This document shows positions 1 to 36,314 of a DNA stretch of 36,314 nt, piece after piece. Each line of letters starts with the position of its first letter. The stretch's first letter is position 1. The DNA is from Chryseobacterium gleum (lineage in GTDB: Bacteria; Bacteroidota; Bacteroidia; Flavobacteriales_D; Sanyastnellaceae), in assembly GCA_945874695.1 (NCBI GenBank), contig CAMCHP010000029.1, positions 1 to 36,314 of the forward strand, given 5' to 3'. The notes beneath the pieces were generated by a model. That model did not search any database. It saw only the letters and a list, made by a program, of their open reading frames with translations, and was not told the origin of the DNA. The position numbers and the translations under genes were made by a program.

Positions 1-604
1 CCTGGATCCAGATCAAGGTTGCAGTTGCGATGACAATGACATTACAGCCGAGCTTTTTTTCTGCGCACAAGTAATGCTGCCTGTTGAATGGCTTTCTTTT
101 GAAGCCCAGCTGAGCTCCGATGAACGCGAAGTGCGTTGCGTGTGGGAAACGCTAAGTGAAGTGAACAACGATTATTTCGTACTTGAACGTTCAGCTGACG
201 GTATTTCATGGATTGACTTGGGAACCGTTGCTGGCAGCGGAACGAGTAACGATCTGAATGATTATATATTCAATGATAAGTCACCGCTGCAAGGCATTAG
301 TTATTACCGCGTGCGTCAAGTTGACTACCACGGTGCGATTGACCACTCACCCATCCGCTCGGTAGAGCGAAAACAAAACGATCAGCTTGGTGCATACCCG
401 AACCCTGGAAACGGGGTGTTTACACTCTCTGGCTATGCCAACGGTGACTTGTTTGTGTACGATTTGAGCGGACGGCGAATACCCTACAGTCTAAATTTCA
501 GAGGTGAACTCACCTTGCATGGTGCAGCGCCGGGATGGTATGTGGTTGAACTTGCAGCCGAAGATCCTGCCCAAACGCAGCGTATTACCGTAATTGTTCA
601 GTAA
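1..604 (+). CDS. T9SS cargo protein, C-terminal part (5' end outside window)
   Basis: The reading frame is open from base 2, so this is the tail of a larger gene and not a small gene starting at the ATG at 74. The visible part begins with a Cys-rich stretch. It continues with a module that starts LPVEWLSFEA and holds NNDYF and ISYYRVRQVDYHG; this Fn3-like module commonly precedes type A sorting domains in Bacteroidetes. It ends with a sorting domain (YPNPGNGVFTL, DLFVYDLSGRR, GWYVVEL). Known for the family: such tails direct export through the T9SS and PorU-dependent cell-surface attachment or release. The next gene downstream is a paralogue with the same last two modules, roughly half identical by eye. 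The function of the missing N-terminal part cannot be told. Confidence 0.88.
   Translation, partial: LDPDQGCSCDDNDITAELFFCAQVMLPVEWLSFEAQLSSDEREVRCVWETLSEVNNDYFVLERSADGISWIDLGTVAGSGTSNDLNDYIFNDKSPLQGISYYRVRQVDYHGAIDHSPIRSVERKQNDQLGAYPNPGNGVFTLSGYANGDLFVYDLSGRRIPYSLNFRGELTLHGAAPGWYVVELAAEDPAQTQRITVIVQ
351..373 (-). repeat. Dispersed hairpin motif, copy 1
   Basis: On the minus strand it reads TTTTC, stem GCTC, loop TACC, stem GAGC, then GGATGG. It lies antisense within the partial T9SS cargo gene, where the coding strand specifies the PIRSVER segment. The outer C-G pair extends the stem to 5 bp. Confidence 0.7.
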
Positions 605-684
605 AAAGCCCATGTAACTCGTCGATTCGACAAATGTTTTGGCATAATCAAGAGTTCTGCTTAACTTAGGGCAACCTTACAGAA

Positions 685-692
685 TAACTTTG
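685..692 (+). promoter_or_regulatory. Bacteroidetes -7 promoter element before the second T9SS cargo gene
   Basis: TAACTTTG matches the Bacteroidetes -7 consensus TAnnTTTG. No convincing -33 TTG lies 19-21 bases upstream (the nearest match is TTA at 661-663). The box overlaps the first possible TTG codon (690), which argues that translation starts further downstream, at TTG 723. Confidence 0.5.
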
Positions 693-722
693 GGAATTAT
701 CAATTTTCGTGTTTCCTCTATT

Positions 723-2942
723 TTGATTGGCAGGCTTTATTTTGCATTTGCTCTTATTTTGGGATTTCCTTTTTTTGGGAGTGCGCAATGTGGTTTTGGA
801 GGCACCAATTTTGGCAATGTAACCCCGGGTGGTGTTGGACAAACTTATTCGTTACCGAATTATGTTTGGGGAGGTGACCAGTTCACCTTGAGCGCACAAG
901 CTGGTTGCACCTACACGATTTCGACCTGTGGTGGCGGATGGGATTCACAAATCACTGTTTTCGCGCCGAACTTGACTGTGGCAGGATACAACGACGATGC
1001 CTGTGGCGTGCAGTCGCAAGTTACATTTACCGCAGCAACTACGGGGAATTATACGATTCAAGTCAATGTCTTTTTTTGCGGATCGAACACCTCTGCTATT
1101 CCTAATTTCAATGTAACCTGGGTTTCATGCGCTGGTGGTGGCGGATGCACCGACAATCCGATAACGGTTGATATGGTAGACAGTTTCGGCGATGGATGGG
1201 ACGGGTCAGCCTACACCATCGTGAACAGTAACGGGACAGCAGTGGCGACAGGCACGTTGCCTACTGGCTCCAATGCCACCAACAACCACTGTTTACCTGA
1301 CGGATGTTATACCATGGTGGTTACCGCAGGAAGCTTTCCAGGTGAAGTGAGCTGGTCGATCGGTGGAACTTCGCAGGGAACCATTACGGGTGGAGCGCCA
1401 GCCAACGTTTCATTTACGCTTGGCAACTCAGTCTCGGTGGGATGTACCGATCCGAATGCCGGGAATTACGACCCTTCTGCCGTATGCGATGATGGATCGT
1501 GCCTTGATTGCTTCGACAGCAATCCAACCGGTTGTCCTGAAATCGATGCCGGGTTGGATATTGCCTTACCAGAGTGTTTCGATCCGTGCACCAACATTAC
1601 CCTTGAAGCTGAGTTTTTTGAAACGGGTTCAACTACATCTTATACGGTTTGTGGCATTGATTATGCGCCGCCGTATCCGTTCAACACAGGTACTGCCATC
1701 TTCATCAATCAAGATGATGTGTATGGCGATGTGGTGAACTTGCCATTTAATTTTTGCTTTTATGGCAATACCTACAATCAAATTGTGGTAGGTGCGAATG
1801 GATTGGTCTCTTTTAATACGGCTTATGCCAATGCTTATTGTCCTTGGGCTTTTACTGCAACGGTTCCGAGTACGGCATTGCCCTTGAATGCGATTTTTGG
1901 GCCCTACCACGACATTGACCCCAGTGTATGTGGGAATGTGCGTTATGCCATCTTGGGCGCTGAGCCGTGTCGCGTATTTGTAGTGAATTTTGATGAGGTA
2001 TGCCACTTCAGCTGCAACAGCCTGATCTCGTCGTCGCAAATTGTACTTTATGAAACAACGAATGCGATTGAGGTTTACGTGGCCAACAAGCCAACGTGCG
2101 GTGGCTGGAATGGTGGTCGGGCTGTCATTGGCATCCAGAACGCAGCTGGCTCGGTAGGCTTAACCCCTGATTCGCGTCAAACGGGTCCATGGGTTGCGGG
2201 CAATGAAGCGTGGCGTTTTACACCTGCGGGTGCTTCCATTGTGACCGTGAATTGGTACAGCCAAGTTGATGGTTTTATTGGAAGTGGTGAGAGCATTGAG
2301 GTTTGTCCGTCTGAAGCTGCCCAGAGCTTCGTAGCAGAAGCGGTTTATGCGCGCTGCGACGGGACGCAGATCACGGTTTCTGACGCAGTCAATGTCACCT
2401 GCGCCATGGTGTTGTTGCCAGTGGAATGGCTTGATTTTCAGGCAAAGCTTGTTAACGATGAGCGGCACACTCGCTGCACATGGCAAACAGCGACTGAGCT
2501 GAATAATGATTACTTTACAGTGCAACGATCGGTTGACGGCCAGCACTGGGAAGCTTTAGGCATCGTTCAAGGCGCGGGTACCACACATGTTCCCCAGTCG
2601 TATGAATGGTTCGATCGCCATCCTTACGACGGGTTGAGTTATTATCGCATTGCGCAAACCGACTTCAATGGTGCTGTTGAATATTCAGACATCCGCTCGA
2701 TAGAGCGAAAACAAAAAACACCGTTTACAGTGTACCCCAACCCAGGTAATCAGCGCTTCACGCTGCTGGGGTATGAAGCAGGTGATTTGTTTGTTTTTGA
2801 TGCGCTAGGCCGCAGGGTGCCATTTTCGCTCACCCTTTCAGGTGAATTAACTTTGCATGGTGCGGCTTCGGGCACCTATATTCTGGAGTTGCGAAAGGAG
2901 CAGGGTGTAGAATCAGAGCGTATTCGCTTGGTGGTACAGTAA
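723..2942 (+). CDS. Multidomain T9SS-secreted protein with type A sorting domain
   Basis: A secreted protein of about 739 residues. No ATG precedes the signal peptide. I prefer TTG at 723 over TTG at 690, because the 690 codon lies inside a promoter box and 723 gives a normal signal peptide (MIGRLYFAF...FFGSAQ). Numbering from 723: a Cys-containing beta-sandwich like pre-peptidase C-terminal domains at about 23-137; a segment with DSFGDGWDGS at about 142-240; a GCTDPNAGNYDP...CDDGSC repeat unit typical of flavobacterial surface proteins at about 240-260; a nidogen-like region (LPFNFCFYGNTYNQIVVGANG) at about 309-503; an Ig-like stretch; the LPVEWLDFQA module at about 563-667; and a type A sorting domain (YPNPGNQRFTL, FDALGRR, GTYILEL) to the end. 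It probably acts at the cell surface or outside; its ligand or activity is unknown. It is a tandem paralogue of the gene before it. Confidence 0.85.
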   Translation: MIGRLYFAFALILGFPFFGSAQCGFGGTNFGNVTPGGVGQTYSLPNYVWGGDQFTLSAQAGCTYTISTCGGGWDSQITVFAPNLTVAGYNDDACGVQSQVTFTAATTGNYTIQVNVFFCGSNTSAIPNFNVTWVSCAGGGGCTDNPITVDMVDSFGDGWDGSAYTIVNSNGTAVATGTLPTGSNATNNHCLPDGCYTMVVTAGSFPGEVSWSIGGTSQGTITGGAPANVSFTLGNSVSVGCTDPNAGNYDPSAVCDDGSCLDCFDSNPTGCPEIDAGLDIALPECFDPCTNITLEAEFFETGSTTSYTVCGIDYAPPYPFNTGTAIFINQDDVYGDVVNLPFNFCFYGNTYNQIVVGANGLVSFNTAYANAYCPWAFTATVPSTALPLNAIFGPYHDIDPSVCGNVRYAILGAEPCRVFVVNFDEVCHFSCNSLISSSQIVLYETTNAIEVYVANKPTCGGWNGGRAVIGIQNAAGSVGLTPDSRQTGPWVAGNEAWRFTPAGASIVTVNWYSQVDGFIGSGESIEVCPSEAAQSFVAEAVYARCDGTQITVSDAVNVTCAMVLLPVEWLDFQAKLVNDERHTRCTWQTATELNNDYFTVQRSVDGQHWEALGIVQGAGTTHVPQSYEWFDRHPYDGLSYYRIAQTDFNGAVEYSDIRSIERKQKTPFTVYPNPGNQRFTLLGYEAGDLFVFDALGRRVPFSLTLSGELTLHGAASGTYILELRKEQGVESERIRLVVQ
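2689..2711 (-). repeat. Dispersed hairpin motif, copy 2
   Basis: Minus strand: TTTTC, stem GCTC, loop TATC, stem GAGC, then GGATGT. It occupies the same place in this gene as copy 1 does in the upstream paralogue (coding IRSIER), so copies 1 and 2 probably descend from one site before gene duplication. The loop base differs between them. Confidence 0.65.
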
Positions 2943-3007
2943 TCGAAATGCTCGCGTCGTGATCTGCGACGATTATAAAGAAAACCTTTACGAATTTAAA
3001 TTTCGTG

Positions 3008-3038
3008 TTTGCATGGCACAAATTGGTTGTTACATTTG
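3008..3038 (+). promoter_or_regulatory. Complete Bacteroidetes promoter (-33 and -7)
   Basis: A -33 TTTG at 3008-3011 is followed after 19 bases by TACATTTG at 3031-3038, an exact match to the Bacteroidetes consensus TTTG-N19-TAnnTTTG. The predicted transcription start is near 3045, about 18 bases before the ATG at 3063. This is the best promoter in the window. Confidence 0.75.
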
Positions 3039-3062
3039 GTTACACTTTAATCCAAAACAACC

Positions 3063-4154
3063 ATGAAATACAAATACATTTGCAGCATTGTAGCGCTTTC
3101 GCTACTCATTACTCGCTCTTCACTCGCTCAAGAACAACCGCGAACAAGCCTTCAATTTAACCTGTCAGGGAGTACTTCTTGGGTGTTAGGCACCAATGAA
3201 AGCGAAATTATTTCGACGGTGTTTCGGCTTGACCCGGCTTTCGGTTTAACGGGTCGAACGGCTGCGAAGCCAAATCTGGGGATTCGCTATGGTGCTTATT
3301 TTGCGCGCACTTCAGCGCGCTATACGATCAATGTGCCGCTGAGTTCAAATTTACCTGATATTCAGGAAGTAGAAATCACGCGCACGCGCTTGGGCTTGCG
3401 TATTCCGGTCACATTTGACATTGCACTGGCAAGTTCCGAGCGAATGCGTTTTGCATGGCTTGTCGGCGCGTTGCTTTATGTTGATTTCGAAGATCGAAAC
3501 ACATACAATTTTGTCAGTGTCGAGAATCCACCAGCGCTCACAAGTGGAGATCAGCATCCTGTGGGCCTAGCGTTCCAGACGGGGTTTGAATGGGTTTTTC
3601 ATTTGGAAAATGGTCGGGCCATGGGTCTTGCAGCTGAGCTCTCAGCGACTATGCCCAATAACACATCGTATGCATACAGTGATTTCAGTCCGTCGGCAAG
3701 TTTGCTTTCAGCTGGATTGCGCGTTACCTATGAACTTGCCGCAGAGCCTCTTAAAATGCGAGATACTTCGTCTGAAAAGCAGCGTAAGAATGTAGTTTCT
3801 CTGGGTTATGGCGGTAGGTCATTCAATCAAAGTGCAAACCTCGGCTATGAACGGCGCGTTCTCGAGTTGAATTGGTTGCAGGGGTCAATACAGGCTACCG
3901 GTGGGTACGGGCTCTATGGCCTGTTTGGCACGGTTGGTCCGGTGGCGTCGATGGGCAGTTCAAAGCATGCATTTGATTTGGGCTATGCACTCGGGTATAT
4001 TGGCGAACTCGAGCAGGCAACTGGCGTCTTTGAATACGGCTACCGATATACCTCGGCAAAAGGTTTTGTGGGCCGTGCGTACTTCAATTATTGGGGCGAC
4101 ATGTCGTTTCTCGGGGCTACAGCTGTAGGGGTGTCGTTCGGAAAGGCTTTTTAG
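3063..4154 (+). CDS. Outer-membrane beta-barrel protein, uncharacterised
   Basis: A 363-residue protein with a clear signal peptide (residues 1-23, ending SSLAQ). The rest is alternating polar and hydrophobic beta-strands with many Gly and aromatic residues, and it ends in Phe (VGVSFGKAF), as outer-membrane barrels do. Two barrel-like halves can be seen, about 25-225 and 235-363, separated by a charged linker around MRDTSSEKQRKN. The first half resembles the porin-like barrels common in Bacteroidetes. I do not recognise a named family and assign no substrate. It is a single gene with its own strong promoter, convergent with dtd 49 bases downstream. Confidence 0.7.
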   Translation: MKYKYICSIVALSLLITRSSLAQEQPRTSLQFNLSGSTSWVLGTNESEIISTVFRLDPAFGLTGRTAAKPNLGIRYGAYFARTSARYTINVPLSSNLPDIQEVEITRTRLGLRIPVTFDIALASSERMRFAWLVGALLYVDFEDRNTYNFVSVENPPALTSGDQHPVGLAFQTGFEWVFHLENGRAMGLAAELSATMPNNTSYAYSDFSPSASLLSAGLRVTYELAAEPLKMRDTSSEKQRKNVVSLGYGGRSFNQSANLGYERRVLELNWLQGSIQATGGYGLYGLFGTVGPVASMGSSKHAFDLGYALGYIGELEQATGVFEYGYRYTSAKGFVGRAYFNYWGDMSFLGATAVGVSFGKAF

Positions 4155-4203
4155 GATGCAAACCGCTGGCGGCTTGATTCGGAGTGCGTTTTCAGTGGGT
4201 GTG

Positions 4204-4656
4204 TTATTCTTTGTTGTGGGTGTCAATGAGGATAGTTACAGGGCCGTCATTGATGAGTTCCACAGCCATCATTGCGCCGAATTCTCCCGTTTCAACCGGA
4301 CGTCCGCTCACGCTGCGAAGCGATGAAATAAAGTTTTCATATAATGGAATAGCAAGTTCAGGTGGAGCCGCCCCGATGTAAGAGGGGCGGTTTCCTTTTT
4401 TATAGCGTGCATGCAGCGTAAACTGGCTCACCACAAGAAATGAACCTTGCACGCTTTGAATATCGAGATTCATTTTCCCCTCCTCATCGGAGAAAATGCG
4501 CAAGGTGCTAAGTTTTTGCACCAACCAATCGATGTCTTCTTGGGTGTCGTTGTGGGCTACCCCGAGAAGAACCATACACCCCGTGTTGATGGCCCCAACG
4601 ACGTGGTCGTTCACGGTGACTTGGGCCCGAGAAACCCGCTGTATTACTGCACGCAT
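4204..4656 (-). CDS. dtd: D-aminoacyl-tRNA deacylase
   Basis: A 150-residue protein. DTD hydrolyses D-amino acids (and glycine mischarged on tRNA-Ala) from tRNA, a proofreading step in the cytoplasm. It has the family start MRAVIQRVSRAQV, the active-site motif SQFTL (residues 77-81) and the C-terminal motif GEFGAMM..ELINDGPVT (about 124-141) that forms the cross-subunit pocket; length is normal. The frame stays open upstream to 4722, but the family start is the ATG at 4656-4654. A TAnnTTTG box ends only four bases before this ATG, so the transcript may be leaderless. It is divergent from purL. Confidence 0.95.
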   Translation of the reverse strand: MRAVIQRVSRAQVTVNDHVVGAINTGCMVLLGVAHNDTQEDIDWLVQKLSTLRIFSDEEGKMNLDIQSVQGSFLVVSQFTLHARYKKGNRPSYIGAAPPELAIPLYENFISSLRSVSGRPVETGEFGAMMAVELINDGPVTILIDTHNKE

Positions 4657-4660
4657 AAAG

Positions 4661-4668
4661 CAAAGGTA
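4661..4668 (-). promoter_or_regulatory. -7 promoter element directly before dtd
   Basis: The minus strand reads TACCTTTG, then CTTT, then the dtd ATG. The usual distance from this box to the transcription start would put the RNA 5' end at about the start codon. No TTG lies at the -33 position. Confidence 0.45.
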
Positions 4669-4709
4669 CATCGGTGCATTGAAATCACCGCTGAACGGGG
4701 TAAAAACCC

Positions 4710-4717
4710 TACTTTTG
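4710..4717 (+). promoter_or_regulatory. -7 promoter element before purL
   Basis: TACTTTTG matches TAnnTTTG exactly and lies 19 bases before the purL ATG. No clear -33 TTG is present at 19-21 bases upstream. It shares the 80-base divergent region with the dtd promoter. Confidence 0.5.
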
Positions 4718-4736
4718 CGCAAACAAAGTTCTGTTC

Positions 4737-6980
4737 ATGAGTACCCTTGCTGCACAACAACCCGCAACCTTAGAACAAGCCCGTGAAATGGGCCTTTTAG
4801 CAGACGAATTTGAGCAAATCAAGACCATTTTAGGTCGCACGCCGAACTTTACTGAGATGTGTGTCTATTCAGTAATGTGGAGTGAACACTGCTCGTACAA
4901 GAACTCCATCAAGTGGTTGAAGACCCTTCCGAAAGATGGTCCGCACATGCTTGTGAAAGCAGGTGAAGAGAATGCGGGATTGGTTGATATCGGCGACGGC
5001 TTGGGGTGTGCCTTCAAAATTGAAAGCCACAATCACCCTTCAGCGATTGAGCCTTATCAAGGGGCTGCAACAGGTGTTGGGGGCATCAACCGCGATATTT
5101 TCACCATGGGTGCGCGTCCAATTGCACAACTCAACAGCTTGCGTTTTGGTGAATTGGAGAACGCCCGTACGCGCTGGTTGCTTGAAGGCGTTGTGAAGGG
5201 CATTGGTGATTATGGAAATGCTTTTGGTATTCCCGTGGTTGGTGGTGAAGTCTTCTTTGATGCTTCATATCAAGTGAACCCGCTCGTGAACGCGATGTCG
5301 GCAGGTATTGTAAAGGCAGGTCAAATGATCTCGGCCAAAGCGAAGGGCGTCGGAAATCCAGTTTACATTGTAGGTTCATCAACCGGTAAGGATGGTATTC
5401 AAGGTGCATCTTTTGCATCAAAAGATATTTCAGAAGAATCAGCGAAAGACTTGCCATCGGTGCAGGTTGGCGATCCGTTTCAAGAGAAGCTGCTTTTAGA
5501 AGCGACACTCGAGCTTGCAGGCACCGATGCAATTGTAGGCATGCAAGACATGGGGGCGGCAGGAATTACGTGTTCGACCTCTGAAATGAGCGCCGCTGGC
5601 GGTGTTGGTATGGATGTGTTCCTCGATCGTGTTCCATTGCGACAGGCTGACATGAAGCCTTTCGAGATCCTTCTGTCAGAGTCGCAAGAACGCATGCTCG
5701 TGGTAGTAAAGAAAGGACAAGAGGCGGTTGTAAAGCGCATCTTCGACAAATGGGATTTGAATGCGGAAGAAATTGGAGTTGTAACCGAAGGGGGCACCTT
5801 GCGTTACTTCATGCACGGTGAACTGGTGGGTGAAATTCCTGCTGAAAGCCTCGTGCTTGGCGGAGGCGCACCAGTATACGAACGCGAGTATCGCGAGCCT
5901 GCCTACTACCAAACGGCCCAAGCGTTTTCAATTGACAGCATAGAAGAACCAACCGACATGGTGGTGGTTGCCCGAAAGATGTTATCGAACCCGAACATCG
6001 CTTCAAAGCGTTGGATTTGGGAGCAGTATGATAGCATGGTTGGAACCGCAAACATGAGCACCAATCGCCCATCTGATGCTGCCGTTGTAAACATCAAAGG
6101 CACCAATAAAGCGATCGCGCTCACGGTTGATTGCAACGCCCGCTACGTTAACAATGACCCTGAAATCGGCACCATGATTGCCGTTGCAGAGGCTGCAAGA
6201 AATATCGTTTGCTCGGGTGGTGAGCCCTCAGCAATCACCAACTGCCTGAATTTTGGTAACCCATACAATCCAGAGGTTTACTGGCAATTTGTGGGTGCAG
6301 TCAAAGGCATGGGTGAGGCGTGTCGCCGCTTAAACACCCCTGTAACAGGCGGTAATGTGAGCTTTTATAATCAAACGGCGAACCCTGACGGCAGTGCAGC
6401 GCCCGTATTCCCAACACCAACCATTGGTATGTTAGGTGTATTGAAAGACAAGTCGTCGCACATGTCGCTCGACTTCAAATACAAGGGCGACTTGATTTAT
6501 TTGATTGGGGAATCGAAGAACGACATCAATTCATCAGAGTACCTTGCGTCATACCACGGTGTGCGCTTGTCGCCTACACCGCATTTCAATATGGATGAGG
6601 AGGTAGCGTTGCATGATTGCTTGAAAGATTTGATCCACAATAATCTTGTCAACGCAGCGCATGATGTCAGTGATGGCGGATTGTTTGTAACCCTTTTTGA
6701 GATGTCATTGCCAGGTAGCCTTGGGTTTGACATCGTTTCCGATGCAGAGGTTCGCAAAGACGCCTTCTTGTTTGGTGAATCACAAAGTCGAGTTGTAGTA
6801 ACTGTAACCGAAGACGATGAGCAAGAGTTCATCGATCGTGTGGGAGATCGCGGTGTGCCCGTGACTTTGCTCGGACATGTCACCAAAGGAAAAATGGTGG
6901 TTGACGGCGAGCATTTTGGTTTCATTGATGATGTGCGTGCGATTTATGAGAACGCCATTTCCAATGCGATGTCAAAATAG
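4737..6980 (+). CDS. purL: Phosphoribosylformylglycinamidine synthase subunit PurL (small type)
   Basis: A 747-residue ATP-dependent enzyme of purine synthesis that converts FGAR to FGAM using ammonia supplied by PurQ. The length fits small PurL, which works with separate PurS and PurQ, not the ~1300-residue fused form. Seen in sequence: the N-terminal motif [11 protein letters not shown] with catalytic His51; [23 protein letters not shown] at about 94-116 for nucleotide and metal binding; [15 protein letters not shown]; a second synthase-like half ([27 protein letters not shown]); and [19 protein letters not shown] near the C-terminus. It has its own -7 element and is not in a purine operon. 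Neither purS nor purQ lies within this window. Confidence 0.96.
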
Positions 6981-7019
6981 AATCGAAAATTTGACGTTAT
7001 CTGCTTGATGTTCTAACGC

Positions 7020-7841
7020 ATGACCTTGATTCAATTCATTTTTTCGAAGCGTTTTTTGAAGAACGTGCTCTATGCGCTGCTCTTCGTTGTGCTCTTACCT
7101 GCAATCATTTACATCTATCTGAATTGGTATACCGGCCATGGCACCCATGTAACGGTACCTGACGTTCGAGGTTTGGTGGTGGCAGAAGCAGGGGCAGCAC
7201 TCGAGGATGCGGAATTGAGTTTTGTGGTGATTGATTCAGTGTACTCAGAAGAGGGGCAAGCAGGTGCTGTATTTGAACAAAGCCCACAACCTTTGGCTGA
7301 AGTAAAGAGCGACCGGGCGGTTTACCTCACCGTCTTCCGCTCTACACCGCCGGCTGAAACGATCAAGATTGCTGAGGGAATGAATGAACGCGTTGCTGAG
7401 ATTATTCTCCAAAACAAAGGCATTAAATTCAGCAAACAGTACGAAGAACATGTATACCTCGCTGGTATGGTGGTACGTGTATTGCATAAAGGCAAGGTTT
7501 TGAAGCCTGAATCTCAGATTGAACGCGGCAGCAAGGTGACCTTGGTCATCGGACGAAGAAGCGATGAGAAAGTTGTAATTCCACAATTGGCAGGATTATC
7601 GATCGATTCAGCGACGGCTGTGCTCACACGATCACGCTTAGTTTTGGGCATGCAATTGTTTGATGCTGAAATCGTATCTCCTGAAGATTCAGCTGCAGCA
7701 CGCGTTTATCGTCAGTCACCCGCCGCGGGCACTGATCGCACAATACTTGTCGGCAGTCCGATCGATGTTTTTATCGGATTCAAGAATCCGGTGCCAACTG
7801 ACCCCAGCGACGAGCCTTTACCCAACGACCTTGAGCCATGA
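7020..7841 (+). CDS. Membrane-anchored PASTA-domain protein
   Basis: A 273-residue protein with a short basic N-terminus and one transmembrane helix (about residues 15-34). Three PASTA domains follow in the periplasm: about 43-107 (starts VTVPDVRGLVVAEA), 112-180 and 187-255 (VVIPQLAGLSIDSATAV). PASTA domains bind uncrosslinked peptidoglycan or muropeptides in Ser/Thr kinases and penicillin-binding proteins; here no kinase or transpeptidase domain is attached. The stop overlaps the next start (ATGA at 7838-7841), so it is translationally coupled to a T9SS cargo gene and through it to rluD. A cell-wall sensing or scaffolding role is an inference. Confidence 0.88.
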   Translation: MTLIQFIFSKRFLKNVLYALLFVVLLPAIIYIYLNWYTGHGTHVTVPDVRGLVVAEAGAALEDAELSFVVIDSVYSEEGQAGAVFEQSPQPLAEVKSDRAVYLTVFRSTPPAETIKIAEGMNERVAEIILQNKGIKFSKQYEEHVYLAGMVVRVLHKGKVLKPESQIERGSKVTLVIGRRSDEKVVIPQLAGLSIDSATAVLTRSRLVLGMQLFDAEIVSPEDSAAARVYRQSPAAGTDRTILVGSPIDVFIGFKNPVPTDPSDEPLPNDLEP

Positions 7842-9814
7842 GAAACTTACTTTTAATTGTGTTCATCGCATCGAGCCTGAGCTCTTTTTCTCAAGAAAGT
7901 AATTTTCTTGCGATTTTTGGGGGAGACTCAACAACGTGGTATCGCGAGGGAGAGGTGGAAGGAGATCTTGGATTCAGTTTCGAGAAGGCCGCGCAATACC
8001 AGCGCGAACGCAGCTATCCGCAGCGTGCAGTGCGCGGCGGAGGCAGTATCAACTTGCCGTTTTTCGACGACTTTAGCACCTATTCGCTGCCAACTTCCAA
8101 TCCAGAAATACCTGTTGAATTGCAGCGATGGGTTGATGATCATGTACACATCAATTGTTCTTTTCCACTGGCACCGCCCACAGTTGGTGTGGCAACCTTT
8201 GATGGACTTGATCGCACGGGCTACCCCTATTCATTTATCACGGATTCTCAAGGTCCGGCCGACACTTTAACCTCGATTCCAATCAACTTGGCGGGCTATT
8301 CAGCGGCGAGCAACGTGTACCTACACTTCATGTACCAAGGAGGGGGCATCGGCAATGCACCCGAACCCCAAGATTCTTTGATTCTCGAGTTCTTGGCCCC
8401 TTTGGGTGGGGAAGACCCATGGATCCAAGTGTGGTCGGCTCCTGGTTCTTCCATGGAAGATTTCCAACAAGTTTTCGTGCATGTCGATAACCCCATCTTT
8501 CTTCAAGATAACTTCCAATTCCGCTTTCGAAACAAAGCCACACTCACAGGAAATCTCGACCATTGGCACCTCGATTATGTGCTCTTGAACAACAACGTCA
8601 ATCCAGACGATTTCGAGTTTTTCGATGTGACGTTTGTCTATTGCCCATCTTCGTTATTGCAAGACTACACGGCAATGCCTTGGACACACTTTGCTACGAA
8701 TCCTGCTCAATTCATGCGGACGACGCAGCAAACCACCCAACAGAACCTGTCAGACTCCCAAGCTGACAACGTTACCTCTGGTTTTAAAGTAGAGTATGAA
8801 GGCACCGTATGGAATTACCAAAATGGCTTTTCGCAGATTGTAGTCGCGCCAAATGAGGTATTTACAACCAACTACGCCATCAATAGCAATCCAAATAACT
8901 TCGTTTACGACACCTCTGTGAACGATTCGTGTGCGGCTTTCAACGTCAGCTTTTACCACGACCCCATTGGGATTTTGGCCGATGAGAAGGTGGGTGTGCC
9001 GAATAACGATTCCATCGTGTTTGTGCAGCGCTTCGAGAATTATTATGCTTACGATGACGGTTCTGCTGAACGCACCTATTCGGTGAATACAGCTGGCGGA
9101 CGAATCGCGATGAAGTATACCATCGCTGAAACCGACACGCTACTTGGCCTTTTCATTCACTTCGTACCGTTTCAAGTTGATAACAGCATTCAAACCTTCT
9201 TGCTCCGTGCGTGGTCTGATAACAATGGCATTCCAGGGGCTGAAATTGGCGAGAATTTCCAGTTCAAGAGTCCTTCGTACTATCAAAACGGCTACAACGT
9301 CTTCGGCTATTACGAGTACGATGAGCCGCGTGAAGTGAGCGGGGTAATTTACGTCGGATTTGTACAAGACAGTCCGGTTGAAATGCACGTTGGAAACGAC
9401 AAAAATACGAACACCAACCCATCACGGCTCTTCTACCAACTCGGATTGGGCGCGGCTTGGCAGCAATCGCAAATAACCGGCAGCCTCATGATTCGTCCGG
9501 TGTTCAAATCGGGTAAAACAGGGGTTTGGAACAGTGTCGAAGAAACCGAACTTCAAGCTGAACCATCGTTTGCAGTGTATCCTGTGCCTACATCAGGGCT
9601 TTTAACGGTTTCGCCCTATCGGGCGGATGGTCGTCCATACCAAGTGCACGTATACACCATGCAGGGCCAGCGTGTCTTCGAGGCCAATGCAAATTTTGGA
9701 GAAGAACACATTGATTTGAGCCATCTTTCAGATGAAATGTACCTCGTTCTTTGCCTCGATGAGGATGGGGCGATCATCCACCGTCAAAAAGTGATTAAGC
9801 AAAACAACCGATGA
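7838..9814 (+). CDS. T9SS-secreted protein with type A sorting domain
   Basis: A 658-residue protein with signal peptide MRNLLLIVFIASSLSSFSQ. A large beta-rich body contains LPFFDDFSTYS near residue 75, an opening common in flavobacterial T9SS cargo, and a lectin- or jelly-roll-like stretch (VYLHFMYQGGGIGNAPEPQDS). The type A sorting domain covers about the last 80 residues (FAVYPVPTSGLLTVSP, VYTMQGQRVFEAN). No catalytic motif is recognised. The start overlaps the stop of the PASTA gene by four bases and the stop overlaps rluD by four bases, so the three genes form one operon. The lasting link of a secreted protein to a PASTA protein suggests an envelope role (inference). Confidence 0.85.
   Translation: MRNLLLIVFIASSLSSFSQESNFLAIFGGDSTTWYREGEVEGDLGFSFEKAAQYQRERSYPQRAVRGGGSINLPFFDDFSTYSLPTSNPEIPVELQRWVDDHVHINCSFPLAPPTVGVATFDGLDRTGYPYSFITDSQGPADTLTSIPINLAGYSAASNVYLHFMYQGGGIGNAPEPQDSLILEFLAPLGGEDPWIQVWSAPGSSMEDFQQVFVHVDNPIFLQDNFQFRFRNKATLTGNLDHWHLDYVLLNNNVNPDDFEFFDVTFVYCPSSLLQDYTAMPWTHFATNPAQFMRTTQQTTQQNLSDSQADNVTSGFKVEYEGTVWNYQNGFSQIVVAPNEVFTTNYAINSNPNNFVYDTSVNDSCAAFNVSFYHDPIGILADEKVGVPNNDSIVFVQRFENYYAYDDGSAERTYSVNTAGGRIAMKYTIAETDTLLGLFIHFVPFQVDNSIQTFLLRAWSDNNGIPGAEIGENFQFKSPSYYQNGYNVFGYYEYDEPREVSGVIYVGFVQDSPVEMHVGNDKNTNTNPSRLFYQLGLGAAWQQSQITGSLMIRPVFKSGKTGVWNSVEETELQAEPSFAVYPVPTSGLLTVSPYRADGRPYQVHVYTMQGQRVFEANANFGEEHIDLSHLSDEMYLVLCLDEDGAIIHRQKVIKQNNR
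9608..9630 (+). repeat. Dispersed hairpin motif, copy 3
   Basis: Plus strand: GTTTC, stem GCCC, loop TATC, stem GGGC, then GGATGG. It lies in the sense strand of the T9SS cargo gene, in the sorting-domain coding region (SPYRADG). The C-G outer pair extends the stem to 5 bp. Confidence 0.75.
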
Positions 9815-10857
9815 GCGAAGAATTTCTTCCTGATGAAATCGAAGCCATCGAAGGTGATGACCTGTTTGAACATTATCGCTTCAAAGCAGACTTGGGTCAA
9901 AACCCATTAAGAATAGACAAGTTTTTACTCGACCGCATTCCTGATACTTCCAGAAATAAACTGCAAGTTGCAGCCAAATCAGGATACATTATGGTTAATG
10001 GGATAGCGGTTAAGCAGAATTACCGCGTCAAAGGAGGTGATGTGGTAACCATGGAGTTGCCTCATCCTGTGCGCGAGTTCGAGTTAATTCCTGAGCACGT
10101 CGACTTTGAAATCGTTTATGAAGACGATTACGTTTTGGTTTTGAATAAACCAGCAGGCCTTGTTGTTCACCCTGGACATGGCAATTACACAGGAACCTTG
10201 GTTAATGGACTCCTGCATCATTTCGGCCAGGTAAAACGCGCCGTAGGCCTTGAAGAAGCGCGCCCAGGGTTGGTTCACCGCATTGATAAGCTCACTACGG
10301 GCCTCATGGTGATCGCCAAAACAGAGAAGGGCATGATGCACTTGAGCAATCAGTTTTTTGAGCGCACCGTTGAGCGACGATACAACGCCTTGGTTTGGGG
10401 TGATGTAGCCGATGAAGGTACCGTCATAGGGAACATTGGTCGTTCGCTTAAGAATCGTAAGGTGATGGAGGTGTTTCCCAATGGTGATTATGGCAAGCAT
10501 GCAGTGACGCACTATAAAGTTTTGCAGCGCTTTGGTTACATCACGTTCATCGAGTGCAAGTTAGAAACAGGCAGAACGCACCAAATTCGGGTGCACATGA
10601 AGCACATCGGGCATCCGCTATTCAACGACATGGAGTATGGAGGAGACCGCGTGTTAAAGGGGCCAGGGTTTTCGCGTTATCGGCAGTTTATAGAGAATTG
10701 TTTTGTTGATTTGCCACGTCAAGCCTTGCATGCGCGAACCTTAGGCTTTGAGCACCCACACACCGGAGAGCGTATGAATTTCACCAGCGAATTACCTGAA
10801 GACATGAAAACGGTAATCGCAAAATGGGAACGTTATGTTCCCTCAGCAGAACACTAA
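9811..10857 (+). CDS. rluD: RluA-family 23S rRNA pseudouridine synthase (RluD type)
   Basis: A 348-residue protein. RluD makes pseudouridines in helix 69 of 23S rRNA; that specificity is inferred from its S4-plus-synthase architecture. An S4 RNA-binding domain occupies about 33-80 (LRIDKFLLDRIPDTSRNK...GYIMVNG). The catalytic domain starts at LVLNKPAGLVVHPG (about 108-122), and RPGLVHRIDKLTTGL carries the catalytic Asp159; KLETGRTHQIRVHMKHIGHPL closes the active site. It is the third gene of the PASTA/T9SS-cargo operon (ATGA overlap at 9811-9814). Its stop codon overlaps the murF stop on the opposite strand, with no terminator between them. Confidence 0.93.
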   Translation: MSEEFLPDEIEAIEGDDLFEHYRFKADLGQNPLRIDKFLLDRIPDTSRNKLQVAAKSGYIMVNGIAVKQNYRVKGGDVVTMELPHPVREFELIPEHVDFEIVYEDDYVLVLNKPAGLVVHPGHGNYTGTLVNGLLHHFGQVKRAVGLEEARPGLVHRIDKLTTGLMVIAKTEKGMMHLSNQFFERTVERRYNALVWGDVADEGTVIGNIGRSLKNRKVMEVFPNGDYGKHAVTHYKVLQRFGYITFIECKLETGRTHQIRVHMKHIGHPLFNDMEYGGDRVLKGPGFSRYRQFIENCFVDLPRQALHARTLGFEHPHTGERMNFTSELPEDMKTVIAKWERYVPSAEH

Positions 10858-12140
10858 AGCAGGTCAATTACCTGTTCTAACTGCATACTTCGCGAACCTT
10901 TGAGCAGAATTGTTTGTCCTGTGATGCGCACTTGTTCGAGGTGTGCACGCAAAGCAGCCGTTGATTCAAAACAGCGAACACGATCTTGCCCTTGGGTTTT
11001 AAAGTGAGAGCCTACGAAGATAGCGTTGAGTCTCAAATCACTCACTAATTTAATGATTGCGGCATGTTCAGCAGGGGCGGCTTCACCCAATTCAAACATG
11101 TCACCCAGAATGCACAATTTCGAGGTATCGGTTGAAGCTGCAAACGACTTTAAAGCATGCGCCATCGAGGTAGGATTGGCGTTGTAGGCATCAAGAATGA
11201 GCTGATTATTCGCAGTATTTCTGCGTTCTGATCGGTTATTGTCGGGGGTATAGTTCTCGAGCGCAACGTTGATTTGCTCATGATCGACGCCGAAGTAGCG
11301 GCCTATTGCGATCGCCGAAGCGATATTTCCAATGTTGTAGTCGCCCGTTAACTTCGTGTGCACCGCGGTTTTGAAATAGCTTTGATGTGACCATCCAATG
11401 GTCAATAGAGGGCTGCTTTCGACAATGTATACCTCGGGCGAGTAAACATCTGTGCCATAGAGCACACGATGCAATCCTTCAGAGAGCTCAAGAAGCACGG
11501 GGTCTGCCGCGTTGACAAAGACCATCCGGTCGTTAGACCGTAAAAACTTAAAAAGTTCACCCTTGCCTTTCTTCACCCCCTCGATTCCACCAAAACCTTC
11601 AAGGTGTGCTTTGCCAATGTTCGTAATGAAGCCGTAATCAGGTTGGGCGATTTCAGCCAACATCGCGATTTCGCCTTGGGCATTAGCGCCCATTTCAATC
11701 ACCGCCATTTCATGTTCGGCTGTAATTTCGAGCAAACTTAAAGGCACACCGATGTGGTTGTTAAGATTGCCTTTCGTAGCATAGGTCTTATACTTTTGGG
11801 CAAGCACATCGCGCAGTAACTCTTTCGAAGTGGTTTTACCATTGCTGCCAGTCAAGCCAATCACTTTTGCGGGCATTTGTTGGCGGTGGTGCGCAGATAA
11901 ATTTTGCAACGCCTCAAGTACGTTCGGAACGAGAATGAGGCGGTGGTCGCCAGTGGCGTAGGATGGATCATCAATAACGGCTGCCAAGCACCCGGCCTCC
12001 AATGCTTGCGCTGCAAAGCTGTTGCCGTTAAAACGTGCGCCGCTTAAGGCGAAGAATAGCGCACGTGGATTGAGTTTACGCGTGTCGGTGGTGACACCGT
12101 TAGATTGGAGGAAAAGGGCGTAGAGTTGGGCGGTATGCAT
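10854..12140 (-). CDS. murF: UDP-N-acetylmuramoyl-tripeptide--D-alanyl-D-alanine ligase
   Basis: A 428-residue cytoplasmic enzyme that adds D-Ala-D-Ala to the UDP-MurNAc-tripeptide, the last cytoplasmic step of the peptidoglycan precursor. A Mur ligase N-terminal domain (VTTDTRKLNPRALFFALSG) is followed by the P-loop GLTGSNGKTT at residues 95-104, the central domain motif NLNNHIGVPLSLL and VIEMGANAQGEI, and the C-terminal ligase domain with DAYNANPTSM. murF next to gldJ is an arrangement I recall from flavobacteria. A terminator separates it from gldJ, and a TAnnTTTG box ends four bases before its ATG, suggesting its own leaderless transcript. It contains one hairpin motif copy. Confidence 0.95.
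   Translation of the reverse strand: MHTAQLYALFLQSNGVTTDTRKLNPRALFFALSGARFNGNSFAAQALEAGCLAAVIDDPSYATGDHRLILVPNVLEALQNLSAHHRQQMPAKVIGLTGSNGKTTSKELLRDVLAQKYKTYATKGNLNNHIGVPLSLLEITAEHEMAVIEMGANAQGEIAMLAEIAQPDYGFITNIGKAHLEGFGGIEGVKKGKGELFKFLRSNDRMVFVNAADPVLLELSEGLHRVLYGTDVYSPEVYIVESSPLLTIGWSHQSYFKTAVHTKLTGDYNIGNIASAIAIGRYFGVDHEQINVALENYTPDNNRSERRNTANNQLILDAYNANPTSMAHALKSFAASTDTSKLCILGDMFELGEAAPAEHAAIIKLVSDLRLNAIFVGSHFKTQGQDRVRCFESTAALRAHLEQVRITGQTILLKGSRSMQLEQVIDLL
11522..11544 (-). repeat. Dispersed hairpin motif, copy 4
   Basis: Minus strand: TTTAC, stem GGTC, loop TAAC, stem GACC, then GGATGG. It lies in the sense strand of murF (coding RSNDRMV). Stem bases differ from the GCCC and GCTC copies on both arms and pairing is kept. 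Confidence 0.72.
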
Positions 12141-12144
12141 ACTT

Positions 12145-12152
12145 CAAAATTA
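12145..12152 (-). promoter_or_regulatory. -7 promoter element before murF, overlapping the gldJ terminator T-tract
   Basis: The minus strand reads TAATTTTG, then AAGT, then the murF ATG. The box begins inside the T-run of the gldJ terminator. The predicted transcription start falls at or next to the start codon, as for dtd. Confidence 0.45.
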
Positions 12153-12192
12153 AAAACCCCGTTGAAACATGCTGATGCTCCAACGGGGTTTT
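12153..12192 (-). terminator. Intrinsic terminator of gldJ
   Basis: A perfect 12-bp stem (CAACGGGGTTTT pairs with AAAACCCCGTTG; arms 12153-12164 and 12181-12192) encloses a 16-base loop. On the minus strand the 3' arm runs into T5 and then the murF promoter. On the plus strand only four Ts follow, so it works mainly for gldJ. Confidence 0.85.
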
Positions 12193-12210
12193 ATGAGAAG
12201 TTAAATGTTC

Positions 12211-13974
12211 TTATTCCTGTGAGAATCCGCGAGGACTGCCCACGCGGGTCATGGCACAACGGAAACCGATTGTGGCTGATGACTGGCGTTCGTCGAGGTA
12301 GCGACGAGTACCAGGAATCAGGTAGTATGCACGATCTCTCCACGAACCACCTTTGTAAACGCGTGTGCGATCGGTGATCATACTTGTAGGGCCAGAAGGC
12401 GCTTCAAAGTTGGCATCATACATGCGGAAATCGTTCGCAAATGCGTCTTCTACACCATAGTAAATAGAGCTTTGTACGTCACCGTCAAGGTAGTTGATGT
12501 TATCGGCTTGGCGGTAGTTGCGACGATCAACATTTTCAGCGATCGTTACATCGCGCACACGGATGTCACCAGGTGTTGCTTTGATGTAATCAGCGATACC
12601 ATCGCGTAAATCTGGTGCAATGCGTGAGTCGCTAGCCACGATCAAATCCATTCCGTCTTGCATACGTTGCATTGCCTCATCTTCCATGCGGTTTTTCATG
12701 TCTTCTTTGGCAGCCTCGATATAAGTAAAGAGGTTGTCGATGAGGTTTTGATCGGTTTCGGTCAAACGGCCTGAAGAGCGTTTTTGGTATTCTTTCAAGA
12801 AATACTCGACCCCTGAAATGTCGTACACCACGAAGTCGTATTTGTCTTCGATTGCGCCTTCACTATTCTTCACTTTGGTTTGGAAGACGTTACCACGGAA
12901 TGGGCGGAATTCGCTCTTATCTTGCGGTGAAAGTGGACGATAAACATCCATTACCCATTCAGAAACGTTACCTGCCATGCAGTACAAGCCGTAGTCGTTT
13001 GGTGCGTAGGTGAAAACCGGAGCCGTAATTTCAGCATTGTCGTTCAGGTTGCCTGCAACTCCCATGTAGTCACCGCGACCGCGAACAAAGTTCGCATTCA
13101 ATTCACCGTAGAACTTACCGCGGTTGTCATCGTTACGCACATAGTGCCCATTCCATGGGTAAGTGCGGCGGCTTGAAATAAGTTCTTGGTAAGAGTTACC
13201 GATTAGCCCAAGTGCTGCGTATTCCCATTCCGCTTCAGTTGGGAGGCGGTAGCGTGGCAGCAAAATGCCGTCTTCCATACGCACATTGCGGTAACCGTTT
13301 GAACCTGGGCGAAGGTCTTGAATACCATCCGCAGCTTTTTCACCTTCGTATTGACCAGCGAAATAAGCATCGGTGGTAAAGTGATCTTCATCCACCTGTG
13401 ATTCAGGGCTGTGCAGAAGCAAACCTTCACGAATGAGGATGATTTCATTTACGCGATCTGTTCTCCATGCACAGAAATCGTTTGCTTGCAACCAGTTTAC
13501 ACCAACTACCGGGTAGTCGCGGTAAGCAGGGTGACGCAAGTAGTACTCCACTTGCGGCTCATTGTACTCCATTTTCTCACGCCAAACGAGGGTGTCAGGG
13601 AGTGCTTTCTTGACGATTTCGGGGTAGCTATCGCCATAAATGCGCTGCAGCCAGTGCAAGTATTCGAGCCAGTAAAAGTTGGTAACTTCAGTTTCATCGA
13701 GGTAGAATGAAGAAACAGTAACACGACGTGGAATATTATCCCACGTTGTATTCAGGTCGTCTTCAACACGCCCCATGGTGAATGTACCACCTTCAATGAG
13801 CACAAGGCCAGGCCCTGTTTCTTGTTCTACGAAAGGAGCTTTCTCAAAGCCGCCATTCGATGGGTCGTTATATGCCCAACCGGTAGCTCCTGAGCGGTCT
13901 TTTGAACAAGACGCGAAAAGAAGCACAACAGCTAAAATCGGCAAGAACGAATAGATTTTGGTGAACTTATTCAT
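12211..13974 (-). CDS. gldJ: Gliding motility / T9SS lipoprotein GldJ
   Basis: A 587-residue lipoprotein: signal peptide, then the lipobox LFASC with lipidated Cys23. A sulfatase-modifying-factor (FGE-like) fold starts at LVLIEGGTFTMGRVEDD (about residue 57), goes on with SSFYLDETEVTNFYWLEYL and ends with YKGGSWRDRAYYL...SSATIGFRCAMTR. The long insert rich in charged residues (about 360-500) and the overall length match GldJ, not the shorter GldK. Known: GldJ is needed for gliding and T9SS function and stabilises GldK. The ATG at 13974 is chosen because the upstream TTG at 13995 lies inside a TAnnTTTG promoter box. It sits between the porP-like gene and murF and is followed by a strong terminator. 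Confidence 0.92.
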   Translation of the reverse strand: MNKFTKIYSFLPILAVVLLFASCSKDRSGATGWAYNDPSNGGFEKAPFVEQETGPGLVLIEGGTFTMGRVEDDLNTTWDNIPRRVTVSSFYLDETEVTNFYWLEYLHWLQRIYGDSYPEIVKKALPDTLVWREKMEYNEPQVEYYLRHPAYRDYPVVGVNWLQANDFCAWRTDRVNEIILIREGLLLHSPESQVDEDHFTTDAYFAGQYEGEKAADGIQDLRPGSNGYRNVRMEDGILLPRYRLPTEAEWEYAALGLIGNSYQELISSRRTYPWNGHYVRNDDNRGKFYGELNANFVRGRGDYMGVAGNLNDNAEITAPVFTYAPNDYGLYCMAGNVSEWVMDVYRPLSPQDKSEFRPFRGNVFQTKVKNSEGAIEDKYDFVVYDISGVEYFLKEYQKRSSGRLTETDQNLIDNLFTYIEAAKEDMKNRMEDEAMQRMQDGMDLIVASDSRIAPDLRDGIADYIKATPGDIRVRDVTIAENVDRRNYRQADNINYLDGDVQSSIYYGVEDAFANDFRMYDANFEAPSGPTSMITDRTRVYKGGSWRDRAYYLIPGTRRYLDERQSSATIGFRCAMTRVGSPRGFSQE

Positions 13975-13992
13975 GATTTCCAGGTTTCCTTG

Positions 13993-14000
13993 CAAAATTA
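13993..14000 (-). promoter_or_regulatory. -7 promoter element before gldJ
   Basis: TAATTTTG on the minus strand, 18 bases before the gldJ ATG. It gives a short leader and rules out the TTG at 13995 as start codon. There is no TTG at the -33 position, so the match is partial. Confidence 0.5.
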
Positions 14001-14014
14001 TTCTACTTCATTAA

Positions 14015-15019
14015 CTAGAAGGACGGGCAAGATATTGCCCTGAACTTCCGACGTTTTGGTCGGCAGTCGAACTGAATGGCCATACTCACCTCATGTGAAC
14101 CACCCGTCGCAGGTGTCAATTCTGACACTGTTACGTCGTAGCTGTATCCGAAACGGAGTACATCGGTTTGTACGCCCACAAGTACGATGAAGGCATCGCG
14201 GTAGTCGTTGAAAAACAACGCACGATACCAAACACCACCAACCAGCGGTCCTTTATTTACGTATAGCCCGAGATTAAGTTGCTGAAATTCACCTTGACGA
14301 CGGTAAAGGACGTTCGGCGAGAGATTTGACTCGCTGTAGCGGCTTTTACGGTCAATCGGAATTACAGCACCCGCGTGAGCGGTGTACTTCATCGGCAAAC
14401 GGCTTGTCCCGACAACAAGCGATTCGTTCGGCTCATTCAAGTGATGAACCGCTAGACCTACGAAAAACTTTTCACTGAAACCTAACATTCCTGCAGAGAA
14501 GTCAACGTTGTTAACCGTTCCCCCACGTGGTACATCTTGGGTCTCGTAAATGAATCCTTTTCTTGGATCGATTTGATCACCAAATTGCAATTGGCTCCAA
14601 TCGATAGACTTTTGGAAGTACGTGGCCTGTAAACCTGCCTTCAAAGAGAACGTGCGGGTTACCGGCAGTTGGTATGAATAAATACCACTTACGGTTGTTG
14701 TGTTCAAAGTTCGCGCAGCGCGATCATTGGTCACAAGTAAACCTAAGCCTCCTTGAATTGTTTCTACGTGTTGATCATAACTTGCACTGGTGGTAACAAA
14801 TGTTCCACTCAATGCAGGCCATTGGTTACGGTAATTCATGACAAGTCGAGGACAACGCGCTGTTCCCGCAAATGCAGGATTCAAATAAAGCGGGTTGGCA
14901 TAGAACTGAGTGAACTCCGGATCTTGGGCCAAAACGTCCGGTATTGCTGTAAAAAGCATCCCGAACAAGGTCATAACATACAATAACTGTCGCTTCATCA
15001 CAATCAGTTTGGTCTTCAT
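14015..15019 (-). CDS. PorP/SprF-family T9SS outer-membrane protein
   Basis: A 334-residue protein. It has a signal peptide ending DVLAQ, then the family opening DPEFTQFYANPLYLNPAFAGT, and the family end GSHEVSMAIQF...RAISCPSF. Known: PorP/SprF proteins are barrels that work with the T9SS; PorP anchors the secretion machinery, while SprF paralogues serve type B cargo such as SprB. The frame extends upstream to 15145, but those residues are not a signal peptide. The ATG at 15019 is preceded closely by AGGAG, a rare Shine-Dalgarno-like match in this phylum; the ATG at 14998 is the alternative. It lies between gldJ and porU, divergent from porU. No large type B cargo gene is next to it here. Confidence 0.9.
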   Translation of the reverse strand: MKTKLIVMKRQLLYVMTLFGMLFTAIPDVLAQDPEFTQFYANPLYLNPAFAGTARCPRLVMNYRNQWPALSGTFVTTSASYDQHVETIQGGLGLLVTNDRAARTLNTTTVSGIYSYQLPVTRTFSLKAGLQATYFQKSIDWSQLQFGDQIDPRKGFIYETQDVPRGGTVNNVDFSAGMLGFSEKFFVGLAVHHLNEPNESLVVGTSRLPMKYTAHAGAVIPIDRKSRYSESNLSPNVLYRRQGEFQQLNLGLYVNKGPLVGGVWYRALFFNDYRDAFIVLVGVQTDVLRFGYSYDVTVSELTPATGGSHEVSMAIQFDCRPKRRKFRAISCPSF

Positions 15020-15136
15020 CTCTCCTAAACGAGCAATATTACAAAAAAATTCTACGGCTATTTCGCAAATCTTCTGCAATAAGAGTACGCTGAGATCGTT
15101 TACTTTGTTGCTTGAACCAAAGCAAGTCATTGTGCA

Positions 15137-18100
15137 ATGAAGCAATTTGTAACCTTAGTTTTCTTCGTTCTTGTAGTGTTTACGGGCATCTCACAGCGTG
15201 TGCTTGATGTTGAAATGAACATTAACTGGACCGATGAAGCCGGAATTCAGCCCCTTCCCGTGGGTAAAATTGGATTCGAAAATGCTTGGTGTGAGGATGA
15301 AATTCCGCTCGCTTTGTTCGATCGCAAGCTCGATTTGCGTGCTTCAAGAGCTGAATTTGTGATTACCAACATCGAATCTGAGTCGGTTTCAATCGACAAA
15401 TTGACTGCCCGACAGCTCGCTTTGCTTCCAAACGATGCCATTTTCGAACCACGCATCGCCGATGCACGAGATGCTTCTCACGCTCAAATTATAGTCACAC
15501 CGATCTGGAGGAATCCGATAACGAAAGAAGTGCGCAGGGTTACACGGTTTACGGGGCAATTGACAATTACTCCTGGACGAAGAACCGCATCGCGTACAAT
15601 CAATTGGGCTGATGAATCAGTCCTCCGCCAAGGAGAGTGGTATCGTTTTGCGATTGCTAGAGACGGGGTTTATCGCATCGATCACGCATTTCTGCAAAAT
15701 TTGGGTGTTGATGTGGATGCCATCAATCCGCAACAACTGAACATCTATGGCAATGGAGGTGAGCTTTTGCCTTTTTCAAATAGCATTGACCGCCGCGATG
15801 ATTTGGCGCGTAATGCCATTTTGATTGTGGGTGAAGAAGATGGCTCGTTTGATGTCAACGATTATGTGCTCTTCTACGGTAAAGGCCCTGATTCTTGGAT
15901 CTTCGATGCAGAAAACAACCGGTTTGCTCATGAGAAGCACCCCTACAGCGATTCGGCTTATTATTTTCTTCGTGTTGATGACCTTAGTCCTTTGCGAATA
16001 AGTGATCAGCTCCCTGCAGGGGTCGAAAGTAACGTAAGCAACGCGTTCACAGATCGTCAATTCATCGAGAATGAAACCGTAAATCTTGCAAAATCGGGTC
16101 GTGAATTTTTTGGTGATCGCTTTGCCAACACACAAACAGTGCCCTATGTATTCACAACACCTAATTTGTTGGCTGAAGAAGCCAGTTTAGAAACACGGGT
16201 TGTCGTGCGTTCAATTGGTGCTCAAAGTGCCTTTACTTTAAGTATGGCGGGAGCTTCAATTACCCTTTCTCCTTCACCGACAAATACTGGAGTTACCGCG
16301 AACTTTGCGAACCTACAATCTGGCATCGCAACAACAATCCCTCCCGGAGGAAATACGCTTGCTGTGAATGTTCAATTTAACCCAGCTGTTGCCGACGCAG
16401 AAGGTTGGATTGACTTTATTCGCATTAATGCGCGGCGTCAACTGGCCATGAGTGGCAGCCAAATGGCATTTCGTGATCCGCAAACTGTCGCGTCTAATGC
16501 TGTTACGAAGTACATCATTTCGAACGCGTCTTCAATCAGTGAAGTGTGGGACATTACCGACGTAACACAACCCATTCGGATGGTACTTTCTCCCGTGGAC
16601 GGCAGTCCGGGTTCGATTGAATTTACGGCCTCAAGTAACGAATTGCGCGAATACATTGCATTTGCCAATTTCAACTACTTGCAACCAGCCCCCATTGGTC
16701 GGGTCGAGAACCAGAACCTTCATGCTTTGAATGATGTTGACATGGTCATCTTGACGGGAGCCCGTTTCTTGGGTTTGGCTGAACAGTTGAAAGAAATACA
16801 CCTTCCCGATGGCTTGACCATTGAAATTGTAACCCCACAGCAGGTTTACAATGAGTTTTCTAGCGGCAATGCAGATGTCACGGCGATCAAGTCGCTCATG
16901 AAAATGCTATGGGATCGAGCAGGAAGCAATGAAGACCTTCGTCCGAAATACCTGCAAATCATTGGTGATGGGAGCTTTTTGAATCGACACATCGCAACGA
17001 ATTCCCCAGTTGTGATTTCCTATCAAAGCGATAACTCGCTCTCACCGGTTAATTCCTACGTGAGCGACGACTACTTTGGTTTTCTCGAAGATCAGTTTGG
17101 TGAAGGTTTGGGCGATAAAATGGCGATCGCTGTTGGCCGAATCCCCTGTGAGTCGTTTGCTGAAGGGCAAGGTTATATTAATAAGTTGCGCAACTATTTA
17201 TCGACCAACACTACGCCGAACGGAGATGCTTACTGCATTGGCGATGAGAATCGCTCACCCTTTGGCAATTGGCGCAATGTGATCACTTTGGTTTCTGACG
17301 ATATGGATGGGAGCAGTGGCCCTAATGAGGTCATTCACATGATCAATTCAGAGGAACATGCCAACCGCATCTACGAGGATTACAACGACTACGACGTCGT
17401 GAAAATTTATATGGATGCCTATCAACAAATCTCTACCCCTGGCGGTGAACGATATCCTGCGGTTGAAGATGCCATCCGTAGAAGGGTTGAAAACGGTGCA
17501 CTCATGGTCAATTACATTGGTCACGGCGGTGAAAGGGGATGGGCGCACGAGCGCATTCTCAACATTTCTACAATTCAAGATTGGACAAACTTCAATCGAT
17601 TGCCGGTATTCATAACTGCAACCTGCGAACTTGCGCGTTTCGACAACCCTGAATTTAAATCTGCAGGTGAACTCCTCGTCATGAACCCCAACGGAGGTGC
17701 AATTGCAATGCTCACCACAACACGCATCGTTTTCAGTGGAGGAAATCAACAGCTGAATCGTGCGTTTTTTAATGTCGCATTAGAAGACCAAAACATCGAG
17801 AATTTATCGCTTGGCTTTATTGCAATGACCACGAAAAACGATGACAACGTAAGCGACTCAAGTAACAAGCGTAATTTCAGCTTACTCGGTGACGTTGCGT
17901 TGCGGATCGCCTACCCGAAAGTTGAGGTGTATACGACAGAATTAAACGGACAGGCTATAGATCCCTTAGAACCCGATACCATTCGGTCACTTCAATTGGT
18001 CACGTTCAAAGGCTTTGTCGGTGATGAAAATGGCGTAAAGCTTAACGATTTCAATGGATTTGTATACCCTACGGTATATGATAAGAAATCGGATGTTACT

Positions 18101-19003
18101 TCATTGAACAATGATGGTGCGGTCAATCCATACAACTTTGAAGTTTGGAGAAATGTCATATATAAAGGTAAGGCGAGCGTGGTGAATGGTGATTTTACTT
18201 TCTCATTCATTGTGCCACGTGATATTGCCTTTGATTTTGGCAACGGAAGAATCAGTTACTACGCAGTTGCTGGTAGCTTAGATGGACATGGTCATGCCGA
18301 AGATTTCATCATCGGCGGGGCTTTGGAAGGTGCTGAACTCAATGACGCTGCGCCTGAACTCGAGGTCTTCATGAATGATACGACTTTTGTTTTTGGTGGA
18401 ATAACGAATGAAAATCCAATTCTTTTGGCGCGTGTACGGGCAGAGAATGGAGTAAACACAGCCGGAAGCGGCATCGGACACGACCTGAAGGCCATTCTTG
18501 ACGGCAACACGGCTGACCCGATTGTGTTGAATGATTTTTATGAAGCCGACCTCGATACCTACCAAAGCGGGAGCATTCGTTACCCCCTCCGCAGCCTCTC
18601 TGAAGGTGTACACAACATTTCAGTGAAGGTCTGGGATGTACACAACAATTCAAGTGAAGGTTTTACTGAGTTTGTAGTCGCGGGTGCCGCTGAAATGGCC
18701 TTAGAACACGTGCTCAATTACCCCAACCCGTTTACCACCCGTACAATGTTCATGTTTGAACACAACCAGGCATGCGAAGCATTGAATGTCCAAATACAAG
18801 TATTTACAGTTTCTGGGAAAATGGTCAAGACCATTAATTCAGTGGTTAGAACAGAAGGTTTCAGAAGCGAACCCATTGAATGGGATGGCTTAGATGATTT
18901 CGGAGATAGCATCGGACGCGGGGTTTACATTTATCGTTTGAAAGTAACTACCCCCGACGGGGCAAGTGCCGAACAATTTGAAAAGCTTGTTCTATTAAGA
19001 TAA
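15137..19003 (+). CDS. porU: Type IX secretion system sortase PorU
   Basis: A 1288-residue protein. PorU is the cell-surface C25 (gingipain-like) transpeptidase that removes sorting domains from cargo and joins many cargoes to A-LPS. Seen: a signal peptide (MKQFVTLVFFVLVVFTGISQ); an N-terminal beta-region; the C25 catalytic region with His796 in NYIGHGGERGW and Cys830 in TATCELARFDNP, about 34 residues apart as in the family; GELLVMNPNGGAIAMLTTTR after it; and a C-terminal sorting-like domain (NYPNPFTTRTMFMFEHN...GRGVYIYRL) of the uncleaved type kept in PorU. It is followed by porV after 46 bases. No exact promoter box is found upstream; the sequence at 15101-15107 reads TACTTTG, one base short of the consensus. 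Confidence 0.96.
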   Translation: MKQFVTLVFFVLVVFTGISQRVLDVEMNINWTDEAGIQPLPVGKIGFENAWCEDEIPLALFDRKLDLRASRAEFVITNIESESVSIDKLTARQLALLPNDAIFEPRIADARDASHAQIIVTPIWRNPITKEVRRVTRFTGQLTITPGRRTASRTINWADESVLRQGEWYRFAIARDGVYRIDHAFLQNLGVDVDAINPQQLNIYGNGGELLPFSNSIDRRDDLARNAILIVGEEDGSFDVNDYVLFYGKGPDSWIFDAENNRFAHEKHPYSDSAYYFLRVDDLSPLRISDQLPAGVESNVSNAFTDRQFIENETVNLAKSGREFFGDRFANTQTVPYVFTTPNLLAEEASLETRVVVRSIGAQSAFTLSMAGASITLSPSPTNTGVTANFANLQSGIATTIPPGGNTLAVNVQFNPAVADAEGWIDFIRINARRQLAMSGSQMAFRDPQTVASNAVTKYIISNASSISEVWDITDVTQPIRMVLSPVDGSPGSIEFTASSNELREYIAFANFNYLQPAPIGRVENQNLHALNDVDMVILTGARFLGLAEQLKEIHLPDGLTIEIVTPQQVYNEFSSGNADVTAIKSLMKMLWDRAGSNEDLRPKYLQIIGDGSFLNRHIATNSPVVISYQSDNSLSPVNSYVSDDYFGFLEDQFGEGLGDKMAIAVGRIPCESFAEGQGYINKLRNYLSTNTTPNGDAYCIGDENRSPFGNWRNVITLVSDDMDGSSGPNEVIHMINSEEHANRIYEDYNDYDVVKIYMDAYQQISTPGGERYPAVEDAIRRRVENGALMVNYIGHGGERGWAHERILNISTIQDWTNFNRLPVFITATCELARFDNPEFKSAGELLVMNPNGGAIAMLTTTRIVFSGGNQQLNRAFFNVALEDQNIENLSLGFIAMTTKNDDNVSDSSNKRNFSLLGDVALRIAYPKVEVYTTELNGQAIDPLEPDTIRSLQLVTFKGFVGDENGVKLNDFNGFVYPTVYDKKSDVTSLNNDGAVNPYNFEVWRNVIYKGKASVVNGDFTFSFIVPRDIAFDFGNGRISYYAVAGSLDGHGHAEDFIIGGALEGAELNDAAPELEVFMNDTTFVFGGITNENPILLARVRAENGVNTAGSGIGHDLKAILDGNTADPIVLNDFYEADLDTYQSGSIRYPLRSLSEGVHNISVKVWDVHNNSSEGFTEFVVAGAAEMALEHVLNYPNPFTTRTMFMFEHNQACEALNVQIQVFTVSGKMVKTINSVVRTEGFRSEPIEWDGLDDFGDSIGRGVYIYRLKVTTPDGASAEQFEKLVLLR

Positions 19004-19027
19004 TCGAACTTTTTCGCGCCTTATGCG

Positions 19028-19035
19028 TATATTTG
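19028..19035 (+). promoter_or_regulatory. -7 promoter element before porV
   Basis: TATATTTG matches TAnnTTTG. It lies in the porU-porV gap, overlapping the first in-frame ATG region (19023), which favours the later ATG at 19050 or 19059 as the porV start. No clear -33 TTG. Confidence 0.45.
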
Positions 19036-19049
19036 TCAACTTTTGTAAG

Positions 19050-20306
19050 ATGCAATCCATGACTGGAAAAATAACCGCGGCTGTAGTAGCCATGCTTCTC
19101 ACCGCTCAATGGGCCCAAGCACAGCTGTCAAGCCAACAAGACCGTGCGCAACAGGTACAATTGAACACCATTACCACGGCCGTTCCTTTTTTGCTTATTG
19201 CACCCGACTCCCGGTCTGGCGCCTTAGGTGATGCCGGTGTAGCGCTTTCTCCAGATGCTGCAAGTATGCACTGGAATCCAGGCAAACTCGCATTCGCTGA
19301 GAACGAGTTTGAAGTAACCTTGTCATACTCGCCTTGGTTGCGCGCCTTGGTTGACGACATGAACTTAGCATATGTAGCAGGGTACAAAAAGTTGAACAAG
19401 AATCAAGCAGTCTCTGCAGGGATTCGCTTTTTCTCCTTAGGAAAAATCACATTTACCGACGAAACGGGTACCGCAATTCGCGATTTCAGACCTGCTGAGT
19501 TTAGCCTCGATGCAGCCTTTTCACAGAAATTCTCGCGAAAATTCTCTGGGGGCGTGGGCGCTCGCTTCATCAACTCGAACTTGACCGGCAACATGAACGT
19601 GCTCGGTGCAGATAGCCGTCCCGGTCGCTCAGTGGCAGTAGACGTAGGCTTATTCTACACCGACGATAAGGTTAAGCTCGGTGACAAAGAAGCCATTTGG
19701 AACGTCGGCATGAATGTTTCGAACATCGGCGCCAAAATGAGCTACACCGAAACTGCGCAACGTGATTTCATACCTGCAAACCTGCGCTTAGGTACGGCAT
19801 TGACGATGCTCCTCGACGAGTACAACGCACTGACATTTACTGTTGATGCAAATAAGCTTTTGGTCCCGACTCCGCCAGCGTATGACCCAAATGACCGCAC
19901 AAGCATCATCTCGGGCATTGACCCGAACGTGGGTGTGGCTACAGCCATGGTGCAAAGTTTCTACGATGCGCCAGGTAACGTGATCTTTCAACAAGATGGC
20001 TCTTACATCATCGAAGAAGGCAGTAAATGGCGTGAAGAGTTACGTGAGATCAACATCGGTGGGGGTATGGAGTATTGGTACGATAAGCAGTTTGCTTTCC
20101 GTGCAGGCTACTTTTACGAGCATTTCACAAAAGGTAACCGTCAGTTCATTACACTCGGTGCAGGGTTGAAGTACACCGTGTTCGCGATTGACCTTTCATA
20201 CCTCATTTCAACAACGCAACAGAATCCGCTTGCGAACACACTCCGCTTTACCTTGCGTTTGGAGTTCGATAAGCTCGATGGAAACAGCAACCGCTCAGAA
20301 GGATAA
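19050..20306 (+). CDS. porV: T9SS outer-membrane protein PorV
   Basis: About 418 residues. PorV is an outer-membrane barrel of the FadL type that receives cargo from the Sov/SprA translocon and passes it to PorU. Seen: a signal peptide ending WAQAQ, then TAVPFLLIAPDSRSGALGDAGVALSPDAASMHWNPGKLAF, the diagnostic PorV opening, and barrel strands to the end. An in-frame ATG at 19023 would add nine residues but lies before the -7 box, so 19050 (or 19059) is preferred. porU upstream and ispF downstream (TAATG overlap) share the direction. Porphyromonas literature also uses the name LptO. Confidence 0.95.
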   Translation: MQSMTGKITAAVVAMLLTAQWAQAQLSSQQDRAQQVQLNTITTAVPFLLIAPDSRSGALGDAGVALSPDAASMHWNPGKLAFAENEFEVTLSYSPWLRALVDDMNLAYVAGYKKLNKNQAVSAGIRFFSLGKITFTDETGTAIRDFRPAEFSLDAAFSQKFSRKFSGGVGARFINSNLTGNMNVLGADSRPGRSVAVDVGLFYTDDKVKLGDKEAIWNVGMNVSNIGAKMSYTETAQRDFIPANLRLGTALTMLLDEYNALTFTVDANKLLVPTPPAYDPNDRTSIISGIDPNVGVATAMVQSFYDAPGNVIFQQDGSYIIEEGSKWREELREINIGGGMEYWYDKQFAFRAGYFYEHFTKGNRQFITLGAGLKYTVFAIDLSYLISTTQQNPLANTLRFTLRLEFDKLDGNSNRSEG

Positions 20307-20794
20307 TGGCTACGCCTAATTTCCGCGTCGGATTCGGGTATGATGTGCACCAACTGCAAGAAGGCTTCGACCTCTGGTTGGGTGGCATAAAAGTTGATCA
20401 CAGTAAAGGTTCGGTTGGCCACAGCGATGCCGATGTAATTTTACACGTCATTTGTGACGCCTTGCTCGGTGCTGCGAATTTGCGCGACATCGGTTTCCAC
20501 TTTCCTGACACAGATCCGGCATACAAAGGCATTGACAGCAAAATCTTGCTCAAAAAAACCGTTGAGATTATCCGTAAGCATGGCTATGAGTGGGGCAATG
20601 TAGACGTCACTGTCGCGTTGCAACGCCCGAAGGTGCTGCCCTTCATCCCAACCATGTGCCAAACCATCGCCGAGCACGCAGGGGTGAACCTCGATGCGAT
20701 TTCAGTCAAAGCAACCACAACCGAGAAACTCGGCTTTGTGGGCAATGAAGAAGGGGTTGCTGCGTATGCCGTGGCGTTAATTTTTAAGCCCTAA
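20306..20794 (+). CDS. ispF: 2-C-methyl-D-erythritol 2,4-cyclodiphosphate synthase
   Basis: A 162-residue enzyme of the non-mevalonate (MEP) isoprenoid pathway that cyclises CDP-ME-2-phosphate to MEcPP with release of CMP. Zinc ligands: Asp13 and His15 in GFGYDVHQL and His47 in SDADVILHVICDALLGA. The Thr-rich substrate loop VKATTTEKLGFVGNEEGVAAYAV is near the end. Length is normal. The ATG overlaps the porV stop (TAATG at 20304-20308), so it is translationally coupled to porV. Its stop codon TAA forms part of a dispersed hairpin copy. Confidence 0.97.
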   Translation: MATPNFRVGFGYDVHQLQEGFDLWLGGIKVDHSKGSVGHSDADVILHVICDALLGAANLRDIGFHFPDTDPAYKGIDSKILLKKTVEIIRKHGYEWGNVDVTVALQRPKVLPFIPTMCQTIAEHAGVNLDAISVKATTTEKLGFVGNEEGVAAYAVALIFKP

Positions 20795-20805
20795 CGGGCG
20801 GATGG
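20783..20805 (+). repeat. Dispersed hairpin motif, copy 5
   Basis: Plus strand: TTTAA, stem GCCC, loop TAAC, stem GGGC, then GGATGG. It spans the ispF stop codon and the 13-base gap to the convergent DUF4956 gene. Its 19 core bases are identical to copy 8 in anmK. On the minus strand a T/A-rich tract follows, so it might also help terminate the DUF4956 transcript. The outer pair is A-G, unlike other copies. Confidence 0.75.
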
Positions 20806-20807
20806 GT

Positions 20808-21563
20808 TTATTCCCCACCACCAGCAGTTTCCTCAAAATGGCCCTCTTGGGCATCGTGAAAGAAATAGATTTTCACCAAAGCCGTGTCGCGTAAGAAATC
20901 GATACGACCCACTTCAACACGGTTGATGATGATCCCAGTGCGCTCTTCTAAGTCAGCCTTAAGTGCAGCGCGATTGCCTGATTTGATGAGTTCAATGCGC
21001 TCGTAAAGGACGATTTTGTGCGATTCGTGTCGCAAAAGCCAAACCTTCTCTAATCCGTAGGTTAACAAAAGGATCAGTCCATTGGCCAAGCCAATTTCAG
21101 CCATTGAAACGCCAGCAGCCAGCGAATTCATTACAGCAAGTCCAATCACGATGAACAGGTAAGTCATTTCCTTGATTGGAATAGCATCAGTTCGGTATCT
21201 GATGATGCCGAAAATCGCAAAAAGGCCCAGGGCAAAGGCCAAATCAAGTGAAACACTCGCCAAGATGTAGCACAAAAAGAAGATTGACACCGACACCAAC
21301 ATGAAGGTGAACATGTAATCTTTGCGCTTGGTAATTGGGTAGTAAATCATCCGAATCAAAATCGTAGTGATTCCGAGGTTCATGGCCAAGCGCATAATGA
21401 GCTTGAGAAAACTATTAGCATTATAGATTTCCATCTCGTCGGCGCCAGTAGCCAATGCTGTGACGACATCTTGGCCACGCAAAACCTGCGCTAAAAATGA
21501 AAATGACAAAATAAGGAGCCAATTGAATCGGCTATTTCTCCAAGTTGATTTTAAGCTGTTCAT
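20808..21563 (-). CDS. DUF4956 integral membrane protein
   Basis: A 251-residue protein with about five or six hydrophobic segments (about 13-29, 52-72, 84-103, 106-121, 132-150, 155-172), then a cytoplasmic-type alpha/beta tail of about 75 residues. The motif FAIFGIIRYRTDAIPIKEMTYLF (split as FAIFGIIRYRTD and IPIKEMTYLF) is the hallmark of DUF4956. The family has no proven function and is often encoded beside VTC-domain polyphosphate polymerase-like proteins, as here: its start overlaps the stop of the upstream VTC gene (ATGA at 21560-21563). A membrane partner or channel for the VTC protein is inference. Confidence 0.85.
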   Translation of the reverse strand: MNSLKSTWRNSRFNWLLILSFSFLAQVLRGQDVVTALATGADEMEIYNANSFLKLIMRLAMNLGITTILIRMIYYPITKRKDYMFTFMLVSVSIFFLCYILASVSLDLAFALGLFAIFGIIRYRTDAIPIKEMTYLFIVIGLAVMNSLAAGVSMAEIGLANGLILLLTYGLEKVWLLRHESHKIVLYERIELIKSGNRAALKADLEERTGIIINRVEVGRIDFLRDTALVKIYFFHDAQEGHFEETAGGGE

Positions 21564-22366
21564 GCAGCGGGCAGGTTAAGGGAAAGGTTTGACGGTTCTA
21601 ATTTTTCGATCGCGCGCAACTTCATATTGATAAAGTTCTTCCGAACTCCAGTGTATAGCAAACCGACTCCAAGGCAGTATTTACTTATTGAATTTGGTCG
21701 AATTAATCTTCTTTTTGCCTCACGGGCAAATTTTGATTCACGATCAAAACGTACTTGTTTGAGCTCAACTACTACGAGGCCATCAATTGATTGCTCTTGC
21801 GAATGTAAATCAGAAAAGCTTAGCGCCCGATCAATTGTTAGACGTTCTGTGAATGAAGAATGTACTAAGGTTATGCGCTCAAAAGAATTCGATACCCTCG
21901 GTTTCAAAGGGGGTTGCTCACCACATGCGGCCTTAATGAATTCAAGATCATCTGGGGTTAGTTCATGCCGCAAATCTTCGATCTCCTTGCGTAATTTTAC
22001 AGTTCGGTCAAGGTTGTTTTTTAGCTTCACTTCCAGAAAGGTAACTCCAGTTGAACAGTACTTTCGCATGCGAACCTTCACACGATTCATTTTTCCGCGT
22101 TGGTGCAAGTCGTAATAAAGCATAGAATCACTATCGAAATAGAGTGTCTCATAGCGCGAAATAAACAACCCTCCCACCTCAAGAATGCGGTATTCCGAAT
22201 TCATGGAGGAGAGCACCGAATCGAGATCAGTAGGCGTCAAAATGTACTTCGTGTCATGCCGGTCAAGCAGAGCCACGCTATCCATTTCTACTAAGCTGAT
22301 CGATTCAAATCCTTGCAGTATCTTCAGCGTATTATCCAAGTGCGGAAAATTAAGAAATTTGCGCAC
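21560..22366 (-). CDS. VTC-domain (polyphosphate polymerase-like) protein
   Basis: About 268 residues from a GTG start at 22366; TTG at 22390 is the alternative and there is no ATG at the N-terminus. The charged residues that line the triphosphate tunnel of yeast Vtc4 have apparent counterparts: R36 and K40 in DRHDTKYIL; R95, K97, R99, R101 in NRVKVRMRKY; E112, K114, K116 in FLEVKLKN; K124 and R126 in TVKLRKEI; R175 and D179 in ERLTIDRAL; E201 and K203 in VVELKQVR; and SKYCLG near the end. A catalytic or polyphosphate-binding protein is therefore likely. The coupled DUF4956 gene follows. No CotH-like kinase gene, another frequent companion, is present. It is divergent from cdd. Confidence 0.85.
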   Translation of the reverse strand: MRKFLNFPHLDNTLKILQGFESISLVEMDSVALLDRHDTKYILTPTDLDSVLSSMNSEYRILEVGGLFISRYETLYFDSDSMLYYDLHQRGKMNRVKVRMRKYCSTGVTFLEVKLKNNLDRTVKLRKEIEDLRHELTPDDLEFIKAACGEQPPLKPRVSNSFERITLVHSSFTERLTIDRALSFSDLHSQEQSIDGLVVVELKQVRFDRESKFAREAKRRLIRPNSISKYCLGVGLLYTGVRKNFINMKLRAIEKLEPSNLSLNLPAA

Positions 22367-22386
22367 GCTGTAACATACTGTACAGC
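22367..22386. promoter_or_regulatory. Inverted repeat between VTC gene and cdd (possible operator)
   Basis: GCTGTA at 22367-22372 and TACAGC at 22381-22386 form a perfect 6-bp inverted repeat with 8 bases between. It lies in the short divergent region, immediately upstream of the preferred VTC GTG start. A regulator site is inference only. Confidence 0.3.
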
Positions 22387-22400
22387 ACAAGTTTTTTATT

Positions 22401-22892
22401 ATGAAAGAAGCCAGTTTTACCTTGAATTATCGCTTGGCCGAGCGCCTCGACGAACTATCTCCTCAAGAACTTACCCTCTTCGAGGCCGCGGTTGCAGCAC
22501 GAGAAATGGCCTATGCGCCATATTCAAATTACAAGGTCGGGGCGGCGCTTCGCCTTGATTCAGGACGAATTGTAATGGGCAATAACCAAGAAAATGCAGC
22601 ATATCCTTCCGGATTATGTGCCGAGCGCGTTGCGCTGTTCGCTGCGCGATCTCAGTATCCCAATGAACGCATTGAGGCCATTGCTGTGATGACAGATGGC
22701 GCCTTTACAGCTTTACCCGCATCACCGTGTGGAGCCTGCCGGCAGGTTATGGTCGAATTCGAAGCACTCCAAAATTCACCCATTCAAGTGATCCTTGCTT
22801 CAATGGATGGAAGGGCTATGTTTGTGCGGAGTTCAGCAGATTTATTGCCATTTTGCTTCACCTGTGAGCAACTTCAAGCAGGCAAAGTGTAA
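22401..22892 (+). CDS. cdd: Cytidine deaminase
   Basis: A 163-residue zinc enzyme that deaminates cytidine and deoxycytidine to uridine forms in pyrimidine salvage. Zinc ligands are Cys73 in GLCAERVAL, with catalytic Glu75, and Cys110 and Cys113 in SPCGACRQV. The substrate segment YAPYSNYKVGAAL (38-50) is intact. About 25 N-terminal residues precede the core. The cdd-pdhA-E2 order after porU-porV is, as I recall, conserved in flavobacteria, but here ispF and the VTC/DUF4956 pair lie between porV and cdd. Confidence 0.96.
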   Translation: MKEASFTLNYRLAERLDELSPQELTLFEAAVAAREMAYAPYSNYKVGAALRLDSGRIVMGNNQENAAYPSGLCAERVALFAARSQYPNERIEAIAVMTDGAFTALPASPCGACRQVMVEFEALQNSPIQVILASMDGRAMFVRSSADLLPFCFTCEQLQAGKV

Positions 22893-22931
22893 AAAACACC
22901 CTTTTTAGCCCGCTATCCCGCCTTACGTCCT

Positions 22932-22939
22932 TATATTTG
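22932..22939 (+). promoter_or_regulatory. -7 promoter element before pdhA
   Basis: TATATTTG matches TAnnTTTG and ends 25 bases before the pdhA ATG. No TTG at -33. The pyruvate dehydrogenase genes can therefore be transcribed separately from cdd. Confidence 0.5.
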
Positions 22940-22964
22940 CGCTTCCAAAAGATCGAAAGCAATC

Positions 22965-24038
22965 ATGGCAACATCGACAAGCAATAAGAAACCAGCCGCA
23001 ACTAAAGCTAAACCCGCTGTGAAGGCGGCGTCTTCAGCAAACAAGACTGCGAGTAAATACGACAAAGAAACCTACGTTCGCTGGTACCGTGACATGTATC
23101 TCATGCGGAAGTTCGAGGAGAAGTGCGGTCAGCTGTACATTCAACAGAAGTTTGGAGGCTTTTGCCACTTGTACATCGGTCAAGAGGCCATTCTTGCGGG
23201 CATGGTTGCAGCTATTCGTCCATCAGACCGTGTAATAACGGCATACCGAGATCACGCACACCCGCTGGCCTTAGGTACCGATCCGAAAGTAGTCATGGCC
23301 GAATTGTATGGCAAGTCTACAGGTTCATCCAAAGGAAAAGGGGGCTCAATGCACATGTTCGACAAGGAGAAAAACTTGTTTGGTGGACATGGAATCGTGG
23401 GTGGCCAAATTTCATTGGGAGCTGGTATTGCCTTTGCTGATAAATACCGCAATGAAGATCATGTAACCCTGTGTTTCTTTGGCGACGGCGCAGCACGTCA
23501 AGGTTCGTTGTATGAAACATTCAACATGGCCATGACTTGGAAATTGCCAGTGATCTTCATCATTGAGAACAACAACTACGCCATGGGTACCTCGGTTGAG
23601 CGCACGTCAAACGTTACCGACTTGTCGAAACTGGGCTTGAGCTTTGAAATGCCAAGCGCTGCTGTTGACGGAATGCGGCCAGAGGCAGTGGCTGATGCAA
23701 TTGCCATCGCTGCTGAGCGCGCGCGAAATGGTGAAGGCCCTACGCTGCTTGATATCCGGACTTACCGTTACAAAGGGCACTCGATGTCTGACCCTCAAAA
23801 GTACCGCACCAAAGAAGAGGTGCAAGAGTACCAAGAACAAGACCCGATAGAGCACGTGCTTCGCACAATCAAAGCCAACAAATGGCTCACTGAGGCGCAA
23901 ATCAAGAAAATTCAAGACGAGGTAAAAGCACAAGTTGAAGAGAGCGTGACCTTCGCTGAAGAGTCACCACTCCCAACGGCGGATGAGCTGTACAAAGATG
24001 TTTACGTGCAAGAAGATTACCCCTACGTTAAAGACTAA
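22965..24038 (+). CDS. pdhA: Pyruvate dehydrogenase E1 component, alpha subunit
   Basis: A 357-residue protein. E1 (alpha2beta2) decarboxylates pyruvate and passes the acetyl group to lipoyl-E2. The thiamine diphosphate motif runs from GDGAARQG (173-180) to ENNNYAMGTS (201-210). The phosphorylation-loop equivalent YRYKGHSMSDPQKYRTKEE is present near 265. The first ~30 residues form a Lys/Ala-rich extension (KKPAATKAKPAVKAASS) before the conserved core starts at YVRWYRDMYLMRKFEEK; it is unusual in composition and probably disordered. The E2 gene follows after 20 bases. The E1 beta gene is not adjacent, as I recall from other flavobacteria. Confidence 0.95.
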   Translation: MATSTSNKKPAATKAKPAVKAASSANKTASKYDKETYVRWYRDMYLMRKFEEKCGQLYIQQKFGGFCHLYIGQEAILAGMVAAIRPSDRVITAYRDHAHPLALGTDPKVVMAELYGKSTGSSKGKGGSMHMFDKEKNLFGGHGIVGGQISLGAGIAFADKYRNEDHVTLCFFGDGAARQGSLYETFNMAMTWKLPVIFIIENNNYAMGTSVERTSNVTDLSKLGLSFEMPSAAVDGMRPEAVADAIAIAAERARNGEGPTLLDIRTYRYKGHSMSDPQKYRTKEEVQEYQEQDPIEHVLRTIKANKWLTEAQIKKIQDEVKAQVEESVTFAEESPLPTADELYKDVYVQEDYPYVKD

Positions 24039-24058
24039 TTAGAATATTTGACCCTATC

Positions 24059-25336
24059 ATGGCTGAAATAGTACGCATGCCCAAACTCAGCGACACCATG
24101 ACCGAAGGTGTGGTGGCTGAATGGCACAAAAAAGTTGGAGACGCGGTTGAATCAGGCGAGTTGCTCGCTGAAATCGAAACCGATAAAGCAACCATGGAGT
24201 TCGAGTCTTTTCAAGACGGTGTGCTCCTTTACATTGGGGTTGAGAAAGGCCAAACGGCTCAGGTTGACTCTATTTTATGTATTCTCGGAGAAAAGGGTGA
24301 AGACTTCTCAGCACTGCTCAAGGCAGGCGAAGCGAGCCCGCAACCGAAAGAAGAAAAAGCAACACCAGCTCCTGCACCAGCTCCTGCACCAGCTCCAGCC
24401 CAGGTAACAGTTGCAGCAGCTCCGCAGCCTGCAGCGCCGGCACCTGTGGCAGCAACGGTGCAACAAGTTAGCCATGCCGCTGCGAGCAATGGTCGCTTAA
24501 AAGCTTCGCCGTTGGCACGAAAACTTGCCGATGAAAAAGGCATAGACATCCAAGTGGTGAGTGGTTCAGGTGATGGTGGCCGTATCGTCAAGCGCGACGT
24601 AGAGAACTTCACGGGTGTGTCTGCAATGGTGGGTGCATCCGCCGGAGGCGCAAACGAAAAATATACCGAAGTGGCCGTTTCGCAAATGCGAAAAACCATT
24701 GCTCGCCGATTGGCTGAGAGCAAATTCTCAGCGCCACACTTTTACCTCACCGTATCAATTGACATGGGCGAGGCCATGAAAGCGCGCACAGCAATCAATG
24801 CCTACAGCGAAGAGAAGATTTCGTTCAACGACTTGGTGATCAAGGCGGCTGCACTTTCATTGAAAAAACACCCTGCAGTCAATGCCGCATGGTTGGGCGA
24901 TCGCATTCGCTACAATGAGCACGTGCACGTCGGTGTTGCTGTGGCTGTTGAAGATGGTTTGCTCGTTCCTGTTGTTCGTTTTGCTGATCAGCAGCGCTTG
25001 AGTACGATCAATGCGCAGGTGAAAGATTTCGCCAAGCGTGCACGCGAAAAGAAATTGCAACCGGCTGACTGGGAGGGGAATACGTTTACGATTTCAAACC
25101 TTGGCATGTTCGGTATTGAGGAGTTTACCGCAATCATTAACCCACCAGATGCTTGCATCATGGCCGTTGGCGCCATTCAAGAGGTGCCGGTGGTTAAAAA
25201 TGGGGCAGTGGTTCCAGGAAACGTAATGAAGGTAACCTTGAGCTGCGATCACCGCGTGGTCGATGGTGCTTCAGGTGCAGCCTTCTTACAGACCTTCAAA
25301 ACACTACTTGAGTCGCCGCTCGCAATGCTTGCTTAA
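24059..25336 (+). CDS. pdhC: Dihydrolipoamide acetyltransferase (E2 of pyruvate dehydrogenase)
   Basis: A 425-residue E2, the core of the complex, which transfers acetyl from lipoyl to CoA. One lipoyl domain (1-80) carries lipoylated Lys43 in EIETDKATMEF. An Ala/Pro linker follows (about 100-140). The peripheral-subunit-binding domain at about 150-182 (ASPLARKLADEKGIDI, GRIVKRDV) precedes the acyltransferase domain from about 200, with the catalytic DHRVVDG motif (His398, Asp402). With a single lipoyl domain it is shorter than E. coli AceF, which has three. It is co-transcribed with pdhA; no E3 gene follows. Confidence 0.95.
   Translation: MAEIVRMPKLSDTMTEGVVAEWHKKVGDAVESGELLAEIETDKATMEFESFQDGVLLYIGVEKGQTAQVDSILCILGEKGEDFSALLKAGEASPQPKEEKATPAPAPAPAPAPAQVTVAAAPQPAAPAPVAATVQQVSHAAASNGRLKASPLARKLADEKGIDIQVVSGSGDGGRIVKRDVENFTGVSAMVGASAGGANEKYTEVAVSQMRKTIARRLAESKFSAPHFYLTVSIDMGEAMKARTAINAYSEEKISFNDLVIKAAALSLKKHPAVNAAWLGDRIRYNEHVHVGVAVAVEDGLLVPVVRFADQQRLSTINAQVKDFAKRAREKKLQPADWEGNTFTISNLGMFGIEEFTAIINPPDACIMAVGAIQEVPVVKNGAVVPGNVMKVTLSCDHRVVDGASGAAFLQTFKTLLESPLAMLA
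24365..24400 (+). repeat. 12-bp tandem repeat coding for the E2 Ala-Pro linker
   Basis: CCAGCTCCTGCA occurs twice in a row (24365-24388), followed by a third copy with two changes (24389-24400). It codes for alternating Ala and Pro. The unit is a multiple of three, so slippage would change linker length without a frameshift. Confidence 0.8.
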
Positions 25337-25403
25337 AAAGCGTCGCTTCGGCGTGTAGGGCTCTGCATGTTTTGCATGATGCCCGCTTGTATGATTATTG
25401 ATT

Positions 25404-25417
25404 TCCCCTTCGGGGGA
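25404..25417 (+). other. Hairpin with TTCG loop before recG
   Basis: TCCCC and GGGGA form a 5-bp stem around TTCG. In RNA this is a C(UUCG)G tetraloop hairpin of high stability. It lies 16 bases before the preferred recG ATG and has no T-run, so it is not a normal terminator. It is flanked by ATTTC and GGATG-like bases as the dispersed hairpins are, but the loop differs. Confidence 0.4.
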
Positions 25418-25433
25418 TGTCCGCATCAAACAC

Positions 25434-27539
25434 ATGACCGAAAGCGTTCACCATAAGCCCATCGAGTTCCTTAAGGGGGTTGGCCCGTTAAGAGCAAGTG
25501 CATTGGCGAGTGAACTGGGCATACGCACCTGCGGTGATTTGCTGGCCCATTTTCCGTTTCGCTACGAAGACCGATCGCTAATTAGCACGGTTGATGCCAT
25601 TGCAGATGACCAAACTTACATCCAACTGCGAGGTAAAATCAGTCAGGTGTCAGAAGTAGGTTCAGGCCGTAATGGTCGCCTTACCGCTGTTTTTACCGAC
25701 GATTCGGGCTCCATTGAACTGGTGTGGTTCAAAGGCATCAAGTGGGTAAAACCGAAATTGGTTTACGGACGAGAGTTCTTGCTCTACGGCAAACCTTCGC
25801 GCTTTAAGTCGCGTTGGAACATCGCACATCCTGAAGTTGAATTGTACGATGAGTCGAAGTTAACGGCATCAGGCACCTTTAAAGGCGTATACTCTTCAAC
25901 CGAGAAGCTGAATGCAATGGGGCTTCACAGCACAGGTTTGGCCCGACTCATTGATGAGGTGCTTCCGCAGTTTAAGGGAGCTGTTGCCGAAACGCTGCCT
26001 CAAGCGTTGCGCCAGCGAATGGATTTGATTGACCGCGAAACAGCCATGCTGGCCATGCATCGTCCACCCGATCAAGTAACCCTTGATGCAGCACGCAAAC
26101 GGCTGCGCTTTGAAGAGCTCTTCTTTTTGCAATTGCTCATGGTTACGCGCAAACAAGAAGCTACCACCGAAATTGCCGGTGTACGGTTCGATAAGGTTGG
26201 CGACTTCTTCCACACTTTTTACAACCATCACTTAGGATTTGAGCTCACGCAGGCGCAGAAACGCGTGATTAAAGAAATTCGCGCCGATGTGAACACAGGC
26301 AGGCACATGAATCGCCTCATTCAAGGCGACGTTGGAAGTGGAAAGACAATTGTTGCGCTTTTGTGTGCGCTCATTGCCATCGATAGCGGCTACCAAGTTG
26401 CTTTGATGGCGCCCACCGAGATCTTGGCCAATCAGCATTACCAAACCTTCGCTGAATTGCTCTATACCATGTCGGTGCGGGTCGAGCTACTCACCGGATC
26501 AACAAAAACAGCGCGTCGACGTGAAATTCATGGCGCACTCGAGAATGGTGATGTCCATATTTTGATCGGTACACATGCCCTCATCGAGCCGGTTGTTCAA
26601 TTCAAGAACTTGGGTTTAGCCATCGTCGACGAGCAACACCGCTTCGGCGTGGCGCAGCGTGCGAAGCTTTGGGCTAAAAACACCATAGCGCCCCACGTGT
26701 TGGTCATGACGGCCACGCCCATACCGCGCACGCTTGCAATGACGCTATATGGTGATCTCGATGTATCGGTAATTGATGAATTACCACCCGGAAGAAAAGA
26801 AATTCAAACCGTTCACCGGGTTGACAGCGACCGCTTAACGGTGTTTCAGTTCATGCAGGAGCAGATCGAGCTGGGGCGGCAAATATATGTCGTATATCCA
26901 CTCATTGAAGAGAGTGAGAGCATGGACTACAAAGACCTAATGGATGGCTTTGAAAGCATAACACGCCGTTTTCCTCCACCCGATTTTCGCATCAGCATTG
27001 TGCATGGACGCATGAAGCCCGAAGATAAAGACTTCGAAATGCGCATGTTCGCTGAAGGCAAAACGCAAATACTCGTTGCAACCACAGTTATTGAGGTTGG
27101 AGTGAACGTTCCCAATGCCAGTGTTATGGTCATCGAAAGTGCAGAACGTTTCGGTTTGTCGCAGTTGCACCAGTTGCGAGGCCGCGTAGGACGCGGGGCT
27201 GCGCAGAGCTATTGCATTTTGATGACAGGGGAGAAGCTTAGCCAAGATGCCCGAACGCGCCTAAAGACCATGTGCCGTACCAACGATGGATTCGAAATCG
27301 CTGAAGTTGACCTCGAATTGCGTGGCCCGGGTGATATCATGGGTACCCGCCAAAGTGGCGATATTCAATTGCAGGTAGCAGATTTGGTGCGTGATCGCGA
27401 CCTCATGCAAGCAGCTCGCCACATCGCCATGGAGATTCTCGAGCAAGATCCGCGGATTGAGGCTGCGGAAAATCAACTCATCGCTGATGGCCTGGCAAAG
27501 CTCAAACGCCGCCGCGAAGATTGGAGCCAAATTTCGTAG
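25434..27539 (+). CDS. recG: ATP-dependent DNA helicase RecG
   Basis: A 701-residue helicase that reverses stalled replication forks and migrates branched DNA. An N-terminal wedge (OB-fold) domain starts with PIEFLKGVGPLRASAL and FRYEDRSLIS. Helicase domain 1 has Walker A GDVGSGKT at 298-305 and Walker B DEQH at 399-402, with VMTATPIPRTLAMTLYGDLD after it. Domain 2 contains VVATTVIEVGVNVPNAS-type residues and the motif VI region QLRGRVGRG. The frame is open from TTG 25398, but the ATG at 25434 gives the normal RecG start. It ends four bases from the convergent unknown gene. Confidence 0.96.
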   Translation: MTESVHHKPIEFLKGVGPLRASALASELGIRTCGDLLAHFPFRYEDRSLISTVDAIADDQTYIQLRGKISQVSEVGSGRNGRLTAVFTDDSGSIELVWFKGIKWVKPKLVYGREFLLYGKPSRFKSRWNIAHPEVELYDESKLTASGTFKGVYSSTEKLNAMGLHSTGLARLIDEVLPQFKGAVAETLPQALRQRMDLIDRETAMLAMHRPPDQVTLDAARKRLRFEELFFLQLLMVTRKQEATTEIAGVRFDKVGDFFHTFYNHHLGFELTQAQKRVIKEIRADVNTGRHMNRLIQGDVGSGKTIVALLCALIAIDSGYQVALMAPTEILANQHYQTFAELLYTMSVRVELLTGSTKTARRREIHGALENGDVHILIGTHALIEPVVQFKNLGLAIVDEQHRFGVAQRAKLWAKNTIAPHVLVMTATPIPRTLAMTLYGDLDVSVIDELPPGRKEIQTVHRVDSDRLTVFQFMQEQIELGRQIYVVYPLIEESESMDYKDLMDGFESITRRFPPPDFRISIVHGRMKPEDKDFEMRMFAEGKTQILVATTVIEVGVNVPNASVMVIESAERFGLSQLHQLRGRVGRGAAQSYCILMTGEKLSQDARTRLKTMCRTNDGFEIAEVDLELRGPGDIMGTRQSGDIQLQVADLVRDRDLMQAARHIAMEILEQDPRIEAAENQLIADGLAKLKRRREDWSQIS

Positions 27540-27543
27540 TGCT

Positions 27544-30084
27544 TCAAGGCAGGGTATAGCACATAACCATTCCCGAGCCGTCGGTGGTTACTACCTCAAG
27601 TTTGCCATCGTTGTTGAAATCACGAATTACACATGGACCTCCACCGAACAGCGGGAAACCATCTGCTGTGGCGCCGTCAGCTTCGATTAAATGCAACTCG
27701 CCCAAGGCGGGCAATACCACACCCACGCGGCTGCCGGTGTTGAATTGATAGAAGCGAATATCGGGATGCACAGGACTTCGGAAATCGCGATCAAAGAGCT
27801 TTTCGCCTTGTGCGTTGTAGGCTGAAAGTACGTTTCCATTCACCAAGATCAAATCTTGACTACGGTCACGCGTGAGATCGCATAATACGAGATTTTGGGC
27901 CTGACCAACCACACGCGTTTCAGGTACACCGCCATTGCCGAAACGAGCGTCAATCACTGCGCCCGAAGTGTCGCAAACCAATACACTCGAGTTGGAAATG
28001 TCGTTGGCGATGCGAAACGCAGGTGGCGAATACGGACTGGGCAACTGGAGTTTGGTCGCGTGCCGTATCTCCCCGTTGCGCTTCAAAAGTGCGACCTGGC
28101 CGTTCGCATATCCTGCGAAGAGGAAATCGGCATTCCCCGCTTTTAAGTGATGGAGATAAACAGCCATAGCGCCCGTATTCGTGTAATTCCAGCCCGAGGT
28201 GGCTGTTCCATCGGCTTTGTAGTTGTGAATTTTACCGTCAGCTGTGGCAAATATCAAGCGGTAGTTTTTGTTGTTGTCGTAATCGGCAACAAGCAAATGC
28301 GACGAGATGTGACTGCGCAAAGCACCGCGATTTGATACAGAAAGCGGGAAACCAGAAACTGCGCGACCAAGTAAGTCGACACAGTGAATGCCGGTAGCTG
28401 TGGCAAAAAGTACTTGAATTTTACCATTTTTCAAGGCGTCGATGCTCTCAAAGTTGCCTATAACTTCGTCACCTGCTGCGTAGGTCCACATCGTTTTTCC
28501 TCGGGCATCGAGAGCATGAACCACATGCAAAGTGTCTTGAATTACGAGGTAATACTCTCCGTTGGAATGATTTTTTACGGCTGAAATGCAATTTGCACGC
28601 AGCCCAGGAATTAGGCTTTCCCATTGAAATGCGGCGGCCGCTATGGCTGTTGCAGCAGGTGACAAATCAAACCGGGTAATGAGTTGCCCTTTATCGGCTT
28701 GAATCCCACTCCACAACAGGTGTGTTGATGAACGCTCAGCATCTGCCGGGTATGCAGGCAAGGTTAGCCCATCAAGGATGTTCGCGTAGTCATCTTGCCG
28801 ACGTTCATAGCGTATAAATGATTCGCCGCGAAAAAGTGCACGACTTACCAAATGGTCATCGCCAATCACTTGCCCGCTGCCCAAACGTGAAACCAGCTTC
28901 AACAGCGCAGGACGATCTTCTGCAAAAAGAACATAGCTGTCATTTGACCAAGCCATGGTGAATCCATCAAAAACTTTACCCAAGAGGTGACTCAAAAACT
29001 CGGGGTTGTCCCACGCGATCATTTGCCCATTTAAAAGCGGCTCAGCTGACACAGCTCCCGTAGCGATCAAACCGGCGGCGGCTGTTGTGCCATCGGCGCA
29101 TCCAATCAACAAATAGCGGTTGTCAAATGCGCTGTATTGAGCGAGGCCAAGATTCCACCATGAAGTGAGTGCAAGATCGGCATCTGTGGCGTACTGGGTT
29201 TCAAGATCGGCTAACCGTCCGTTCCAGGTTGCCCGTTCAGCGTCGTCTGCAAGGTTTCGCAAGCGTTCAGCAACAAAATCAGCCCCCACATCAAAACCAA
29301 GGCCTTCGAAGCTTTCAACCCCCTCCGGTATCAAGCGTTGCCATTTGGCAGGCAAGCCGTGAACCACAAAATTTGAAGCTTCGTTGATGTAAATTTCTTC
29401 GCCGTACAACTGCTGCGATCCAAAATAAAGATCACGTACGGTGAGGTGATTTCTGCCTATCGGCAGGATGCTCACCATTGATGCGCGTGGTGACGATGCG
29501 ACGGCATGCACCAAGTCGGCTTTGGAGGCCATTGCAAGGGCCTTGTGGTAAGGATGGTCGCCTGATGGTTCAACCGGCGGCAATGCATCATCGGTTGCGG
29601 TAATGTAGCAACGGTTGGCAATGATCCGAAGGTAAAGGGAGGCGTTATCCGTGTAAGCCACGGTGAGAATGCCACTTTTCAAGGGCTGGGCTTTTAAATG
29701 TTTCACGCACCAAGCTTCTTGTTCCTGCCTGGTCCATCCGGCCGGTAGGCCGAAAACCCCAACCAACTGCGCAGTTTGAGCCGATGTATAGAAGTAGAGC
29801 GATGCGTCGCTCAGCCACGTACACCCCTCTGTTTTGTCGTCTGGAAAGGTGAGGGCCTCGAGCCAGCTGAGGGCGAGGTGCATGCGGCGATGCGCGGGTT
29901 GGCTATTGAGTTTTGTATTGAGGTCGGCCGGCCGCTGAATCAAAATGAGCTCTTGCGCATCTGCAGGAATTACGCTCAAACACTCTGCCGGAGGAATGTC
30001 AGAACGGGTTGACCAGTGATAAAAGGCCAACGCACCTGCCGCAAAGGCAAGAGCAAGCAAAAAGGGGAGGTATTTGCGCAACAT
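27544..30084 (-). CDS. Membrane-anchored protein with propeller-like C-terminal half, unknown function
   Basis: 846 residues from ATG 30084 (a TTG three codons upstream is less likely). One N-terminal transmembrane helix (about 5-22) anchors a large periplasmic part. The N-terminal half, from CLSVIPADAQELILIQRP, vaguely resembles DUF3352 proteins; this is a weak assignment. The second half, from about 470, consists of repeated strands typical of beta-propellers (WTYAAGDEVIGNFESIDAL, VLFATATGIHCVDLLGR, LIFATADGKIHNYKADG). It ends with a calcium-binding FG-GAP-like motif, DFNNDGKLEVVTTDGSG. No catalytic residues or T9SS sorting domain are seen. It contains two hairpin motif copies in opposite orientation. 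An assembly or scaffold role is possible but unsupported. Confidence 0.75.
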   Translation of the reverse strand: MLRKYLPFLLALAFAAGALAFYHWSTRSDIPPAECLSVIPADAQELILIQRPADLNTKLNSQPAHRRMHLALSWLEALTFPDDKTEGCTWLSDASLYFYTSAQTAQLVGVFGLPAGWTRQEQEAWCVKHLKAQPLKSGILTVAYTDNASLYLRIIANRCYITATDDALPPVEPSGDHPYHKALAMASKADLVHAVASSPRASMVSILPIGRNHLTVRDLYFGSQQLYGEEIYINEASNFVVHGLPAKWQRLIPEGVESFEGLGFDVGADFVAERLRNLADDAERATWNGRLADLETQYATDADLALTSWWNLGLAQYSAFDNRYLLIGCADGTTAAAGLIATGAVSAEPLLNGQMIAWDNPEFLSHLLGKVFDGFTMAWSNDSYVLFAEDRPALLKLVSRLGSGQVIGDDHLVSRALFRGESFIRYERRQDDYANILDGLTLPAYPADAERSSTHLLWSGIQADKGQLITRFDLSPAATAIAAAAFQWESLIPGLRANCISAVKNHSNGEYYLVIQDTLHVVHALDARGKTMWTYAAGDEVIGNFESIDALKNGKIQVLFATATGIHCVDLLGRAVSGFPLSVSNRGALRSHISSHLLVADYDNNKNYRLIFATADGKIHNYKADGTATSGWNYTNTGAMAVYLHHLKAGNADFLFAGYANGQVALLKRNGEIRHATKLQLPSPYSPPAFRIANDISNSSVLVCDTSGAVIDARFGNGGVPETRVVGQAQNLVLCDLTRDRSQDLILVNGNVLSAYNAQGEKLFDRDFRSPVHPDIRFYQFNTGSRVGVVLPALGELHLIEADGATADGFPLFGGGPCVIRDFNNDGKLEVVTTDGSGMVMCYTLP
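29449..29471 (+). repeat. Dispersed hairpin motif, copy 6
   Basis: Plus strand: ATTTC, stem TGCC, loop TATC, stem GGCA, then GGATGC. It lies antisense in the membrane-anchored propeller-like gene. Both arms differ from the common GCCC/GGGC stem and the pairing is kept (T-A and G-C in place of G-C and C-G). Confidence 0.7.
29734..29756 (-). repeat. Dispersed hairpin motif, copy 7
   Basis: Minus strand: TTTTC, stem GGCC, loop TACC, stem GGCC, then GGATGG. It lies in the sense strand of the propeller-like gene (coding GLPAGW), about 260 bases from copy 6 and in the opposite orientation. Confidence 0.72.
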
Positions 30085-30142
30085 GGTGCGCAAGTTACAG
30101 CGCAGCCGAAGGGCATTCAGCTCACGTGGACGAAATCAAGTA

Positions 30143-30154
30143 ACAGTCGACTGT
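30143..30154. other. 12-bp perfect palindrome between two genes
   Basis: ACAGTCGACTGT lies between the acyl-CoA dehydrogenase stop and the following minus-strand gene start. No T-run follows on either strand. It could be a protein site or a chance palindrome. Confidence 0.25.
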
Positions 30155-30160
30155 GGATGA

Positions 30161-31303
30161 TCAGTCTTTGAGCATCGCACGTGAAATCACGATCTTCTGA
30201 ACCTCGCTGGTGCCTTCGTAAATCTGGGTGATTTTCGCGTCGCGCATCAATCGTTCAACGTGGTATTCTTTTACGAATCCGTAACCGCCATGAATTTGCA
30301 CCGCTTCAACCGTGTGTTTCATTGCGGTTTGCGAAGCGAACAACTTGGCCATGGCGCTCGCCGTGTCGTACTCTTTTTTATTGTCTTTCAACCACGCCGC
30401 TTTCAGGCAGAGCATACGCGATGCTTCAATGTCAGTGGCCATATCAGCCAATTTGAAAGCGATGGCTTGGTGCTTTGAAATTTCTTTACCAAACGCTTTG
30501 CGCTCTTTTGAATAGGCCAACGCCAATTCGTAAGCCCCTGAGGCAATGCCCAAAGCTTGTGCAGCAATGCCAATACGCCCACCCGTTAAAGTTTTCATTG
30601 CAAATTTGAAGCCAAATCCGTCTTCCCCAATGCGGTTCGCTTTTGGCACCTTCACATCTTGGAACATCAAGGTATGCGTATCTGACCCGCGGATGCCCAT
30701 CTTATTTTCTTTCGCGCCAACAATGAAGCCATCCATACCCCGCTCTACGATGAGGGCATTGATTCCGCGGTGGCCCTTATCGGCATCCGTTTGTGCAATC
30801 ACGAGGTAAATCGACGCAGAAGAGCCGTTTGTAATCCAGTTTTTTGTTCCGTTCAAGAGATAATGATCGCCCATGTCAATGGCGGTCGTACGCTGGCTGG
30901 TAGCGTCAGATCCCGCTTCGGGCTCACTCAAGCAAAAGGCGCCAATTTTTTCACCTTTGGCCAACGGAACGAGGTACTTTTGTTTTTGCTCTTCACTGCC
31001 AAACGTTTCAAGCCCCCAGCATACCAACGAGTTATTTACTGAAACACAAACGCTGGCTGAAGCATCAACTTTTGAGAGTTCTTCCATGGCCAACACGTAT
31101 GAAACCGTATCCATGCCAGAACCGCCGTATTTCGGGTCGACCATCATACCCAAGAAGCCCAACTCACCGAGTTGTTTCATTTCTTCAGCGGGGAACTTTT
31201 GCAGTTCATCGCGCTCAATTACGCCCGGTTTTAAAACATTCTGGGCAAAATCGCGCGCCGCGTCGCGAACGGCAATCTGTTCTTCGGTCAACTCAAAAAT
31301 CAT
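30161..31303 (-). CDS. Acyl-CoA dehydrogenase
   Basis: A 380-residue FAD enzyme that introduces the alpha-beta double bond in acyl-CoA (fatty acid or branched-chain amino acid breakdown). Seen: the N-terminal helical domain from MIFELTEEQ; FAD/substrate motifs FCLSEPEAGSDATS and NGTKNWITNG; the C-terminal signature GGYGFVKEYHVERLMRDAK; and the catalytic base Glu363 in IYEGTSEVQ, the position used by short/medium-chain type enzymes. The chain length of the substrate cannot be told. The frame runs upstream to 31381, but the family start is the ATG at 31303, below a complete promoter. It is divergent from anmK. Confidence 0.95.
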   Translation of the reverse strand: MIFELTEEQIAVRDAARDFAQNVLKPGVIERDELQKFPAEEMKQLGELGFLGMMVDPKYGGSGMDTVSYVLAMEELSKVDASASVCVSVNNSLVCWGLETFGSEEQKQKYLVPLAKGEKIGAFCLSEPEAGSDATSQRTTAIDMGDHYLLNGTKNWITNGSSASIYLVIAQTDADKGHRGINALIVERGMDGFIVGAKENKMGIRGSDTHTLMFQDVKVPKANRIGEDGFGFKFAMKTLTGGRIGIAAQALGIASGAYELALAYSKERKAFGKEISKHQAIAFKLADMATDIEASRMLCLKAAWLKDNKKEYDTASAMAKLFASQTAMKHTVEAVQIHGGYGFVKEYHVERLMRDAKITQIYEGTSEVQKIVISRAMLKD

Positions 31304-31350
31304 AGCTTCGTGTTTTTTCGAAATTTCCTTGCTTACCTTGCAAGGCCGCG

Positions 31351-31381
31351 CAAATTTAGTCCATTCAGTCGCAATTCCCAA
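31351..31381 (-). promoter_or_regulatory. Complete Bacteroidetes promoter before acyl-CoA dehydrogenase
   Basis: Minus strand: TTG at 31381-31379, 20 bases, then TAAATTTG at 31358-31351. Both elements and their spacing fit the consensus. The predicted RNA start is near 31344, giving a leader of about 40 bases. A 10-bp palindrome, CCTTGCAAGG (31336-31345), sits at the predicted start. Confidence 0.65.
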
Positions 31382-31386
31382 TTCCT

Positions 31387-32469
31387 ATGGAACAGGTGAA
31401 CAAGTACACGGTACTGGGGTGCATGTCAGGTACGTCGTTAGACGGATTAGACCTTGCGCTCTGTCATTTTGAACATCAACCCCATTCAGCGGTTTCGTGG
31501 CGATTTGAAATTGAGGCCGCAAGAACCATTCAATACACGCCAGCTTGGCGCGAGCGCTTGGCCAGTGCCCACCTTTTGCCGGCCGATGAATTGACCTTGC
31601 TCGATCGCGGATACGGCGTGTTTGTTGGCGAAGCGGTGCGTGAGTTTCTCGCGAATGAGGCTCCGGATGCGGTGCTTGACTTGGTTGTATCGCACGGACA
31701 TACCGTGTTTCATGCGCCGCAAAAAGGCTACACCTTGCAAATAGGGCATCTTTCAGGTATCGCCCTAACGGGCGGATGGGCAGTCCTTGGCGACCTGCGC
31801 AGCGGCGATGTAGCCATGGGTGGTCAAGGGGCTCCGCTCGTACCCGTGGGAGATCGATATTTATTTCAAGATTTTGCTGCTTGCGTGAATTTGGGCGGCT
31901 TTGCCAACGTTTCGATGGAGCGTGCCGGGCGTCGCATCGCATGGGATATTTGCCCTTTGAATACGGTCATGAACCGCTTTGCAAGCCTTGCTGGGAGCGC
32001 CGTAGATTATGATCCTGAAGGCGGTATTGCTCGTTCTGGGAAACTTATTCCTGAATTGTTTGAACACCTTGAATCGCTCCCTTTTTACAGACAGCATGCG
32101 CCAAAAAGTTTGGGACGTGAATGGGTAGAAGCCGAAGTTTTTCCCCTGCTTGAAGGCCATGACGCCAGTGATGTACTGCACACGTTCACGGTACATGCGG
32201 CGCAGCGCATCGCCCATGATTTGCGCGATGTAGCAGGTGCAGTGTTGCTTACAGGTGGCGGCAGTTACAATGCGTTTTTGATTGAACAGTTGAAAGCGCG
32301 TACCTCGGCGCATTTGGCTATTCCGCCTGCTGAAGTGATCGAATTTAAAGAGGCTTTGGTTTTTGCTTTTCTCGGCGCGTTGTGGTTGAGGGGCGATGCG
32401 AATGTATTGGCTTCGGTGACCGGTGCACAACGTGATCACCGCAGCGGGGTTTACGTTCCGAAGCCTTGA
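31387..32469 (+). CDS. anmK: Anhydro-N-acetylmuramic acid kinase
   Basis: A 360-residue ASKHA-type kinase of peptidoglycan recycling that converts 1,6-anhydroMurNAc to MurNAc-6-phosphate using ATP. Seen: VLGCMSGTSLDGLDLALC at about 9-26 (phosphate 1 motif and substrate Asp), VVSHGHTVFHAPQ, LQIGHLSGIAL, DLRSGDVAMGGQGAPLVP, VNLGGFANVS, and LLTGGGSYNAFLIEQL near the end. Length is normal. It is divergent from the acyl-CoA dehydrogenase and followed by the amino-acid dehydrogenase after about 107 bases. It carries hairpin copy 8 in its sense strand. Confidence 0.96.
   Translation: MEQVNKYTVLGCMSGTSLDGLDLALCHFEHQPHSAVSWRFEIEAARTIQYTPAWRERLASAHLLPADELTLLDRGYGVFVGEAVREFLANEAPDAVLDLVVSHGHTVFHAPQKGYTLQIGHLSGIALTGGWAVLGDLRSGDVAMGGQGAPLVPVGDRYLFQDFAACVNLGGFANVSMERAGRRIAWDICPLNTVMNRFASLAGSAVDYDPEGGIARSGKLIPELFEHLESLPFYRQHAPKSLGREWVEAEVFPLLEGHDASDVLHTFTVHAAQRIAHDLRDVAGAVLLTGGGSYNAFLIEQLKARTSAHLAIPPAEVIEFKEALVFAFLGALWLRGDANVLASVTGAQRDHRSGVYVPKP
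31757..31779 (+). repeat. Dispersed hairpin motif, copy 8
   Basis: Plus strand: GTATC, stem GCCC, loop TAAC, stem GGGC, then GGATGG. It lies in the sense strand of anmK (coding IALTGGW). Nineteen core bases equal copy 5 and all but one of the 18 core bases equal copy 3, but those are read in other frames or not translated. Confidence 0.75.
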
Positions 32470-32548
32470 CAAACAGTTGCTCTACGTTGCTGTTCAGTTA
32501 AGATGTTTTTAAGGCTAAGTTTTCGGGGGAGTGTCTGTGTTGATTTCC

Positions 32549-32556
32549 TATTTTTG
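32549..32556 (+). promoter_or_regulatory. -7 promoter element before the amino-acid dehydrogenase gene
   Basis: TATTTTTG matches TAnnTTTG and ends 20 bases before ATG 32577. The predicted RNA start (about 32563) favours this ATG over an in-frame TTG at 32565. No TTG at -33. Confidence 0.5.
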
Positions 32557-32576
32557 CCCCCGAATTGTACCTGCAA

Positions 32577-33806
32577 ATGAAAGACTTACTCAAAGCCTAC
32601 GAAGAGCGTCGCCCTGAAGTGGTGTTCGAATGGAAAGACCCTCACACCGATGCAGAAGGTTGGGTAGTGATTAACTCATTACGTGGTGGCGCTGCAGGTG
32701 GCGGCACACGCATGCGCGCAGGGTTAGATAAGCGGGAGGTTGAGTCGCTTGCAAAGACCATGGAAATCAAATTCACGGTTTCTGGTCCACAAATCGGCGG
32801 CGCTAAATCGGGAATCAATTTTGATCCGCGTGACCCGCGCAAACGTCAAGTTTTGGAGCGTTGGTACGCTGCTGTTACCCCCTTATTGAAGCACTATTAC
32901 GGCACCGGTGGCGATTTAAACGTGGATGAAATTCACGAGGTTATTCCAATTACCGAAGATTGTGGGGTTTGGCATCCCCAAGAAGGTGTATTCAACGGCC
33001 ATTTCCAACCCAATGAGGCACAAAAAGTGCGTCGCATTGGCCAGTTGCGTTTGGGTGTTATCAAAGTTTTAGAAGACGGGCAGTTTAGTCCGGATGTAAT
33101 GCGCAAGTACTGCGTCGCCGACATGATCACAGGCTACGGAGTTGCAGAAAGCGTGCGCCACTATTACGACTTGTATGGTGGCCGTGTAGAAGGAAAGAAA
33201 GTGATCATCCAAGGCTGGGGTAACGTGGGTTCAGCCGCTGCATTTTACTTGGCCCAAGCAGGAGCCCTTGTTGTGGGTATCATTGACCGTGTTGGAGGGA
33301 TCATCCGGCCGCAAGGCCTAAGCTTTCAAGAAGTCACCGATTTGTTTCTTTCGAAAGATGGAAATGCATTGCGTGCCGACGGTTTGATGAGTTTTGAAGA
33401 AGTGAATGCCCAAATTTGGGATGTTCAGGCCGACGTTTTCTTGCCCTGTGCAGCGTCGCGTTTGGTGAGCAAAGATCAAGTAGAGCGTATGGTAGAAGCG
33501 GGCTTGAGTGTGATCTCAAGTGGAGCGAATGTGCCCTTTGCAGATGCGGCTATTTTCTATGGTCCGATCGCGGAGTATGCAGATCAGAAGTTAGCCCTTA
33601 TACCTGATTTCATTGCCAACTGTGGCATGGCTCGGGTGTTCGCTTACCTCATGTCTACTGAAGATGTTAATATGTCTGACGCAGCAATTTTCGAAGATAC
33701 ATCGGCGACCATTCGCCGGGCTTTGGAAGCTGTTCGCGAACGAAATCAGCAAAAAACCGGTATAACAGCTGCGGCCTTTGAAATTGCATTAAACAAACTG
33801 CTGTAA
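32577..33806 (+). CDS. Glu/Leu/Phe/Val dehydrogenase family protein
   Basis: A 409-residue oxidative deaminase-type enzyme: amino acid + NAD(P)+ to 2-oxo acid + ammonia. The dimerisation/catalytic domain has GGGTRMRAG (41-49), KFTVSGPQIGGAKSGI (65-80) with the two conserved Lys, and GTGGDLNVDE (109-118) with the likely catalytic Asp113. The Rossmann motif is GWGNVGSAAA (213-222). The substrate is uncertain: it is longer than typical leucine dehydrogenases and has an uncommon stretch DCGVWHPQEGVFNGHFQPNE (128-147) where glutamate and leucine dehydrogenases differ. It is co-directional with nhaD, which starts 18 bases after its stop. Confidence 0.9.
   Translation: MKDLLKAYEERRPEVVFEWKDPHTDAEGWVVINSLRGGAAGGGTRMRAGLDKREVESLAKTMEIKFTVSGPQIGGAKSGINFDPRDPRKRQVLERWYAAVTPLLKHYYGTGGDLNVDEIHEVIPITEDCGVWHPQEGVFNGHFQPNEAQKVRRIGQLRLGVIKVLEDGQFSPDVMRKYCVADMITGYGVAESVRHYYDLYGGRVEGKKVIIQGWGNVGSAAAFYLAQAGALVVGIIDRVGGIIRPQGLSFQEVTDLFLSKDGNALRADGLMSFEEVNAQIWDVQADVFLPCAASRLVSKDQVERMVEAGLSVISSGANVPFADAAIFYGPIAEYADQKLALIPDFIANCGMARVFAYLMSTEDVNMSDAAIFEDTSATIRRALEAVRERNQQKTGITAAAFEIALNKLL
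33302..33323 (-). repeat. Probable variant copy of the dispersed hairpin motif
   Basis: Minus strand: TTA, stem GGCC, loop TTGC, stem GGCC, then GGATG. The stem and GGATG are kept but the loop is TTGC instead of TANC and the left flank is not TTTC. It lies antisense in the amino-acid dehydrogenase gene. Confidence 0.35.
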
Positions 33807-33824
33807 AGCGCTTAACTCACAACC

Positions 33825-35312
33825 ATGGAGATTCTAATTCTCGTAGTTTTCGTTCTTGGCTACCTTGGAATTGCCCTTGAACACTCAGTGCACGTTGACA
33901 AATCAGCTTTTGCCTTGTTGGCAGGAACACTGTGCTGGGCCATATTCGTAATTGGTAGCCACGACAAGGTTCCCGACCATAGCGCTATAGATTTTCAGGC
34001 CATCGTGCTCCCTACCGAATCGCTCGTTGACAAAGGCGAAACGATTCAAGTTGAAGGCATTGCTGAAGACGTTCAAAAGGCAGAGCTTGTTGAGTCACTC
34101 AAGTCGTCTCAAGGCTGGAAAAGCGGAATAGACTATACAACCAGCACCTTCTACGAACACCGCCTGCTGCATCACTTGCAGGAGATTGCAAGTATTTTGT
34201 TTTTCCTCTTGGGGGCAATGACCATTGTCGAATTGATCGATGCCCATGAAGGATTTAATGTAATTACCGATAAAATCAGAACAACGAACAAGGTAAAGCT
34301 GATTTGGTTAATTGCCTTTTTGACGTTTTTCTTGTCAGCAGCTTTAGATAACCTGACCACAGCCATCGTGATGATCTCCTTGCTACGGAAACTCATCGCA
34401 GACAAGCCGACGCGCTGGTATTTTGCGGGAGTTGTTGTGATCGCTGCAAACGCAGGAGGGGTTTGGTCGCCTATTGGTGACGTGACCACCACCATGTTGT
34501 GGATTGGCAACCAGCTTTCAACACCGGTCATTATAACCCACTTGTTCATTCCGAGTTTGGTGTGTTTGATGGTGCCGCTTTTGGTATTGAGCTTTACCAT
34601 GAAAGGAAATGTGGAACGTCCGAAACTGAGTGCAGGAGAAGGTGCACACGTTCATCCAGCCACTCATTTTGATCGCAATCTAGTTTTTGCTTTGGGCTTG
34701 TTGGGTCTTCTGTTTGTGCCCGTTTTTAAAACGGTTACGCATTTACCTCCCTTTATGGGGATGATGCTTTCATTGGGTGCGATTTGGTTGGTGACTGAAA
34801 TATTGCACCGCCGTAAGTCTTATGAGGCCCGTCGCGAATTGTCGGTTTTGAATGTGTTGCGTAAAATCGATTCATCTTCGGTGCTCTTTTTCTTGGGAAT
34901 CTTGCTCGCTGTGGCGGCTCTTCAAGAAGTTGGTCACTTGTTGGTGATGGCTGAGTGGCTGCGCGAAACACTGGCGAACGTTTTCGCCATCGACTTAGCC
35001 ATTGGTGTTTTGTCGGCACTGGTTGACAACGTACCATTGGTTGCGGCATCCATGAAAATGTATGCTGTAATTCCAGAGGCTTTGGTTGCAACCCCTTGGG
35101 ATGCAAACTTCGTGAAAGACGGTTTGTTCTGGCAGTTGCTGGCTTATTCTGCAGGTACCGGTGGAAGTGCACTCATCATCGGCTCTGCAGCTGGCGTGGC
35201 TGTTATGGGACTCGAAAAGATTGACTTTATCTGGTATTTGAAGAAAATGTCATTATTGGCCCTTCTTGGCTATCTCGCGGGGGCGTTCGTTTTCTACTTC
35301 ATGTTCTTCTAA
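33825..35312 (+). CDS. nhaD: Na+/H+ antiporter NhaD
   Basis: A 495-residue inner-membrane ion transporter of the NhaD/arsenite-permease fold. Typical motifs are EIASILFFLLGAMTIVELID (120-139), ALDNLTTAIVMISLL, ANAGGVWSPIGDVTTTMLW, SALVDNVPLVAASM and GTGGSALIIGSAAGVAVMG; the Asp residues in these motifs are the ion-binding candidates. Between the second and third hydrophobic segments (about 45-115) lies a soluble charged stretch of about 70 residues, longer than I expect for NhaD. A strong terminator follows. The gene probably shares a transcript with the dehydrogenase 18 bases upstream. Confidence 0.93.
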   Translation: MEILILVVFVLGYLGIALEHSVHVDKSAFALLAGTLCWAIFVIGSHDKVPDHSAIDFQAIVLPTESLVDKGETIQVEGIAEDVQKAELVESLKSSQGWKSGIDYTTSTFYEHRLLHHLQEIASILFFLLGAMTIVELIDAHEGFNVITDKIRTTNKVKLIWLIAFLTFFLSAALDNLTTAIVMISLLRKLIADKPTRWYFAGVVVIAANAGGVWSPIGDVTTTMLWIGNQLSTPVIITHLFIPSLVCLMVPLLVLSFTMKGNVERPKLSAGEGAHVHPATHFDRNLVFALGLLGLLFVPVFKTVTHLPPFMGMMLSLGAIWLVTEILHRRKSYEARRELSVLNVLRKIDSSSVLFFLGILLAVAALQEVGHLLVMAEWLRETLANVFAIDLAIGVLSALVDNVPLVAASMKMYAVIPEALVATPWDANFVKDGLFWQLLAYSAGTGGSALIIGSAAGVAVMGLEKIDFIWYLKKMSLLALLGYLAGAFVFYFMFF

Positions 35313-35339
35313 GAAGTTCTTTTCGATACGAAAGGCACG

Positions 35340-35374
35340 AACCGTTGTTCATAACCAAAGATCAACGGTTTTTT
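35340..35374 (+). terminator. Intrinsic terminator after nhaD
   Basis: An 8-bp perfect stem (AACCGTTG with CAACGGTT, arms 35340-35347 and 35363-35370) with a 15-base loop, ending in a run of six Ts (35369-35374). It separates the nhaD transcript from exbB. Confidence 0.85.
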
Positions 35375-35430
35375 GCTGCCTCAATATTTAGCTAATTTCA
35401 ACGTTTGAAAATCATATAAACCCGAAACGA

Positions 35431-36147
35431 ATGAGTCTGATTGCAAATCTCCTTCAACAAGGTGTAGAAATTACCGGAGAAACAGGTGCTGCTGCTGCTG
35501 CTATGAACACTGCACCCCAAGATGTAGAAGTGTCAATCCTCCAACTGCTAATGGAAGGCGGATGGTACATCATGTTGCCCTTGGCTTTCCTTTCGATTTT
35601 GGCCGTGTATATTTTCATTGAAAGACTTTTCGCGGTCAATAAGGCGTTGAAAGAAGAGAAAGACTTCATGGACAAAATCAAAGATTACATCAACGACGGT
35701 AAACTTGATAGCGCTAAAAACCTCTGCTCGACCTCGAACACACCAATGGCGCGCATGCTCGAGAAAGGAATTATGCGCATCGGTAAACCATTGCGCGATA
35801 TTTCGGTAGCCATTGAAAACGTGGGTAAGCTTGAGATCTACATGCTAGAAAAGAACCTCAGCACACTTGCAACCATCGCGGGTGCTGCGCCCATGATCGG
35901 TTTCCTTGGTACGGTTATTGGTATGGTGAATGTGTTTCTTGACATGGAAGTTGCAGGAACCGTTCAGGTGGATGACATTTCTTCAGGTACAAAGCAAGCC
36001 ATGGTGACAACCATCGTTGGTTTGATTGTCGGAATCATCGCCTACATGGCCTACAACTACTTGGTGAGCAAAGTGTCAAAGGTGATTCACAAAATGGAGG
36101 CATCAAGCATAGAGTTCATCGACATTCTTGAAGAACCCGTTAAATAA
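35431..36147 (+). CDS. exbB: ExbB/TolQ/MotA-family proton channel protein
   Basis: A 238-residue inner-membrane protein. With ExbD it uses the proton gradient to power TonB or a related energy transducer. Three transmembrane helices: about 44-66, 144-170 (TIAGAAPMIGFLGTVIGMVNVF, the family signature) and 189-212 (MVTTIVGLIVGIIAYMAYNYL). A cytoplasmic loop lies between helices 1 and 2. The N-terminal ~30 residues are a short extension with an Ala run coded by GCT repeats. The partner exbD starts six bases after the stop. TonB-type and not Tol or Mot is the likely use, but cannot be proved here. Confidence 0.92.
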   Translation: MSLIANLLQQGVEITGETGAAAAAMNTAPQDVEVSILQLLMEGGWYIMLPLAFLSILAVYIFIERLFAVNKALKEEKDFMDKIKDYINDGKLDSAKNLCSTSNTPMARMLEKGIMRIGKPLRDISVAIENVGKLEIYMLEKNLSTLATIAGAAPMIGFLGTVIGMVNVFLDMEVAGTVQVDDISSGTKQAMVTTIVGLIVGIIAYMAYNYLVSKVSKVIHKMEASSIEFIDILEEPVK

Positions 36148-36153
36148 AGAAAC

Positions 36154-36314
36154 ATGAATCTCGGACAACGAAATAAAGTCAGTGTAGAGGGCAGCATGTC
36201 GTCGATGACCGACCTCGTGTTTCTTCTACTTATTTTCTTCATCATCTTGTCGACCCTCGCAAGCAATGGAGTAAATGTAGACTTGCCACAAAGTCAAGGC
36301 ATCAGTTCAGTGAC
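36154..36314 (+). CDS. exbD: ExbD/TolR-family protein, N-terminal part (cut by window end)
   Basis: The first 53 codons are visible. A short cytoplasmic N-terminus (MNLGQRNKVSVEGSMSS) precedes one transmembrane helix, MTDLVFLLLIFFIILSTLA, with the conserved membrane-entry Asp (Asp19) that carries protons in ExbD and TolR. The periplasmic domain begins with NGVNVDLPQS. It starts six bases after exbB and is certainly in the same operon. The remainder lies outside the window. Confidence 0.9.
   Translation, partial: MNLGQRNKVSVEGSMSSMTDLVFLLLIFFIILSTLASNGVNVDLPQSQGISSV

Follow-up and report, generated by a model that had tools for sequence, protein, structure and literature searches.

Layout of the locus

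We analysed a stretch of 36,314 nucleotides of Chryseobacterium gleum DNA (contig CAMCHP010000029.1; the window), in which a gene encoding a VTC-domain protein is followed on the minus strand by a gene encoding a DUF4956 protein, the stop codon of the former (TGA, 21562-21560) overlapping the start codon of the latter (ATG, 21563-21561). The first-pass annotation had described the two as joined by ATGA, and this description holds: the proteins match the Pfam families PF09359 (E 1.6e-19, 70.8 bits; curated cut-off 23) and PF16316 (E 9.3e-53, 178.9 bits; curated cut-off 30.6), respectively, the overlap can be read directly, and the coupling is kept in relatives. A scan of both proteins against NCBIfam matched no family. 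Since ispF is a convergent and the cytidine deaminase gene a divergent neighbour, the VTC and DUF4956 genes constitute a two-gene unit at this locus (Table 1). The VTC gene had been given a GTG start at 22366, which we replace: the true start is probably the TTG at 22339, nine codons downstream, because it aligns with the ATG of the relative at locus L061 (48% identical) and because the first ten residues of the protein model are of low confidence (mean pLDDT 54). Near both genes a site scan gave one promoter-like site against 3.8 expected and five terminator-like sites against 3.0 expected (sd 1.8).

Pfam scans of 20 of the 23 open reading frames (ORFs) of at least 200 aa in the window, and of two shorter ones, retrieved housekeeping functions, components of type IX secretion and secreted proteins; these scans contained no polysaccharide cluster and no glycan-synthesis family. 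The window and L061, which comes from the same family, each retain just the pair, located in both between the deaminase gene and the ispF-porV-porU genes.

Table 1. Positions of the genes and sequence features discussed in the text (window coordinates)
Feature	Position	Strand	Remarks
ispF (YgbB)	20306..20794	plus	convergent neighbour, bounds the unit
DUF4956 gene	20808..21563	minus	model: N-terminal hydrophobic helix (possible signal peptide), 5 further membrane-length helices, predicted ACT-like C-terminal domain
Beta-alpha-beta-beta (ACT-like) C-terminal domain of DUF4956, residues ~178-237	20853..21032	minus	predicted from the model
RYRT, DUF4956 residues 122-125	21189..21200	minus	R122 and R124 basic in 63/63; putative cytoplasmic end of third membrane helix
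VTC-domain gene, triphosphate tunnel protein	21560..22366	minus	with the GTG start of the first-pass annotation; likely start TTG 22339 (259 aa)
ATGA stop/start overlap of the VTC and DUF4956 genes	21560..21563	minus	
SK, VTC residues 228-229	21680..21685	minus	Vtc4 S457 and catalytic K458; invariant in 60 sequences
ELK, VTC residues 201-203	21758..21766	minus	Vtc4 E426 and K428; E and K invariant in 60 sequences
RMR, VTC residues 99-101	22064..22072	minus	Vtc4 R264/R266; both arginines invariant in 60 sequences
DRHDTK motif, VTC residues 35-40	22247..22264	minus	K40 = Vtc4 K200; R36 and K40 invariant in 60 sequences
Cytidine deaminase gene	22401..22892	plus	divergent neighbour, bounds the unit

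Pairing of the VTC and DUF4956 genes

A class survey of 247 genomes recovered VTC in 122 and DUF4956 in 137 of them, with DUF4956 present in 121 of the 122 VTC genomes. DUF4956 was found within 1.5 kb in 129 of the 137 VTC places (the positions of DUF4956 and CotH genes are those among the matches listed, the set of genomes with a match being complete), on the same strand in all 129 and with the VTC gene first in 120. The eight other places include two where DUF4956 is one gene away (G001:C80, G152:C17) and one at a contig end (G224). The spacing, measured from the first possible DUF4956 start, could be read in 75 of 80 named loci: in 57 the DUF4956 ORF starts no later than the last base of the VTC stop codon, and in the other 18 it starts 2-19 nt beyond that base. 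In the five others (L128, L130, L157, L163, L177) the ORF caller missed one or both genes, and it returned no DUF4956 ORF for L052.

Both families fall into two subtypes, the DUF4956 protein of the window being of subtype 1. The subtypes of the two partners matched in all 132 typed loci (114 + 18) and were mixed in none, where it should be noted that some of these same loci had gone into the subtype profiles (L067 and L068 omitted). The matching holds as well within the genomes that contain both subtypes (G030, with L070 and L072; G220, with L073 and L074). Because of the near-constant adjacency on one strand and the absence of partner swapping between subtypes, the VTC-DUF4956 pair is real, and a functional pairing is very likely. 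We also sought a natural fusion of the two among the long open frames, and none was shown: the long DUF4956 frames of G238 and G008 (L067, L068) were read as out-of-frame in G+C-rich DNA, and the 778-residue VTC frame of G358 (L205) carries about 500 extra N-terminal residues, with DUF4956 and CotH in separate frames there. In 16 genomes DUF4956 is kept without VTC, and it must therefore have a role independent of VTC; in these genomes it may handle polyphosphate from another source, or it may do something else.

Fold and conserved residues of the two proteins

A single-sequence search of the PDB with the VTC protein as query gave no match, and a profile built from 20 VTC relatives retrieved yeast Vtc2 (E 2e-5) and Vtc4 (E 9.5e-4). 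The AlphaFold model of the protein (mean pLDDT 92) has chains of the VTC complex as its top structure matches in the PDB (3g3r_B, Vtc4, E 2e-12), and in structure alignment it reached Z 17.3 with 9umg_E, 17.2 with 3g3o (Vtc2) and 17.0 with 3g3r_A (Vtc4; 3.2 A over 210 residues), against lower values, up to 15, for CYTH proteins (about 15 for both E. coli ygiF and a Bacillus CYTH protein). The triphosphate-tunnel fold predicted by the model is thus well supported. The residues were compared against a list of Vtc4 tunnel positions, eleven of which are matched. R99, R101, E201 and K229 correspond to Vtc4 R264, R266, E426 and K458 and are invariant in an alignment of 60 sequences (the window protein and 59 of the 65 kept named-locus proteins; L107, L146, L151, L156, L161 and L180 were omitted for their odd length). 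The further matches are K40 (Vtc4 K200), K114 (K281), K124 (K294), R164 (R361), R175 (R373), K203 (K428) and S228 (S457). Vtc4 K455, in the C-terminal tunnel motif, has no counterpart: the aligned position is S226, in a part of the Vtc4 alignment that is weak by itself. The first-pass remark that all charged tunnel motifs appear present thus needs this one exception, and the modelled tunnel, which it had proposed to inspect for the conserved Lys/Arg/Glu arrangement, was found with the fold nearest to VTC chains (Z ~17) and with the catalytic residues kept.

Of these residues, R264, R266 and E426 were mutated to impair Vtc4 in a cryo-EM study (PMC9911596), and K458 is described as the catalytic residue (PMC4641920). 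According to the latter source, four basic residues of Vtc4 stand in the place of an acidic patch (E2, E4, E90 and E171 in the plant protein AtTTM3) that is common to many tunnel enzymes (PMC4641920). Mapped onto the protein of the window, AtTTM3 E2 falls on R36 and E4 on D38 if there is no gap (the aligned range opens with residue 34 of the model opposite AtTTM3 residue 0), and K203 is the counterpart of E171, which lies two residues beyond the metal-binding E169, itself equivalent to E201. Two of the three positions covered by this mapping are hence basic and one, D38, is acidic; going by the motif, the counterpart of E90 would be K124 or R126. The acidic-patch region appears mostly, not wholly, polymerase-like, in which it differs from the bacterial and plant CYTH/TTM triphosphatases (ygiF, AtTTM3) that share the tunnel fold (Z 13-15): at least half of the patch is basic here. 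Neither an SPX domain nor a membrane segment of its own was found in the VTC protein (Pfam gave the VTC domain only on the 268 aa, and the element list of the model holds no long hydrophobic helix). Judging from the model and the kept residues, we consider it somewhat probable that the protein makes polyphosphate.

The locus therewith resembles the eukaryotic VTC complex (Vtc4 with Vtc1 and Vtc2/Vtc3) in that the tunnel domain keeps R264, R266, E426 and K458 and is closely coupled to a membrane partner. It differs in that the VTC protein is without SPX domain, membrane segment and K455 equivalent, and in that a separate DUF4956 protein is found where the complex has VTC membrane domains. That the partner is a multi-pass protein, as was first noted, agrees with its model (mean pLDDT 84), in which an N-terminal hydrophobic helix is followed by five membrane-length helices (49-78, 81-103, 108-124, 130-151 and 154-175). 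A 63-sequence alignment (the window protein and 62 of 63 others; L169 omitted) shows conserved basic residues: R58 (57/63) and R71 (60/63), both within the first of the spanning helices, as well as R122, R124 and K131 (63/63 each). By the positive-inside rule the RYRT motif and the C-terminal domain would both be cytosolic.

A Foldseek search of the DUF4956 model against the PDB gave no significant match (best E 0.19) and in VIA-align all rows had Z ≤5.4, an absence of PDB matches that does not by itself establish a new fold. Profile comparison may connect the family to MgtC/SapB in two steps: the alignment of subtype 2 with MgtC spans 202 columns and takes in the C-terminal domain (probability 96.9), and subtype 1 aligns with subtype 2 (probability 98.4), whereas a direct comparison of subtype 1, that of the window, with MgtC gave no significant alignment. 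In one genome (G027) the MgtC profile weakly matches the DUF4956 gene (E 6e-4), and a relative in Streptococcus intermedius has been termed MgtC-like with an ACT domain (PMC12345266). VTC and MgtC showed no positive association over 60 genomes (7/32 vs 10/28).

Association with CotH and possible roles of the pair

No CotH gene adjoins the pair in the window, as had been stated from the sequence. This is correct for the immediate neighbourhood and misleading beyond it: the genome has two CotH matches, its only ones, on other contigs, and across the class set CotH occurs in 119 of the 122 VTC genomes against 27 of the 125 without VTC (Fisher p 3e-39). As the Fisher test treats genomes as independent, a family-stratified test was added; it gave z 6.2 over 16 informative families, and a count with one genome per family gave 34/0/8/23 (fifteen genomes that lack a family label are left out of the stratified tests). 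A phylum-wide draw showed the same, with CotH in 47 of 48 VTC genomes and in 60 of 248 others; seven of these 48 were already in the class set, and all 41 new ones carry CotH. The exceptions in the class set are three of the 122 VTC genomes, which are without CotH, and 27 of the 146 CotH genomes, which are without VTC (11 of these have DUF4956). Of the six genomes of one family (f7), two carry VTC together with DUF4956 and CotH, another two DUF4956 only, and the last two none of the three. Among 14 named control genomes VTC and DUF4956 match the same three (Bacteroides ihuae, Corynebacterium glutamicum and Methanosarcina acetivorans), and CotH matches in B. subtilis, C. glutamicum and M. acetivorans and not in Bacteroides ihuae. 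All three families are therewith found outside the phylum, in an actinobacterium and in an archaeon. Type IX secretion was considered as a confounder and rejected, since PorV is near-universal (238/247 genomes).

On a crude scoring, a hydrophobic N-terminus is present in 21 of 32 CotH ORFs and in none of 44 VTC ORFs. As far as can be read from sequence, VTC therefore probably resides in the cytosol and CotH is for the most part exported, DUF4956 lying between the two. Of the two CotH proteins of the genome itself, that at L202 combines a hydrophobic N-terminus, a lamin-tail domain and the CotH domain (1.9e-34) with a type IX secretion signal (PF13585, 5e-15), whereas the second is cut off by the end of its contig. 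Many relatives have the pair in a larger neighbourhood that also encodes a small lipoprotein, a secreted protein ~160-200 residues long, CotH and DUF2490, the last a predicted outer-membrane protein. DUF2490 occurred at 21 of 43 paired loci hand-picked from the match lists and at 17 of 53 named loci flanked on either side by over 4 kb, and CotH-domain ORFs at 14/43 and 9/53, respectively; another set of 16 loci was chosen partly for a nearby CotH, and its 10/16 is no estimate of frequency. Since the presence of VTC almost implies that of CotH in the sampled genomes, the pair is probably part of a functional unit of more than two genes; the earlier idea of a minimal two-gene bacterial version fits the locus and probably falls short for the genome.

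The check for polyphosphate kinases that the first-pass annotation had proposed gave PPK1 on another contig of the same genome and no match for PPK2 in that genome. PPK1 has the presumed product in common with VTC and belongs to a separate Pfam family (PF02503). As a partner of VTC or a substitute for it PPK1 was discarded, as there was no positive association between the two in the 247 genomes (91/122 vs 105/125; family-stratified z -0.86). PPK1 and CotH are negatively associated within families (z -3.26 over 9 families), for which we offer no explanation, and the presence of PPK1 in 16/16 DUF4956-only genomes as against 91/122 VTC genomes (p 0.022) is a weak hint.

The function of the pair in bacteria had been annotated as unknown, which overlooks that the pair is already in print as part of a set of CotH, poly-phosphate polymerase and DUF4956 genes that adjoins the pel operons of Gram-positive bacteria (PMC7112168, PMC12345266). 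The set of streptococci, clostridia and bifidobacteria comprises the same three families; here two are adjacent and CotH lies elsewhere, and the Bacteroidota show several contexts, the window having neither pel genes nor a glycan-synthesis family in the ORFs scanned. The authors of the S. intermedius study state that the set is not found outside the Pel locus (PMC12345266). VTC, DUF4956 and CotH lie together at the Bacteroidota loci L072, L073, L078, L205 and L206, where inspection showed no pel genes, which indicates that the arrangement is not peculiar to Pel loci, contrary to that statement. A locus in C. perfringens is described with VTC and CotH genes, DUF4956 not being named in the portions accessible (PMC2879425, PMC11677781). 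In S. intermedius, loss of either SIR_1592 (DUF4956) or SIR_1594 (CotH) lowered aggregation and altered the amount of Pel, the latter in opposite directions, and for deletion of the VTC gene (SIR_1593) no such decrease of aggregation is reported in the text as available (PMC12345266). In the open-access journal literature searched we found no assay of a bacterial VTC protein, the SIR_1593 deletion being the nearest to it (PMC12345266).

Taken together, our best explanation, put forward tentatively and with more doubt than confidence, is that VTC and DUF4956 form an inner-membrane polyphosphate unit whose product is exported and used together with extracytoplasmic CotH proteins. VTC would be a cytosolic tunnel enzyme that, by its fold and catalytic residues, most likely builds polyphosphate from the gamma phosphate of ATP. 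DUF4956, with its five membrane helices, distant MgtC relationship and ACT-like domain on the putative cytosolic side, would anchor VTC and probably regulate it, and may pass the polyphosphate chain across the inner membrane past the conserved arginines; export through or with DUF4956 is quite possible, if still somewhat short of probable. The exported product would be used together with the CotH kinase-fold proteins, most simply as a phosphoryl donor where ATP is scarce, a donor role that we hold to be rather unlikely as a specific claim. The cytosolic polyphosphate store of the organism would come from the separate PPK1. The near-constant co-occurrence with exported CotH suggests, but does not prove, that the pair supplies phosphate outside the cell. 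Counted against this explanation are the reported ability of B. subtilis CotH to use ATP, the loss of K455 and the acidic charge that D38 retains in the patch, the VTC genomes without CotH (the three of the class set and Bacteroides ihuae), the 27 CotH genomes without VTC, the 16 DUF4956-only genomes and the lack of a significant PDB match for DUF4956. The strongest fact against it comes from S. intermedius, where mutants in DUF4956 and CotH are altered and no such effect is reported for the VTC mutant in the accessible text (PMC12345266).

The same tunnel fold and catalytic residues would also serve a membrane-anchored synthase that keeps its polyphosphate in the cytosol, DUF4956 acting as a tether that regulates through its ACT-like domain and the CotH link being indirect, for instance through envelope building. 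The presumably cytosolic position of that domain and the absence of any solved channel significantly like DUF4956 agree with such a synthase; the genome already has PPK1, however, the basic residues R58, R71, R122 and R124 in or beside the membrane helices would be unusual for a mere tether, and DUF4956 is kept without VTC in 16 genomes, so that we regard it as not very likely. That no polymer is made at all, VTC being a tunnel phosphohydrolase or nucleotide-signalling enzyme and the MgtC-like DUF4956 adjusting the balance of phosphate and ATP, would fit the bacterial tunnel enzymes named in PMC4641920 (in the part available, tripolyphosphatases and a cyclase), the good alignments with ygiF and the Bacillus CYTH protein (Z 15) and the alignment of subtype 2 with MgtC. 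We find this improbable, given that the nearest structures are VTC-complex chains, that at R36 and K203 the charge is basic, as it is in Vtc4 (though D38 is acidic), and that MgtC and VTC do not co-occur positively.

Two further explanations bear on the CotH link. At L072, L073 and L078 the trio adjoins genes for a glycosyltransferase-like protein and for a polytopic, ligase-like one. These neighbours, together with the pel context in Gram-positives and the altered Pel amounts of the DUF4956 and CotH mutants (PMC7112168, PMC12345266), point to a module of VTC, DUF4956 and CotH that modifies exopolysaccharides or other surface polymers, with polyphosphate as a substituent or by-product. The scanned ORFs of the window (20 of the 23 of at least 200 aa) speak against it with their lack of a glycan-synthesis family, as does a frequent neighbour elsewhere, which is the predicted outer-membrane protein DUF2490 instead, and we deem such a module unlikely. 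The link could also be passive, reflecting joint gain and loss where some lineages keep the genes in one operon or favour large secretomes; part of the paired loci do have a CotH-domain ORF in the fetched stretch, and the association was computed without genome size as a factor. Yet the pair and CotH are unlinked in the genome of the window, the association persists within families, with VTC and CotH jointly absent in members of f7, and near-universal PorV leaves no role for type IX secretion as confounder, which makes a passive link as improbable as the enzyme without polymer.

With respect to the first-pass annotation, the observation was confirmed and the interpretation is partly supported. 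Returning to the inner-membrane polyphosphate unit, its most far-reaching form, in which the pair exports polyphosphate as the donor for CotH kinases, would amount to an ATP-independent phosphorylation of secreted and surface proteins that is widespread in the Bacteroidota, which at present we judge unlikely. Where kinases outside the cytoplasm, in surroundings poor in ATP, obtain their phosphate is a puzzle of general interest. Now that a predicted polyphosphate synthase and its membrane partner have proved to be associated almost perfectly, across genomes, with exported CotH proteins, this puzzle and the working mode of the bacterial VTC proteins can be put as a single question open to test.

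Reading frame of the VTC gene and its upstream neighbours

Judged from the sequence, translation of the VTC-domain protein probably starts at a TTG codon, nine codons downstream of the GTG originally given (22366), and we placed the start there because this is where the gene of L061, a relative from the same family, begins. The VTC-bearing open frame of another genome (L205) is 778 residues long, including a putative N-terminal extension of 500 residues. Two kinds of genes recur upstream of VTC in L071, L088 and other loci where it adjoins DUF4956: one kind codes for a small lipoprotein of ~133 aa, the other for a secreted protein in which YD-like motifs are repeated and whose length is 160-200 aa. 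Neither product had a strong match in a Pfam scan.

Coordinates of the features discussed (numbering of the window or of the respective locus)
Feature	Source	Position
Probable VTC start codon (TTG 22339)	window	22337-22339
Pair with its flanking genes	window	15137-22892
VTC-bearing open frame	L205	2800-5136
DUF4956 and secreted-looking protein	L043	2839-4442
DUF4956 and secreted-looking protein	L044	3763-5444
DUF4956 and convergent gene	L053	4007-6467
DUF4956 and convergent gene	L054	4063-6494

DUF4956 loci lacking VTC, and the distribution of CotH

In L048, L049 and L051 only VTC is missing from the operon, which still contains the genes for the lipoprotein, the secreted protein, DUF4956 and a DUF2490-like protein; VTC can therefore be absent where the other genes remain. 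In an iron-stimulon table for Bacteroides thetaiotaomicron, DUF4956 and DUF2490 genes are listed together (BT3498-BT3499; PMC10434189); the same two families adjoin in many of the loci analyzed here.

Other VTC-less DUF4956 genes accompany secreted-looking proteins. In L053 and L054 these are convergently encoded: the L053 protein matches Pfam family PF01326 (3e-32), the N-terminal domain of pyruvate phosphate dikinase, and that of L054 falls in the same cluster. The 341-aa protein that follows DUF4956 in L043 and L044 gave no convincing family in a Pfam scan and is, by eye, a CotH-like candidate. Within nine families of the 247-genome set, CotH and PPK1 were negatively associated (z -3.26; 14 joint presences observed versus 18.4 expected).

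Chromosomal site of the pair

The pair is flanked by a cytidine deaminase gene on one side and by ispF-porV-porU (type IX secretion) on the other, and locus comparison showed that these flanks recur across several families: both are found in L061, L080, L083 and L094 and only one in L086 and L099. Accessory genes are present at this site in some loci and absent in others. We read the position between deaminase and ispF-porV-porU as an ancestral site of the pair, common to several families.
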